Source of the DNA: Pseudomonadota bacterium
GTDB lineage: Bacteria > Pseudomonadota > Gammaproteobacteria > Steroidobacterales > Steroidobacteraceae
Direction of reading: 5' to 3'
Assembly: GCA_021851405.1 (NCBI GenBank)
Contig: JAJZDW010000013.1
Span: forward strand, 18,114-82,113
DNA: 64,000 bases
In this document: positions 1 to 64,000 of the stretch, in pieces
Layout: each line of letters opens with the position of its first letter
How positions within the stretch are numbered: the stretch's first letter is position 1
Position numbers and translations under genes: made by a program
Notes under the pieces: model-generated
What the model was told of the DNA's origin: nothing
Database searches by the model: none
What the model saw: only the letters and a program-made list of their open reading frames with translations

Positions 1-494
1 GGCCGGCGATCAGGCGTCGCGTCTGCCTGCAGCGGGTCGAAGTAGGCCGCACAGTACTCGCTGATCTGCTGCGTGATGCGCAGGCGCCAGGGGACTGCGC
101 CGCATCGGTGCGGGTCGGCGTCGAGCCGGTCGCTGAGCAGCGGGAGTCCGTCCGCGACCGGGGCCGGCTGCTCGAGCGCCCGCACGGCGGCCGCGATACT
201 CGAGACCACGGGCTGCTCGCGCAGGGCCTGCTCGAGGTGCGTCCGCTCGATCTGTCCGTGCTGCCAGGCGAGCAGGTACTGCGCGCGCGCCCCGGTCAGG
301 GGCGCGCCGCAGAGGCGCTGCAGCCGCTCGGCCGCCGCGCCGAAGGGCAGCGCCCGATAGCCCCAGTAGGGGCTGACCGCGACCTGCCGATCGAGCGGCC
401 AGGCGGGCGCGATAGTGCGGCAGGCCGCCTCGAGGGCTGCGCGGTGCAGACTTCGGCGGTGCTGTCGCACCGGTGGGGTCGCCGCGCCGCTCAT
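1..494 (-). CDS. dabA: DabA-like (DUF2309/UPF0753) inorganic carbon transporter subunit, N-terminal part only, cut by the window edge
   Basis: Hand translation of the complement from ATG at 494 gives MSGAATPPVRQHRRSLHRAALEAACRTIAPAWPLDRQVAVSPYWGYRALPFG...ITQQISEYCAAYFDPLQAD, which resembles the DabA N-terminus (IAPxWPLxxxVAVxPYxG; ExCAAxFDxxQ). Its ATG overlaps the dabB stop. It is missing from the ORF track because it is open at the edge. Confidence 0.8.
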   Translation of the reverse strand, partial: MSGAATPPVRQHRRSLHRAALEAACRTIAPAWPLDRQVAVSPYWGYRALPFGAAAERLQRLCGAPLTGARAQYLLAWQHGQIERTHLEQALREQPVVSSIAAAVRALEQPAPVADGLPLLSDRLDADPHRCGAVPWRLRITQQISEYCAAYFDPLQADATPDRR

Positions 495-2044
495 GCGGCG
501 CCCCGTTCGCGCGGTGCCAGCCACGGACTGAGGTGTCTCCCCGCGCTGCGCACGCCGCACCAGGGCCATCGCGACGTGACGAGCCGCGTGACCGGCTCAT
601 CGAGGAAGTACCCGGCCGCGCTCCACACGTACAGGCGTGAGTGGCGCGTCGCGGAGCCGGCACGCCCGAGGTGTCCCTGCGCCCAGTACAGCGCGACCAG
701 ACAGAGTGCGCCGTACAGCGCCAGCAGCGGCGCCGGGCGTGCCTGGGGGACACCGAGGCCACGGTTCATCGTGAGGTGCCAGAGCAGATACAGCTGCACG
801 GCGAGGGCGGCCGCCAGGAAGTTGCGGGTCCGGGTGGCGAGATTCGGCACACCGTCCCACAGCAGCGTCGCGACACCGAGCGTGCACACCAGCAGAGCGA
901 TCCAGGGAACCGTCGGGGCGTGCCATACGGTGTGCCACAGGCGCGCCGAGACTGCGACTACGCCGGCGGCGACTGCCAGTCCGAGCAGCGGCGCGTAGGG
1001 TGCGCGCGACGGGGGTTCAGCTCGCATGCGCACCTCGGTGCTCTCGCGCACCGCCTCGCCGGAGCAGAGGAACGCGTGCGCCTTGTAGAGCGCATGGCCG
1101 AGCAGATGCAGCAGAGCGAGGCCGTACAGCCCCAGACCGCATTCGGCGGCCATCAGCCCCATCTGCGAGCAGGTCGACCAGGCGAGGCGCGTTTTGCGCG
1201 TCGGGCAGGTCATCAGGGTGAGCCCGGCGAGCGCCGCGGTCGTGCTGCCGACGATCACCAGCAGCCCCTGGGCCGGCAGCGATGCGCCGATCAGCGGGGC
1301 GAGGCGGATCAGCACGTAGCCGCCGAGGTTGACCACGCCCGCGTGCATCAGGGCGGAGACGCTGGTCGGCGCTTCCATGACCTGCACCAGCCAGCCGTGC
1401 AGGGGCAGCTGAGCGGATTTCAACAGCACGGCGGCGGCGAGCAGCAGCGCGGCCCACTGCGCGTCGGCGCCGGCCGCCCCGTGTGCCGCGATCAGCCGCG
1501 CCAGGGCGGTCAGTCCGAGGGTGTGCCAGCGGCGATAGAGCAGCAGCGCGGCGCCGAGCAGGCACCCATCGGCCAGGCGGCTGGCGAGGAACTTCTTGCG
1601 CGCGACGATGCGGGCCGCCGATCGCTCGCGGTAGTGCGTCAGGAGTGGGTGCAGCGCGGCGCTGCTGGCGGCCCAGGCGAGCACCAGCACGGCGAAATTA
1701 CGCGCCGCCACCACGGTACTCACACCGGCGAGCGTCAGCAGCAGCGCACACACGAAGCGCCGCTCGCCGGCCTCCCCGGCGAGATTGCCGCGCGAGTAGC
1801 GCGCGATGACCCAGCCCAGAAACGTGATCAGCGTCATCACCGCGGCAGCCGGACCGTTGTGCAGGCCGAATGCCAGGCCCGGCACCAGGCGGCTGATATC
1901 CCCGGCGAGCGCTCCTGCGAGCGCGCCGCCGGAGGCCCACGCGAGCGCTGGCCAGAGCGCGCGGCGGCGCAGCGCGGCGGCGGCGGCGCCGAGCAGGTAC
2001 AGCAGCGGAACGAGCCAGGCGGTCCAGTGCGGGGGATGCAGCAT
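491..2044 (-). CDS. dabB: DabB-like proton-conducting membrane transporter (NuoL/MrpA-like)
   Basis: Start MLHPPHWTAW at 2044. Multi-TM protein with LLKSAQLPLHGWLVQVMEAPTSVSALMHAGVVNLGGYVLIRLAPLI, typical of the NADH-quinone oxidoreductase/antiporter (PF00361) family. Adjacent to dabA. Confidence 0.8.
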   Translation of the reverse strand: MLHPPHWTAWLVPLLYLLGAAAAALRRRALWPALAWASGGALAGALAGDISRLVPGLAFGLHNGPAAAVMTLITFLGWVIARYSRGNLAGEAGERRFVCALLLTLAGVSTVVAARNFAVLVLAWAASSAALHPLLTHYRERSAARIVARKKFLASRLADGCLLGAALLLYRRWHTLGLTALARLIAAHGAAGADAQWAALLLAAAVLLKSAQLPLHGWLVQVMEAPTSVSALMHAGVVNLGGYVLIRLAPLIGASLPAQGLLVIVGSTTAALAGLTLMTCPTRKTRLAWSTCSQMGLMAAECGLGLYGLALLHLLGHALYKAHAFLCSGEAVRESTEVRMRAEPPSRAPYAPLLGLAVAAGVVAVSARLWHTVWHAPTVPWIALLVCTLGVATLLWDGVPNLATRTRNFLAAALAVQLYLLWHLTMNRGLGVPQARPAPLLALYGALCLVALYWAQGHLGRAGSATRHSRLYVWSAAGYFLDEPVTRLVTSRWPWCGVRSAGRHLSPWLAPRERGAA

Positions 2045-2143
2045 GCGTACTCCGGGGGGTTCGGACGACGCGGGGGAGTATTCGCAAAGGGAGTGGATCT
2101 GTAAAATAGAATAAAGAGAACGAAACGTTCGAGAAAACAGAAC

Positions 2144-3028
2144 ATGCGAAACCTTAACTTCCGTCACCTGCTGTATTTCTGGACCGTCGCGCAGCGCGGG
2201 CACCTGACCCAGGCCGCCGCGCAGCTGCGCGTGTCGCAATCGGCCCTGTCGGCGCAGATCCGTCAGCTCGAGTTGTATCTCGGTCAGCCGTTGTTCGAGC
2301 GCTCCGGACGCGCGTTGCATCTGACGGAGTTTGGCGCCGTGGTGCTCGATTACGCCGACAGCATCTTCGGGCTGGGGCAGGAACTGATGGCGACGGTGCG
2401 CGGCGGGCTCGGACAGCGCCAGCAGCACCTGCGCGTCGGGGCGGTTGCCACGCTGTCACGCAACTTCACGGAGAATCTGCTGCGGCCGCTGTTCAGCCGC
2501 GCGCAAGTGCGCCTGACGCTGCAGTCCGGCAGTCTTGCCGAGCTGCTCGAGCAGCTGCGCGTGCACACCCTCGATGTGCTGCTCTCCAATCGCCCGGTGG
2601 TGGCCGAGCGTGATCGGCCGTGGCGCTGCGTGTCGCTCTCGCGCCAGTCGGTGTGTCTGATCGGGCCGCCGCGCTCCGGGCGGCGGCGCTTGCGGCTGCC
2701 GGAGGACCTGGTCGGTATGCCCCTGGTGCTGCCCGGACCGAGCAGTGACGTGCGCACCCAGTTTGATTTGTGGTGCGAGCGCAGGCGCATCAAGGTCGAG
2801 GTCGCCGCGGAAGTCGACGACATGGCGATGCTGCGGCTGTTCGCGCGCGATTCCGGCGCCGTTGCGGTGGTGCCCGAGGTGGTGGTCCAGGACGAATTGC
2901 GCGAGGGGCGTCTGCAGCGCTACGGCGCGATCCCCGGCGTGTTCGAGCATTTTTACGCGATCACCGCGTTCCGGAACAGTCCCTCGCCGCTGGTGCAGCA
3001 GCTGCTCGTGCGCACGCGCGCGAAATAG
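2144..3028 (+). CDS. LysR-family transcriptional regulator (NhaR-like N-terminus)
   Basis: N-terminal HTH MRNLNFRHLLYFWTVAQRGHLTQAAAQLRVSQSALSAQIRQLELYLGQPLFERSGR. Divergent from dabB. Confidence 0.9.
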   Translation: MRNLNFRHLLYFWTVAQRGHLTQAAAQLRVSQSALSAQIRQLELYLGQPLFERSGRALHLTEFGAVVLDYADSIFGLGQELMATVRGGLGQRQQHLRVGAVATLSRNFTENLLRPLFSRAQVRLTLQSGSLAELLEQLRVHTLDVLLSNRPVVAERDRPWRCVSLSRQSVCLIGPPRSGRRRLRLPEDLVGMPLVLPGPSSDVRTQFDLWCERRRIKVEVAAEVDDMAMLRLFARDSGAVAVVPEVVVQDELREGRLQRYGAIPGVFEHFYAITAFRNSPSPLVQQLLVRTRAK

Positions 3029-3263
3029 AGGCTCGGGAGCTCAGCGCGCGGCACGCGTGCCCAGCGGGGCATCTGCTCGCCGGTTCTGCCTGGGCGTGTG
3101 CACGCTCCGATCCTGACCTCGAGATGCACGCCGTATCGGTCCGGCGTGCACCATTTGACCGCAGGATGGGGTGTGCCACGCCGATCATCGTGGGCCTCGC
3201 TGATCGTGCTCGCGATCCATGCGACGCGGCGCGTGCAGGAGTGAGGGATCGCGCGCGGTCCGG

Positions 3264-4199
3264 TCAGATGCTGCGGCCGTAATAGAGTGCCGAGACGTGG
3301 GTGGCCTGGGCGAAGAACAACCAGCGTTCGGTGAGCAGGCCGAGTGCGGCGCAGACGACGGCGAGCGCGCTGCTGACGAGCGGCGCGCCACCGCTCGCAC
3401 CCAGCAGGCTCAGCAGCAGCGGCAGAAGGAAGCCGAGCCCGAGCGCGATGCGCCGCAGCGTCATGCCGTGGCGCCGGGCGATCTGAAAGCCCATCTCGCG
3501 CAGCACGAAGTTCTCCGTGAAATGGGGTGCATCGAGCGGCCGCACGACGGTGCCGTGCGCCATTCCGATCGCACTCGCCAGGGTGGCGAGCGGTGCCTGG
3601 CGGTCGATGTGGCGCCAATAGGCGAGCTTGGCGAGCAATGCCGCGGCGGCCGCGGCGGCCGCGAGCGCCGCCGGCCACCCGCCGGCACCGATCACCACGG
3701 TGTGCAGCAGCACGAACAGCGTGCCGCCGGAGAACAGCGCAAAGACCAGATAATCGGGCGCCGTGTGCGGGTTGTGCCACTGGCGGATCGGCTTCAGGCT
3801 CCCGTAGATCATCGCGGTGCAGTAGACGGTACCGAGGCCCGCGAGCGCCGCCGCCGCCCCGAGGAGCCGCGTGAGCGGGGCGGCCGGTGAGTGGTAGGCG
3901 CTGGCGGCGAACGCGAGCGCCACCGGATAGGTGAGCAGCGCCGCGACGCCCTCGCGCGACAGCCAGGAGGAGCGCCACTGGCTGAAGGCGCGCCAGGCGC
4001 GCTCGCGGCGGCCGAGGTGCAGTGCCGAGGCCGCCAGACCCGCGGTGGCGAGCACGACGACGAGGCCGATGCCGGTGAGGAGCAGGGTGGGGGCGGCGGC
4101 CGCGGCGCCCGCGGCGGCATCCAGGCCGAGCCACGCGAGCAGCCCGTAGGCGAACCCCGTGAGCGTCGTCAGCAGGAGGATCGAGGCGGCCGGCCTCAT
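3264..4199 (-). CDS. soeC: DmsC/SoeC-like membrane anchor subunit
   Basis: Multi-TM 311 aa protein at the third position of a molybdopterin oxidoreductase-FeS-anchor operon. 4-nt overlap with the FeS gene. Confidence 0.65.
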   Translation of the reverse strand: MRPAASILLLTTLTGFAYGLLAWLGLDAAAGAAAAAPTLLLTGIGLVVVLATAGLAASALHLGRRERAWRAFSQWRSSWLSREGVAALLTYPVALAFAASAYHSPAAPLTRLLGAAAALAGLGTVYCTAMIYGSLKPIRQWHNPHTAPDYLVFALFSGGTLFVLLHTVVIGAGGWPAALAAAAAAAALLAKLAYWRHIDRQAPLATLASAIGMAHGTVVRPLDAPHFTENFVLREMGFQIARRHGMTLRRIALGLGFLLPLLLSLLGASGGAPLVSSALAVVCAALGLLTERWLFFAQATHVSALYYGRSI

Positions 4200-4936
4200 C
4201 GACTCAGGGCCTTGTCGAGCAGTCGCAGCAGTGCCGCGCCGACGCCCTGGCTCGGCCGCGCCGGACTCTCCTCAGGTCCGGTCGGGAGCTGCGCCTGGCG
4301 GGGGGGCAGGTACTTGTTGGTCGGGCGGTAGCCGAGCTCGGCGAGCAGGTCCACACCGCCGCGCTCCTCGACGAGCTTCGCGACCGGACTGTCCGGATCG
4401 GCCAGATCCCCGAAGTGGCGCGCCTTGGCCGGACAGGTCGACACACAGGCCGGTTCGCGCTCCGCTTCCGGGAGCGCCTCGTTGTAGATCCGATCGATGC
4501 ACAGGGTGCACTTGCGCATCACGCCGTTGTCCTCATCGAACTCACGCGCCCCGTAGGGGCAAGCCCAGGAGCACAGCTTGCAACCGATGCAGATGTCGGT
4601 GTTGATGAGCACGATGCCGTCCTCGGCGCGCTTGAACGAAGCGCCCGTGGGACACACCGTGACGCACAGTGGATTTTCGCAGTGCAGGCACGAGCGTGGG
4701 AAGTTCACCGTGCGTGAGCGTTCGGGGCTCTCGGTTTCGTACGAGTGGATGCGGTTGAACCACACCCCGTCCGGGTTCGCCCCGTACTTGTCGTAGTCGG
4801 GCAGGATCCCGGCCTCGCCTCCGGTGTTCCACTCCTTGCAGTTCACCGCGCAGGCATGGCAGCCGACACAGGTGTCGAGGTCGATCACGAGCCCCATCTT
4901 GCGCGCCCCCGGGGCGCGCTCGGGCAGCATCGTCAT
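4196..4936 (-). CDS. soeB: 4Fe-4S dicluster ferredoxin subunit, SoeB/DmsB-like
   Basis: Repeated Cys motifs CVGCHACAVNCKEWN, CLHCENPLCVTVCPTGA, CIGCKLCSWACPYGA, CTLCIDRI...CVSTCPAKA. Confidence 0.75.
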   Translation of the reverse strand: MTMLPERAPGARKMGLVIDLDTCVGCHACAVNCKEWNTGGEAGILPDYDKYGANPDGVWFNRIHSYETESPERSRTVNFPRSCLHCENPLCVTVCPTGASFKRAEDGIVLINTDICIGCKLCSWACPYGAREFDEDNGVMRKCTLCIDRIYNEALPEAEREPACVSTCPAKARHFGDLADPDSPVAKLVEERGGVDLLAELGYRPTNKYLPPRQAQLPTGPEESPARPSQGVGAALLRLLDKALSR

Positions 4937-7719
4937 GTGGGTTTCTCCGAGCGAGGCGTGATGTGCAGCGGATTGGCGTCGGGGCGCGGTGCAGTCTCAT
5001 CCGGGCTGTCCGGCGAACAGCGCTCGAGCCGAACCGTGAGGTCGAACCAGGCGGCCTGTCCGGTCACCGGGTCTGAGTTGGACTGCGGCGCATCGGCGCC
5101 GTTGCCCGGCAGGAACTCCGAGATCACGTGATTGAGGAGGAAGCCGCGGGTGAACTCCGGCGCATCGTGCTTCAAGCCCCAGGCGCCGGCGCGCTTGCCG
5201 ATCGCATTCCAGGTCCACACCGTGTGGCGGTTCACCCCGCTCATGGTGCGCGCCCGCGCCTTCACCCGTCCGGTGCGCGATTCGACCCAGACCCAGTCCT
5301 CGTCCTCGATGCCGAGCTCGGCGGCGAGCTCGCGGTGCAGATAGAGGCGATTCTCAGGGAGGATCTGGCGCAGCCAGGCGTTCTGCGAGCCCCAGGAGTG
5401 ATACATGGCCATCGGCCGCTGCGTGATGGCGTGCAGCGGGTAGCGCGAGCGCTCGCTCATCGCCTGCTCGAGCGGCAGGTACCAGATCGGCAGCGGATCG
5501 CAGTAGCGCGCGATGCGCGCCCGCAGCCGCTGCGGCGGCACGCGCGCCCCGTGCCCCTCGGCCGCGAGCCGCAGCCGCTGCAGCGGTTCCAAGTACAGCT
5601 GCAGGACGATCGGCTCGGCGGAGCCGATGAACCCCATCTGCTGCGCACCGGCGAGATAGTCCCGGTTGGCGAACTTGTAGTAAAGCTGTTGCGGCGGCAG
5701 GTGCTGTGACCAGAACCCGCCGTTCTCCACGTAGCGGCGCAGCTGCTCGGGGTTCGGCTCCCCGCGCCCGACGGCGGTGCCGTCGGCACCGCGAAAGCCG
5801 GCGAGCGGGCCGATGCCGGGGCGACGCTGATGCCGCACGATGTAATCGGCGTACGAGGCGTAGAGCGGACCGCCCCGTGCGGCGGTGAAATCCGCCAGTC
5901 CGAGCCGGCCGGCGAGTTCGATCAACACGTCCTGGAAGGGGCGTACGTCCCGTCCGGGGTCGAGCACCGGCACGCGGATGGCATCGGCCGGTCCGTGCGC
6001 CGAGCCGATCGGCCGATCGAGCAGCGAGATGCAGTCGTAGCGCTCGAGGTAGGTCGTATCGGGCAACACCAGATCGGCGTAGGCGACCGTCTCGGAGGCG
6101 AACGCATCGGCCACCACCACGAACGGGATGCGGTACTCGCCGTGCGCATCCGTGGCGCACAACATGCGGGTCGTCTCACCGGGGTTCATGGCGGAGTTCC
6201 ACGCCATGTTGGACATGAAGAGCAACAGCGTGTCGATTTTCTGCGCGCCGGCCTCGAAGGCCCGCGCGATCGCCATGTGCATCAGGCCGTGGATGGCGAG
6301 CGGTGCCTCCCAGGAGAAGGCCCGGTCGAGCCGCAGCGCCTCGCCCTCCTCATCGACCAGCAGATCCTGCGGGCCGAGCGGAAAGCCGAGCGGTGCGGCA
6401 TCGAGCGGCGTGCCCGGCGGCCCGACGGTGCGTCCCGGGGGGCCGCCGCCCGGGATGGGCTTCGGGTACGGGGACTTGTAGCGCCACGAGCCGGGCGTGT
6501 CGACCGCACCGATGAGCATCTGCAACACGTGGATCGCGCGGCAGGAATGGAATCCGTTCGAGTGCGCCGAGATCCCGCGCATGGCGTGCATGGCCACCGG
6601 GCGGCCGACCATGCGCTCGTGACGGCGGCCGGCGGTGTCGGTCCAGGGCTGCTCGAGCACCACGGGGTGACGGAAGGCCGCCTCTGCGATCTGCGCGGCC
6701 AGGCGGCGAATGATGGCGGCATCGACGCCGCAGCGCGCTGCGACGGCCTCCGGGGCATAACTCGCCTCGCTGTAGCGCTCGGCGAGCAGTGCGAACGCCG
6801 GACGGGCGGCACGGCCGTCGGGGAGCGTGAAGCGCCCCATGAGCGCCGGATCGATGTCGAGGGACTCGGCCGCAACGAGCGTACCCGCGGTGCGATCGAA
6901 AGCGAGCGCACGTCCCTCGGCGTCGCGCGCGATCAGGCCGTGCTCGGCACTGCCCGGCACATCGATGACGAGATGGTGCGCGTTGGTGTAGCGCACCAGG
7001 AACTCGGTGTCGATCTGTCCGGCCTCGAGCAGGCAGTGGATGAGGGCGAGCACCAGCAGCCCGTCGGTGCCCGGGGTGACGGCGATGAACTCATCGGCGA
7101 TCGCCGAGTAACCGGTGCGCACCGGGTTGAATGAGACGATTTTCGCCCCGCGGGCCTTCAGGCGCGCGAGGCCGAGTTTGATCGGGTTGGAATCATGGTC
7201 CTCGGCGACGCCGAACAACAGAAACAGCCGCGCGTGCTCCCAGTCCGGCTCACCGAACTCCCAGAACGCCCCGCCGAGCGAATACAGCCCCGCGGCCGCC
7301 ATGTTCACCGAGCAGAACCCGCCGTGGGCGGCGAAGTTGATGGTGCCGAACATGCGCGCGAAGTGCCCGGTGAGCGACTGGGACTGGTCGCGTCCGGTGT
7401 ACAGCGCCAGGCGATTCGGATCGCTCGCGCGGATCGCCGTCAGCCGCTCGGTCAGAAGCCGCAGGGCCTCCTCCCAGGAGATCGCCTCGAACGCGCCCGA
7501 ACCGCGCGGACCGGTGCGCTTCAGCGGGGTGCTGAGGCGCGCCGGGGACAGCGCCGTCATGATCCCGGCCGAGCCCTTGGCGCACAGCACGCCCCGATTG
7601 ATCGGGTGGTCGCGGTTGCCCTCGATGTAGCGCAGCCGGCCGTCCTCCAGGTGTACCTTGATGCCGCAGCGGCACGCGCACATGTAACAGGTGGTGTGCG
7701 CGACCGATTTGACGCTCAT
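4933..7719 (-). CDS. soeA: Molybdopterin oxidoreductase catalytic subunit, SoeA-like (sulfite:quinone oxidoreductase)
   Basis: N-terminal TTCYMCACRCGIKVHLEDGRLRYIEGNRDHPINRGVLCAKGSAG Fe-S/Mo-bisPGD motif. No twin-arginine leader, consistent with cytoplasmic SoeABC. Operon order A-B-C. Confidence 0.7.
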   Translation of the reverse strand: MSVKSVAHTTCYMCACRCGIKVHLEDGRLRYIEGNRDHPINRGVLCAKGSAGIMTALSPARLSTPLKRTGPRGSGAFEAISWEEALRLLTERLTAIRASDPNRLALYTGRDQSQSLTGHFARMFGTINFAAHGGFCSVNMAAAGLYSLGGAFWEFGEPDWEHARLFLLFGVAEDHDSNPIKLGLARLKARGAKIVSFNPVRTGYSAIADEFIAVTPGTDGLLVLALIHCLLEAGQIDTEFLVRYTNAHHLVIDVPGSAEHGLIARDAEGRALAFDRTAGTLVAAESLDIDPALMGRFTLPDGRAARPAFALLAERYSEASYAPEAVAARCGVDAAIIRRLAAQIAEAAFRHPVVLEQPWTDTAGRRHERMVGRPVAMHAMRGISAHSNGFHSCRAIHVLQMLIGAVDTPGSWRYKSPYPKPIPGGGPPGRTVGPPGTPLDAAPLGFPLGPQDLLVDEEGEALRLDRAFSWEAPLAIHGLMHMAIARAFEAGAQKIDTLLLFMSNMAWNSAMNPGETTRMLCATDAHGEYRIPFVVVADAFASETVAYADLVLPDTTYLERYDCISLLDRPIGSAHGPADAIRVPVLDPGRDVRPFQDVLIELAGRLGLADFTAARGGPLYASYADYIVRHQRRPGIGPLAGFRGADGTAVGRGEPNPEQLRRYVENGGFWSQHLPPQQLYYKFANRDYLAGAQQMGFIGSAEPIVLQLYLEPLQRLRLAAEGHGARVPPQRLRARIARYCDPLPIWYLPLEQAMSERSRYPLHAITQRPMAMYHSWGSQNAWLRQILPENRLYLHRELAAELGIEDEDWVWVESRTGRVKARARTMSGVNRHTVWTWNAIGKRAGAWGLKHDAPEFTRGFLLNHVISEFLPGNGADAPQSNSDPVTGQAAWFDLTVRLERCSPDSPDETAPRPDANPLHITPRSEKPT

Positions 7720-7976
7720 GGAGTCCCTCGGCGCCGCTCGGTCGCCGGGGAGGGCTCGCGGCGCTCAATGGCATTCGGTGCAGTCATGTCGAGTCCTCGC
7801 AGCGGGCGATCGGCGGACGCCATGATGCCGAGGGCGTCTCCATGCCGCAAATGCAGATATTGCAGTCTCTATATAAACTGAATGCATTGCATGTGCTCCC
7901 CCGGCCGCACTCCTCCCCGCATGCTACGCGGGACGCGCGTCTCTCGGGCCCCCGCTCGGGGGGCCCGAGGGCGTGA

Positions 7977-10900
7977 CTAGGGAGCCAACGGGCTCGACAG
8001 GGCCATCAGAAACGGTGCCACCGGCACCGAGGCGAGCACGTGGCCGGAGGCCGTCTGGATGAGCACACAGCGGCCGCTCTGGCTGTCGATCACGTACGCC
8101 TCGCGGCCGTCGCGGCGGAAGGCGACCCCGATCGGGCCGGGTCCGACGCGGAGCGGCGCGCTCTCGGCGCCGCTCGCGGTGTGGATGACGCTCAGGGTAT
8201 CGACGGCCGTGTTGGCCACATAGAGTCTCTTTCCATTCGGCGAGAGGGCGAGCGCGTGCGGTGAGAGGCCCGTGGCGAACGGCTTGCCGGCCTGTCCCGC
8301 GGCGGTCTGGATCGGCAGCACTTGGTGCGCGAGCGTGTCGATCACGTACAGGGTGCGGCCGTCGGGACTGACCGCGAGCGCGGTCGGACTGGCGCCGGCG
8401 GGGAAGGTGGCGCGCACCTTGCGCGTACCCGTATCGATCAGCGTCACGGTGTTCGAGCCCTGATCGCTCACATAGAGCGTGTGTCCGTGGGGCCCGAGCG
8501 CGAGTCCGGCCGGAGCGCTACCCACCGCGATCGGCGCACCCGCCTGGCGCGTCGTGGTGTCGATCGGCTCGACCGTGTTGCTGCCGCCGTTGGCCACCCA
8601 GAGCGTGTGGTTCCCGCGACCGATGGCGAGCGCAGTCGGGCCGGCCCCCACGGTGAGGGTGGCGAGAACGGTGTGCGTGTGTCCGTCGATCATCGAGACG
8701 GTGTTCGAGCTCTGGTTCGCCACGTAGATGCGGGTTCCCGCGGCGTTCGTGACCACCGCATCCGGGTTCTCACCGACGGCGATGCTCGGACCGCTCGCAC
8801 GGGTGGCCGGATCGAAGGGCACGACCGTGTTGTCCGCGAAGCTCGCCAGATACAGCAGCGGCAGCACCTGACCGGCCGGTGCGGTGCGCACGATGAGCGC
8901 GGTGGCCGGCAGACGCGCCCCGTGGGCGACACGGGCGCGCAGTGCAATGCGGTAGTAGCCGGGCCGAGTGCCGGTGTGGGCACTGACGGTGAGGGGCACG
9001 GCATGCGTCTCGCCGGGGCCGATCACGAGGTGGCCGCCAGCCGGGTGCACGCGCAGGCCGGCCGGTGCGATCGCATGCCAGCGCACCGTCGTGGCGGCGG
9101 CGTCGCGTGGGTCGGTGAGCACGAACGAGGCGACCGCCGAGTGCCCCGGCAGCACGAGCGTGCGGCGCTTCAGCGTGTGCCAGCTCGCGGCCGTCGCGGC
9201 CGGGAAATGCGGCGTGCCTGCGGTGTAGGACGGCGGCGCATCCTGCGCGGCCGTCCCCCAGAGCAGGTCGGGGGTTCGTGCGAGCGTGAAGTGCAGCCGC
9301 ACCGTGCCGTGCAGCGGCAGGGCGAGCCAGGTGTGCTCGGTGCCGTGCCCGTTGACGGTGAGCGCATGCACGTACGGGCGGTTCGCCGCGGCGCCCGGGG
9401 CGCTGATGCGCACCGTGAGACCGCCCGGAGAGGCGATGACGATGTGCGGGAACAGCGGGCTGCCGACCACCAGCCCGCGTACGGGCGGGTTCTGCGGGTA
9501 CAGGCCGATCGCCGACCAGACGTACCAGGCGCTCATCGTGCCGAGGTCATCGTTGCCGGGGATGCCCGCCGGGGTGTCGTTGTAGAGCGTGTCGATCGCG
9601 GTGCGCACGATCTCCTGGGTGCGCCAGGGTGCACCGGCGTTCAGGTACACCCACGGCGAGCCGAGGCTCGGTTCATTGCCGAGCCAGGCGTTCGGGGCGG
9701 CCTGGCCCGCATTGAGGTGGGTGAAGAACGCATCGAGCCGCCGGCGCGCCGCGGCACGACCGCCCATCGCATCGATCAGGTCGTGCAGATCCTGCGGCAC
9801 CATCCAGGTGTACTGGGCCGCGTTGCCTTCCTGGAAGCCGCGCTGGCCGTTGGAGTTGATCGGCGTCGCGACGAACGCGCCGGTTGCATCGCGCGCGCTG
9901 ATCAGCCCGGTCGCAGTGTCGAACACGTTCTGCCAGTTCATCGAGCGGCGCAGGAAGCGCCGGGCGAGGCGCATCGCGCCGTTCTCCCCGGCGAGCCGCG
10001 CGATGGCGAAGTCGTCATCGGCGTACTCGAGCGTCTCGGACGATCCGTTCGGCACCGGCGCCGAGGAGGTGGTGCGGTCATCGGACAGGTAGCCCTGGCG
10101 CAGGTATTGCTTCAGGCCGGGCCGCTCCACGTACCAGCCCTGGCCGGGCGGGGAGTGCGTGTCCGTCGCCCCTTTGACCATCTCGTGCAAGGCTTCGGGG
10201 ACGTTGAAGTCGCGCGCCCCGAACGCCCAGCCGCCCGCGAGGATGATGTCGGCCGCATCGCCGCCCATCACGCCCGTGTAACCGTTCTCGAGCGGCCACT
10301 TCGCCAGCCAGCCGCCCTGATGTCCTTCGTCGAGCAGCGACTGCATCATGTCGCTCGCGCGGTGCGGGGCGAGCACTGCGAGCAGCGGCACGTCGGTGCG
10401 GTAGATGTCCCAGCCCGAGTAGTTGGCGTACTCGTCATGATGGGCCGCCAGGCGATGGATCCGGTCATCGAAGCCGCGATACTCGCCGTTCACGTCGCTG
10501 TAGAGCGTCGGGGAGAGCAATGCGTGATACAGCGCGGTATAGAAGGTGGCTTGCTCCGCGCGCGTGCCGCCGCTGATCTGGATGCGCCGCAGCAGGCCGT
10601 TCCAGATCGTCGTGGCGCGCTTGCGGGTCGCTCGCACGTGCCAGCGGTCCGGTGCGGCGCGCAGATTCTCGAGCGCATCGGCGCGGCTGACGTAGGAGAT
10701 GGCCACTTCCACCTTGACGGTGCGGTGTTGGGCGGTAGCGAAGCTGACCCAGCCGCCGGTGCCGACGCCGCGCATGCTGCGCGCGCCGGGGTATACGCGG
10801 GCGCCCCGCCAGGCGCCCGAGGCGCTCATCGGGCGGCTGAAGCGCGCCACGAAATAGATCGTGTAGAGATCCGGAGCGCCGCAGAACGCCCCGCCGGTCG

Positions 10901-11522
10901 CCGAACCGCTCACCTGGCGGGGCGAGTCGACGCGAAAGTGCGCGGCAGTGACCCCGGCCTGGTTGGAGGAGACATTGAAGAGGAGATTGCCCGCACGGCC
11001 CGCCGGGAAGCTGAAACGGCCAAGTCCCGTGCGGCGCGTGACGGTGAGCTCGGCGCCGATTCCGGCGCGTGCGAAGCGCAGCGCGTACCAGCCGGGTGAG
11101 CCGTGCTCATCGGCATGCACCAGCGGCAGCGTGGCGCTCGCCGGCGCGGTGATCGCACCGCTCGTCGGCAGGATGCGGATATCCCCAGCCACCGAGCAGC
11201 CCGGGCCGCTCAAGTGGGTGAGGCTGAAGCCCGTGATCGCGGAGTCCGTATAGTTGTATCCGCCCCCGGCCGGTGCGCTCGGGGTGTCCGGACTCCACTG
11301 GATCATGCCCAAGGGCAGACTCGCCCCCGGGAAGGTGTCGATCGGTCCGCCGACGGCGGTGCCCGAGGTCCCGACGAACACATTCACCCGGGCGGCGGGG
11401 TCGCTCACCGTGGCGACCGCGGGGGCGGCGCTCGCCAGGCCCGCGGTGCCCGCGAGCAGCACCACCGCGGTGAGAAGCGCAGGAGAACTCGAACGCAGAG
11501 CAGTCGGCAGGACGGGTCTCAT
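7977..11522 (-). CDS. Secreted GH92-family glycosidase with C-terminal YVTN beta-propeller
   Basis: Signal peptide, then VNVFVGTSGTAVGGPIDTFPGASLPLGMIQWSPDT...GGGYNYTDSAITGFSLTHLSGPGC (GH92-like). The C-terminus has seven YVAN/YVSD-type repeats. Confidence 0.85.
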   Translation of the reverse strand: MRPVLPTALRSSSPALLTAVVLLAGTAGLASAAPAVATVSDPAARVNVFVGTSGTAVGGPIDTFPGASLPLGMIQWSPDTPSAPAGGGYNYTDSAITGFSLTHLSGPGCSVAGDIRILPTSGAITAPASATLPLVHADEHGSPGWYALRFARAGIGAELTVTRRTGLGRFSFPAGRAGNLLFNVSSNQAGVTAAHFRVDSPRQVSGSATGGAFCGAPDLYTIYFVARFSRPMSASGAWRGARVYPGARSMRGVGTGGWVSFATAQHRTVKVEVAISYVSRADALENLRAAPDRWHVRATRKRATTIWNGLLRRIQISGGTRAEQATFYTALYHALLSPTLYSDVNGEYRGFDDRIHRLAAHHDEYANYSGWDIYRTDVPLLAVLAPHRASDMMQSLLDEGHQGGWLAKWPLENGYTGVMGGDAADIILAGGWAFGARDFNVPEALHEMVKGATDTHSPPGQGWYVERPGLKQYLRQGYLSDDRTTSSAPVPNGSSETLEYADDDFAIARLAGENGAMRLARRFLRRSMNWQNVFDTATGLISARDATGAFVATPINSNGQRGFQEGNAAQYTWMVPQDLHDLIDAMGGRAAARRRLDAFFTHLNAGQAAPNAWLGNEPSLGSPWVYLNAGAPWRTQEIVRTAIDTLYNDTPAGIPGNDDLGTMSAWYVWSAIGLYPQNPPVRGLVVGSPLFPHIVIASPGGLTVRISAPGAAANRPYVHALTVNGHGTEHTWLALPLHGTVRLHFTLARTPDLLWGTAAQDAPPSYTAGTPHFPAATAASWHTLKRRTLVLPGHSAVASFVLTDPRDAAATTVRWHAIAPAGLRVHPAGGHLVIGPGETHAVPLTVSAHTGTRPGYYRIALRARVAHGARLPATALIVRTAPAGQVLPLLYLASFADNTVVPFDPATRASGPSIAVGENPDAVVTNAAGTRIYVANQSSNTVSMIDGHTHTVLATLTVGAGPTALAIGRGNHTLWVANGGSNTVEPIDTTTRQAGAPIAVGSAPAGLALGPHGHTLYVSDQGSNTVTLIDTGTRKVRATFPAGASPTALAVSPDGRTLYVIDTLAHQVLPIQTAAGQAGKPFATGLSPHALALSPNGKRLYVANTAVDTLSVIHTASGAESAPLRVGPGPIGVAFRRDGREAYVIDSQSGRCVLIQTASGHVLASVPVAPFLMALSSPLAP

Positions 11523-11624
11523 GGGGGGCTCCCTGGGGTGCTGCGGAGGCGCTAGGGTACCCTCATCAGACCGGGACGCAAGGCACGTCGCCGGTTGGCG
11601 CGGGGGCGGAGCGGGCCGGCGTGT

Positions 11625-11644
11625 ATATTAGAAAAAACTGATAT
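11625..11644. promoter_or_regulatory. AT-rich imperfect inverted repeat upstream of rhodanese gene
   Basis: ATATTAG-AAAAAA-CTGATAT; 6 of 7 positions symmetric, in a GC-rich background. Confidence 0.35.
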
Positions 11645-11680
11645 GATCGGCGCACCGACCATCGCCGAGGTCTGCCCATC

Positions 11681-12073
11681 ATGATGCACTCTGCGCAGGA
11701 TCATTCCGCTCGCCGCGACGGTACGCTGCACGAGCTGATTCCGGTGGAGGTCCACGCCTTGCTGCAGGCGCGCCAGGCCGTGCTGATCGATGTCCGCGAG
11801 CCCGGAGAATTCGATGCCGAGCGCATTCCCGGCGCGCTGTTGTTTCCGCTCTCCGGGTTCGATCCGCAGTGTCTGCCGCTCGAGAACGGCCGGCGGATCA
11901 TCTTTCAGTGCGGGACCGGGCGCCGCTCGGCGCTCGCGGCCCACCAGGTGCTCGCGCTCGGCCATGCCGAGGCGACGCATCTGGCCGGCGGCATCAGCGC
12001 GTGGAAGCGGGCCGGACTTGCGGTCACGCGCTTCGATCCGGCGAGCGGGGAGGTCAGAACCGTGCGCGGCTGA
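11681..12073 (+). CDS. Rhodanese-like sulfurtransferase
   Basis: LIDVREPGEFDAERIPGALLFPL...IIFQCGTGRRSALAAHQVLALGHAEATHLAGGISAWKRAG. Confidence 0.9.
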   Translation: MMHSAQDHSARRDGTLHELIPVEVHALLQARQAVLIDVREPGEFDAERIPGALLFPLSGFDPQCLPLENGRRIIFQCGTGRRSALAAHQVLALGHAEATHLAGGISAWKRAGLAVTRFDPASGEVRTVRG

Positions 12074-12190
12074 GGCCTCTGGCGACTCGGGGATCTGCGT
12101 GCCCGTCGCACCCGAAGCCTGCGCCGCTCGGGCCGCTGACCTTGATGGAGAAGATGTGCCTCGGCCGGGGGACGCCGGGAGGGTGGCGGT

Positions 12191-12841
12191 TCACCGGCCG
12201 GGCAGGACGGCCGGCGGGTGGAACGCGGGGACGTTGCCGACCGCGGTGATTTCGTAGACCTCGCGTGCGTAGCGGCCGCCGAGCGCCACGCCGCTCGCCC
12301 CGACGACCAGTCGCAACAGAGCGCCGCTGCCGTCGGCGACGCATGCGGTGAAGGTTTCTCCGAAGTTCGAGCCGGCCGCGGCCCGCAGCGTCCAGGTGTC
12401 GCCGGCCAGACCCGCCTGGCGGCAGGGGCCGCCGCGCCGCAGGCGCACGCCGCTGGCGCGGGTCATGGCGTAGAACTGACGGGCAAAGGAGGGCAGGTTG
12501 GTCTGTGCATACCGGCCCGGTGGATCGGCATGTGCGAACCAGCGCGAGCCGAAATGCACGTAGCTTTGCGCACCGATGTGCAGGACGGTGAAACCGCTGG
12601 TGCTCGCCCAGTTCTCGGGACTGTGCACCTGCGTGCGGATCGTCATGGGGTGAGCGCCGGTGCCGCTGGTGAGGCGCGCGCGATAGTTGGTGAGCGACCC
12701 GAGCGCGCGCAGCGAGAGGGTCGCGGGCCCGCTCTGAGCCGCGGGGGCCGCGGTGCCGGATCGGGCGCAGCCGCCGAGGACGAGGGTGCTGGTGAGTGCA
12801 AAGGCGAGCGCAAGGGCGAGAGTACTACTGCGAAACGTCAT
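12191..12841 (-). CDS. Putative lipoprotein of unknown function
   Basis: Lipobox TSTLVLGGCARSG near the N-terminus. Confidence 0.6.
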   Translation of the reverse strand: MTFRSSTLALALAFALTSTLVLGGCARSGTAAPAAQSGPATLSLRALGSLTNYRARLTSGTGAHPMTIRTQVHSPENWASTSGFTVLHIGAQSYVHFGSRWFAHADPPGRYAQTNLPSFARQFYAMTRASGVRLRRGGPCRQAGLAGDTWTLRAAAGSNFGETFTACVADGSGALLRLVVGASGVALGGRYAREVYEITAVGNVPAFHPPAVLPGR

Positions 12842-12991
12842 GCGAGGTCTTTCGAGAGGGGGCGCGCGAAGGTTGGGCTGCGAGGGCTTCTACCATCGTG
12901 CGCCGTATCGCTCAAGGGTATACGCCGAGTCGCGTCGGCGGGAGGTACAATGCCGCGCGCTTGATCCGCAAGCACAGCAGGACGATTCGCA

Positions 12992-13738
12992 ATGAACGCG
13001 AAGGCCGGGGATCTTCAGGGGCGCGTGGCACTGGTGACGGGCAGCTCGCGCGGCATCGGCCGGGCGATCGCGCTGGCACTCGGAGACGCAGGCGCCGATG
13101 TGGCGGTCAACTGTCGCACCCAGGCCGGACACGCCGAGGAGGTGGTGACGGCGCTGCGGGCGATGGGGCGACGGGCCATCGCGGTGGTGGCCGACGTGTC
13201 GGTGCGCGAGGCGGTCGAGGACATGGTGGTGCGCATCGGCCGGGAACTAGGCCCGATCGACCTGCTGGTGAACAACGCGGGCATCGCCAACGTTCGCGGC
13301 CTCGACGATCTCGATGAGGCGGAGTTCGACCGCGCCCTCGCGGTGAACCTCAAATCGGCGTTTCTGTGCACGCAGGCGGTGCTGCCGTCGATGCGTGCGC
13401 TGCGCCGCGGGCGCATCATCAATATTTCCTCGGTGGCCGCGCGCGGCCCCGGTGTGGTCGGCGTCCATTACAACGCCGCCAAGGCGGGCCTGGAAGGGCT
13501 CACGCGCGGCTACGCCGCGCGGCTCGCGGCCGAGGGCATCACCGTCAACGCCGTTGCACCGGGTCCGATCGACACCGACATGGCCGGGCCGCTCCTGCAG
13601 ACCGATGTCTTTCGGCACATCCCGGTCGGGCGGCTCGGCGCAGCGGAGGAGGTCGCCCAGGTGGTGCTGATGGTCATCGGCAACCCCTTCATCACCGGGC
13701 AGACCATCGGCGTCAACGGCGGCATCCTCCTCGGCTGA
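12992..13738 (+). CDS. SDR-family oxidoreductase (FabG-like)
   Basis: GRVALVTGSSRGIGRAIA, NNAG, SSVAARGPGVVGVHYNAAKAG and a C-terminal TGQTIGVNGGI. Confidence 0.9.
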   Translation: MNAKAGDLQGRVALVTGSSRGIGRAIALALGDAGADVAVNCRTQAGHAEEVVTALRAMGRRAIAVVADVSVREAVEDMVVRIGRELGPIDLLVNNAGIANVRGLDDLDEAEFDRALAVNLKSAFLCTQAVLPSMRALRRGRIINISSVAARGPGVVGVHYNAAKAGLEGLTRGYAARLAAEGITVNAVAPGPIDTDMAGPLLQTDVFRHIPVGRLGAAEEVAQVVLMVIGNPFITGQTIGVNGGILLG

Positions 13739-13761
13739 GGCGGCGCGTGGACGGCTACGAG

Positions 13762-13776
13762 TGATACAATGTATCA
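13762..13776. promoter_or_regulatory. Zur-like operator (perfect 15-bp palindrome) overlapping a TACAAT -10-like element
   Basis: TGATACA-A-TGTATCA directly upstream of the zinc transporter operon, which ends in a Fur/Zur gene. Confidence 0.6.
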
Positions 13777-13783
13777 TTCAGGC

Positions 13784-14725
13784 ATGGGCACGCTCGGAGC
13801 ATCCGGTTCGAAGTTGCGCGGAGGGCTCGCGGCGGCGCTGGTGCTGCTGCTCGCCGGCTGCGGTGGCGCACCCCACCGCGGGCCGCCGCTGGCGATCGGC
13901 GTCGAGAGCCAGTATGCCGACGTGCTGCGTCAGATCGGCGGGCCGTACATCCGCGTGCGCGCCGTCCTCAGCAACCCCAACACCGATCCGCACGCGTTCG
14001 AGGCGAGTCCCGCGGTGGCGCGCGAGGTCTCCGGCGCCGCGCTGGTCGTGATGAACGGCCTGGGCTACGACGCGTGGATCAGACGCATCATGGCGGCCGC
14101 ACCGGTGGCGCACCGGCAGGTGATCGATGTGCGCCGTCTGTTGGATCTTCCAGCCGACACCGTCAATCCGCACCTCTGGTACGACCCGCGCACGATGCCC
14201 GCGGTGGCCGTCGCCGCCGCCCATGCCTTCAGCGCGCTCGACCCGGCCCATGCGGTGTATTTCGAGACGCAGGCGCAGCGCTTCGACGCCTCACTGCACG
14301 CCTGGCGCGCTGCGCTGCGGGCCTTCCGGGCGCATCACGGCGGCACCCCGGTCGCGGTGAGCGAGCCGGTGGCGAACGCGCTGCTCGAGGCGGCGGGCTG
14401 TCGCATCGTGACGCCGCTCGCGCTGCAGCTGGCGGTGATGAACGGCACCGATCCGTCGCCACAGGACGTGGCCGTGCAGCGAGCGCTGCTGCGCCAGCAT
14501 CAAGTGCAGGTGCTGGTGTACAACCAACAGGTGACCGACCCGCTCACCGCCTCGTTCCTGCAGCTGGCGCACGCGGCGCACATTCCGGTGGTTGGCGTGT
14601 ACGAGACGCTGCCGCAGGGCTATCACTATCAGGGCTGGATGCTCGCCGAGCTGCAGGCGTTGCGCGCCGCGGTGACGCAGGGAGTCTCGACCCGCAGGCT
14701 CGGTCCGCCAGCGGGGGCGCCGTGA
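13784..14725 (+). CDS. znuA: Zinc/manganese ABC transporter substrate-binding protein (ZnuA/TroA family)
   Basis: Lipobox VLLLAGCGG; metal-binding layout PNTDPHAFEASPAVAREV, NPHLWYDPRTMP and a C-terminal VVGVYETLPQGYHYQGWM. The track start at 13769 would place the start codon inside the palindrome. Confidence 0.8.
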   Translation: MGTLGASGSKLRGGLAAALVLLLAGCGGAPHRGPPLAIGVESQYADVLRQIGGPYIRVRAVLSNPNTDPHAFEASPAVAREVSGAALVVMNGLGYDAWIRRIMAAAPVAHRQVIDVRRLLDLPADTVNPHLWYDPRTMPAVAVAAAHAFSALDPAHAVYFETQAQRFDASLHAWRAALRAFRAHHGGTPVAVSEPVANALLEAAGCRIVTPLALQLAVMNGTDPSPQDVAVQRALLRQHQVQVLVYNQQVTDPLTASFLQLAHAAHIPVVGVYETLPQGYHYQGWMLAELQALRAAVTQGVSTRRLGPPAGAP

Positions 14726-15543
14726 GCGGCACAGCGGCGCTCAGCGTGGAGGGCGCCTGCGTTGCGCTCGGCGGACGCTCGGTGCTGCGCGAGGTGACCT
14801 TTGGTCTCGAGCCGGGGGAGTTCTGTGCGCTGATCGGGTCGAACGGTTCGGGCAAGACGACGCTGCTGCGCGCCATTCTCGGCTTCCTGCCGCTTGCCGC
14901 GGGCCGCATCCGTCTTAACGGTGTCGTGGGTGCACCGGGCCCGATCGGCTACGTCCCGCAGAAGATCGCGCTCGATCCGGCCTTGCCGCTGCGCGCGCGC
15001 GACGTCGTGACGCTCGGGCTCGACGGGGCGCGGCTCGGCCTCTCGTGGCCCTCCAAGGCCCGGCGCATCGAGGTCGATCGGATGCTGCGGGCGGTCGGCG
15101 CCGACGGGTTCGCCGAGCAGCGCATCGGGCTGCTCTCCGGCGGCCAGCAGCAGCGGGTGCTGGTGGCGCATGCCCTTGTGCGCCGACCCAAACTGCTGCT
15201 GCTCGATGAGCCGCTGGCGAACCTCGATGTGCGCAGCAGCGCCGAGATCGTCGCGCTGCTGCGGCGCCTCTCGCGCGAGTACGGCGCGGCGGTGCTGCTC
15301 TCGGCGCACGACATGAACCCGCTGCTGAGCGCGATGGACCGGATCGTGTACCTCGCCAACGGCGCAGCGGTGGCGGGGCGTCCGGAAGAGGTCGTGCGCA
15401 CGGAGGTGTTGAGCAGTCTCTACGGCTATCACGTCGATGTGGTGCGGGTGCACGGCCGCGTGGTGGTGGTGGCGGCCGAAGCCGGCGAGCAGATCCACGA
15501 GGCCGTGGCTCGCGACCCGGTGCACACCGCGAGCGTGCCGTAG
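14722..15543 (+). CDS. znuC: Zinc ABC transporter ATP-binding protein
   Basis: GTG start overlapping the znuA stop. Walker A GSNGSGKTTL, signature LLSGGQQQRVLVAHAL, Walker B LLLLDEPLANLD. Confidence 0.88.
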   Translation: MSGTAALSVEGACVALGGRSVLREVTFGLEPGEFCALIGSNGSGKTTLLRAILGFLPLAAGRIRLNGVVGAPGPIGYVPQKIALDPALPLRARDVVTLGLDGARLGLSWPSKARRIEVDRMLRAVGADGFAEQRIGLLSGGQQQRVLVAHALVRRPKLLLLDEPLANLDVRSSAEIVALLRRLSREYGAAVLLSAHDMNPLLSAMDRIVYLANGAAVAGRPEEVVRTEVLSSLYGYHVDVVRVHGRVVVVAAEAGEQIHEAVARDPVHTASVP

Positions 15544-15558
15544 CGGGCGCGGCGCACC

Positions 15559-16449
15559 ATGTCCATCCTGTTGTCCGCGATCGAGTTCCTGCACAACGAA
15601 CCGGTGCGCGTCGCGCTCATCGTCGGCGGCGGGGCCGCGCTCGTGTGCGCCGTCGTGGGTGTTGCCACGGTGATGCAGCGCCAGTCCTTCGCCGGTCACG
15701 CGCTGGCGGATGTCAGCAGCGCGGGCGGTTCGGCGGCCTATCTGCTCGGTCTGAACCCGCTGCTCGGTTTCCTCGGACTTGCGGCCGCGGCCGCCGGGGT
15801 TCTGGAGTGGTCGGAGATCCGCGAGGCGCGCGAGCGTGACCTGCTCACCGGCGTGGTGCTCGGCGCCGGACTCGGGCTCGCCGCGCTGCTGCTGTATTTC
15901 GCCGCGACGGTGCGCAACGCGAGCGGCGCGGCGCTCACCGTGCTGTTCGGATCGATGTTCACCATTCCCGCGACGATCGTGCCGCTGGCACTGGCCGTCA
16001 CGGTCGTGGCGCTCACCGTGAGCGCGCTCGTGCATCGACCGCTGCTGGTGAGCGCGGTGTCGGTCGATCTGGCGCGGGCGCAAGGCATCCGCGTGCGCGC
16101 GGTGTCGCTCGCCCATGCGCTCGCGCTGGCGCTGGCCGTCGCGCTCGCGGCCATGACCGTCGGGGCCATCCTCTCCACGGCGCTGTTGATCGGACCGGCG
16201 GCCGCGGCGCTGCGCGTGGCGCGTCGTCCGGCGGCGGCCGTGGCGCTCGCCGCGGCGATCGGGCTCGGCGCAACCTGGGGCGGGATCATCCTCGCCTATG
16301 AGAGCTTCTATTGGACGCCGGGGCGCGGGTGGCCGGTCAGCTTCTTCATCGTCGCGCTGGTCTTCGCCGCGTATCTGACCGCCGGGGTGCTCGCGACGCA
16401 TGGGCCGCGGCGCGCCGCGGCCCATCCCTCCGGCTGCGAGGCGCACTGA
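15559..16449 (+). CDS. znuB: Zinc/metal ABC transporter permease 1 (ZnuB family)
   Basis: Multi-TM; RQSFAGHALADVSSAGG, STALLIGPAAAAL. Confidence 0.82.
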   Translation: MSILLSAIEFLHNEPVRVALIVGGGAALVCAVVGVATVMQRQSFAGHALADVSSAGGSAAYLLGLNPLLGFLGLAAAAAGVLEWSEIREARERDLLTGVVLGAGLGLAALLLYFAATVRNASGAALTVLFGSMFTIPATIVPLALAVTVVALTVSALVHRPLLVSAVSVDLARAQGIRVRAVSLAHALALALAVALAAMTVGAILSTALLIGPAAAALRVARRPAAAVALAAAIGLGATWGGIILAYESFYWTPGRGWPVSFFIVALVFAAYLTAGVLATHGPRRAAAHPSGCEAH

Positions 16450-16450
16450 G

Positions 16451-17245
16451 GTGTTCGCCCCTTTCATGCTGCATGCCTGGCTGGTCGCCACGATGGTGGC
16501 GATCGTCGGCGGCGCGGTCGGGTTCTTCGTGGTGGCGCGGCGTGCGGCGTTCGCGGCTCACGCGCTGCCGCTCGGAGCCTTCCCCGGCGCGGCGGTGGCG
16601 AGCCTGCTCGGGGTGAACGAGCTGTTCGGACTGGCGCTGTTCAGCGGCGTCGGGGTCATCGCGATTACGCAACTGCAGCGCGGGGAGCGGCGCGAGGTGG
16701 CGAGCGCCCTGTGGCTCGCATTGGCACTCGCGGTGGGCGTGCTGCTGCTCAGCCTCTCCGGCGCCTACGCCCAGAGTCTCTACGGGTTGTTGTTCGGTGA
16801 GGTGCTCGGGATCAGCCGAGCGCAGGTGCTCGGAGTCGCGCTGCTGAGTGCGCTGGCGCTGGCGCTGCTCGCGCTGTTGGCCCGTCCGCTGCTGCTCGAG
16901 TCGCTGTCGGGCGATCTGGCCGCCGCGGCGTTCGGGCGGGCCCGCTCCCTGGAGGGCGCTTTCCTGCTCATCGTGGCGCTCTCGACGGCGATGGCGGTGC
17001 CGGTGGTCGGCGCGCTGCTCGTGTTCAGCCTGATGGTCGGCCCGGCGAGCGGTGCGCGCGCCTACACGGATCGACCGTGGCGCGCGCTGCTGCTCTCGGT
17101 GCTCCTGTCACTGGCGGTGGTGTGGTCGGCGCTGGCGCTGACCTACCTGACCGACGGGCCGGTGGGTTTTTTCGTCGGCGCGCTGAGTGCGGTGTGCTAC
17201 GTGGCCGGTCGGCGGCGCAGCCTGCGCGCCGGGGCCGGATCCTGA
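16451..17245 (+). CDS. Zinc/metal ABC transporter permease 2 (ZnuB family)
   Basis: GTG start. VVARRAAFAAHALPLGAFPGAAVASLLG; same fold as the preceding gene but divergent. Confidence 0.78.
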   Translation: MFAPFMLHAWLVATMVAIVGGAVGFFVVARRAAFAAHALPLGAFPGAAVASLLGVNELFGLALFSGVGVIAITQLQRGERREVASALWLALALAVGVLLLSLSGAYAQSLYGLLFGEVLGISRAQVLGVALLSALALALLALLARPLLLESLSGDLAAAAFGRARSLEGAFLLIVALSTAMAVPVVGALLVFSLMVGPASGARAYTDRPWRALLLSVLLSLAVVWSALALTYLTDGPVGFFVGALSAVCYVAGRRRSLRAGAGS

Positions 17246-17256
17246 GGGGCGTGCGG

Positions 17257-17772
17257 ATGAGCCCCGCCGTCAAACGGCACGCGCACCCGCTGCTCGAGCG
17301 GCTCGAGGCGGTCTGCCGACGCCGAGGTTTGCGCCTGACGCGCCAGCGTCGCGCCGTCCTGCACCAACTCGCGCTCGAGGGGCGCGCGCTCAGCGCCTAT
17401 GAGCTGCTCGAGCGGCTGCGTCCCGAGGACGGCCGCTCGACGCCGGCGGGGATCTACCGCGCCCTCGAGTTCCTCATCGAGGCCGGCCTCGTGCATCGGC
17501 TCGAGTCGACCCGTTCGTTCATTCTCTGTGACCTCACCGAGCCCCCGACGGCCCCGCATGCCGGGCAGTTGCTGATCTGCCGCGCCTGTGGGACCGTCGT
17601 GGAGAGTGAAGACGCTCGTCTCACGGCAGCCGCCGAGCGACTCGGTGCGGCGCACGGGTTCGTGATCGATGCGCGCGCCGTGGAGCTCACGGGACGGTGT
17701 GCGCGCTGTCGTGCTGCGCCCCCCGGAGCGGAAGGGCGGCGCATCGCGGTGACCGATGAACCTTCGGAGTGA
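17257..17772 (+). CDS. zur: Fur-family regulator, probable Zur
   Basis: Winged-helix LTRQRRAVLHQLALEGRALSAYELLERLRPEDGRSTPAGIYRALEFLIEAGLVHRLES plus CRACGTVVES and CARC motifs. Last gene of the zinc operon. Confidence 0.8.
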   Translation: MSPAVKRHAHPLLERLEAVCRRRGLRLTRQRRAVLHQLALEGRALSAYELLERLRPEDGRSTPAGIYRALEFLIEAGLVHRLESTRSFILCDLTEPPTAPHAGQLLICRACGTVVESEDARLTAAAERLGAAHGFVIDARAVELTGRCARCRAAPPGAEGRRIAVTDEPSE

Positions 17773-17790
17773 TTGACGGAGTGAAACCCC

Positions 17791-18690
17791 ATGACTGAGA
17801 CCCGAATGAAGCGCCGCGGCGCGTCCCTCGCACTGGTGGGCGCGGCCTGTGCAGCGGTCCTGATGATTCCTCTGCGCGCGCATGCGAGTGCGGCGTCGTA
17901 CACCGCGATGAGCGGCAATCCGTGCGCCGGGGCCCCGAGCGGCGCGCCGGGGCCGGCATTCATGCACATGATCCTGCATCCCGGGGCGCACTTTCAGCAA
18001 CCGCCGCCCTCGGCGCGGCAGAAGGCGAGTGCGCAACGGGCGGCGGACCGCCAGCGGGCGCGTGATTGGGCGGACCTGTGCCGCTACCGCGCCGCGGATC
18101 AGGCGCTGCATCACCGGGCGCGGGTGGTGTTCATGGGGGATTCGATCACGGACTTCTGGCAGGACGCCGATCCGGCCTTCTTTACGCATGGCATCGTGGA
18201 CCGCGGGATCAGCGGCCAGACGAGCGCACAGATGCTGGTGCGGTTCTGGCCGGACGTGATCGCGCTGCATCCGAAGGTGGTGCAGATCCTCGCGGGCACC
18301 AACGATATTGCCGGCAACACCGGTCCGACCACGGAGCACCAGTACGAGGATGACATCCGCGCCATGGTGACTCTGGCCGAGGCGAATCACATCCACGTCA
18401 TCCTCGGGTCGATGCCGCCGGCCGTGCGCTTCTGGTGGGCACCGAAGTATCACCCCGCCGCCGAGATCCGTCGGCTGAACGGCTGGCTGCGCGCCTACGC
18501 GAAGCGCCACCACCTGCGCTTCGTCGATTACTACGCGCATCTGGTCAGCCCGAGCGGCCGCTTCCGCCAGCGTCTCTCCAATGACGGCGTGCACCCGAAT
18601 CGCAACGGGTTCCGGGTGATGAGCGCTCTGGCGCGCCGGGCGATCGAGGCGCCCTGGCCGCACTCGCCGGTGCAGAGCGCTCAACGGTGA
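17791..18690 (+). CDS. SGNH/GDSL-family hydrolase (secreted)
   Basis: VVFMGDSITDFW (block I), GTNDIAGN (block III), NDGVHPNRNGF (block V). Confidence 0.88.
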   Translation: MTETRMKRRGASLALVGAACAAVLMIPLRAHASAASYTAMSGNPCAGAPSGAPGPAFMHMILHPGAHFQQPPPSARQKASAQRAADRQRARDWADLCRYRAADQALHHRARVVFMGDSITDFWQDADPAFFTHGIVDRGISGQTSAQMLVRFWPDVIALHPKVVQILAGTNDIAGNTGPTTEHQYEDDIRAMVTLAEANHIHVILGSMPPAVRFWWAPKYHPAAEIRRLNGWLRAYAKRHHLRFVDYYAHLVSPSGRFRQRLSNDGVHPNRNGFRVMSALARRAIEAPWPHSPVQSAQR

Positions 18691-19042
18691 GCGCGGCGGA
18701 CCGTGGGCACCGGTGCGAGCCGGTGACGGCCGCGGGACGCGGCCGATGGGCGGTCAGCGCTCCGCGAGCCTGAACACGAGTGCGTGAGCGCGCATGTTCC
18801 GTGCGGGCTCGCCGCGGTTTTGGCCCGGGGTCACGGGCCGCGCGGGTCGCAGTCGACGGGGCGTGTGAGCGGCGGGGTACTGCCACCGAAGTGGAACGTG
18901 AGCCCGCGGGCGACCGTTGAACCGGTCGAGGCGCGAGAACTCGCGGGGGACCCCGAGCAGAGGACGGGCGAAGGTGAGGAGGCCACTGCGCCGCTGCGCC
19001 GCTGCGGTCAGTGACCGCAGCGGCGCTCGGCGTCAGAGGAGC

Positions 19043-19399
19043 TCAGCTGCGCGCGTTGAACGACGCGCACCAGCCATCGGCGTTCACCGAGTAGCCGGCG
19101 TAGATCTGGCAGCCTGCATAGCCGGTTTTCTCCCCCGGGGTGCCGAGGAAAAAGCGGCACATCGCGCAACGATCGCCCGGCTTGAAGGCCGGGAATTTCT
19201 TGCGATCGACGGCGCTGGCATGCGCGCGGTAGCCGAGGGACTTGGCGAGCGGATCGCTCTCGGACAAGTGCGGCAGTTTTTCACCGGCGGCAGACGCGGT
19301 ACGCGGTCGCAGACCGACCACGGCGACGGATGCCGCAACGGCAGCCGAGGCGAGAAAGGCGCGGCGAGAGGGATCAGTACGATTCTTCGAGTCGGACAC
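19043..19399 (-). CDS. High-potential iron-sulfur protein (HiPIP) with Tat-type leader
   Basis: SRRAFLASAAVAASVAVVGL leader; CAMCRFFLGTPGEKTGYAGCQIYAGYSVNADGWCASF. Probable GTG start. Confidence 0.88.
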   Translation of the reverse strand: MSDSKNRTDPSRRAFLASAAVAASVAVVGLRPRTASAAGEKLPHLSESDPLAKSLGYRAHASAVDRKKFPAFKPGDRCAMCRFFLGTPGEKTGYAGCQIYAGYSVNADGWCASFNARS

Positions 19400-19551
19400 A
19401 GCAGACCTCCAAATCGGCGGGTGAGCTAAGTATCGGTCAAGCCTTGCGGTCGTGGCAACCATCGCGGCGCGCGAGAAGTACCTATGGCAGGTGCGGGGGG
19501 ATTGCCGGTACCCGGTCCGCAACGGACGGATGCGCCCGGGCCTCGTCAGAT

Positions 19552-20196
19552 TCATCGTGCGCGGCGCAGAGTGAGATTGATGCGCTGGCGTCCGAGGCGG
19601 GGATGTTGCCCATCGGCGACAGGCGCCACCCCGTGGAAGGCGAGGCGCGCCGGGCCGCCCCAGACCACGACGTCGCCGTGGGTCAGCGGCAGTCGCAGCG
19701 GCCGGTTTCGGCGTGTGTCGCCGCCAAAGAGGAAGACCGCCGGCAACCCCAGCGAGACCGACACGATGGGCGCATTGAAATCACGCTCGTCCCGATCCTG
19801 GTGCAGGGACATGCGAGCGCCGGGGGTGTAAGCATTGATGAGGCAGGCATCGGGCTCAAAGGACTCGAAGCCGGCGGCCCGTGCCGCCGCGACCGCTACT
19901 TCGCGCAGCGGCGCGGGCAGCGCGGGCCAGGGCTCCCCGCGCTGCGGATCCAGCGCGCTGTAGCGGTAACCGCACCGATCCGAGATCCAGCCGAGCGGGC
20001 CGCAATTGGTCATGGCGACGGACATCCGCTGGCCTCCCGGGGTCATCAGGTGTCGCAGTGGTGCTGCGGCGGTGACTCGGGTGATCGCCTCGAGCAGCGC
20101 ATCCTCCCAGGTGAGGGCAAAGCCTTCGAGCCAGGCGAGCCCCACAGGCAGGGGCCGCGGGGCGTCACTCGAGGTGAAGAGATCAGACTCCTGCAT
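19552..20196 (-). CDS. alkB: AlkB-like 2OG-Fe(II) dioxygenase
   Basis: LINAYTPGARMSLHQDRDERDFNAPIVSVSLGLPAVFLFGG...GDVVVWGGPARLAFHGV...RINLTLRR. Confidence 0.92.
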   Translation of the reverse strand: MQESDLFTSSDAPRPLPVGLAWLEGFALTWEDALLEAITRVTAAAPLRHLMTPGGQRMSVAMTNCGPLGWISDRCGYRYSALDPQRGEPWPALPAPLREVAVAAARAAGFESFEPDACLINAYTPGARMSLHQDRDERDFNAPIVSVSLGLPAVFLFGGDTRRNRPLRLPLTHGDVVVWGGPARLAFHGVAPVADGQHPRLGRQRINLTLRRAR

Positions 20197-21616
20197 CCTG
20201 GTGTGATCCGAGCTTCGGGTCTCGCCTCAAGCACAAAAATCCAGACACTCCCCGTGCGCGCATCGCCGCAGCGGTGCCGCCGTGCACGGCGGCCGGGGTC
20301 ATCAAGCCGATGCCGCTGTGGCGGTGTTCGTGGTTGTACCAGTGAAAGAACTGCTGGCAGTGCGCGCGGGCGTCCTCGATCGAGCCGAACCGCTCAGGGA
20401 AATCGGGACGGTATTTCAGGGTCTTGAACTGCGCCTCAGAGTACGGATTGTCATCTGAGACGTGTGGACGGCTGTGGGTCTTGGCGACCTCCAGATCGAT
20501 CAGCAGCGCCGCCACGGGCTTTGAACGCATGCTCGTGCCGCGATCGGCGTGCAGTGTGAGCGTCCCCGGTGCGATGTTCTGCTTCTGCAGAGTCTCGGCG
20601 ATGAACTGCTCGGCGAGTTCTGCCGATTCGCGCAGCGCGAGCATCCATCCGACGACGTAGCGGCTGAAGATGTCGAGGATGACGTACAAGTGGAAGTGGA
20701 CCCATCTGGCCGGACCCTTCAACTTTGTACTGTCCCAACTCCAGACTTCCCTGGGCCGCACCGCAAGCAGCTCGGGCTTGGCGTAGACGGGGTGCACGCG
20801 TTGATTGCGTCGCTCCCCGCCTTGGTTGCGGGCCGCCAGCAGCCGGTACATCGTGCGAATCGAGCCGTGATAACGGCCTTCGTCGAGCAATGTGGCATAG
20901 ACCGTGGGCGGGGCCACATCGGCGAAGCGCTCGCTATCGAGTACCCCGAGCAGCAGCTCCTGCTCGGAGTTCGAGAGGGCCAACGGGGGTCGCGACCTTG
21001 CACGCGATGCGCGCCGTGGGCCAATGGCCCGATGCCGGACTCGATCGCGATACACGAACCCACGGTTCAGCCCGAACGCCCGGCAGGCGGCTTTGAGCCC
21101 GACATGCGGGGCGAGATCGGCGACAGCGAGCATCATTCCTCTTCGCTCCTGTCGTCCGATGTCGGCAGACCCAGGGCCACACAGAGTTTTTTTTGGGCCT
21201 CGATGATCAGCTCCGCGCGCTCGAGCTTGCGCCGCAGGCGGGCGTTGTCGCGATTGAGCTGCTCGATCTGCCGGGCTGACGGGTCGGGCTTCGGTCCACG
21301 CTTTTTTGGGGGCTCGCGCCACCCGATCGGCCGCCTCGAGCTGCTTGCGCCAGCTCGAGAGCATCGAGGAATAAATGCGCTTGCTACGCAGGAACGCGCC
21401 CAGCGTGCCGGCCGCCTTGCATCGGTCGGCCTCGACCAGGAGCACGCGCTTCTCGCCGGCGGAAAACCTGCGCCGCCGAGCGACCGCCACGACCTCTGGG
21501 TCCGGCCGCGCCGCGGCCCCGGGCATCCCTTCACTCGCCCTTCGGGTTCCTTCCGGGATGCCCGGACTGAGAGTGGACCGATCGTGGCTCATCGAAAAAT
21601 CCAGTACTGCTGCCAT
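20183..21616 (-). mobile_element. IS3-family insertion sequence, orfA/orfB transposase with a disrupted orfA frame
   Basis: orfB MMLAVADLAPHVGLKAACRAFGLNRG...VWSWDSTKLKGPARWVHFHLYVILDIFSRYVVGWM...LHADRGTSM...SRPHVSDDNPYSEAQFKTLKYRPDFP. The orfA HTH is in the same long ORF; the rest of orfA (KKRGPKPDPSARQIEQLNRDNARLRRKLERAELIIEAQKK) is in another frame (track ORF 21133..21534). Confidence 0.9.
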
Positions 21617-21928
21617 GAGTGATACTACCTTGGACTGTAAATTCCAGAAGGCAGGTATTCCAGCTCACATTGGCACAGGGGGGAGACGCAGACCGCCAGT
21701 TCCCGTCCACCACCCCCGATGCTCCAATTCGATAGGCCGATTTTCGACTTGCCTCCCGACCTAAACGATTGCCAACCCTCTGCCGATCCAGCACCCGGAT
21801 CCCCCCGAGCTACAGCCCCAATTGGGCACCTAGACTCTTTGAGCGTATGGATGCATCATATTTATGCGCTGGCCAGTGGCCGGTGTCGCGTTGCGGACGG
21901 TTCCGCTGTTAGTAAGAGGTATGCTTTC

Positions 21929-22324
21929 ATGCCCACTCCCGCTAAAGGGGCGTCCGCTCCTTCCAAATCCGTCCCGGTTGAGTATCAGGAGATCCTCGTA
22001 AGGCGAGATGGGAACCGCCCCATCTCGTTCGCGGGCCAAACGCTTGCAAAGGTCTCGATGAGCGGAGGTGTCACGGGTTGGTCCATTACTGCGGCCCTAT
22101 ATAACACCCGTGGCGGCAAATTTGTCGCCGCCATCTCCAAGGCCAATTCCGTCATTGAGTTCAGCCAGGGAATCCAGGACCCCGAAACGGCACATGGCGG
22201 GGCATTCCACAAAGCCCAGGTCTTCGATACTTTCGATGAAGCAATCTCCTGGTTTCGCCCAGGCCGTCTGACTGACGCTCTTCGCAAACAGCTCGGGCTA
22301 GACGAGCCAGAACGCATCGAGTAA
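21929..22324 (+). CDS. Hypothetical protein, 131 aa, upstream partner of a RelA/SpoT-domain gene
   Basis: Start chosen at MPTPAKGASAPSK, preceded by an AGTAAGAGG SD-like sequence. The upstream part of track ORF 21719..22324 is not supported. Confidence 0.55.
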   Translation: MPTPAKGASAPSKSVPVEYQEILVRRDGNRPISFAGQTLAKVSMSGGVTGWSITAALYNTRGGKFVAAISKANSVIEFSQGIQDPETAHGGAFHKAQVFDTFDEAISWFRPGRLTDALRKQLGLDEPERIE

Positions 22325-22408
22325 TACTGGTGAGTAACCGAGATCCGGAGCGGAGGAGCCCGGGATGTCGGTCGGTTCTGGTCTCGAGTTATCCAACCCA
22401 GGAAAGCC

Positions 22409-23524
22409 ATGACATTTCCGAAGCCAGAATATTCGCGGGGTCAAGTAAACAGGGCCGGCGAGATTCTGCGCGCGTATGCCCAGTCGACCGAACCGGTCTC
22501 AATTGAACAGTTGGATGAATGGGACTGGGCCTATAAGGTCCTCGCCAACTGGCGCGCCTGCCACAACTACCCCATCAACACGTTCCAAGCGACTCTGAGA
22601 AGCAGGCTCAAGTCCATAGACAGCAATGCAACTGTTGCTCAGCGATTAAAGCGATTGCCGTCAATCGCACTTAAGCTAAAGAGATTTGATGGGATGCAGC
22701 TTGCCAGGATGCAGGATATCGGTGGACTTCGCGCAATCTTGGGCAGCATAAAACAGGTCCGGCGACTTGAACATGTGTACCGAGATCGAACATTTCAGCA
22801 TGAGCTGGTCTCTTGGAAAGACTACATTGCTGAGCCAAAAGATGATGGCTACAGAAGCATTCATCTCATATATCGGTATAGGAATTCGAAAGTGCAATCT
22901 TACGACGGACTGCTGCTGGAACTACAGCTTAGAACCAAGCTGCAGCATGCCTGGGCCACGGCTGTCGAGACCATGGGGACATTCCTGGGTCAAGCCCTGA
23001 AGTCTGGCCAAGGTGAGGGTCAGTGGCGGTCGTTCTTCGCAGTCACCGGGTCTGCACTTGCTCATCTTGAAGGCTCCCCACCGGTGCCTGGGCATGAGTC
23101 TTTGTCGCGGAGCGAGACATTTCTGCGAGTTGCAGAGACAGAAGCTCAATTAAACGTTCTTGAAAAGCTCCGAGGATTCTCAGTTGCCGCAGAAAAGATA
23201 ACAACCGAAAAGGGTCACGGCGTTTTTCACCTGGTTGTTTTAAATTCGGCCGACAAATCTGTATCCATTCGCCCGTATGCAATGACCCGACTCGAACAGG
23301 CGAATGCAGACTACGCTGATGTCGAGAAGCAAGCCCAAGCCGGGGAGCCTGTGGAGGCTGTATTGGTGTCGGCCGGCCCCGTGGAAGCCCTGAAGAGAGC
23401 GTATCCCAACTATTTTCTGGATACCAATGAGTTTGTTGCTCAGATTGATAGGGTAATCCAAGAAGCCAAACGCCCGCCGCTTAACAGGACCCTAAGTCGG
23501 CGAAAGGTAGTTGCCCCTAAGTAA
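22409..23524 (+). CDS. RelA/SpoT synthetase-domain protein
   Basis: LARMQDIGGLRAILG, WKDYIAEPKDDGYRSIHLIYRY, LLLELQLRTKLQHAWATAVETMG. SD-like AGGAAAG before ATG. No HD hydrolase, TGS or ACT domain seen. Confidence 0.85.
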   Translation: MTFPKPEYSRGQVNRAGEILRAYAQSTEPVSIEQLDEWDWAYKVLANWRACHNYPINTFQATLRSRLKSIDSNATVAQRLKRLPSIALKLKRFDGMQLARMQDIGGLRAILGSIKQVRRLEHVYRDRTFQHELVSWKDYIAEPKDDGYRSIHLIYRYRNSKVQSYDGLLLELQLRTKLQHAWATAVETMGTFLGQALKSGQGEGQWRSFFAVTGSALAHLEGSPPVPGHESLSRSETFLRVAETEAQLNVLEKLRGFSVAAEKITTEKGHGVFHLVVLNSADKSVSIRPYAMTRLEQANADYADVEKQAQAGEPVEAVLVSAGPVEALKRAYPNYFLDTNEFVAQIDRVIQEAKRPPLNRTLSRRKVVAPK

Positions 23525-23866
23525 CTACCGTGACTGGAAACGTCACGGTCTAAGGCGAACGGCTCGACAGAGATTACCCTGCTGCGCCACCAGGACTTCG
23601 TTGAAGCGATTCTGAAGTATCACAGTGGAAGTGTGAATGCGGAGCAGCTGGCTCGGTGGTACCTGATTCCCGGGTACTCACGCATCGAGCACCTAGATGC
23701 GCTCGCGATGGCGTCACCCGGGCAATAAGGTGCCATCCTCCAGCAGCCGCATGCTTGGGCACAAATGGGACATCAACTACCCATCATCATCGCCAGCCGA
23801 TCGGCATAAGACCTGATTCGCGGAGTTTGAGCGCCGTGACTGATACGTTTCCAATGGGAGTTCAAT

Positions 23867-24157
23867 TTGACACCAAAAGAGGAATGGGGCGCATCTCTTC
23901 TCGAGTTTGAGCAGGCTCATGAGCGAACTGTCTTCGAGGTTGCGGCATGGCGCGGCCTGCAGAGTTCCAGGAAGACGCTGAGTCAGAGCATGATTAGCCA
24001 CGGGATGGCGAGAAATGAGGCGCAGGGAGCATTCGATGGAATGATGGCCGATCACACAGAGAGATTCACTACGGCCCTGAAGGAGGAGAGCACGCGCTGG
24101 CAATCCTGTCTCAATCTGCTCCGCGCTTACCCTGATGTGCTGACATCGAACGATTGA
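23867..24157 (+). CDS. Hypothetical protein, 96 aa
   Basis: Open frame with non-GC-driven codon usage in the lower-GC island. No recognised family. Confidence 0.4.
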   Translation: MTPKEEWGASLLEFEQAHERTVFEVAAWRGLQSSRKTLSQSMISHGMARNEAQGAFDGMMADHTERFTTALKEESTRWQSCLNLLRAYPDVLTSND

Positions 24158-24159
24158 CG

Positions 24160-24504
24160 TCATCTCCTCAAGAGGGGCGTACTTGTAAACGTTGATTCCG
24201 ATCCTGTCTGCCGGCGCTCCTTCCATGCGCGTGGATGGCGGCTACCGTGCAATACCGCTACGACGATAATGGCATCCTCATCAATTTGGTAAAAGACGCC
24301 GAACGGGAAGCGCCTAATGAGAGCACGTCGGACCGATTTGTGAACCGCTGTTAACGCGCTGGGCTGTTCCGCAATCGTATTGATGGTGGCTTGCACCTGG
24401 TCAACGAATTGCACTCCGAGGCCAGGTTCGTTTGCCTCGTACCACAGAGCAGCCTCGGCCACGTCCTGTTCTGCTTCAGGCCGGAGACGGACCTCTACCG
24501 TCAC
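24160..24504 (-). CDS. RelE/ParE-family toxin
   Basis: VEVRLRPEAEQDVAEAALWYEANEPGLGVQFVDQVQATINTIAEQPS...VRRALIRRFPFGVFYQIDEDAIIVVAVLHGSRHPRAWKER. Confidence 0.88.
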   Translation of the reverse strand: MTVEVRLRPEAEQDVAEAALWYEANEPGLGVQFVDQVQATINTIAEQPSALTAVHKSVRRALIRRFPFGVFYQIDEDAIIVVAVLHGSRHPRAWKERRQTGSESTFTSTPLLRR

Positions 24505-24710
24505 AGACGCCGGCGTACGTCGGCCAGGACATCGGCTGCCGGCCGGCCGCGATTCTTGTCTAGCTCGTAAGCCGCCAGGCGACGGTCAAGTTCAGTCTTT
24601 TGCTCCGGTGTCACCGGAAGCGCCTTGCGATCCTCAGCGATGCTATCCCATAGGTCTTCAACGAGCTTTATGCGCTCTTCGACCGGAAGCTGTCGCAGAT
24701 TGGCGTTCAT
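24501..24710 (-). CDS. Addiction module antitoxin (short helical type)
   Basis: LPVEERIKLVEDLWDSIAEDRKALPVTPEQKTELDRRLAAYELDKNRGRPAADVLADVRRRL. 4-nt overlap with the toxin. Confidence 0.85.
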   Translation of the reverse strand: MNANLRQLPVEERIKLVEDLWDSIAEDRKALPVTPEQKTELDRRLAAYELDKNRGRPAADVLADVRRRL

Positions 24711-24906
24711 GAGAATGTCTCGGGCTCGATCCTATTGAGTCAGCATACCGCCAGAACTGAGCTTGTGCCAAGCCTGCATTTCTTGGCTATTCGCTCAGAA
24801 ATGGCGGTCCAGACACGTTGGTGAACGACGCACAATCGGACGCCATGTGACGGCCGAATTGGACACTGCCCAGCCGCATCTGCACCGACTCCATTATTGC
24901 AGGAGG

Positions 24907-25750
24907 TCAGCAAGATATTTCAAAGCGGCCCGGATGTCGGATGTGCCGCTCCCGCATCTTCATCCGCGCCGCCGGGACGCGCCATTCCGCTGCTTGCAGG
25001 TCGATCTCGCTCCATTCCGCAGCCCGAAGCTCGCTGGGACGTAGAAAGACGAGAGGGGACAACTTCAGGGCGATCAGCGTCGTCGGATGCCCTATGTAGT
25101 CATCGATGGCGCGGAGTAGGGCGCCGATCTTCGCCGGCTCCGTGATCGCCGCCCGGTTCTCCACCACGACCGGCGCCAAGGCGCCCCGCAGGTCGGACGT
25201 GATGTCCCGCGTCGCTCGACCCGTCGCGATGGCGTACCGGAATATCTGCCCGCAGCGCTGCAGGGCCCGATGCGCCGTCTCGTTCATCCCACGGCTCTCG
25301 ATTGGGCGCAGCACGCCCAGCACCTCAGGTGCCGTGATCTCGGCGATCGGCCGCGACCCCAGGCGAGGGTAAACGAACGAGCCCAAAATCCACCGCGCCT
25401 GGGTCATCGTGATGGGTGCCAGCCGTTCCGCCTGCATCTCCAGCCATTCCTCGGCAATCACCTTGAAGGTGTCCGCCCTGGCGACCTTGACCGTCCGCCG
25501 CTGCGCGCTCGGGTCGATCCCCCGAGCCAGCAGCTGCCGGGCCTCCTGCAGCTTCTCCCGCGCGTACTGCAGGGTCACATCCGGGTACACGCCGAGAGAA
25601 ATCCCGCGGCTCCCTGCCGTCATATTTGTACTTGAACCGCCACCACCGCGACCCGTTCGCGTTCACCACCATATACCGCCCGCGCTCGTCATAGACCTTG
25701 TATGCCTTCTACTTAGATCTCAGGCTCCGAATCTTCGCATCCGACAACAT
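24907..25750 (-). pseudogene. P4-type tyrosine integrase, decayed (in-frame TAG, frameshift, missing C-terminus)
   Basis: The complement from 25750 reads MLSDAKIRSLRSK-stop-KAYKVYDERGRYMVVNANGSRWWRFKYKYDG, then after a frame change RGISLGVYPDVTLQYAREKLQEARQLLARGIDP...FLRPSELRAAEWSEIDL. It ends before the catalytic His/Arg/Tyr region. Confidence 0.85.
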
Positions 25751-25876
25751 GGGCGCCGCTCCGCAGCCCTCTGGGGTAACCGGGACTCACGCCGACCTGA
25801 CTGACCCCACTTTTCGCACCTCGGGCGTGTGGTCATGCCCCTGGATGGCGGCAGACGGGTGTCGGCGGGTGTCGAT

Positions 25877-25907
25877 GCGGAAACACTGCGATTCCCAGTG
25901 TTTCCGC
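25877..25907. repeat. 12-bp perfect inverted repeat with 7-nt loop
   Basis: GCGGAAACACTG-cgattcc-CAGTGTTTCCGC. Confidence 0.8.
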
Positions 25908-25959
25908 GCAATGTTGGGATGTTGGAGGACGGGCAGGGAAGGCGGGGTTTGAATCCACC

Positions 25960-26311
25960 TGGTGCCCGGGGCCGGACTCGAACCGGCATGGAGTTGCCCC
26001 CGAGGGATTTTCATACCCACTACGGTTTACACCGCTGCGTTCGCCCGGCGAGTTCGCCGGCCACGACGCATTTGGGGTCTGGACTTTACCTTCACCGTGC
26101 CGCGACACGATCACGCCTCGCGGTTTAGGCAGGGGCCGTCAAGTCTCTACACTTTCCGGGCAGCCCCGCGGCCGCTCGGCTTAGCTCGGTATTGCAGCCA
26201 CCGTGACGTGCTGCTGGTCCACCGACTTTGACCCCATTCACACCGGGCGTTTCCGCCCCGGGTGCTCAACTTCGTTAAGTCCCTTGCGTCTACCAATTTC
26301 GCCACCCGGGC
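25960..26311 (-). tRNA. tRNA-Leu(UAA), interrupted by a group I intron
   Basis: Exon 1 (26311-26277) is GCCCGGGTGGCGAAATTGGTAGACGCAAGGGACTT. Exon 2 (26011-25960) is AAAATCCCTCGGGGGCAACTCCATGCCGGTTCGAGTCCGGCCCCGGGCACCA. Joined, they give a perfect 7-bp acceptor stem, anticodon stem AGGGA/TCCCT with loop CTTAAAA (anticodon TAA), and T arm GCCGG-TTCGAGT-CCGGC with encoded CCA. Confidence 0.95.
26012..26276 (-). ncRNA. Group I intron (265 nt) in the tRNA-Leu(UAA) anticodon
   Basis: Inserted after U34. The intron ends in G. It contains group I core-like segments CTGCAATACCGAGCTAAGCC, GTGTAGAGACTTGACGGCCC and GGTAAAGTCCAGACCCCAAA, matching the layout of cyanobacterial tRNA-Leu introns. Confidence 0.92.
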
Positions 26312-26479
26312 AAGGGAGGCCGGCGCATTCTACCCGAGGCCCGAGCGTCCCTGGCACCGTTGCGTGCTCGAGGCAATAAGGAGCCCTACCTATGCTCGGT
26401 TGCGCAGTGCCTATGGAGATAAATGTCCGAATTGGCGAGACTTGCCGCCCATCGAGGCTGTGATGGGCCGATGAGAGGC

Positions 26480-27109
26480 ATGTCCGAGACGACGCTCAAA
26501 GGGGAAAATGTGCATCTGTGGCGCGGCGAGCGGCACGTGCTGCGCGGCGTCGCCTTCACGGTCTCCGGTGGGGAGTGCCTGCAGCTGACCGGGCCGAACG
26601 GGGCCGGCAAGACGAGCCTGCTGCGCACCGTGTGCGGCATGGCCTACCCGGAGGCCGGACGGATCTGCTGGCGGGGCACGGACGTGCGCGAGGACCTGCC
26701 GAGCTTTCACGCCGAAATGGCCTATCTCGGCCATGAGCCGCCCCTGAAGATGGAGCTCACGGGCCGCGAGAACCTGCACTACTGGGTCGCCGTGCGCCGG
26801 CGGTTCGCCGCCGCGGAACTCGAGGCCGTGCTCGGGCGGGTCGGCGCAGGACGCTGGGCCGACCGACCGGTGCGCACGCTCTCGGCCGGTCAGAAGCGGC
26901 GGGTGGCCCTCGCGGGGCTCCTGCTGATGGCGGTGCCGCTCTGGCTCCTCGATGAACCCACCACGAATCTCGATGTCGAAGGGCAGCACCTCGTGGGCGC
27001 CCTGATCGACGAGCATCTCGCCGCCGGCGGGCTGGTCATGGCGGCCGTACATCATCCGCTCGCGGTCTCGGAGCGGGGACTGCGGCGATTGGAGCTGGGC
27101 GGTGTCTGA
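26480..27109 (+). CDS. ccmA: Cytochrome c biogenesis ATP-binding protein CcmA
   Basis: Walker A GPNGAGKTSLLRTVCGM; RTLSAGQKRRVALAGLLL; LLDEPTTNLD. Start taken at MSETTLKGENV; the track ORF starts at 26423. Confidence 0.9.
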   Translation: MSETTLKGENVHLWRGERHVLRGVAFTVSGGECLQLTGPNGAGKTSLLRTVCGMAYPEAGRICWRGTDVREDLPSFHAEMAYLGHEPPLKMELTGRENLHYWVAVRRRFAAAELEAVLGRVGAGRWADRPVRTLSAGQKRRVALAGLLLMAVPLWLLDEPTTNLDVEGQHLVGALIDEHLAAGGLVMAAVHHPLAVSERGLRRLELGGV

Positions 27110-27836
27110 GCTGAGTGTCGTTCCGTCCCTGACGCGCCCCGAGCGGGCCCCGCGCAACGCGCCGGGCGCCGCCGCGGTGGCCTGGATGATGCTCGAGCGT
27201 GACCTGAAGCTTGCCTTTCGCAAGGCGAGCCAGCTGGTCCAGCCGCTCGCGTTTTTCGCCATGGTGACCACGCTGTTCCCGCTCGCCATCACCCCCGAGC
27301 TGACCCGCCTGCGGCACATCGCCTCCGGCGTGCTGTGGGCGGCGGCACTGCTGTCCTCGCTCCTGGCGCTCGAGTTCCTGTTCCGCGACGACGCCCAGGA
27401 CGGCACGCTCGAGCAGTACGCGCTCTCCGGGCGCGCCCTGACGGGGCTCCTGGCCGCCAAGACCGCCGCGCACTGGCTGCTCACGGGGCTGCCGCTCGCC
27501 CTCATCGCACCGCTCGCGGCCGTCTCCCTCGGCGTGCCGGCCCATGCACTGCCCGGGATCCTGGCCTCGGTGACGCTCGGCACCGTGACGATGAGCCTGC
27601 TCGGGGCCATCGGCGCGGCGCTCACCCTCGGGGTGCGGCGCGCCGGGGCGCTGCTCTCGCTGCTGACACTGCCGCTCGCCATCCCGGTGCTGATTTTCGG
27701 CGCGCACGCGACCCAGCTGGCGATCCGCGGCCAGCCGTACGGCGCGGCGCTGACGCTGCTCGGCGCACTGGCGGTGTTCGGCATGACCCTGGCACCGCTC
27801 GCGGCGGCCGCCGCCGTTCGCATCAACTTGGAGTGA
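27102..27836 (+). CDS. ccmB: Heme exporter permease CcmB
   Basis: AWMMLERDLKLAFRKASQLVQPLAFFAMVTTLFPLA...FRDDAQDGTLEQYALSG. Position after ccmA. Confidence 0.92.
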   Translation: MSELSVVPSLTRPERAPRNAPGAAAVAWMMLERDLKLAFRKASQLVQPLAFFAMVTTLFPLAITPELTRLRHIASGVLWAAALLSSLLALEFLFRDDAQDGTLEQYALSGRALTGLLAAKTAAHWLLTGLPLALIAPLAAVSLGVPAHALPGILASVTLGTVTMSLLGAIGAALTLGVRRAGALLSLLTLPLAIPVLIFGAHATQLAIRGQPYGAALTLLGALAVFGMTLAPLAAAAAVRINLE

Positions 27837-27849
27837 GGGCTCACCGCAG

Positions 27850-28587
27850 ATGACCTGGACGTGGTTTCATCGGCTCGCTTCCCCGCCGCACCTGTACCGG
27901 ACCGCGGGGCGGCTGACGCCCTGGTTTGCGTGGCCCGCGGCGCTCTTGATCATCGCCGGACTGATCGGCGGGCTGTGGCTCGCGCCGCCCGATTACCAGC
28001 AGGGCGATGCCTACCGCATCATGTACGTACATGCCCCGAGCGCGTGGCTGTCACTCATGGTGTATACGATCATGGCCGTGGCCGGCGCGATCGGTCTGAT
28101 CTGGCGCATGAAGGCCGCGCACGCGCTCGCCGCCGCGGCGGCACCGATCGGCGCCTCCTTCACGCTCGCGACGCTCGTCACCGGCTCGCTGTGGGGCAAG
28201 CCGATGTGGGGCACGTACTGGCAATGGGATCCGCGCCTGACCTCGGAGCTGCTGCTGTTCTTTCTGTACCTGGGTTACATGGGGCTGCGCGCGGCGTTCG
28301 AGGATCTGCAGCGCGCCGATCGGGTGAGCGCGGTGCTCGCCGTGGTCGGGGTGATCAACGTGCCGATCATCCACTACTCGGTGGTGTGGTGGAACTCGCT
28401 GCACCAGGGGCCCTCAGTGATGTATCTCGGCAAGCCCACGATGCCGCCCTCGATGCTCGTGCCGCTGCTGCTGATGTTTCTCGGCTTTACGTTGTTCTTC
28501 GGGGCGGTGGTGCTGGTGCGCCTGCAGGGCGAGGTGCTCAATCGCGAGCGCGCCGCACACTGGGTGGAAGAGGAGCTCGGCGCATGA
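27850..28587 (+). CDS. ccmC: Heme lyase/exporter CcmC
   Basis: YRIMYVHAPSAWLSLMVY, WGKPMWGTYWQWDPRLTSELLLFFLYLGY (WWD motif), INVPIIHYSVVWWNSLHQG. Confidence 0.95.
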   Translation: MTWTWFHRLASPPHLYRTAGRLTPWFAWPAALLIIAGLIGGLWLAPPDYQQGDAYRIMYVHAPSAWLSLMVYTIMAVAGAIGLIWRMKAAHALAAAAAPIGASFTLATLVTGSLWGKPMWGTYWQWDPRLTSELLLFFLYLGYMGLRAAFEDLQRADRVSAVLAVVGVINVPIIHYSVVWWNSLHQGPSVMYLGKPTMPPSMLVPLLLMFLGFTLFFGAVVLVRLQGEVLNRERAAHWVEEELGA

Positions 28588-28745
28588 TGCGATTTCTCGA
28601 CATGGGCGGGTATTATCCCTGGGTGTGGCCGGCGTACGCCGTGACACTCGGGGTGATGGGCCTGAACATCTACTGGGCCATGCGCCTGCGCGAGCGGGCG
28701 CGGCGAGCGGCGCTGCGCAGACTGCAGACGCAGGAGGAGCCATGA
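28584..28745 (+). CDS. ccmD: Heme exporter protein CcmD
   Basis: MMRFLDMGGYYPWVWPAYAVTLGVMGLNIYWAMRLRERARR...; small TM protein between ccmC and ccmE. Confidence 0.88.
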   Translation: MMRFLDMGGYYPWVWPAYAVTLGVMGLNIYWAMRLRERARRAALRRLQTQEEP

Positions 28746-29263
28746 CACCGACCCGACGCCGCCGGCTGTTGCTGGTGATCGGCATTCTCACCGGCGTTTC
28801 GATTGCCGGCGGGCTCGCGCTCTCGGCGTTTCGCCAGAACGTGACGTTCTACTTCGTGCCCACCCAGGTCGCCGCGGGCAAGGCGCCCATCGGGGAGTCG
28901 TTCCGGCTCGGCGGCATGGTGGCCAAGGGCAGCGTGCACCGCACACCCGGCAGCATGCAGGTGCGCTTCATGGTCACCGACTACCAGCACGAGATTCCGG
29001 TGGAGTACACCGGGGTGCTGCCGGATCTGTTCCGCGAGAACTCCGGGGTGATCGTGCACGGCAAGCTGCTGCCCGACGGGGTGTTCCTCGCCAATCAGGT
29101 GCTCGCCAAGCACGACCAGAACTACCGTCCGCCGGGCATCCACCAGCCCTGGGGGATCCGGCACGGCGATCCGCGCGACCCGGCGCTCGCGGTGAGCGCG
29201 ACGGCGAGCGCCGCCGGCGCGCACAGCAGCACCATCGAGGCGGCCACGGAGTACGCCAAGTGA
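28742..29263 (+). CDS. ccmE: Cytochrome c maturation protein CcmE
   Basis: VTFYFVPTQVAAG...FRLGGMVAKGSV...VEYTGVLPDLFRENSGVIVHGKL...VLAKHDQNYRPP. Confidence 0.95.
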   Translation: MTPTRRRRLLLVIGILTGVSIAGGLALSAFRQNVTFYFVPTQVAAGKAPIGESFRLGGMVAKGSVHRTPGSMQVRFMVTDYQHEIPVEYTGVLPDLFRENSGVIVHGKLLPDGVFLANQVLAKHDQNYRPPGIHQPWGIRHGDPRDPALAVSATASAAGAHSSTIEAATEYAK

Positions 29264-31221
29264 TTCCGGAGCTCGGCCAGTTCGCCCTCATCCTCGCGCT
29301 GCTGCTGGCGGTGCTGCAGGCGTTCTTCGGCATCGCCGGTCCCGCGCTCGGGCGCGAGCGCTGGACCGCCGCGGTGGTCCCGGCGGTCGCCGGGCAGTTC
29401 GTCATGGTCAGCACCGCGATGGGCTGCCTGATGGCCGCCTTCATCGGCAATGATTTCTCGGTGCGCTACGTGGCGGAGAACTCCAACTCCGCGCTGCCGC
29501 TGTTCTACCGCATCGCCGGGGTCTGGGGCGCGCACTCCGGCTCGCTGCTGCTGTGGATCTTCCTGCTCGCCTGCTGGACGGTCGCGGCCGCCATCGGCAC
29601 CGCGCGCCTGCCGCGCAACTTCGCCGCGCGGGTGCTCGGCGTGCTCGGCACCATCAGCATCGGCTTTCTCCTCTACACCCTCATCACCTCCAACCCCTTC
29701 GTGCGGCTCGATCCGCCCTGGGCCGACGGACTGGGCTTGAACCCCATCCTGCAGGACCCCGGACTCGCCGTGCACCCGCCGGTGCTCTACACCGGTTACG
29801 TCGGGCTCGCCGTCGCGTTTGCGTTCGCCGGGGCGGCGCTGCTCGAGGGGCGGCTCGATCGCGAGTGGGCCCGCTGGACGCGCCCGTGGGCGACGAGCGC
29901 CTGGGCGTTTCTCACCTGCGGCATCACGCTCGGCAGCTGGTGGGCGTACTACACGCTCGGCTGGGGCGGGTTCTGGTTCTGGGATCCGGTCGAGAACGCC
30001 TCGTTCATGCCCTGGCTGATGGGCACCGCGCTCATCCACTCCCTCGCGGTGACCGAGAAGCGCGGCCTGTTCAAGAGCTGGACGCTGCTGCTGGCGGTGC
30101 TCGGGTTCTCCTTGAGCCTGATCGGCACGTTCCTCGTGCGCTCCGGGGTGCTGATCTCGGTGCACTCGTTCGTGGCGAGCCCCGGCCGCGGGGAGTTCAT
30201 CCTCACCTTCCTCGTGATCATGATCGGCGCGGCGCTCGCGCTCTATGCCTGGCGCGCCCCGCAGATGCAGTCCGAGGCGGGCTTCGAGCTGAGCGCGCGC
30301 GAGTCGTTCCTGCTCTTCAACAACATCCTGCTGGTGACCGCCTGCGGCACCGTCTTCGCCGGCGAGATGGCCCCGATCATCTCCCTCGCGCTGCATCTGG
30401 GCAAACTCTCGGTCGGCCCACCGTACTTCAACCCCACCTTCCTGGTCTCGATGTTGCCGCTGCTCGCGCTGTTGCCGCTCGGGATCCACGCGCGCTGGAA
30501 GCGCGGCGGACTCGGTGAGCGCGGCCGCACGCTGCTGATCACGCTCGCGGCCGCGGCGCTGATCGGCTGCGCGGTGGCCTTCGGGGTGTTCACCGGCGCC
30601 GGCATCCTCTCCCCGGTGAGCATGACGCTCGGGGCGTGGATCATTCTCGCCTCGCTGATCGATCCGATCGACCGGCTGCGCCGGCGAATCGCCGTGCCGC
30701 GCGCGGTGCTAGGGATGACCGTTGCGCACATCGGGCTCGGCGTGTTCGTGATTGCCATGACCGCAGTGCAGGGGTTCACGGCCGAACAGGATGTCGCGCT
30801 CACGCGCGGCATGAGTGCCCGCGATGGCGGTTACACCTTCCAGTTCGAGCGCATCAAGCCGGTGCACGGTCCGAACTACGGCGGGGCCGAGGCGAAGATC
30901 CTCGTCACCCGCAACGGTCACCCGGTGACCGTGATGTATCCGCAGAAGCGCACCTACTGGGTGCAGCACATGGTCACGACGCACTCGGCGATTGACCTCA
31001 ACGGCGGCAGCAACATCCTGGTCGCCTTAGGCCAGGATCTCGGCGATGGGCGTTGGAGCTTCCGGCTGCAGGTCCGTCCGCTGGTGCTGTACATCTGGAT
31101 CGGGGCGCTGATCATGGCCGCCGGCGGACTGCTCGCCATCACCGACCGACGCTACCGGCTCGCCGAGGCGCGCGAGGCGGCGCCGGACGGTCCGCTGCCG
31201 GCGGGGGGCTCGAGCCCATGA
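29260..31221 (+). CDS. ccmF: Cytochrome c heme lyase subunit CcmF
   Basis: VWGAHSGSLLLWIF, GSWWAYYTLGWGGFWFWDPVENASFMPWLMGTALIHSLAVTEKRG. Confidence 0.95.
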   Translation: MIPELGQFALILALLLAVLQAFFGIAGPALGRERWTAAVVPAVAGQFVMVSTAMGCLMAAFIGNDFSVRYVAENSNSALPLFYRIAGVWGAHSGSLLLWIFLLACWTVAAAIGTARLPRNFAARVLGVLGTISIGFLLYTLITSNPFVRLDPPWADGLGLNPILQDPGLAVHPPVLYTGYVGLAVAFAFAGAALLEGRLDREWARWTRPWATSAWAFLTCGITLGSWWAYYTLGWGGFWFWDPVENASFMPWLMGTALIHSLAVTEKRGLFKSWTLLLAVLGFSLSLIGTFLVRSGVLISVHSFVASPGRGEFILTFLVIMIGAALALYAWRAPQMQSEAGFELSARESFLLFNNILLVTACGTVFAGEMAPIISLALHLGKLSVGPPYFNPTFLVSMLPLLALLPLGIHARWKRGGLGERGRTLLITLAAAALIGCAVAFGVFTGAGILSPVSMTLGAWIILASLIDPIDRLRRRIAVPRAVLGMTVAHIGLGVFVIAMTAVQGFTAEQDVALTRGMSARDGGYTFQFERIKPVHGPNYGGAEAKILVTRNGHPVTVMYPQKRTYWVQHMVTTHSAIDLNGGSNILVALGQDLGDGRWSFRLQVRPLVLYIWIGALIMAAGGLLAITDRRYRLAEAREAAPDGPLPAGGSSP

Positions 31222-31760
31222 TGCGCTACTTCGCACCCCTGGCGGTGTTCGCCGTCATCGTGGTGATCTTCGCATTCGGGCTGCACCAGGCGCCGCGCAA
31301 GGATCTCGTGCCCTCGCCGCTGATCGGCAAACCGGCGCCGAGCTTCACGCTGCCGAGTCTCGCCGATCCGCAGACCCCGGTGAGCAACGCCGCGCTGCGC
31401 GGGCACTGGTATCTGCTGAACGTGTGGGGCACCTGGTGCGTCTCCTGTCGCATCGAGTCGCCGGAACTGCTCGCCATCGCGCACACCGGCGTGGTGCCGG
31501 TGATCGGGCTCGACTGGAAGGACCGCCGCAGTGCGGCCATCCGCTACCTGCAGCAGCGCGGCAACCCGTATCAGCAAATCGCGTTCGATCCGGGCGGACT
31601 CGAAGCCATCCACTGGGGCGTGTACGGCGCGCCGGAGACCTTCATCGTCAATCCGCAGGGCATCATCGTGTACAAGTACATCGGCCCGATCACCCCCGGC
31701 GCGTGGGCGCGGGATTTCCTGCCGCGGCTGCGGGCCGGGCAGGCGGTGTCCGGCTCATGA
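31218..31760 (+). CDS. ccmG: Thiol:disulfide interchange protein CcmG/DsbE
   Basis: NVWGTWCVSCRIESPEL...YGAPETFIVNPQGII. Confidence 0.92.
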   Translation: MMRYFAPLAVFAVIVVIFAFGLHQAPRKDLVPSPLIGKPAPSFTLPSLADPQTPVSNAALRGHWYLLNVWGTWCVSCRIESPELLAIAHTGVVPVIGLDWKDRRSAAIRYLQQRGNPYQQIAFDPGGLEAIHWGVYGAPETFIVNPQGIIVYKYIGPITPGAWARDFLPRLRAGQAVSGS

Positions 31761-32230
31761 GCCGCCGCGCGCCGCTCGGCGCTCTGCTGCTGACGGTGCT
31801 GACGCTGCTGGCCGCACCGTTTGCGCACGCCATCGCCCCGACCCGCATGCCCACTCCTGCGCTCGAGGCGCGTTACGAGCGGCTGATCCACAACTTCCGC
31901 TGCATGCAGTGTCAGGACGAGTCGCTGGCGAACTCCCCGGTGAGCCTCGCGGCCGACATGCGCCGGCAGATCCGCCAGATGCTGCTCGCCGGGGACACCG
32001 ATGCACAGATCCGCCATTTCTTCGTCGCCCGCTACGGCTACTTCATCCTGTTCAAGCCACCGTTCGTGTTGAAAACCGCCTGGCTGTGGCTCACTCCGCT
32101 CGTGCTGCTGGTGATCGGCGCGGTGAGTGCGCTGTGGTTCATTCGCGGGCGCGCCGCGGCCGTCGATGGCGATGATGATGAGGATGAGAGGTTTGATGAC
32201 GGCCTCACCGGGCCGCGGAAGCACACCTGA
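31757..32230 (+). CDS. ccmH: Cytochrome c maturation protein CcmH
   Basis: LIHNFRCMQCQDESLANSPVSLAADMRRQIRQML...FFVARYGYFILFKPPF. Confidence 0.92.
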   Translation: MSRRAPLGALLLTVLTLLAAPFAHAIAPTRMPTPALEARYERLIHNFRCMQCQDESLANSPVSLAADMRRQIRQMLLAGDTDAQIRHFFVARYGYFILFKPPFVLKTAWLWLTPLVLLVIGAVSALWFIRGRAAAVDGDDDEDERFDDGLTGPRKHT

Positions 32231-32913
32231 TGATCGCATTCATTTTGCTCGCGACGCTGCTCACGGCGATGGCCGTCGGAGTGGTGTTGATCCCGCTGAT
32301 CCGCCCGCTGCGCACCCAACAGGCACCGGCGCTCTGGGCGGCGCTCGGTTCGTGCCTGCTGCTCGCCGGCGGCGCGACGGCGCTGTATGTGCACTTCAGC
32401 ACCTGGTCGTGGCGCCTTAATCCCGGCATCGACTCGCCCGAGAGCCCGATCGAGCAGCTGATCGGCCACCTCCATGCGCATCCGCGCGATCTCGATGCGT
32501 GGCTGAAGCTCGGTAAGTCCTACGTCGTGCTGCAGGAGTACCCGCTCGCGGTGCGCGCCTTCCGGCATGCCGATCGGGTCGCCGGCGGGCGCAGCGCGCC
32601 GGCGCTGATCGGGGAGGCCGAGGCGATGATCCTCATCCACGATGCGACGCTCGACGGGCCGGCGGGGCAGCTGATCGAGAGAGCACTGGTGCTCGAGCCG
32701 AATTCTCCCAAGGCGCTGTTCTTCGGGGCGGCCGAGGCGATGCGCCGCGGGGACCTGACGCTGGCGCGTTCGCGCTTCACTCAGCTGCTCGCCATGCAGC
32801 CGCCGCCGGACGTGCAGGTCGTGTTGAAACGGGAAATTGCTGCGATCGACGCCAAAATGGCGCCGAAAAAGCCGCAACCTGCACCGAAATTGGCGAAATC
32901 TTCCCGGGGCTGA
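32230..32913 (+). CDS. ccmI: CcmI/CycH-like TPR protein
   Basis: TPR pattern (HPRDLDAWLKLGKSYVVLQEYPLAVRAFRHA), N-terminal TM, last gene of the ccm cluster. Confidence 0.75.
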   Translation: MIAFILLATLLTAMAVGVVLIPLIRPLRTQQAPALWAALGSCLLLAGGATALYVHFSTWSWRLNPGIDSPESPIEQLIGHLHAHPRDLDAWLKLGKSYVVLQEYPLAVRAFRHADRVAGGRSAPALIGEAEAMILIHDATLDGPAGQLIERALVLEPNSPKALFFGAAEAMRRGDLTLARSRFTQLLAMQPPPDVQVVLKREIAAIDAKMAPKKPQPAPKLAKSSRG

Positions 32914-32945
32914 ACGGGTCTGCCTCCGCGGGCGTTACCGTTGCA

Positions 32946-32974
32946 GGAACTGAATCGACTTTGGGGTAGTCTTA
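32946..32974 (+). promoter_or_regulatory. Candidate ECF/sigma-E-type promoter
   Basis: GGAACTG-N16-GTCTTA, about 73 nt upstream of the KGG-repeat gene. Confidence 0.4.
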
Positions 32975-33046
32975 TGTTGAGCGGCGGCGGTGCCGCCGCG
33001 GGTTCTTCGGAACCGGTTTCTGAGTCCCCAGTGAAGGAGAGCGCTC

Positions 33047-33409
33047 ATGATTCAGCCAGCTCATGAGGGATCGCAGGTCCAGAAGGGCACCAGTGGGCGT
33101 GGATTCGCGTCCATGAGTCAGGAACGGCAGCGGCAGATCGCCAGCATGGGCGGTAAAGCCGTGCCGGACGGGAAACGCAGCTTCTCCCAGAATCGCCGTC
33201 TTGCCGCCGAAGCCGGTCGCAAGGGCGGGCAGAGCGTTCCGGATGAGAAGCGCAGCTTCTCCCAGAACCGGCGCCTTGCCGCCGAGGCCGGCCGCAAGGG
33301 CGGGCAGAGCGTTCCGGATGAGAAGCGCAGCTTCTCGCAGAACCGCCAGCTCGCCGCCGAGGCCGGCCGCAAGGGCGGGCAGGCGAGCCACGCGGTGCAT
33401 CGCGACTGA
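33047..33409 (+). CDS. KGG-motif stress-induced acidophilic repeat protein
   Basis: Three RxxxxxAxxGRKGGQ repeats: VPDxKRSFSQNRxLAAEAGRKGG. Confidence 0.85.
   Translation: MIQPAHEGSQVQKGTSGRGFASMSQERQRQIASMGGKAVPDGKRSFSQNRRLAAEAGRKGGQSVPDEKRSFSQNRRLAAEAGRKGGQSVPDEKRSFSQNRQLAAEAGRKGGQASHAVHRD
33155..33379 (+). repeat. Three tandem 75-bp units encoding 25-aa KGG repeats
   Basis: 25-aa period: KAVPDGKRSFSQNRRLAAEAGRKGG / QSVPDEKRSFSQNRRLAAEAGRKGG / QSVPDEKRSFSQNRQLAAEAGRKGG. Confidence 0.9.
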
Positions 33410-33701
33410 CGGGCGGCGGCCCGACGCGGCCGCCGCAGGCGGTCCTCGAACAGCGTCCTCGGCCTGAGCTCGCCGAGGACGCGTGAGGCGTGCACCCGTG
33501 ATCGCACGGAACACGCCGCGCACACGGTCCCGCTCGGTCCTGGAGGCCGGCCGAGCGATGAGAGGCGGGAGCGCGCCCGGGCCGCAGCGCCGGGCCGCGC
33601 TCCGATGCCCGACGGCGAGGCGCGACGGCTGTCACGCCACTGTCACATCGGCTCATTACCCTGCGGCGCGCTGTCGCAATACTGCAAAGATCGAGTGACT
33701 G

Positions 33702-35315
33702 ATGCGTGCCCATCGCCCGTTCGCGCGGCTTGCCGCGCTCCTTGCCGTCCTGCCCCTGCTCGCGCCTCTGGCGCATGCGCAGACGTCCGTGGTGCCGATC
33801 CGGCACGTGCTGCTGATCAGCGTCGATGGGCTCCACCAGGAGGATCTCGCCCGCTGCATCGCCGCCGGGACCTGTCCGCACCTCGCGGCCCTGGCCCGTC
33901 ACGGGGTCACCTACACCGACGCGATGACCACCCGACCGTCGGATTCCTTTCCGGGCATGATCGCCCAGGTGAGCGGCGGAACGCCGCGGGTCACGGGCGT
34001 CTACTACGACCATACCTTCGATCGGGCACTGTACCCGGCCGGCTCGCAGTGCCACGGTCCGCGCGGCGCGGTCGTGCGCCTCACCGGCAAGCTCGATCTC
34101 GAGGAGGCCCGCCTCGATGGGGGGAGCCCGCACGGGCTCGCCGGCAACAGCGCCGCGGCCATCGATCCGCAGCGCCTGCCCGAGCGGCTGCGGCACGGAC
34201 ACTGCGAGCCGCTCTGGCCGCACAATTACCTGCGCGTCAACACCGTGTTCGGTGTCCTGCATGCGCACGGCCTGCGCACCGCCTGGATCGACAAGCATCC
34301 GGCCTACGACATCTTGAACGGTCCGGGCCGCCCCGAGGAGGGTCCCGGGCGCAACATCGATGACTTCTACGCCCCCGAGGTGCATGCCATTCTCTCGCGC
34401 GCCAACCTCGCGCTCACCGGCCCGGGCGGCGCAGGACTGATCGATCCGCGGCACGCCTTTCAGGACTCGACCGCCGCGATCCAGCGCTACGACCGTCTGA
34501 AGGTGCGCGCACTGATCCATGAAATCGACGGCTTCGATCACACCGGCACCCGGCGCGTCGGCACCCCGGCGCTGTTCGGCATGGACTTCCAGGCCGTCAA
34601 CGTGGCGCAGAAGCGCCCCTCGGGGGGCTATCTCGCCCCGGGTGCCGTGCCGAGCGCGAAGCTCACCGCCGCCCTCGCATTCGTCGATCGCTCGATCGGT
34701 CGGATGGTCGCGGCGCTGCGCCGTCGCGGGCTCGCCGCCTCGACCGTGCTCATCGTCAGTGCCAAGAGCGGCAACACGCCGCTCGAGCGCTCGGAGGTGA
34801 AGATCATCTCCGACCGCACGGTGCTCACGCCCGCGCTCGACACGCTCGGCGCGGCGAACCGCTTCCACGTCGCCGATGACGTGCTGCTCGAGTGGCTGAC
34901 CCCGGCCTACCGCGGGCGCGTGCGGCAGGTGATCGCGAGCCTGATCGCCCAGCAGGCCGCCGGCACCGACCTCGGCATCGGCACGTTCTACAGCGGTCCT
35001 CAGCTCGATGCGCTCTTTGGCAATCCGCGCACCGACTCGCGCGCGCCAGACTTCATTCTCGAGCCGCGCGCGGGGGTCATCTACGCCAACCACGTCGGCA
35101 AGATCGCCGAGCACGGTGGGTTCCATCAGGACGACCGGCACGTCGCGCTGCTCGTGGCGAACCCGCAGCTGAAGCCCGGAACCTTCTTCGGCGCGGTGCG
35201 CACCGTGCAGATCGCGCCCACGATCCTGCGCCTGCTCGGGCTGCGCCCGCAGCTCCTGCAGGCCGTGCGGCGCGAGGGCACCCGAGCGCTGCCGGCGCTC
35301 ACATTGCGCCGTTGA
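33702..35315 (+). CDS. Secreted alkaline phosphatase/phosphodiesterase-family protein
   Basis: Signal peptide; VLLISVDGLHQEDLARCIAAG...TYTDAMTTRPSDSFPGMIAQVSGGTPRVTGVYYD (type I phosphodiesterase/nucleotide pyrophosphatase pattern). Confidence 0.8.
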   Translation: MRAHRPFARLAALLAVLPLLAPLAHAQTSVVPIRHVLLISVDGLHQEDLARCIAAGTCPHLAALARHGVTYTDAMTTRPSDSFPGMIAQVSGGTPRVTGVYYDHTFDRALYPAGSQCHGPRGAVVRLTGKLDLEEARLDGGSPHGLAGNSAAAIDPQRLPERLRHGHCEPLWPHNYLRVNTVFGVLHAHGLRTAWIDKHPAYDILNGPGRPEEGPGRNIDDFYAPEVHAILSRANLALTGPGGAGLIDPRHAFQDSTAAIQRYDRLKVRALIHEIDGFDHTGTRRVGTPALFGMDFQAVNVAQKRPSGGYLAPGAVPSAKLTAALAFVDRSIGRMVAALRRRGLAASTVLIVSAKSGNTPLERSEVKIISDRTVLTPALDTLGAANRFHVADDVLLEWLTPAYRGRVRQVIASLIAQQAAGTDLGIGTFYSGPQLDALFGNPRTDSRAPDFILEPRAGVIYANHVGKIAEHGGFHQDDRHVALLVANPQLKPGTFFGAVRTVQIAPTILRLLGLRPQLLQAVRREGTRALPALTLRR

Positions 35316-35349
35316 CCGGTAGGCGGCACCGTACTATCGTCGCTCGCGT

Positions 35350-37317
<1,968 letters not shown>

Positions 37318-37320
37318 ACC

Positions 37321-38307
37321 ATGCACGCCACGATCATCGGTGCGGGGGTGGCGGGCCTCGCCTGCGCGGTGGAGCTCGCCGAGCGGGGCGCGAGCGTCGA
37401 GGTCCTCGAGCGCGCCGCGAGCCTCGAGCGGGCCGGCTGTTCCTGGTTCGCCGGCGGGATGCTCGCGCCCTGGTGCGAGCGCGTCAGTTCCCCGGCGCAC
37501 ATCGTAGCGCTCGGCGATGAGGGCTTTGCCTGGTGGGCCGAGCGCTACCCGGCCATGGTGCGTCGCGGCACGCTGGTGCTGGCGCATGCGCGCGACACGG
37601 CGGAGCTGAAGCAGTTCGCGCGGCGCACCGAGCATTACCAGTGGCTCGATGCGGCGGGCATCGCGGCCCTCGAGCCGGATCTGGAGGATCGGTTCGAGCA
37701 CGGCCTGTTCTTCCCGGAAGAGGCGTACATCGATCCGCGTGCGGCGCTGGCGGCGCTCGCCGAGCGGCTCACCGGACTCGGCGGCACGGTCCGCTTCGGC
37801 GCCGAGACGCCGCCGGCAGAGGCTGAGGAAGGCCACTGCGTCATCGACTGCACCGGACTCGGGGCACGCGCGGTGCTCACCGACCTGCGTGGGGTCAAAG
37901 GCGAGATGCTGCACGTGCAGGCGCCGGACGTGACGTTGACACGCACCATCCGCGTGTTGCATCCGCGCACGCCGGTGTACATCGTGCCGCGCGGGGAGGG
38001 TCGTTACATGATCGGGGCGACCATGATCGAGAGCGATCAGGCGAGTCGCATCTCGGCGCGCGCCATGCTCGAGCTGCTGGGCGCCGCCTACGCGCTGCAC
38101 CCGGCGTTCGGCGAGGCGGAGATCGTGGAGATCGGCACCGGCGTCCGCCCGGCCTTCCCCGACAACTTGCCGCGGCTGACGCGCCGCAACGGGACGCTGT
38201 ACGTCAACGGTCTGTTCCGGCACGGGTTCCTGGCCGCCCCGGCGCTGGCGCGCCGGGCCGCGGAGTTCGTGCTCGAGGGACGCGAGGCCCCGGAGGTGAT
38301 GCAGTGA
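37321..38307 (+). CDS. thiO: Glycine oxidase ThiO (FAD-dependent)
   Basis: IIGAGVAGLACAVELAERGASVEVLER; CTGLGARAVLTDLRGVKGEMLHV; in the thi operon. Confidence 0.88.
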   Translation: MHATIIGAGVAGLACAVELAERGASVEVLERAASLERAGCSWFAGGMLAPWCERVSSPAHIVALGDEGFAWWAERYPAMVRRGTLVLAHARDTAELKQFARRTEHYQWLDAAGIAALEPDLEDRFEHGLFFPEEAYIDPRAALAALAERLTGLGGTVRFGAETPPAEAEEGHCVIDCTGLGARAVLTDLRGVKGEMLHVQAPDVTLTRTIRVLHPRTPVYIVPRGEGRYMIGATMIESDQASRISARAMLELLGAAYALHPAFGEAEIVEIGTGVRPAFPDNLPRLTRRNGTLYVNGLFRHGFLAAPALARRAAEFVLEGREAPEVMQ

Positions 38308-38501
38308 ACCTGCAGGTGAACGGCGAGTGGCGCGAGGTACGCGCCGGGGATCTCGCCGCGGCGCTCGCCGAGCTCGGGTTCGCCGACGCGGTGCTCGCCA
38401 CGGCGGTGAACGGCCAGTTCGTGCCGGCACCCGAGCGCGGCGCGGCGGCGCTCGCCGAGGGCGATCGGCTCGAGATCCTCGCGCCCATGCAAGGAGGGTG
38501 A
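38304..38501 (+). CDS. thiS: Sulfur carrier protein ThiS
   Basis: 65 aa ubiquitin-like protein ending LEILAPMQGG (C-terminal GG). Confidence 0.93.
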   Translation: MNLQVNGEWREVRAGDLAAALAELGFADAVLATAVNGQFVPAPERGAAALAEGDRLEILAPMQGG

Positions 38502-39275
38502 ATGTTCACGCTCTATGACGTGCCGGTGCGCTCCCGGCTGTTGCTCGGGACCGCCCGCTACCCCTCGCCGGCGATTCTCACCGAGGCGGTGCAGGCGAGC
38601 GGCACCGAGGTGGTGACGGTCTCTTTGCGGCGCGAGGCCGCCGGGGAGCGGGCCGGGCAGGCGTTCTGGTCGTTGGTGCGTGAGCTCGGCGTGCGCGTGC
38701 TGCCCAACACCGCCGGCTGCCACACCGTGAAGGAAGCCGTCACCACCGCGCACATGGCGCGCGAGGTGTTCGGCACTCGCTGGGTGAAGCTCGAGGTGAT
38801 CGGCGAGGAGGACACGCTGCAGCCGGATGTGTTCGGGCTCGTCGAGGCCGCGCGCATTCTGTGCGCGGAGGACTTCGAGGTGTTTCCGTACACCACCGAG
38901 GATCTCACCGTGGCCGAGCGGCTGCTCGCGGCCGGCTGCCGGGTGCTGATGCCCTGGGGCTCACCGATCGGCTCCGGTCACGGTTTGAACAACCTGTTCG
39001 GCTTGAAGGCGCTGCGCGCGCGCTTTGCCCAGGTGCCGCTCATCATCGATGCGGGCATCGGGGTGCCCTCGCATGCCGCGCAGGCGCTCGAGCTCGGCTT
39101 CGATGCGGTGTTGATCAATACCGCGGTCTCGCAGGCCGCCGATCCGGCCCGTATGGCCGGCGCGTTCGCGCAGGCGGTGATCGCCGGGCGCGAGGGGTTT
39201 CTCGCCGGCCCGATCGAGCCGCGCGACATGGCCGTGCCCTCGAGCCCGGTGGTGGGCACCGCGCTGCTGCGCTGA
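38502..39275 (+). CDS. thiG: Thiazole synthase ThiG
   Basis: [11 protein letters not shown]...[14 protein letters not shown]...[17 protein letters not shown]...[35 protein letters not shown]. Confidence 0.95.
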
Positions 39276-39874
39276 TGCTCGCACGCGTCTATCCGGTCGT
39301 GGAGAGTGCGCAGTGGGTGGCGCGGCTCCTGCCCTGCGGGGTGCGGCTGATTCAGCTGCGCATCAAGGATCCGCACGCGCCGCTGCGCGAGCAGATCCGC
39401 TCGGCGCGCGCGCTCTGCGCGCGCGTCGGTGCGCAGCTCGTGGTCAACGACTACTGGCAGCTCGCCCTCGAGGAGGGCTGCGATTACGTGCATCTCGGTC
39501 AGGGCGATCTCGACGGTGCGGATGTCCCGGCGCTGCGCCGCGCCGGCGTGCGTCTTGGCATCAGCACGCACGATGAGCACGAGCTCGAGCGCGCACTCGC
39601 GCTCGAGCCGCAGTATGTGGCGCTGGGGCCGATCTATCCGACGCTGCTGAAGGTGATGCCATTCGCGCCGCAGGGCGTGAGCCGCATCGGGGAGTGGAAG
39701 CGGCGCATCGGATCGTGCCCGCTGGTGGCGATCGGCGGACTGACGCTCGAGCGGCTGGCCGGCGTGTTTGCCGCCGGGGCCGACTCGGCCGCGGTGGTGA
39801 ACGACATCGTGCGCCACCCCGATCCCGAGGCACGCATGCGCGCGTGGGTGGCGGCGGGCGAGGGGGCCGCGTGA
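39275..39874 (+). CDS. thiE: Thiamine phosphate synthase ThiE
   Basis: IQLRIKD...LVVNDYWQLALEEGCDYVHLGQGDLDG...YVALGPIYPTLLK...LVAIGGLT. Confidence 0.9.
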   Translation: MLARVYPVVESAQWVARLLPCGVRLIQLRIKDPHAPLREQIRSARALCARVGAQLVVNDYWQLALEEGCDYVHLGQGDLDGADVPALRRAGVRLGISTHDEHELERALALEPQYVALGPIYPTLLKVMPFAPQGVSRIGEWKRRIGSCPLVAIGGLTLERLAGVFAAGADSAAVVNDIVRHPDPEARMRAWVAAGEGAA

Positions 39875-40839
39875 GCGAGCGCTATGCGCGCCAGAGCGTG
39901 CTGCCGCAGGTGGGGGCGGCCGGGCAGGCGCGCCTGGCGGCCGCCCGGGTGCTCGTCGCCGGTGCCGGCGGACTCGGCTGCGTCGTGTTGGAATACCTCT
40001 GCGCCGCGGGGGTCGGGCAGATCGAGGTCCTCGATCCGGATCAGGTGGAGCTGTCGAATCTGCACCGCCAGCCCCTCTACCGGATGAGCGATCTCGGCGC
40101 GCCGAAGGCGAGCGTCGCGGCCGCGAGCCTCACAGCGCTGAACCCCGAGGTGTCGATCCGCGGGGTCATCGAGCGGCTCACGCCCCGCAATGCGGCCGAA
40201 TGGTGTGCCCGCGCCGACGTGGTGGTCGATGCAGCCGACAGCCTCGCGCTCACCTACATCCTCAGCGATGAGTGTCATCGCCGTGGCACGGCCCTGATCA
40301 GCGCCTCGGTGCTCGGTCTGGCCGGCTATGCGGGGGTGTTCTGCGGCGGCGCGCCGAGTTATCGCGCGGTGTTTCCGCACATGCCGCAGACCGCCGGCTC
40401 CTGCGCGGCGAACGGAGTGCTCGGCAGCGCGGTCGGGGTGCTCGGGGCCCTGCAAGCGCACCTGACGCTCGCGTATCTGCTGCAGCTCGCCCCCTCGGTA
40501 CTCGGGCGGTTGGTCAGTGTCGATCTGGCCACGCTGCGCTTTGGCGGGTTCAGCTTTGCCCGTGCGAGTGAGCCGGCCGAGCCGCAGTTGCGCTTCATCG
40601 CCCCTGAAGAGGTGCGCCCGAGCGACCTGGTGATCGATCTGCGCAGTCTGGAGGAGACGCCGGTGTCGCCCCTTGCGCAGGCGCGACGCCTGTCGGTCGA
40701 GGCGCTCGGCGAGCAGCCGCTGCCCGACGCGGACCGGGTCGTGTTGTGTTGTCGCTCCGGGATCCGCGCCTGGCAGGCCGGCCGCAGGCTGCTGGCGCGC
40801 CGGAGCGGTGAGGTCGTCCTGGTCGCGTTCGGAGCGTAA
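39871..40839 (+). CDS. thiF: ThiF/MoeB-like adenylyltransferase with C-terminal rhodanese domain
   Basis: ERYARQSVLPQVGAAGQARLAAARVLVAGAGGLGCVVLEYL; rhodanese VVLCCRSGIRAWQAG. GTG start. Confidence 0.85.
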   Translation: MSERYARQSVLPQVGAAGQARLAAARVLVAGAGGLGCVVLEYLCAAGVGQIEVLDPDQVELSNLHRQPLYRMSDLGAPKASVAAASLTALNPEVSIRGVIERLTPRNAAEWCARADVVVDAADSLALTYILSDECHRRGTALISASVLGLAGYAGVFCGGAPSYRAVFPHMPQTAGSCAANGVLGSAVGVLGALQAHLTLAYLLQLAPSVLGRLVSVDLATLRFGGFSFARASEPAEPQLRFIAPEEVRPSDLVIDLRSLEETPVSPLAQARRLSVEALGEQPLPDADRVVLCCRSGIRAWQAGRRLLARRSGEVVLVAFGA

Positions 40840-40843
40840 CGGC

Positions 40844-41650
40844 ATGGGTCGACGTCCCGCGGTGCTGGTGATTGCCGGGTCGGACAGCAGCGGCGGGGCG
40901 GGTCTTGCCCGCGACGTGCGCACGCTCGAGCTCGTGGGCGCCGATGCACTCTGCGCGCTCACGGCGGTGACGGCCCAGACTGATGCGCGGGTGCTCGGGG
41001 TGTACCCGGTGCCGCCGGCGCAGGTGCGCGCCCAGATCGAGGCGGCGTTCGCGACGCGACCCATCGGGGCGGTGAAGATCGGCATGCTGGTGGATCGCGC
41101 CACGCTCGAGGCGGTCGCCGATGCGCTGCAGCAGGCCCCGGCCGTCCCCCTCGTGCTCGATCCGGTGCTGCACGCCTCCTCGGGCGCCGCGCTGCTCGAG
41201 GATCCGGGTTTCGAGCGGCTGCGCGCACGACTGTTGCCACGGACCACCGTGCTGACGCCCAACATCCCAGAGGCGGCCGCGTTGTGCGCCGACGGGATCC
41301 TCGACGCAGCGCCTGACGCGGCGCGGTTGATCGACTGGGGCCGCAGACTGCTGGCGCAGGGGCCGCAGGCGGTGCTCATCAAGGGCGGACATGCCGAGGG
41401 GGCCGAGGCGGCGGATCTGCTCGTGCGCCCCGGGGCCGAGCCGGTGTGGCTGTCCGGGGCACGGTTCGCCGTCGGACGGCGCGGCACGGGCTGCGCGCTC
41501 GCCTCGGCACTGGCCGCAGCGCTCGCCGCGGGGGCGGATCTCGAGACGGCCTGTCGACGCGCACGCGCGCACGTGCGCTCGCTCCTGGAGGCGCGGCAGG
41601 GCGAGGTTCCGCCGGCCGCGGTCACCCACCCGGCTGCGGCGCACCCGTGA
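40844..41650 (+). CDS. thiD: Hydroxymethylpyrimidine (phosphate) kinase ThiD
   Basis: VLVIAGSDSSGGAGLARDVRTLELVGADALCALTAVTAQ...VLTPNIPEAAAL...GTGCALASALAAALAAG. Confidence 0.92.
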   Translation: MGRRPAVLVIAGSDSSGGAGLARDVRTLELVGADALCALTAVTAQTDARVLGVYPVPPAQVRAQIEAAFATRPIGAVKIGMLVDRATLEAVADALQQAPAVPLVLDPVLHASSGAALLEDPGFERLRARLLPRTTVLTPNIPEAAALCADGILDAAPDAARLIDWGRRLLAQGPQAVLIKGGHAEGAEAADLLVRPGAEPVWLSGARFAVGRRGTGCALASALAAALAAGADLETACRRARAHVRSLLEARQGEVPPAAVTHPAAAHP

Positions 41651-41982
41651 GCCACGCGGCGCGCCACCGCGCCTGGGGGCCTGAGCGGAGCGCGGCCGGC
41701 GGGGGGTGCCGCGATGAGCTGGGGCGTCATCCGGGGAGCGCAGAGCCCCGCCGTCTCGGCTCGGGCTCGGCCTGGCGATTCACGCCCCCCGCTCAATGCC
41801 CTCAGGGGGTGCGGTGCGCACGCCGGGCCCGAGCGGATTCGGCGGCGCTGCGGCCCGCGGAGGGCGGACCTTGTGCGCGCCCCGGGACGACCCCATATCC
41901 TCGCCGTGGCCTGCGGGCACCACAGGGTGTCGGTGGGTTGCGCTCCCCGGACCCTGTCGGTCCGCCATTGAGACGACGCAAC

Positions 41983-42837
41983 ATGATGTCAACGCGATTT
42001 CGACTGCCGCTCGGGGTATGCCTGGCGCTGATCTCGGGCGTGGCGCTCGCCGCCGAGCCCAGTGCGCACCAGATCTACCTCGCGGTCCGCTCCGGCAACA
42101 TCGCCCAGGCCCAGCAGATGGTCGCCCAGGTGGTCAAGGATCATCCTACGAGCGCCAAGGCGCATTTCGTGGCGGCCGAGGTCCAGGCCCGGGCAGGGAA
42201 TTTCGGCCTGGCCCGCAGCCAGCTCGCGCAGGCCCAGGCGCTCGCGCCGGGACTGCCGTTCGCCAATGCGCGGGCGGTCGCTGAGCTCCAGGGTGAGCTC
42301 GGCATCAGTCGTGGGCGGGCGCGCGCCACGCGCAGCGGACACTCGGCGCACCTCGGCTGGGCGCTGCTGCTGATCGGCGGGGTGCTGGTGGTCTGGATGA
42401 TCGTGCGTCGACGCATGGCGGCGGCGGCCTATGGGAGTCCCTATGGCGGCGGGATGATGCCTGGCGGCATGGCCGCCCCACCGGGTGGGTATCCCCCCGG
42501 CGGGTATCCGCCGGGGAGCGTGCCTCCCGGGTACGGGCCCGGCTATGCGCCGGGGGGTTCCGGGCTGATGGGCAACGTGGCGTCGGGCCTCGCGATCGGC
42601 GCGGGGGTCGCGGCCGGTGAGGCGGTGGTCGGACATCTGCTCCAGGGCAACTCCGGTGGTGGCGGTGGGATCCTTCCGGACGCGGGTGCGGCACCGGCGT
42701 TCGACCCGCAGGCCAATGCGGATGCCGGCGGCAACAACTTCGGGCTGAACGATCCGGGTTCCTGGGATGACGGCAGCGGAGGCGGCGGTGGTGGCGGCTG
42801 GGACAGTGGTGGCGGCGGCGATGGCGGTTGGACCTGA
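41983..42837 (+). CDS. Secreted/membrane TPR-like protein with Pro/Gly-rich C-terminus
   Basis: Signal peptide; HQIYLAVRSGNIAQAQQMVAQVVKDHPTSAKAHFVAAEVQARAGNFGLARSQLAQAQALAPG; TM; GGYPPG repeats; acidic glycine-rich tail. Confidence 0.7.
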   Translation: MMSTRFRLPLGVCLALISGVALAAEPSAHQIYLAVRSGNIAQAQQMVAQVVKDHPTSAKAHFVAAEVQARAGNFGLARSQLAQAQALAPGLPFANARAVAELQGELGISRGRARATRSGHSAHLGWALLLIGGVLVVWMIVRRRMAAAAYGSPYGGGMMPGGMAAPPGGYPPGGYPPGSVPPGYGPGYAPGGSGLMGNVASGLAIGAGVAAGEAVVGHLLQGNSGGGGGILPDAGAAPAFDPQANADAGGNNFGLNDPGSWDDGSGGGGGGGWDSGGGGDGGWT

Positions 42838-42855
42838 CCGAGCGGTGAGGGCGCC

Positions 42856-44097
42856 TCAGGCGCCCTCACGGTTCCAGCGCCGGACCAGTGGGCCGAGGGT
42901 GGTCGCCTGCACGAGGATGCTGAAGATCGCGATCCGGTAGGTTGCGGTCACGATCAGATTGCGGGCCGGCCCGACGGGCAGCGACAGCGCGAGTGCCACC
43001 GGCAGCGCACCGCGCAGTCCGGCCCAGGTCATGAGTTTCACGAAGTGTGGCTCGAACTTCAGGAACGGCCGTAGCAGTAGCGTCGGCAGGCCGACGCTCA
43101 CGAAGCGCGCCGCGAGGACGAGCGGTAGGGCCAGCGCCGCCGGGAGCAGATAGGTCTGCACCGTGCCGGCGAGCGCGGTGAGCTCCAACCCGACCAGACC
43201 GAACAGCAGCAGATTGAGCAGGTCATCGGTGAGCTGCCAGAACTGCAGCAGCCGCTCACGCGTCGCCGCGGCAATGGCGAAGGCGCGCCCGTCGCCGCCG
43301 ACGGCGAGCCCCATCACCACCGCGGCGATGGGCCCCGAGACCCCCAGAGCGAGCGCGGCGTCGTAGCCGGCTGTGGCGAGCGCCAGGGTGATGAGGATCT
43401 CCACCGCCGGGCTGTCCACGGTGCGCAGCAAGGCAACGCCCGCCCATCCCACCAGCGCCCCGAAGGCGAGACCGCCGATGACCTGGCGTGCAAAGAGCAT
43501 CGCGACGTGCCCGACGCTCGGAGCCTGCATGCCGCTCAGCCCGAGCAGCACGATGAACAGCACCACGCCGGTGCCGTCGTTGAAGAGCGCCTCCCCGGTG
43601 ATCTGGGTGAGCAGCGAGTGTGGGACCTGCGCCTTGCTGAGCAGCCCGAGCGCGGCGATCGGATCGGTCGGGGAGATCAGGGCGCCGAACAGCAGGCTCT
43701 CGCGCAGCGTCAGCGGCAGTGCGAGCAGGCGGGCGAGGCCGTAGAAGGCGCCGCCGACGAGCGCGGTGGAGATCAGCACGCCCACGGTGGCCAGCAGCAG
43801 CACCATCCCGCGCGCTCGGCGCAGGGCGAGCACATCGACGTGCAGACTGCCGGCAAAGAGCAGCAGCCCGAGCAGCCCGTGGAACACCAGGGCGGGGAAG
43901 TTCACCCCGCGGGCGACCTCACCGCCCCAGGCCGCCACCTGCGGCACGAACGGGCTGACGCCCACGGCACCCACCGACAGCAGCAGCGCCACCGCGGTGA
44001 TGCCGATCGAATCGGGCAGGTGCACCAGCTTGTGATTGGCGTAGGCACTGAGGGCGACCACCGCGATCACCGCCGAGATCAGCGTGAAAATCGGCAT
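42856..44097 (-). CDS. CPA1-type Na+/H+ (cation/proton) antiporter
   Basis: 12-TM pattern; LLFGALISPTDPIAALGLL...ITGEALFNDGTGVVLF; MTWAGLRGALPVALALSLP. Confidence 0.88.
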   Translation of the reverse strand: MPIFTLISAVIAVVALSAYANHKLVHLPDSIGITAVALLLSVGAVGVSPFVPQVAAWGGEVARGVNFPALVFHGLLGLLLFAGSLHVDVLALRRARGMVLLLATVGVLISTALVGGAFYGLARLLALPLTLRESLLFGALISPTDPIAALGLLSKAQVPHSLLTQITGEALFNDGTGVVLFIVLLGLSGMQAPSVGHVAMLFARQVIGGLAFGALVGWAGVALLRTVDSPAVEILITLALATAGYDAALALGVSGPIAAVVMGLAVGGDGRAFAIAAATRERLLQFWQLTDDLLNLLLFGLVGLELTALAGTVQTYLLPAALALPLVLAARFVSVGLPTLLLRPFLKFEPHFVKLMTWAGLRGALPVALALSLPVGPARNLIVTATYRIAIFSILVQATTLGPLVRRWNREGA

Positions 44098-44255
44098 CAG
44101 AGCCGCTCGCGGCCGAAGGGCGCGAGCCTCGAAGTCGAGACGGGGAGGGACGGGGGCTCAGGCACTCAGCCTCCTCGACGACGGCGAGAACGGAGGCTTC
44201 AAGTATGGCATGCCCGGACCGGCGGGCCGGTCCGGGCAGCCGCACGCCGCGGGGC

Positions 44256-44657
44256 TCAGAGGGCGCTGAACAGGCTGCCCACCAGGTCGCTCGCCAGCCC
44301 GAACCCGGCGCCCATGCCGAGCCCGGACATCACGTTGCCCATGAAGCCGCCGCCGGTGCCGGCGTAGGGCTGGGCGGCCCAGCCGCGGGTCTGGTAGGTC
44401 GGCTGCGGCTGCGTGTTCAGATGCGTCTCGAGGGCGTGGATGTACTCGGCCATCTGCTGGATGAGCATCAGCGCCGACTGGTTCTGCTTCTGCACGGCAA
44501 GCGCCATCTCGCGCAGATCGAGCATCAGGTCGCGACCCATCGCCGGGTCGGTGACTTTGCTCTGCAGCTTCTCCGCCAGGGCCTTGATGCCCTGGCCGAC
44601 CTGATCGGCCTGGGTCTGCAGCTGCTGGGCCTGAGTTTCGGCGGTCTGATAATCCAT
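44256..44657 (-). CDS. Hypothetical protein with glycine-rich C-terminal motif
   Basis: MDYQTAETQAQQLQTQADQVGQGIKALAEKLQ...GGGFMGNVMSGLGMGAGFGLASDLVGSLFSAL. Confidence 0.6.
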   Translation of the reverse strand: MDYQTAETQAQQLQTQADQVGQGIKALAEKLQSKVTDPAMGRDLMLDLREMALAVQKQNQSALMLIQQMAEYIHALETHLNTQPQPTYQTRGWAAQPYAGTGGGFMGNVMSGLGMGAGFGLASDLVGSLFSAL

Positions 44658-44857
44658 GGTGCGCTCCGGTAATGAACGGTTCCGGGACGGCAAGTCCCGG
44701 CGATTCGACCCCCTGCGGGGCGGTCGGTTCCGCCTACGGTGGGGACGTCCACCCGGTCCGTCAAGCTGCGGACGCTCCGAAAGGCGTCAGGACTTGGTCA
44801 GCACTGGAGGGCTATCGTCGCAGGGCTCATTACCATCCGAACAGAGGGTCAGGTCTC

Positions 44858-45961
44858 ATGCCGATGAAACGTGCTCTTGGGCCGCTCGTGGCGCTCGCCG
44901 CCGCGGTGGCCCTCCAGTGTCCGGCCGCGCGCGCCGCCGCCCCCCTGCCGCCGCTGAAGCACATCGCCACGCTGCGCGTCCCCGGGGCGCCGCTCGATGT
45001 GTTCGACATCAGCGAGGTCAATGCCGATGGCGTGTATGCGCTCTCGGATCGCTCCAATCACGGACTCGACTTCTTCAACGCCGCCACGGATGCGTTCATC
45101 GGCCGCGCCACGGGGTTCGCGGGGTTCAATCCGGCCCAGGGTTTCGATGCCGCCGGGCCGAACGGCGTGGTCGCGGTCGGGCGCCACGAGTTCTGGGCCG
45201 GTGACGGCGACAGCACCGTCAAGGTGGTCGACCTGCGCACCCGCAAGGTCATCGCGAGCATCTCCACCGGCGGACACCGACGCACCGACGAGATGACCTA
45301 CGATCCGCGCGATCATCTCGTGGTCGCCGTGAACAACGCCGACGATCCGCCGTTCGTGACCTTCATCTCCACTCGCACGCGCAAGGTCGTCGGGCGGGTG
45401 GTGCTGCGCCAGGCGACGGATGGGGCGGAGCAACCGGTGTGGGATCCGGCCACGGGACTGATCTATCTGTCGATCCCCTCGCTCGATCACGACACCGCGC
45501 GCGGTGCGGTGGCGGTGATCAATCCGCGCACGCGCACGCTCCTGCGCTTCATGCCGGTTGCCCGCTGCATGCCGGCGGGTCTGGCGCTCGGTCCGCACCA
45601 TCATCTGTTGCTCGGCTGCAGTGACGATGGGGTGGCGGCGGGATTTCCGGCCCGCTCGTTCGTCATGAGCACCCGCGGGCGGATCGTGGCGCGTCTGCCG
45701 CAGGTGGGCGGATCGGATGAGGTCTGGTCGGACCGGCGCGCGCACCGCTACTACCTCGCGGCCGTCGCGAACACCGGCGGACCGGTGCTCGGGGTGGTCG
45801 ACTCGCAGACCGACCGCTGGCTGGGGAACATTCCGACCGGTCCGCATGCCCATTCGGTCGCGGCCGATGCGCGCAGCGGTCGCGTGTTCGTGCCGATCGC
45901 CGGGGGGCCGGGCAGCCCCTGCCCGCAGGGGTGCATCCAGGTCTTCGCGCCGCGCCGCTGA
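44858..45961 (+). CDS. Secreted YncE-like beta-propeller protein
   Basis: Signal peptide; repeated DLRTRKVIASI, STRTRKVVGRV, NPRTRTLLRF blades. Confidence 0.7.
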   Translation: MPMKRALGPLVALAAAVALQCPAARAAAPLPPLKHIATLRVPGAPLDVFDISEVNADGVYALSDRSNHGLDFFNAATDAFIGRATGFAGFNPAQGFDAAGPNGVVAVGRHEFWAGDGDSTVKVVDLRTRKVIASISTGGHRRTDEMTYDPRDHLVVAVNNADDPPFVTFISTRTRKVVGRVVLRQATDGAEQPVWDPATGLIYLSIPSLDHDTARGAVAVINPRTRTLLRFMPVARCMPAGLALGPHHHLLLGCSDDGVAAGFPARSFVMSTRGRIVARLPQVGGSDEVWSDRRAHRYYLAAVANTGGPVLGVVDSQTDRWLGNIPTGPHAHSVAADARSGRVFVPIAGGPGSPCPQGCIQVFAPRR

Positions 45962-46013
45962 GCGGCACAGCGCGGGGTCGGCGCCGGAAGACCCGGCGCC
46001 GACCCCGCAGTCA

Positions 46014-46493
46014 CTACCAGCAGGTCCCGGTCGGATTGGTGATGCCGCCGACGGCGGTCGAGGACTCGACGCCCGCGGAGTTGACCGAAAACGTCGCGCA
46101 GGTCGTATCTTCCTGCTGCTGCACTGTGCCCGGGACCGGCACGGCGGTGAGGACGTAGCCGGGCGGATTGGTGCTGAGCGTCGGTTGCTCCATCTCATAG
46201 AAACCGTCACTGCCGATCGTAATCGGCCAGCTGCCGGTATAGCCGAGCTGCCCCGCATTGGTGGTGTAGGCATTCATGGTGGCGTAGTAGCGCTCTTCCC
46301 GGGCGGCGAGCTCGAGCAGCGCCGATCGGGCCTCGGTGCGGCGCGACTGGACCACCTGGTGCTCGTAGATCGGATACGCGATCGCCGAGAGGATCGCGAT
46401 CACGAGCAGCGTGATCATCAACTCGATCAGCGTGAAGCCGGCGGTCGGGCCGGAGGGCTGCAGGCGCGGTGTGGTCCGGTCACGGTACATCAT
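46014..46493 (-). CDS. pilE: Type IV pilin-like protein PilE
   Basis: Prepilin site TAGFTLIELMITLLVIAILSAIAYPIYEHQVVQSRRTEAR. Confidence 0.9.
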   Translation of the reverse strand: MMYRDRTTPRLQPSGPTAGFTLIELMITLLVIAILSAIAYPIYEHQVVQSRRTEARSALLELAAREERYYATMNAYTTNAGQLGYTGSWPITIGSDGFYEMEQPTLSTNPPGYVLTAVPVPGTVQQQEDTTCATFSVNSAGVESSTAVGGITNPTGTCW

Positions 46494-46502
46494 GGCAGGT
46501 TC

Positions 46503-49500
46503 CTAGCGCAGCTCGATCCAGGTCTCGGGCAGCCCGATCGGGGTACCCTGAACGGTGATCTGCTGGATGTTGTGCTGACCGGTATTGGTCTGGTAGACCA
46601 GATAATACTGCACCGGGCTCGAGCCGGTGCCGCCGGTGGTCACCACCGAATCCGTACCACTCGCGTTCGACTGGTAGCCAATGGTGTGGGTATTGCCGTT
46701 GTTGATGAAGAAATTCGAGACCGGCCCGCCCGAGCGCGCGTCGATGGCGTACGTCCAGCCCGTGTCCGCGCCGGTGTTGCAGGCGAGCGGTGAGTCGATG
46801 CCCGGCAGCGTCGAGTTGAATACCACTGCGGTACCGACGATCTCCGGGTTATAGACGACCTGCTCGTAGGTGGTTTGATTGTATGCGGAATTGCTGCCCG
46901 GCAGGTTGATGTACCAACCGAACTGGCTGTTACCGGTGGTGCCGCAGGCGAGGGTGCCGGCCCAGCAGATCGGCGTCGTACTGGTGACGTTGCGATTCCC
47001 GGAGGAATCCACCGAGACGATCTGCTGCTGGAGATTGGCGATCCCGAGTGTGTCGGTGCTCGTCCCGGCGGTCGTCATCATGGCGCTCGAGCTGAGGCTC
47101 GTGAACTGGGTGAGGTTGTGCGAATTCCAGACAGACAGGTTCCAGTCCCACACGCCGTAGAAAGACTGCGTTCCGGTCTGGTAGCTGGTCGCGCTGCTGT
47201 TGGTCAGCGCGGTCTTCTCGCCGGTGCCGAAATAGAGCATCAGCTGGGTCTGGTTCGTCGTCGGATTGGTCACGAACGCCGGCGTCACCGATGAGGTGAT
47301 CGGCTGCCCGTTCGGCGTGGTGAAGATCGGCGCGGCGCTGGCGTGCCAATTCGTCGGGTCGTTGCTGGTCAGATTGAACCGCCAGACGTTTCCGTTCGAA
47401 TCCCCGGCATAGACGTAATCGACGATGTGGTCCCCGTCCATGTCGACCGGCGCGGCGTAGGCGATGCCATCGCTCTTGCCCGCCTGACCCGTGGACAGGT
47501 AGTACGTCGAGATCGCCTCCGAGGTCGGGTTGACGGTCATCACGTAGATGCCAGCATCACCGCTCGTGCTGCCGAGGCCGTTACCGAAGATGATGCCCCA
47601 GTCGCCGTTGTGCAGCAGGCGGATCACCGGGGTGCCATAGGTATTGCCGAGATTCGAGCCGCAGCTCGATACGTTCGTGCAGGTCAGCGTCGCAGGCGTC
47701 CAGTCGCCGACCACGAGACTCGAGGCGTTGCTCTCGCTGAATTGCGAGGGGTGCGTGACATCGAGCGCGAAGATCTCCGCGCCGCCGGCACCGAGGCCGC
47801 TCACCAGCCAGGTGTGCCACGCGCCGTTGTAGTACAGATCGCCGACGCCCGGGGAAGCGTCGACGTAAAAGTTGTGACCATACTGCGGGTTGGAATAATC
47901 GAGATTGGCGTTGGTGCTGTTGTGAATGTCCGCCACTACCGACTGCGGCATGTAGGCGAGCACTTCCTCGCCGGTATTGTTCGCGTTATTGAACGTGCTG
48001 CCATTCGAATTGAAGTTGCCGGCCGCGAAGGCATGCAGGAGGCCATCGTTGGCGCCGACGTACACCACGTTGAGGCGGCTCGCCTCGGCCGAGGTGTACT
48101 GCTGATAGCTTTGCCCGGAATTCTCCGGCATGACCGCCGTGGGGTAGAGCTTGTCCTGCCAGGTGACGGGCGTCTCGTAGGCGCTGTAGACCGTCTTCGC
48201 CGGCGGCCCGACCCAGGCCGGGCTGGAATCGACGATGTCCCCGAGCACGGAGTCACGATCGCGGAACAGACCGGTCGCCTGCGGGGTGATTTCGTTGGAG
48301 CGATCACCGCGCAGGTATTGGAGAAGATCCTGGCCCCAGGATGTGGTTTGACCGGCATCCAGAGCGTTTTGCTCCGACGTCGTCAGATCCGACCACTCGA
48401 AGGGGATGCCGGAAGTGCCGCTCCAGGTGAGGATGGCGCGGGTGGACGGGGACTCGGGACTGATCGAACCGGTCTGCCCGGTACTGCCGCAGGTGCTGCC
48501 GCTCGGCACCCCGGACAGGACGCACGATGCATCCCAATTGGCGGCCGTCGCGATCGAGAGGCCACCGGTGCTGGTGGCAACAAGGCTGTATGCCGTGAGG
48601 TCGCCGGTCCAGTTCGAGGGATCGTAGTAACTGAAGTACTCCTGCGTGCCGTTCTGCACACGCGAGGACTCCTGCTGGTTGACCGTCGAGGAGCTCTGGG
48701 CCTGGGTGGCAGGAGTGGCTTTGAAACACAGAAGTTCATGAATATTTGTGTCACCGCCACTCGAGCCAGCGAATCCGAAGCGAAGATTGCTGGGCAATGG
48801 ACCGTTAGCTTCTTCTATATTTTGATTTTCGAGAACGCCAACCCATGATCCACCATTATAACTGTACCAAAGGCTGAGCAGACCGTTTTGTGTAATCTTG
48901 AGCCGGTATGTGATGGGGGTCGCGTCTTTCCGGGAATATCCGCCTTGGGAATATTCGACTGCAATTTTATTCGGGATTACCTCGTACGCATTTGGAATTG
49001 CGGGGTAGTCCATAACGCTTTGGCCAGTATTCTGCCCCAAGTACAGATATTCTGAATTGCTTTGGCCATTCGGATTCGGGACGGTGTGATTCTCCCATGA
49101 CGCCCCTTGGGAGTAATTCCACAACATCCCGGTAGCACAAGTTGCCTGTACCGCGTCCTGTTGATAGTTTGGGTCGCTGGATCCGGGAGGTAGCGTTGAT
49201 GGGTAATAATCTGGATACGTGTTGTGCAACCACCACCACGCGATGTTCCCGGCGCCACGGAGGCCAATGCGATTCGGCATGTAGAATCCGCCGCTCGCGG
49301 TGTTGTCGGGGCCATTGTGACTCGTGCCGCTTTCGTTCAGGGTGTTATTGACGCCATTCAGGAAATTTCCGTATTCATCGATGCCCAGCCCAAGGTACGC
49401 GCCAACCATTCCATGGTATCTATTGTTATTGTTTTGGTTTGTCATCGAGCATGAGTAACCCAAGCTTCCGCCATATGAGCCAATAGCATCTTGCGTTGAG

Positions 49501-50078
49501 CCATCGTGTTCCGGCGCCCATTCGTTGGCATCTATCAGAAAAAAACTCATTCCGTCGGCGCCATCGTCGTCTGCGCCCCCGGAGTCGCCTCGGTAACTTA
49601 CGGTCTTGAACGTGATGTCAAGGCCTTGATTCGTCGAAAAGCTATCTGCGGATACGATTGCGCCAGCTTCGTTGTGACCGCCCGCGCTGCCGTTTTGGCA
49701 GCCCATCGACGCATAGACGCATCCGTTTGTGAGACGCAACGCGCCATTGCCAGGGGGATCGGGTAGGGTTTGAGCCGAGCCTGAAACCCCGTTGTAGCCG
49801 CCCACTAAAGGCTCTGGACCGCCGTTCAGGATCGATTGGTAGTAAGGGTCGGCGGTGCACCCCGGCGGTGAGCCCGGCCCGTATCCGGATCCGGATCCGG
49901 ATACGGATGAATTGCCTGTGCTGCTCGCCGTGAGGCAGGCGCCGCCGAAGTAATACCAGTCATTCTCAGTGCTCGTGCCGGTGAAGTTCTCCGACACATT
50001 CACGGTGGCCTGTGCCGCGATGGTGTGCAGCGCGAGAACCGCGAACAATGCTGTGAACCAGGATTTGTGGCGCAACAT
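46503..50078 (-). CDS. pilY1: PilY1-family pilus tip protein with N-terminal L-type-lectin-like domain
   Basis: C-terminal PilY1 propeller (SPAWVG..., VVYVGANDGLLHAF, FYVDASPGVGDLYYNGAWHTWLVSGLGAGGAEIFALDVTHP, DMDGDHIVDYVYAGDSNGNVWRFNL). N-terminus DGADGMSFFLIDAN...YLGLGIDEYGNF...PNRIGLRG...YRLKITQNGLLSLWYSYNGGSWVGVLENQNIE...LRFGFAGSSGGDTNIHELLCF is lectin-like. Confidence 0.9.
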   Translation of the reverse strand: MLRHKSWFTALFAVLALHTIAAQATVNVSENFTGTSTENDWYYFGGACLTASSTGNSSVSGSGSGYGPGSPPGCTADPYYQSILNGGPEPLVGGYNGVSGSAQTLPDPPGNGALRLTNGCVYASMGCQNGSAGGHNEAGAIVSADSFSTNQGLDITFKTVSYRGDSGGADDDGADGMSFFLIDANEWAPEHDGSTQDAIGSYGGSLGYSCSMTNQNNNNRYHGMVGAYLGLGIDEYGNFLNGVNNTLNESGTSHNGPDNTASGGFYMPNRIGLRGAGNIAWWWLHNTYPDYYPSTLPPGSSDPNYQQDAVQATCATGMLWNYSQGASWENHTVPNPNGQSNSEYLYLGQNTGQSVMDYPAIPNAYEVIPNKIAVEYSQGGYSRKDATPITYRLKITQNGLLSLWYSYNGGSWVGVLENQNIEEANGPLPSNLRFGFAGSSGGDTNIHELLCFKATPATQAQSSSTVNQQESSRVQNGTQEYFSYYDPSNWTGDLTAYSLVATSTGGLSIATAANWDASCVLSGVPSGSTCGSTGQTGSISPESPSTRAILTWSGTSGIPFEWSDLTTSEQNALDAGQTTSWGQDLLQYLRGDRSNEITPQATGLFRDRDSVLGDIVDSSPAWVGPPAKTVYSAYETPVTWQDKLYPTAVMPENSGQSYQQYTSAEASRLNVVYVGANDGLLHAFAAGNFNSNGSTFNNANNTGEEVLAYMPQSVVADIHNSTNANLDYSNPQYGHNFYVDASPGVGDLYYNGAWHTWLVSGLGAGGAEIFALDVTHPSQFSESNASSLVVGDWTPATLTCTNVSSCGSNLGNTYGTPVIRLLHNGDWGIIFGNGLGSTSGDAGIYVMTVNPTSEAISTYYLSTGQAGKSDGIAYAAPVDMDGDHIVDYVYAGDSNGNVWRFNLTSNDPTNWHASAAPIFTTPNGQPITSSVTPAFVTNPTTNQTQLMLYFGTGEKTALTNSSATSYQTGTQSFYGVWDWNLSVWNSHNLTQFTSLSSSAMMTTAGTSTDTLGIANLQQQIVSVDSSGNRNVTSTTPICWAGTLACGTTGNSQFGWYINLPGSNSAYNQTTYEQVVYNPEIVGTAVVFNSTLPGIDSPLACNTGADTGWTYAIDARSGGPVSNFFINNGNTHTIGYQSNASGTDSVVTTGGTGSSPVQYYLVYQTNTGQHNIQQITVQGTPIGLPETWIELR

Positions 50079-50096
50079 GGAAATACCTCCGCGCGC

Positions 50097-50687
50097 TTAC
50101 GGGCTCGTGGCGGATGCAACGGGACGGATGATCTGGTAGACGCTCTCGACGACCGCGACGGTCGACTGCGAGCCTCCGTAGGACCAGGCATCCACGATGT
50201 AATCGGTGGCATTGGCGATGGTGGCGTCCTCGCCGAGTTCGCCGATGTAGGCGACCGGTGCGCCATAGAAACTGTTCGCGCCGCCGGTGGCGCTGATGGT
50301 GAGCTGATTGTTCGGATTGTAGGTGAAGCCTACCGCCGTGCCGCTGACGTACCAGGGCGCGTTGGCCACCTGGCCGCCGCTGACCTGTTGGACCAGTGGC
50401 TCATTGCAGATCACCGGTGCGGCCGTCGCCGCCGGATCGGTCGAGCAGTCGATCGGCGCGACGCTCTCGATGTTGCTGATCAGCCACTGCTCGGCGTACT
50501 GCTGGGCACTATTGGCGCCCTGCAGTGCGCGCTGCTTGTCGAGGGTATTGCCGGCGATGCGGTTTTCCAGACCGACGCCGCGGAACATCGCGAGCGCCAG
50601 GATGGTGACCACGAGCAGCAGCAACAGCGTGGTGATCAGGACCATGCCGCGGGACCGGTGGAGTGGGTGCGCACGACGCATGCTCAA
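50097..50687 (-). CDS. pilX: PilX-like minor pilin assembly protein
   Basis: RGMVLITTLLLLLVVTILALAMFRGVGLENRIAGNTLDKQRALQGANSAQQYAE. Confidence 0.85.
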   Translation of the reverse strand: MSMRRAHPLHRSRGMVLITTLLLLLVVTILALAMFRGVGLENRIAGNTLDKQRALQGANSAQQYAEQWLISNIESVAPIDCSTDPAATAAPVICNEPLVQQVSGGQVANAPWYVSGTAVGFTYNPNNQLTISATGGANSFYGAPVAYIGELGEDATIANATDYIVDAWSYGGSQSTVAVVESVYQIIRPVASATSP

Positions 50688-51532
50688 TTGCCTCCCGCGC
50701 GGCCCATGACGTCTATGACCTTGGTGAAGGTCACGGTCTGCGGCTGTCCCGCCTCATTCTGCAAGGGGTTCACGAAGGTCACCGTGATGCGGACGGCGGT
50801 CACCTCGCTCCAGTCCGTAGGCTGCATGTCGCCGGCCGGGACGTAGACGTTCACCGCGTAATCACCCGGTGTGCTGATCGGCCCGGCGCTCACGTGCAGG
50901 CCGTAATCGATCTGCATGTACTCCACGTTCTTCACCAGTGGCACTCCGCTGTTGGCGGTCCAGGTAGTGCCGGCCTCGAGCGCGCAGTAGAGGAAGCTGT
51001 CCGGCGGTTTGCTCGGGTCCGGATCGGGCGCGGTCTGGATGTAGAAGTAGTTCGTGTAGTCGACGTTGCCGCCACTGGTATTCGACGTTCCATCGCAGAG
51101 CGGGATACCGTCGCCGCTGGCGGTCATGTAGCGCACGGCGAGCGTGTCGAGGCCGTAGGTTTGGCCGTTCGCGCTCTGCGTCGAGTGCAGCCCGTAGAGA
51201 GTCTGCCCGGTGGTGAAGGTGAGAGCATCGCTGGCGTTGTTCGGTGCCGTGGCGTTCTGCGCGGGGAAGGCGGTGACGACCGAGTTCGTGGCCGGATTCG
51301 GGTAGTAGCCGGCCGATTGCACGACTTCGGTGAGCAGCGTCATGGCGAATCGTTCTTCGTCATCGAGCTTCTGCAGCCCCGAACGGTCGGCATACGAGGT
51401 GTGCACGCTCTGCTCGATGATGATCACCCCGCCGATGAGGAACAGGGCGATGACGATGGCGACCAGCAGCTCGACGAGCGTGTAGCCGCGCTGGCGCGCC
51501 GGTGCGTTACGGGCGTGCATCCGCCGGCTCAT
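50684..51532 (-). CDS. pilW: PilW-like minor pilin
   Basis: QRGYTLVELLVAIVIALFLIGGVIIIEQSVHTSYADRSGLQKLDDEERFAMTLLTEVVQSAGYYPNP. Confidence 0.88.
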   Translation of the reverse strand: MSRRMHARNAPARQRGYTLVELLVAIVIALFLIGGVIIIEQSVHTSYADRSGLQKLDDEERFAMTLLTEVVQSAGYYPNPATNSVVTAFPAQNATAPNNASDALTFTTGQTLYGLHSTQSANGQTYGLDTLAVRYMTASGDGIPLCDGTSNTSGGNVDYTNYFYIQTAPDPDPSKPPDSFLYCALEAGTTWTANSGVPLVKNVEYMQIDYGLHVSAGPISTPGDYAVNVYVPAGDMQPTDWSEVTAVRITVTFVNPLQNEAGQPQTVTFTKVIDVMGRAGGN

Positions 51533-52113
51533 GGCGAGACCACCAGCTGATAGGATTGGTTCTGCAGCGCCGCACTGCCTTGCTCCTGGACCGTTGCGTT
51601 CGCGAGGGTTTCGGTCCAGGTGATGGTGATCGTGCAGTAGACCTGCAGGTTTGCGTCCTGGCATAGGATCTGACTCGTGGCGCTCGGCAGCAACGTCTGC
51701 ATGGCGAGGGACCACTGCGCCAGGTCATAGCCAGCCATGTTCGCCGGCGTGCAGTAGGTGACGGTGGTTGATTCGCAGGCCTGCGGATTGGCGATCGCAG
51801 CGCTGATGCCGCTGCTGAGGGTGGCGTCGCCGGAGGCGCTCACCGCCGGGGCATTCGCCGGGTTGATCGATACGCTCAGGCCGGCCGGGGCGCTCGCCCA
51901 GTAGTCTCGATTAGCGTGAATTGACGCGGCGAGACTCGAGGCCTCCAGTGCCACCAGTGCGCGCACCCGCGAAACGCCGCTGTCGGCGATGAGCAGCGCT
52001 TGCATCTTGGCGATGCCGAGCAGGCCCACCGAGACGACGATCAAGGCGACCAGAACCTCGACCAGACTGAAGCCGCGTGCGGCGGATGGTGTGCCGGTGC
52101 GTCTCATTGGCAA
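51529..52113 (-). CDS. pilV: PilV-like minor pilin
   Basis: ARGFSLVEVLVALIVVSVGLLGIAKMQALLIADSGVSRVRALVALEASSLAASIHANRDYW. Confidence 0.88.
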   Translation of the reverse strand: MPMRRTGTPSAARGFSLVEVLVALIVVSVGLLGIAKMQALLIADSGVSRVRALVALEASSLAASIHANRDYWASAPAGLSVSINPANAPAVSASGDATLSSGISAAIANPQACESTTVTYCTPANMAGYDLAQWSLAMQTLLPSATSQILCQDANLQVYCTITITWTETLANATVQEQGSAALQNQSYQLVVSP

Positions 52114-52724
52114 TAGGAGTCGGTGGAGTGCATGGCGGTAGTCATCATGCCGGACTGGCTGATGTACAGGCAGCGCGTGTACTGCGCGTCGTTGGACTTG
52201 TCGTTCAGCGTGACGGTCATCTGGGCGACGCCGAGATTGGCGAAGCCATCACGATTGAAGCTGATGGCATTCACGCCAAGGGTGTCAGCGAAGGTGTCGC
52301 CGCTGGAGAAGGCGGTCTGCACGCGCAGCATCTGATCGCCGACGCTGCTGTCGTAATTCTTGGTGCCCCCGACATCGCTGAACACGAGCCAGCCCTGGTC
52401 CCAATTTTCCGCGCCGGTGGCGGCACAGGAGTAGGGACTGGTGGTCTGCGCCGCGATGCACACCGTGACTGCCTGTCCCTGACGCACCGCTTCGGAGCGG
52501 GCGTACTGCAGGTCCCCGAGCAGCGCATTGAGTTCGGCACTCATGCGGCTCGAGGTGGTCACGTATCGATAGGTTGGCACACCGATGCCGGTGAGGATGG
52601 CGATGATGAGCATCACGATCACGAGCTCGAACAGCGTGACGCCACGCTGGCGGTACGCACCTGCGCCGGGCGCAGAGCGGGGCTCGAAAATTGGAGGCTG
52701 CGGATACACGGTTGTTCTGATCAT
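52104..52724 (-). CDS. fimT: FimT/GspH-like pseudopilin
   Basis: QRGVTLFELVIVMLIIAILTGIGVPTYRYVTTSSRMSAELNALLGDLQYARSEAVRQGQAVTVC. Confidence 0.88.
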   Translation of the reverse strand: MIRTTVYPQPPIFEPRSAPGAGAYRQRGVTLFELVIVMLIIAILTGIGVPTYRYVTTSSRMSAELNALLGDLQYARSEAVRQGQAVTVCIAAQTTSPYSCAATGAENWDQGWLVFSDVGGTKNYDSSVGDQMLRVQTAFSSGDTFADTLGVNAISFNRDGFANLGVAQMTVTLNDKSNDAQYTRCLYISQSGMMTTAMHSTDSYCQ

Positions 52725-53053
52725 CGCTCCCCTAATGATGAGCACTGTACCGGCGCGCCGGGCGCGGCACGAGCGGTGCCGACCAGCGGCGCAAGAGCGC
52801 CGATGGACGGTGAGGGATGTGACTGTGATGTCGTTCACATTTCGCGGGCAGGGGGCCGGCGCTCGCCCGTCCTCCTCCGGGCGGCGGACCCGCGTGCTCG
52901 GGCGATGTTGTTCCAGGACGATTCACGCCCCCGCGGTGCGGAATGACCTGTCAGGTCCCCCCGGCGAGCGCCGTCCGTCGCGGCCTGCCGGTGGCCTCAT
53001 CGCGCCTGTCGGTGCCTCAGGGGCAGGCGCCCGCGCGCAGACTGCCGCGCGGT

Positions 53054-53611
53054 TCAGTGCGCCGGAGGATGCCGTGGGTGCGCGGCGTCCCAGCGGCGCA
53101 CCGCCTGCAACGTATTGGCAACATGCCGCCGCGGATCGAGGTTGGTGTAGGAATAGAACACCCGATCGCCCGGGGTGATGACATAAGACACCCGGTTGGC
53201 CAGCAGCGGGTTCGACGGCAGCACCGCGTCGTAGGCCTTCATGATCCGGCCGGTGGTATCGGCCGCGACCGGGAATTTCTTGCGGCAGGCACTCACCGAG
53301 AAGCGCTTCAATTTCGCGATCGAATCGTGCGAGACGCCGATGACGGTCGCGCCAAGGGCCTTGAACTTCGGCATCGCCTCGGCGAACAGGTGCGCCTCGA
53401 GCGTGCAGCCGGGGGTGAAGGCCGCCAGGTAGAAATACAGCACCACCGGACCTTTCTTCAGCGCCCGGGCGAGTGAGAACGGGTAGGTCTTACCGCCGAG
53501 CGTGGCGGTGGCCGTGAACAGCGGGGCACGGGCTCCGTCGGGCAGCGCCGCCCAGGCACTTTGGGATCCGACCAGCGCCAGCAGCAGCGCGATGGCAAGG
53601 GAACGTCGCAT
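53054..53611 (-). CDS. Exported peroxiredoxin (AhpC/TSA family)
   Basis: Signal peptide; LYFYLAAFTPGCTLEAHLFAEAMPKFKALGATVIGVSHDSIAKLKRFSVSAC. Confidence 0.88.
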   Translation of the reverse strand: MRRSLAIALLLALVGSQSAWAALPDGARAPLFTATATLGGKTYPFSLARALKKGPVVLYFYLAAFTPGCTLEAHLFAEAMPKFKALGATVIGVSHDSIAKLKRFSVSACRKKFPVAADTTGRIMKAYDAVLPSNPLLANRVSYVITPGDRVFYSYTNLDPRRHVANTLQAVRRWDAAHPRHPPAH

Positions 53612-53713
53612 GACTCGCCTCCGGGGTTGAACGGCCCGGCGCATCATCGCGCAAAGGCCTTGCACCGTCACGCGCGGCGCGTACCCGGCCCCACGCGCGG
53701 GGCGTGCGCCGGG

Positions 53714-55327
53714 TCAGTCCTGGTAATCCTCGTTGCCGGGCGTCGGGATCGGCTTCAGGCGGGCAATGGCCGCCTGATTCTCGAACTTCAGGGTGTAGAA
53801 GCCGCCGTGACTCGAGGTCACCCACAGATAGAGCTGCCCATGCCGCCAGACAAAGCGGCTGTGCGCCTTCGACCAGGCGAAATTGATCGGCGGACTGACG
53901 CCCTGAAACACGTTCAGGAGCGAGCCGGGATCGATCTCATCGGGGTTCGCCGGCGCCGGTCCCTTGAAGTAGGCGATCTCGCGCGGCCGGTAGGGGTCGT
54001 GGATGTCGAAGACGCGCACGCCCGCTTGGTGGCTTGAGCAGGCGAGCAGCTTCGCATCGAGCGGGTTGTCGAACGTGCAGTCGTGCACGCTGTACCCATA
54101 ACCGCCCATCGTGGCGGTGACGTCGTGTTCGGTGAGCGCACAGTTGTGCGGATCGTCGACGCCGAGCATCAATTGCGCGACGAGCTTCGGGTGAGCCAGG
54201 TTGCTGATGTCGATGAGTCGCTCCATGCCGTTCGGCGCCAGGCCGGCGCGGCAGGCGGCGATCGCGCCCTGCGGGTCGCTGCAGCCGCCGGATCCGCACT
54301 CATCCCCGACGCCGACAAATGGCGTCCCGTGGATGAAGGCCAGATCCGGCTCGATGGCGATGTCTCCGTCCGTCCAGTACAACGAGCCGAGCACGCGGAT
54401 CTGCGGATGGGGCCGACGCTCCTGCACCTGACTCACGTCATAGATCACCAGACCGTTGCCGGAGGTGAAGTCCCCCGCATGCACCAGGTGCCCCACCACG
54501 CCGCAGAACAACAGCGTATCCGGCGGATGGCCGTCGACGGCGAACTGATTCAAGGAGATCCGGTGGCAGATCTGATGGGCACCGGCGCCGCCCGGCTGAT
54601 GGTCCGGGAAGCTCCAGTCGATCAGTTCCCTCGGGTGGCGGGGGTTGGAGACGTCGATGGCGTACAGCCGGCGCTGGTTGAACGAGCCAATCCAATAGGT
54701 TCTGCCGTCGGCAGCGAAATTGCCCGCGTGCGCCTGCAGCTTCGCATCCGGGATCTGCACGCTCGCGAGCAGCCGCGGATGCGTGCATTGCTTGAGGCTG
54801 TAGAACGAGACGGCCGGCTGCGGACCGGCGCCCATCCAGCTCTCCGCGGAGCCGAGCAGAGCGCGGCGCGGATTGACCGAGCCGTCCTCCCAATCGTAGA
54901 GCGAGGCTGGGTCATCGAGATGGGTGACGTACCGCGGGTCGCGCTGATGAGCGACATCCAGGACTTGGATCCCGGGGTCCAGCAGCGGTGGGACGCCTTT
55001 CTGACCGGCTTCATAGCCTTCGGTGGTGACGTAGGCGCAGTGCCCGTACCACATCAGCTGATGCCCGGCGCCCTGGCCGGCGTACTCGCCGATGATCTTG
55101 AGGTTGCAGGCGTAGGGTTTCTTCGAGGCGCCACTGGCGCGTTCGGCCGCCGTGAGCTGACCGTCCACCCCGGTTTCGGTCCGATCCCCGGGCTGGCAGG
55201 TCGGGCGGGGAACGGGCCCCAGAAACGCCGCCTGGGCGGTGGCCTGCGGTGTCCGCGCGCCGAGCAGCAGGACGCCGGCGATGATCGACAGGCCGAAGGT
55301 CAGAGTGGTTCGAAACGCAGCATTCAT
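53714..55327 (-). CDS. Secreted LVIVD-repeat-like beta-propeller protein
   Basis: Signal peptide; PGIQVLDVAHQRDPRYVTHL, LYAIDVSNPRHPRELIDW, RLIDISNLAHPKLVAQL, GVRVFDIHDPYRPREIAYF. Confidence 0.75.
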   Translation of the reverse strand: MNAAFRTTLTFGLSIIAGVLLLGARTPQATAQAAFLGPVPRPTCQPGDRTETGVDGQLTAAERASGASKKPYACNLKIIGEYAGQGAGHQLMWYGHCAYVTTEGYEAGQKGVPPLLDPGIQVLDVAHQRDPRYVTHLDDPASLYDWEDGSVNPRRALLGSAESWMGAGPQPAVSFYSLKQCTHPRLLASVQIPDAKLQAHAGNFAADGRTYWIGSFNQRRLYAIDVSNPRHPRELIDWSFPDHQPGGAGAHQICHRISLNQFAVDGHPPDTLLFCGVVGHLVHAGDFTSGNGLVIYDVSQVQERRPHPQIRVLGSLYWTDGDIAIEPDLAFIHGTPFVGVGDECGSGGCSDPQGAIAACRAGLAPNGMERLIDISNLAHPKLVAQLMLGVDDPHNCALTEHDVTATMGGYGYSVHDCTFDNPLDAKLLACSSHQAGVRVFDIHDPYRPREIAYFKGPAPANPDEIDPGSLLNVFQGVSPPINFAWSKAHSRFVWRHGQLYLWVTSSHGGFYTLKFENQAAIARLKPIPTPGNEDYQD

Positions 55328-55619
55328 GGCGAGCCTCGTCGGATCTTCAGATCTCTTGACGGCACACTCACAGGTCCCCCGCGCGGCCATTATCGCGCCT
55401 CGGCGCGCGGCGGTACAATCATTTGAGCGGGACACCCTCGCCGTTCGGCGCCACATCGGGCGCGTGAGAGGGCCCGCGGGAGGCGCGCGCTATACTGCCT
55501 CCGGCACCGAATGGCGGCCCGCGCCGCAGCCCTCGGTCGCGCTCGCCGGCCCCGGCCGTGCTGCGGCGCCGGGACGAAGTGCTGCGGGCGAGGCGATCCA
55601 GGCTGGCGGAGGGTACAGC

Positions 55620-56294
55620 ATGCTTTTGAACGAGAATCTCTCGCGCCGCGCGGTCGTGCACACGGCCGGGGCGCCCTGGGTGGCCAGCCCGAGCGCGGGA
55701 ATCGAGCGGCGGATGTTGTTTCGGATCGGCGCCGAGCAGGCCCGTGCGACCTCCATCGTCCGCTATGCACCGGGCAGCCGCTTCCCGCGGCACCTGCATC
55801 CGGGCGGCGAGGAGTTCCTGGTGCTGGACGGGGTGTTCCAGGACGAGCGCGGGGACTATCCGGCCGGCGCCTACGTGCGCAACCCGCCGGCGAGCGGACA
55901 CGCACCCGGCAGCGACGCCGGCTGCATCATCTTCGTCAAACTGTGGCAGTTCCGCCGCGACGACGCGGCATCCGTGACCGTGCGTCCCGGCGAGGGACGC
56001 ACGCGCTCCCCGGCGGAGGGTCAGAAAACCTCCCGCGTGCTCTTCGAGGACGATTACGAACAGGTTCGGCTCGACGAGTGGCCGGCAGACGCGCCGGTGC
56101 ATCTGCCCAATCCGCGGGGTCTGGAAGGGTTGGTCGTGCAGGGCAGCTTCGCGCAGGACGAGGAACGGTTCGCACGCGGGTCGTGGTTGCGGCTGCCGGC
56201 GGGTGAGGATCTGCGCGCACACTGCGGCCCCGAAGGGGCGACGCTGTGGGTGAAATCCGCACCGCTGCTGCACGCGACGGTGTGTGCGTTCTGA
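55620..56294 (+). CDS. ChrR-like cupin protein (duplicated cupin domain)
   Basis: YAPGSRFPRHLHPGGEEFLVLDGVFQDERGDYPAGAYVRNPPASGHAPGSDAGCIIFVKLWQF; second half LEGLVVQGSFAQDEERFARGSWLRLPAGEDLRAHCGPEGATLWVK. Confidence 0.85.
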   Translation: MLLNENLSRRAVVHTAGAPWVASPSAGIERRMLFRIGAEQARATSIVRYAPGSRFPRHLHPGGEEFLVLDGVFQDERGDYPAGAYVRNPPASGHAPGSDAGCIIFVKLWQFRRDDAASVTVRPGEGRTRSPAEGQKTSRVLFEDDYEQVRLDEWPADAPVHLPNPRGLEGLVVQGSFAQDEERFARGSWLRLPAGEDLRAHCGPEGATLWVKSAPLLHATVCAF

Positions 56295-56453
56295 GCATAC
56301 CGCGCGCCGCACCGATCCGCCGATCGCCTCTGCGCCTTCGCTCATTCTCGCATTTCCAACACTTCGGCCACGCGTCGACCCGCCGAGGTCCGCGTGCTAC
56401 CCTCGAATCATCAGATCCTCGCAACGGTTGAGTACTTCAGCGCGGAGGTGAGT

Positions 56454-58565
56454 ATGGGATATCGCCGGAGAATGGTGTGGGCGGCCACGATGGTGCTGGT
56501 GGTGTGCGCTGCGGCACTGACGCCGGTGCGCGCTCTGGCCGACGCCGCGACACCGGCGAGGACGCAGGTGCGGATCGCGACGATCATGCGCCGGTTGCGC
56601 GATGTGCAGCGCTTCACCGCTGTCGCGCTCGCGCCGAACGATCGGACGATTGCCTGGGTGGTGACCGAACGAGACGGCACGGACCCGCGGCAGATTCTGC
56701 AGCTCGCCGCGCCGGACGGTTCTGAAGTGCGTACCGTGCGCATCCCCGATGGGGATCGTGTCTGCCACTACGGCAGTCTGCAGTGGTCGCCCGACAGCCG
56801 TACGCTCGCCTTTCTCTCCGACTGCAACGAGCCGGCGAAGCGGGCCAATCAGTTGGATATTTATGAAGTCCGCGCGCACGGCCGCAGAGCGTGGCAGATC
56901 TCGCACCTCGACGGGTTCGTGCACGAGCTCGCCTGGACGCCGGACGGCCGGGCCGTGAGTTTCCTCTACGTGCAGGGCGATCTGCACCCGATCGCGGCCG
57001 TCTCGCCCACCAAGCCGCAGATCGGCGTCATCGGTCGCGACGGGGTGGAGCATCAGCGTCTGGCGATGCTGCCGGCCGACGGTGGCACCGTCCGGCTGAT
57101 CACTCCGGCATCCATTTTCGTGTACGAGTACGACTGGGCGCCCGCCGGTGCGCGCGTCGCCTACATCGGGGCGCCGCCGCCGGGGCGCGACAACTGGTGG
57201 ACCGCGAAGCTCTACACGCAGCAGGTGGGCTCGCTGCCCGAGACGACGCTCGATCCGGCGACGGTGAGCGGATCGCTGCACGGCCTGCAGATCGCACTGC
57301 CGCGCTGGTCCCCGAACGGTGCGAAAATCGCCTTTATCGGCGGCTTGATGAGCGACCAGGGCGCCACCGGAGGGGACGTCTACCTCGTGGCCGCCCACGG
57401 CGGAGCGCCAGTGGATGTCACGCCGGGGATCGACATCAGCCCCTCCTGGCTCCAGTGGACGGGTCATGAGTCGTTGCTGGTGTCGTCCTTTGCCGGCGGT
57501 TCGACGCGGCTGTCGAGCTTTACGCTGCACGGACGGTCTGCGGCGACCCAAGAGACGCTGTTCACGGTGCCGGCGAACGTGGGCGACGGAACATTCGCCT
57601 CGGCGGTGTCCGTTTCCGCCTCGCATCAGCGTCTGTCGTTCATCGACAGTACCTTCGATTCACCGCCGCAGATCGACGCGGTACGGCTTCGCACCAACGC
57701 GGCTCACGCGCCGACCGCGGTGATCGGTGCGCCACACGCGATCACGCACGCGAATGCCGGCGTGCAGCCGATGTGGGGCCGGGCGGTCTCGGTGCACTGG
57801 CACAACGAGGGGTTTGCGGTGCAGGGCTGGCTGCTGTTCCCGCCGCACTACGATCCGCACCGTCACTACCCCATGATCGTCTACGTGCATGGCGGACCGA
57901 GCTGGGCGACGCGTCCGAGCTGGCCCTGGGACGGCTACGGACCCGTGCCGCTCGCGGCGATGGGCTACTTCGTGTTCATGCCCAATCCGCGCGGCAGCTT
58001 CGGGGAAGGCGAGCGCTTCGAGCAGGCGGTGCGGCGCGACATGGGGTATGGGGATCTGCGCGACATCCTCGCCGGTATCGATACGGTCGAGGCGCGTTAC
58101 CCAATCGACGATCACCGGCTCGGGCTCACCGGCTGGAGTTACGGGGGCTTCATGTCGATGTTTGCCCCGACCCAGACCGATCGGTTCAAGGCCGCGGTGG
58201 TGGGCGCGGGCCTCTCGGACTGGAAGAGCTACTACGGGGAGAACTCGATCGATGAGTGGATGATCCCGTTCTTCGGGGCCTCGGTCTACCGGGACCCGAA
58301 GGTCTATGCGAAGAGCTCGGCGATCAATTTCATCGAACACGACAGGACTCCCTCGTTGATCGTCGTCGGACAATACGACGGGGAATGCCCGGCACCGCAG
58401 TCGTTCGAGTACTGGCATGCGCTGCGCGCGATGGGTGTGCCGGCGAAACTGGTGGTGTACGCCGGCGAGGGCCACGCCTTTTACAAGCCGGCCGACCGCA
58501 GAGACGTGCTGCTGCGCGCGCTGCGCTGGTTTGCGAAGTACCTCAGCCCCCCATCGGCGACCTGA
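56454..58565 (+). CDS. S9-family peptidase (prolyl oligopeptidase-like)
   Basis: Signal peptide, WD-like propeller; C-terminal hydrolase IVYVHGGPSWATRPSW...LGLTGWSYGGFMSMFAPTQ...VVGQYDGECP...VVYAGEGHAF. Confidence 0.9.
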   Translation: MGYRRRMVWAATMVLVVCAAALTPVRALADAATPARTQVRIATIMRRLRDVQRFTAVALAPNDRTIAWVVTERDGTDPRQILQLAAPDGSEVRTVRIPDGDRVCHYGSLQWSPDSRTLAFLSDCNEPAKRANQLDIYEVRAHGRRAWQISHLDGFVHELAWTPDGRAVSFLYVQGDLHPIAAVSPTKPQIGVIGRDGVEHQRLAMLPADGGTVRLITPASIFVYEYDWAPAGARVAYIGAPPPGRDNWWTAKLYTQQVGSLPETTLDPATVSGSLHGLQIALPRWSPNGAKIAFIGGLMSDQGATGGDVYLVAAHGGAPVDVTPGIDISPSWLQWTGHESLLVSSFAGGSTRLSSFTLHGRSAATQETLFTVPANVGDGTFASAVSVSASHQRLSFIDSTFDSPPQIDAVRLRTNAAHAPTAVIGAPHAITHANAGVQPMWGRAVSVHWHNEGFAVQGWLLFPPHYDPHRHYPMIVYVHGGPSWATRPSWPWDGYGPVPLAAMGYFVFMPNPRGSFGEGERFEQAVRRDMGYGDLRDILAGIDTVEARYPIDDHRLGLTGWSYGGFMSMFAPTQTDRFKAAVVGAGLSDWKSYYGENSIDEWMIPFFGASVYRDPKVYAKSSAINFIEHDRTPSLIVVGQYDGECPAPQSFEYWHALRAMGVPAKLVVYAGEGHAFYKPADRRDVLLRALRWFAKYLSPPSAT

Positions 58566-58608
58566 TGCGTCCGTCCCGGTGCGCTCCCGAGGTCAGTGGA
58601 GACTTCAG

Positions 58609-59121
58609 ATGAATGCCGAGGAACTCAAAGCACTGCAGGGCGCGATCAAACAGGCCTACCGCAGCGCACCGGAGGCGGCACGGGTGACCTCGCGGGTCGA
58701 ACTGAATCTCGATCCGCAGCGTCTCGGGGTCCGGCTGCGCACGGATCTACCGCCGATCGCCGGCTTGCATCCCGCGACCGGCGGCACGGGCACGATGGCC
58801 TGTTCGGCAGATCTGCTGCTTCAGTCGCTGGCCGCCTGCGCAGGCGTGACGCTGCTCGCGGTGGCCACGGCGACCGGCGTGCCGATCACCGGCGGGCGGA
58901 TCATCGCCGAGGGCCTCTGGGATGCGCGCGGTACGCTCGGTGTCGACAAGACAGTGCCGGTGGGGATCCAGAACATTCGGCTGTCCTTCGAGCTCGAGGG
59001 GAGTGCGGATCTTGCCGCCTACGAGCGACTGGTGGGCACCGCGGAGCGCTACTGCGTCATTCTGGCGACGCTGCGCAGTTCCGTTCCCATCGAGATCCAC
59101 GTCCGTCTCAGTGCAGCTTGA
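58609..59121 (+). CDS. OsmC-family protein
   Basis: GTMACSADLLLQSLAACAGVTLLAVATATGVPI...AERYCVILATLRSSVPI. Confidence 0.8.
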   Translation: MNAEELKALQGAIKQAYRSAPEAARVTSRVELNLDPQRLGVRLRTDLPPIAGLHPATGGTGTMACSADLLLQSLAACAGVTLLAVATATGVPITGGRIIAEGLWDARGTLGVDKTVPVGIQNIRLSFELEGSADLAAYERLVGTAERYCVILATLRSSVPIEIHVRLSAA

Positions 59122-60460
59122 CGTGCGGCTCGGTGCGGCGCGTGATCAGCCGCGCGATCGTATCGAGCGTCAATTTCGCCGGGCCGTGCAGGGCGAGTTC
59201 GTGCAGTTTGCGCAACCACGTGTACATCAGGCGCGCGAAGTAGCCCTCGAGCATCAGATGGCCACCGACCAGTGCACCCATGAGGTTGCCGACGGTGCTG
59301 TGGCGACCGAGTGACACCAGCGAGCCGAAGTCCCGATAGCGATACTCGCGCAGCGGCTTGCCCGCCAACCGCCGCTCGATCTGGCGCACCATGTGGGTGG
59401 CCTGCTGGTGTGCCGCCTGCGCGCGCGGTGGCACGATGGCGTCTCGGCCGAGCCACGGACAGGCCGCGCAGTCCCCGAGCGCAAAGACGTTCTCGTCGCG
59501 GGTGCATTGCAGGGTCGGCCGGACCACGAGCTGGTTCGAGTGGTTGGTTTCGAGCCCGTCCAGATCGCGCAGGAACTCCGGGGCCTTGACGCCGGCGGCC
59601 CACACGACGAGCTCGGCCGGGATGATCTGCCCGGAGGCGAGGCGAACGCCGTCCGGCAGGACCGCCGCGACCCGCGACCCGGTGCGGATCTGCACGCCGA
59701 GGGAGCCGAGCAGGTTCGCCGCCGCGCTCGAGAGACGCTCCGGCAGGGCGGGCAGAATCCGCTCGGAGGCCTCGATCAGGTGGATGCGGATGTCCGCATC
59801 GGGATCGATCCGATCCAGTCCATACGAGACCAGCGCACGCGTCGTGTTGTGCAGTTCCGCGGCGAGCTCCACGCCCGTGGCGCCCGCACCGATGATCGCG
59901 ACCTGCAGCTGCTCGGGGCGCAGTGGCTCGCGCTGCCCATGGGCGCGGATCATCGAGTTGACCAGCCGGCGGTGGAAGCGCGCGGCGGCCGCCGGGGTCT
60001 CGAGCGCAATGGCGTATTCCTGTACGCCCGGGGTGCCGAAGTCATTGGTGAGGCTGCCGACGGCGATCACCAGCGTGTCATAGGTATAGAGACGCTCGGC
60101 GGTGATCTGAACACCGGCCTCATCGAGCACCGGTGCGACGCGCACTTCACGCCGGGTCCGGTCGAGGCCGGTCATCTCCCCGAGTCGGAATCGGAAATGA
60201 TGCCAGTGCGACTGGGCCAGGTAGCTCAGTTCATGCACGCTGAGGTCCATGCTGCCGGCCGCCACCTCGTGCAAGAGAGGCTTCCACAGGTGGGTGCGAG
60301 TGCAGTCGATCAGTTCGATGCGTGCCCGGCGTGGCCGGTCCAGCCGGTCGCCGAGACGTGTGGCGAGCTCCAGTCCACCCGCACCACCCCCGACGATGAG
60401 GATCTTGTGGCGACGGGGGCGGTCCCGTTGACGCGGCCCCTGCAGGTCCGTGGCAGGCAT
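59108..60460 (-). CDS. ndh: Type II NADH dehydrogenase-like FAD oxidoreductase
   Basis: KILIVGGGAGGLELATRLG; VAIIGAGATGVELAAELHNT; VWAAGVKAPEFL; VFALGDCAACPW. Confidence 0.88.
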   Translation of the reverse strand: MPATDLQGPRQRDRPRRHKILIVGGGAGGLELATRLGDRLDRPRRARIELIDCTRTHLWKPLLHEVAAGSMDLSVHELSYLAQSHWHHFRFRLGEMTGLDRTRREVRVAPVLDEAGVQITAERLYTYDTLVIAVGSLTNDFGTPGVQEYAIALETPAAAARFHRRLVNSMIRAHGQREPLRPEQLQVAIIGAGATGVELAAELHNTTRALVSYGLDRIDPDADIRIHLIEASERILPALPERLSSAAANLLGSLGVQIRTGSRVAAVLPDGVRLASGQIIPAELVVWAAGVKAPEFLRDLDGLETNHSNQLVVRPTLQCTRDENVFALGDCAACPWLGRDAIVPPRAQAAHQQATHMVRQIERRLAGKPLREYRYRDFGSLVSLGRHSTVGNLMGALVGGHLMLEGYFARLMYTWLRKLHELALHGPAKLTLDTIARLITRRTEPHVKLH

Positions 60461-61038
60461 CGGAATCGTGCTCCTCGATGAGGCACCGGACGCTCATTAG
60501 GGCATGGCCGGACGAGCGGCGCCATCCGTAGCGGTGCGGATCTTCGGGCCCACGGCGGCTGTGCCGTCCGCGGAACAGCGCCCCGGATCGGGCGCCCACG
60601 GGCACCGGCCGGCACCGAGTCAATGATCGTGCACCGAACCGCTCACCACCGAACGTGACGTCCCGCCGGGCGATGCCGGCGGTGAAGAGCGCCGTGCAGG
60701 GCGGTGACTGCGCCCGCCGGGCACGGTGATGTTCCTGAAGACTTCGGCGAGGGCCTACGCTTTGAAATGAGCGAGGATGGACGCCCCGGCGTCGCAGGGT
60801 GCGTCGAGGGGCGGGGTCCTCGGCAGCCTCGAAGGGATGGCGTACCGCGAGCGCGGGTCAATCGACAGGCACGAACCGATTCAAACACTCGACCTGACGA
60901 GCGTGGCACCACGGCTTGGCGCCGTCCTGTGTGCCGTATGGTTTTCATCCGGAATTCGCTCGCTTCGCTCGAGCGTACGAGCGCGCGACCGTGCCTCTCC
61001 TGCGGGGATACGGAATGCTGAGCGCGCCTTGCTGGATT

Positions 61039-61084
61039 GGAGTTGACCCACCTATGCAGAGATCCGCATAGGCGGGTCAACTCC
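61039..61084. repeat. 19-bp inverted repeat (1 mismatch), 8-nt spacer
   Basis: GGAGTTGACCCACCTATGC-agagatcc-GCATAGGCGGGTCAACTCC. Confidence 0.85.
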
Positions 61085-61170
61085 ACTCCGCTGGGCTGGC
61101 ATCGGCTCCCCCGAGGTAAAAATCGGGCAGCTTAGCCAGCGGTGAGAGGTCCAGCGCAGACCCGGCGCGG

Positions 61171-61310
61171 ATCATTCCGGGGGAACGTGACCGCCGATTC
61201 CGGGCACACGCCCAAAATCGGTCACCTTCCAGCGGAATGAACGGTCACGTTCGGCCGGAACGGCCGGTCACGTTCGTCCGGAATCAGCGGTCACATTGGT
61301 CCGAAAAACG
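61171..61310. repeat. Head-to-head array of 23-bp units resembling IS21-family multi-repeat ends
   Basis: Direct units start at 61219, 61242, 61265 and 61288 (CGGTCACnTTCGnCCGGAATnnn). Inverted units in phase at 61171-61193 and 61194-61216. 2-bp centre. Confidence 0.8.
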
Positions 61311-61404
61311 CAGGCGGGGATCGCGAATCAGATCATTTTCCCAAACGGGATCACCCGAGGTGTCACCAATGTAGGGTTCGCAAAGATCCCTGGACCATGT
61401 TTTT

Positions 61405-61773
61405 TTACGGGGTAGGCCACCAAAAGCACCCGGCCGCTGCCCTCAACGCAGCGACTATACCTCCGGGCAAAGAGTTTCTGTACACAAGGGGGGTCGCGCG
61501 CGGCTTGGCGGAGTTTTTTATGAAATCGCGCTCCATGCGCAGCTGAGTATTCTCGGCTCGCAGCCGCGAAACTTCAGCTTCCAGATCGCTCACCGAACGG
61601 CGTTTGCCGTCCTTGACGACCCCTCCGTCACGCGCAAGACGGCTCCATTTGTCCAGCGTCTTGACCGAAATCCCCAGCTTACGAGCGGCCTTCGTCGCCC
61701 CGAGACTCTCAGCCAGTGACACGGCCTCCGCCTTGTATTCGGCCGTATATTGAGCACGAACCTGACGTTCCAT
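61405..61773 (-). pseudogene. IS3-family transposase orfA remnant
   Basis: MERQVRAQYTAEYKAEAVSLAESLGATKAARKLGISVKTLDKWSRLARDGG...VSDLEAEVSRLRAENTQLRMERDFIKN, then unrelated sequence. No orfB follows on this strand. Confidence 0.8.
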
Positions 61774-61933
61774 AGTGACCTCCAAAGGGTAGGTTTAATC
61801 CATCCATTAGATGTCCGTCAACGGGGGACCACTTCACCCCCACCGTTGCATAGCTTGGCCGAACGGCAGAGAGAAATCCACGGGCCTCCGCCGCACGCTT
61901 AGTACGCCGGGATAAACCGGCAAGAAGGAGAGA

Positions 61934-62206
61934 ATGAAAGAGTCTCACATCGAAGGAGTAGCGATCCACGATGACCCCGAGTCATGCGCGAGCAGTCGCG
62001 AGGCTGCACGTGAAGTGTTGACAGGGGCACACACAGGTTCGGTATTGAGCCGCGAAATCAGGTTCTCCAGGGTGCCGACGCTGTTAAGCGAAGCGGAAGG
62101 CAAAATGTCTCAGGGGCGCTATCGCAAGTCTCTGGGTGGCCCTGCGCGGTCGCAGACCCGATACATGTGTGGAACCTTCTTGCGCGAGAACCGGGAGATC
62201 CCATAG
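61934..62206 (+). CDS. Small ORF preceding the intron-encoded RT (may be intron RNA rather than a protein gene)
   Basis: MKESHIEGVAIHDDPESCASSREAAREVLTGAHTGSVLSREIRFSR...; its stop abuts the RT ATG. Confidence 0.35.
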   Translation: MKESHIEGVAIHDDPESCASSREAAREVLTGAHTGSVLSREIRFSRVPTLLSEAEGKMSQGRYRKSLGGPARSQTRYMCGTFLRENREIP

Positions 62207-63760
62207 ATGTCTGTTGCAGGTGGTGCAGCAGACCGCTCCGGAAAGGCTAATCGCCGCACCCCGGGGATGCACGTCGATGGGAAGTCGGACGGGTCCGTAA
62301 TACCTGCGAAGCAGCCGAACAATATCGACGGACTGGTGGCGGAGGCTGTCGAGGGAAGGGACCCGATCAAGGGGAACACGGGCAAGCAAAACGCGTCCCG
62401 GACTCAGAGCCGGATCGATGCGCACAGTGCGCTTGAACGTGTACGCAAAGCTGCAAAGGCGGATAAGAAAAGACGGTTCACGGCGCTCCTGCACCACGTG
62501 AGCGTCGATCGGTTGCGTGAGGCGTACTTGGCTTCGAAGAAGCACGCCGCAGCGGGAGTCGATGGCGTCTCGTGGCAGTACTATGGCGAGCAGCTCGAAG
62601 AAAATCTTCGGGATCTACACGCCAGGGTGCATCGCGGAGCGTATCGGGCGAAGCCCTCGCGTAGAGTGTACATCCCGAAACCGGATGGCCGGCAACGGCC
62701 CCTGGGCATTGTGGCACTGGAGGACAAAATCCTGCAGCGAGCTGTGGTGTCGGTGATGAATGCAATCTATGAAAGCGATTTTCTCGGCTTCTCATACGGC
62801 TTTCGACCAGGACGTGGGGCACATGATGCGCTCGACGCGTTGGCGGTCGGAATCACCGGCAAGAAGGTGAACTGGGTGCTCGATGCCGATATCCGTGGTT
62901 TCTTCGATACCATCGACCACGGGTGGCTGATCAAGTTCATCGAGCATCGAATTGCGGATCGTAGGGTCCTGCGACTCATCCAGAAGTGGTTGAGAGCGGG
63001 AGTCATGGAACAGGGAAAACGTACGCCGACGGAGGTTGGCTCCCCGCAAGGGGCAACGGCGTCGCCGTTGCTGGCCAACATTTGTCTGCATTATGCGCTT
63101 GACCTGTGGGTGCAGCAATGGAGGCAGCGGTACGGGCGCGGTGATATCATCATCGTCCGCTACTGCGATGACTTCGTGCTCGGCTTCCAGCATGACTTCG
63201 ATGCACAGCGGTTCCTTCGAGCCCTCCGCGAACGACTCGCGCGGTTCAATCTGGAGCTGCATCCCGAGAAGACCCGGCTCATTGCCTTCGGGAGGTTTGC
63301 TGCCTCCCGCCGCCAAGAGCAGGGACAATCAGGTGCACCGCAGCCCTTCAACTTCCTTGGGTTGACGCACTGTTGTGGTCGCTCGAGGACTGGGAAGTTC
63401 AGGTTACAGCGTCACACGATGACTGCGCGTTTGAGGGCGAAAGTACAAGAGATTGCTCTGGAGCTTCGCCGTCGTCGGCATGACTCGATCGCGTCGCAAG
63501 GTGAGTGGCTGGGAGCTGTCCTGCGCGGACACTACGCGTATTACGGCGTGCCGACCAACATCGCGGCGCTCGCTGTCTTCCGCCGGGAGATCACGCAGCG
63601 CTGGCGGCGGTCGCTCCTACGCCGCAGCCAGCGCCGGCGGCTCGACTGGGCGCGCATGAATCGCCTCGTTGATCGATGGCTTCCCACGGCCCGCATTATC
63701 CAACCCTGGCCGCAAGCGCGCTTTGCTGTTCGAACCCGAGATAAGAGCCCAGTGCGGTAG
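62207..63760 (+). CDS. ltrA: Group II intron reverse transcriptase/maturase (LtrA-like)
   Basis: RT motifs RRVYIPKPDGRQRPLGIVALEDKILQRAV, SYGFRPGRGAHDAL, VLDADIRGFFDTIDH, GSPQGATASPLLANI, IIIVRYCDDFVLGF; maturase X region at the C-terminus. Confidence 0.95.
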   Translation: MSVAGGAADRSGKANRRTPGMHVDGKSDGSVIPAKQPNNIDGLVAEAVEGRDPIKGNTGKQNASRTQSRIDAHSALERVRKAAKADKKRRFTALLHHVSVDRLREAYLASKKHAAAGVDGVSWQYYGEQLEENLRDLHARVHRGAYRAKPSRRVYIPKPDGRQRPLGIVALEDKILQRAVVSVMNAIYESDFLGFSYGFRPGRGAHDALDALAVGITGKKVNWVLDADIRGFFDTIDHGWLIKFIEHRIADRRVLRLIQKWLRAGVMEQGKRTPTEVGSPQGATASPLLANICLHYALDLWVQQWRQRYGRGDIIIVRYCDDFVLGFQHDFDAQRFLRALRERLARFNLELHPEKTRLIAFGRFAASRRQEQGQSGAPQPFNFLGLTHCCGRSRTGKFRLQRHTMTARLRAKVQEIALELRRRRHDSIASQGEWLGAVLRGHYAYYGVPTNIAALAVFRREITQRWRRSLLRRSQRRRLDWARMNRLVDRWLPTARIIQPWPQARFAVRTRDKSPVR

Positions 63761-63829
63761 CTCCGCACGCTGGGATCTGTGCGGGGGGGGGCGGTTCGCG
63801 TCCGTATCGACGCGAATCGTCCCTACCGC

Positions 63830-63885
63830 GACCGCATCAGCATGGATGGCAAGGGCCGCTGGGTCGATAATGTCGGCTCTGTTGA
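63830..63885 (+). pseudogene. IS3-family orfB fragment (3' exon of the group II intron)
   Basis: Reads DRISMDGKGRWVDNV, matching the IS3 orfB motif RISMDGKGRWxDNVFVERLWR, then interrupted. Confidence 0.65.
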
Positions 63886-64000
63886 AAAACGAGTGGGTTA
63901 CGCCGCGACGTAAGGGTTGATGCGGGAGAAGTCGAGCTTGCCTGCGATCATGAAGATGACCATGCGGATGGTACGGAACCGGCCGTATCCGCGGGCCTTG
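63886..64000 (-). mobile_element. 3' end of another IS (ISL3-like), cut by the window edge
   Basis: The complement reads KARGYGRFRTIRMVIFMIAGKLDFSRINPYVAA-stop, next to the GGCTCTGTTGAAAAAC terminus. Confidence 0.5.

Follow-up and report, generated by a model that had tools for sequence, protein, structure and literature searches.

A group I intron in the only tRNA-Leu(UAA) gene found in a gammaproteobacterial genome, and longer relatives with an antisense HNH gene

Group I introns of the IC3 type interrupt the tRNA-Leu(UAA) genes of cyanobacteria and plastids, and those of the Azoarcus type interrupt tRNA-Ile(CAU) genes in betaproteobacteria; the structure of the Azoarcus intron is not known to contain P9.1 or P9.2. 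From a deep-subsurface gammaproteobacterium, a group I intron in tRNA-Leu(UAA) was reportedly described by Vepritskiy et al. in J Bacteriol in 2002. Elsewhere, tRNA group I introns are listed solely for cyanobacteria, alpha- and betaproteobacteria (PMC4033280), and PMC4853749, citing MacGregor et al. (2013), records interrupted tRNA-Leu(UAA) genes in the Beggiatoaceae Candidatus Maribeggiatoa and Thiomargarita nelsonii. In nuclear rDNA introns, endonuclease genes have been described in antisense orientation (PMC9548176). We consider it almost certain that the locus analyzed here is a functional tRNA-Leu(UAA) gene and the only one in its genome, that it carries an ORF-less IC3 intron most likely removed by ribozyme splicing, and that this intron belongs to an old family whose long members probably are, or once were, mobile.

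Within the window (the whole stretch of 64,000 nucleotides that was analyzed), ARAGORN with introns permitted placed a tRNA-Leu(taa) gene on complement(25960..26311), split by an intron of 265 nt and reported as 'gactt-Intron-aaaat'. Read on the minus strand, with slashes at the splice junctions, the gene runs GCCCGGGUGGCGAAAUUGGUAGACGCAAGGGACUU / AACGAAGUUGAG ... GGGUAUG / AAAAUCCCUCGGGGG...CCCCGGGCACCA (Table 1). The insertion lies between nucleotides 34 and 35, the site of the tRNA-Leu(UAA) IC3 introns, and the 3' junction reads GGGUAUG/AAAAUCC, with a terminal intron G that is invariant in an alignment of 45 tRNA-Leu(UAA) introns. An earlier reading of the letters alone (the sequence-only reading) had arrived at identical coordinates, U34 join, length and terminal G, and its description of the acceptor, anticodon and T stems, of the order of the core elements and of an intron without an ORF agrees with what we found. 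Its assignment of a group I intron at U34/A35 of tRNA-Leu(UAA) in what is a gammaproteobacterium is borne out by ARAGORN, covariation and a covariance model.

The gene is readily overlooked, as had been anticipated: ARAGORN at default settings, without introns, reports zero tRNAs in the window. Rfam model RF00028, proposed earlier as a check, gave no match on the window, on the whole genome, or, even with the threshold relaxed to E ≤ 10, on the gene by itself, and following that outcome would have meant wrongly discarding the intron. The same model matches the tRNA-Leu introns of three relatives (L101, L097, and L131) at 54–59 bits, the first of which shows 71% identity to the gene in the window across its length. 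A specific covariance model of the intron 3' half, built from 22 introns that all lie outside the genus, detects the window intron with 96.4 bits (E 1.5e-21) as its sole match in the 64 kb. Because relatives pass RF00028 and the specific model finds the window intron, the miss reflects a limit of the general model. Rfam matches to LOOT and RNase P were weak, far under the cut-offs, and were dismissed.

A group I structure was drawn by hand from the window sequence and then scored on the alignment of 45 intron-bearing tRNA-Leu(UAA) genes, all interrupted at the same site and taken from the genus and other gammaproteobacteria (a few rows are bins otherwise named). Over 62 pairs, 96.1% of 2774 cells are standard pairs. 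Sliding the partners by 1–3 columns left 27–42% of cells paired versus 96% in register, a control that is somewhat favorable since the structure was taken from the window sequence. Less affected by this are the changes on both sides of a pair, which occur in 38 of the 62 pairs versus 20.0 ± 1.8 in shuffles. The P3/P7 pseudoknot is present with P4, P6, and P8 in canonical group I order, and all helices are supported across the 45 sequences; one P3 pair shows double changes in 15 of them. P7 consists of GACUU with AAGUC plus a G-C pair past a bulged A, and is paired in all 45 sequences; by analogy with other group I introns, the guanosine site would be the pair G26145-C26082.

At the 5' splice site, U opposite G is the standard pair of group I introns. 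The sequence-only reading had placed P1 in exon GACTT and intron AAGTT around AACG, a register that we rejected as shifted: the comparison favors CUU/AAC-GAA-GUUGAG, in which the pairing of CUU with GAG is invariant (45/45), as is the U.G at the splice site (45/45). In our reading, one and the same UU of the guide is able to pair with the AA at the start of the intron and also with the AA at the start of the 3' exon, which would let P10 take over from P1 at the second step.

Table 1. Coordinates and supporting observations for the interrupted gene, its intron helices, flanking genes and related loci (window positions unless a locus handle is given).
Feature	Position	Strand	Observations
5' exon of tRNA-Leu(UAA)	26277..26311	-	35 nt; ends ...GGGACUU (U34)
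Group I (IC3-type) intron	26012..26276	-	265 nt; AACGAAGUUGAG...GGGUAUG, terminal G; ARAGORN, covariation, specific covariance model
3' exon of tRNA-Leu(UAA)	25960..26011	-	AAAAUCCC...CCA; CCA encoded
P1, exon CUU + intron AAC with GUUGAG, GAA loop	26265..26279	-	U34.G at 5' splice site
P2, GAAA tetraloop	26239..26264	-	double changes in 6/7 outer pairs
P3 5' strand, GGGGUC	26230..26235	-	helix 4; all cells paired (100%); double changes in 3 pairs
P3 3' strand, GGCCCC	26132..26137	-	covariation, 45 sequences
P4 enclosing P5	26186..26225	-	P4 99.6% paired; U-A to G-C covariation
P6 hairpin	26156..26179	-	covariation; site of the antisense HNH gene in longer relatives
P7 5' strand, G-A(bulge)-GACUU	26141..26147	-	helix 9; 100% paired
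P7 3' strand, AAGUCC	26081..26086	-	covariation
P8	26093..26131	-	double changes in 6/8 pairs
P9 enclosing P9.1 and P9.2 (GUAA loop)	26015..26078	-	covariation
ccmA-like ABC ATPase, then ccmB	26423..27109	+	conserved neighbor marking the orthologous locus
Tyrosine integrase frame	24907..25623	-	immediately 3' of the tRNA; matches to the arm-binding and central domains but not to the catalytic one
tRNA-Leu(CAA) with 232-nt group I intron after C34	L274:1349-1667 = G000:C7:21691-22009		outside the window
Introns of relatives with antisense 154-aa frame	L072:2308-2772, L122:1461-1925, L094, L085, L065, L107, L121, L216, L219, L181

Among 58 members of the genus (the source genome included), 31 carry the intron, or a part of it at a contig end, and in 13 the tRNA-Leu(UAA) gene is uninterrupted; the remaining genomes, many of them incomplete, are undecided. 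The ccmA gene adjoins tRNA-Leu(UAA) in all 13 uninterrupted and most interrupted cases, and owing to this common neighbor the two forms are alleles of one locus. Placed on the ccmA tree, intron presence requires six changes, at least three of which are forced by well-supported branches, and divergence of the intron correlates with that of ccmA (Mantel r 0.57, 0 of 2000 permutations). An old intron that was for the most part inherited, and was repeatedly lost or gained in the genus, would account for this pattern.

A recent horizontal acquisition of the intron by the genus from cyanobacteria would be in keeping with the common U34/A35 site and the same P9-P9.1-P9.2 plan, but trees built from 96–99 intron cores group the window intron with members of its family and with other gammaproteobacteria (100/97 support), and set the cyanobacterial introns apart on a long branch of their own. 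In AU tests, neither a clade of the gammaproteobacterial Leu introns alone (p-AU 0.17) nor one joined by the cyanobacterial introns (p-AU 0.26) was rejected; common descent with the cyanobacterial and plastid introns is neither supported nor rejected by these trees and tests. As the intron also tracks host divergence, we regard such a transfer as very unlikely. We rather favor an old gammaproteobacterial tRNA-Leu family that includes the window intron, has mostly been passed on together with its host locus and was gained or lost several times within the genus.

The family is also more widespread than the supposed rarity of such introns in proteobacteria would suggest. A signature of the U34 class was found in 22 of the 370 gammaproteobacterial genomes that were sampled (approximately 6%; 22 of 273 genera), and ARAGORN confirmed an interrupted Leu(UAA) gene in 21 of these 22; cases in Beggiatoaceae had moreover been published (PMC4853749). 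The window intron is thus a further case of a known kind, commoner than the sequence-only reading supposed. A sample across the Pseudomonadota contained no true case outside Gammaproteobacteria, where the signature matches proved not to be interrupted tRNA-Leu genes. A core-motif scan of a public genome set places the wider intron family, among the matches listed, in tRNA-Leu(UAA), tRNA-Ile/Met(CAU), Leu(CAA), Ser, Arg, and other tRNA genes. Four further tRNA-Leu(UAA) genes (L076, L112, L130, and L136) contain a group I intron of another class, inserted after U33 rather than U34.

By established decoding rules, UUA codons cannot be read by other leucine tRNAs, so the interrupted gene must be spliced to serve them. 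The tRNA inventory of the genome comprises Leu CAG, GAG, and UAG, with UAA solely as the interrupted gene, and the uninterrupted anticodon arm GACTTAAAATC is absent from the genome in a whole-genome search; the second intact copy that might have marked this one as dead was not found by either route in the 97.4% complete draft. As the sole tRNA-Leu(UAA) gene found in the assembly, it is very probably functional, to judge from the genome sequence. A gene that is dead or does not splice, with tRNA-Leu(UAA) supplied by another gene, is compatible with the failure of RF00028 on this intron and with an assembly that is a draft of 76 contigs, in a gap of which a second copy could sit. Against this stand not only the inventory but also the perfect exons, a core invariant in 45 species together with many compensatory changes, and the interrupted and uninterrupted alleles at the same locus in the genus, and we judge it highly improbable.

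The preferred course of events is that of a functional, spliced gene. The transcript would most likely fold into P1–P9.2 and bind guanosine in P7. Once the RNA is cleaved behind U34, where P1 has its U.G pair, ligation of the exons would release the intron with its terminal G and yield a tRNA whose anticodon loop reads CUUAAAA. Splicing may proceed with or without the help of a protein. Protein-based removal of the kind known in archaea and eukaryotes, by a host endonuclease and ligase instead of group I chemistry, has next to no likelihood, as nothing was found in its favor and it is opposed by the complete group I core with its P3/P7 pseudoknot, terminal G, U.G site and compensatory evolution, and by an insertion that is not at 37/38, the canonical site of enzymatically spliced tRNA introns (PMC4033280).

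The specific covariance model gave a further match in the same genome (G000:C7:21843-21957), which lies within a tRNA-Leu(CAA) gene that is itself interrupted (Table 1). The borders of this second intron read GGACUC/AGAC...GAUG/AAAAUCC, and it is found in 34 of the 58 genus members and, among the relatives searched, in this genus alone. Its guide is GAG in all 30 genus members examined; the splice-site pair would therefore be C34-G and not U.G, which would make this intron an exception, found in nature, to the rule of a U.G pair at the splice site. With introns in both tRNA-Leu(UAA) and tRNA-Leu(CAA), both UUR-leucine tRNAs of this genome are interrupted. The idea that the CAA intron arose by copying of the UAA intron was considered and rejected: the CAA introns form a clade of their own, separate from the UAA introns, and a clade joining the two comes close to rejection (p-AU 0.059).

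Ten distinct tRNA-Leu introns of 682–703 nt contain a reading frame of 154 amino acids on the strand opposite to the tRNA (Table 1), inserted in P6 between the positions that match about 101 and 122 of the window intron. Two further copies occur in L091 and in a contig-end fragment (L089). The frame shows 0.30, 0.19, and 0.60 differences at the three codon positions, and 0.23 non-synonymous versus 0.82 synonymous changes per site, the latter saturated; by this codon pattern it is conserved as a protein, under purifying selection. The C-terminal end of the protein, PLELDHINGNNKDNRLENLRLLCPNCHALTPTY, contains an HNH motif with Cys pairs. Pfam matches to HNH families are borderline, and relatives of the protein occur in 195 phage records, several of them annotated as HNH endonuclease; no plasmid relatives were found. 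We infer that the protein is a homing endonuclease, and the longer introns probably are, or were, mobile by homing.

Within the genus of the window organism, one intron (L181, genome G005) has the HNH frame with a single in-frame stop, and another of 475 nt (L134) holds a decayed remnant; in introns of 275–358 nt no remnants were found. The window intron contains no HNH gene, and none was found in the source genome, in a genome search run without a positive control. The same HNH protein is also encoded outside an intron at L176:353-814, on the strand opposite to a tRNA-Leu(UAA) gene whose intron is compact and which ends approximately 50 bases upstream. A literature search returned no bacterial tRNA intron with an antisense endonuclease gene, which is not proof of absence; to our knowledge, this arrangement within an intron is otherwise familiar only from eukaryotic rDNA introns.

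The tRNA gene is flanked on its 3' side by a truncated integrase gene (Table 1), a probable remnant of an island inserted at tRNA-Leu(UAA). Many members of the genus, intron-bearing or not, have comparable integrases next to this tRNA, and the tRNA gene therefore looks like an island attachment site. Next to the integrase, the region 20183–24504 encodes a transposase (rve integrase core), a RelA/SpoT-domain protein and a ParE-like toxin, a content consistent with a mobile island. Elsewhere in the window we observed a group II intron RNA at 61939–62159 (RF02005, 179 bits), within 61939–63760, followed by a frame of 517 amino acids (62207–63760) resembling a group II reverse transcriptase, and a TPP riboswitch at 35344–35465 (67.7 bits), which immediately precedes a thiC-like gene (35479–37317).

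Taken together, these observations allow a broader proposal, which we put forward tentatively and would not yet back at even odds. The gammaproteobacterial tRNA-Leu(UAA) introns may constitute a homing lineage that spread through a phage-type HNH gene carried antisense in P6, with the window intron as an ORF-less member kept for an essential tRNA; both UUR tRNAs of the genus would then depend on ribozymes, that of CAA splicing at a Watson-Crick C-G pair. Independently of this proposal, introns in tRNA-Leu are a regular, under-annotated feature of gammaproteobacteria, and because they escape the general Rfam model as well as tRNA finders at default settings, the genomes concerned seem to be without an essential tRNA. 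The antisense HNH gene of the relatives offers a hint at how such introns spread. As alleles with the intron, without it, and with the antisense HNH gene (one of them broken) exist at one locus of the genus, the life cycle of such an intron becomes testable in bacteria.

Among known systems, the tRNA-Leu(UAA) IC3 introns of cyanobacteria and plastids resemble the window intron in their position after U34, in a P1 of CUU with GAG and in the P7-P3 core, and those of cyanobacteria also, by our reading of the structures, in a P9 with P9.1 and P9.2; they differ in forming a separate sequence clade. The Azoarcus-type tRNA-Ile(CAU) IC3 introns have the core motif GUGUAGAGACU-ACGGC-CC-CCUAA in common with the window intron, among the matches listed, but occupy another host tRNA and site and form their own clade. 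The introns of the Beggiatoaceae interrupt the same gene in the same class and were likewise missed by annotation; they belong to another lineage, and by the account in PMC4853749 neither the type nor the structure of these tRNA introns had been determined. Nuclear rDNA group I introns, like the long tRNA-Leu relatives, carry an endonuclease gene opposite to the ribozyme strand, but these are eukaryotic rDNA introns with His-Cys endonucleases, whereas the long relatives lie in bacterial tRNA genes and encode an HNH protein (PMC9548176).
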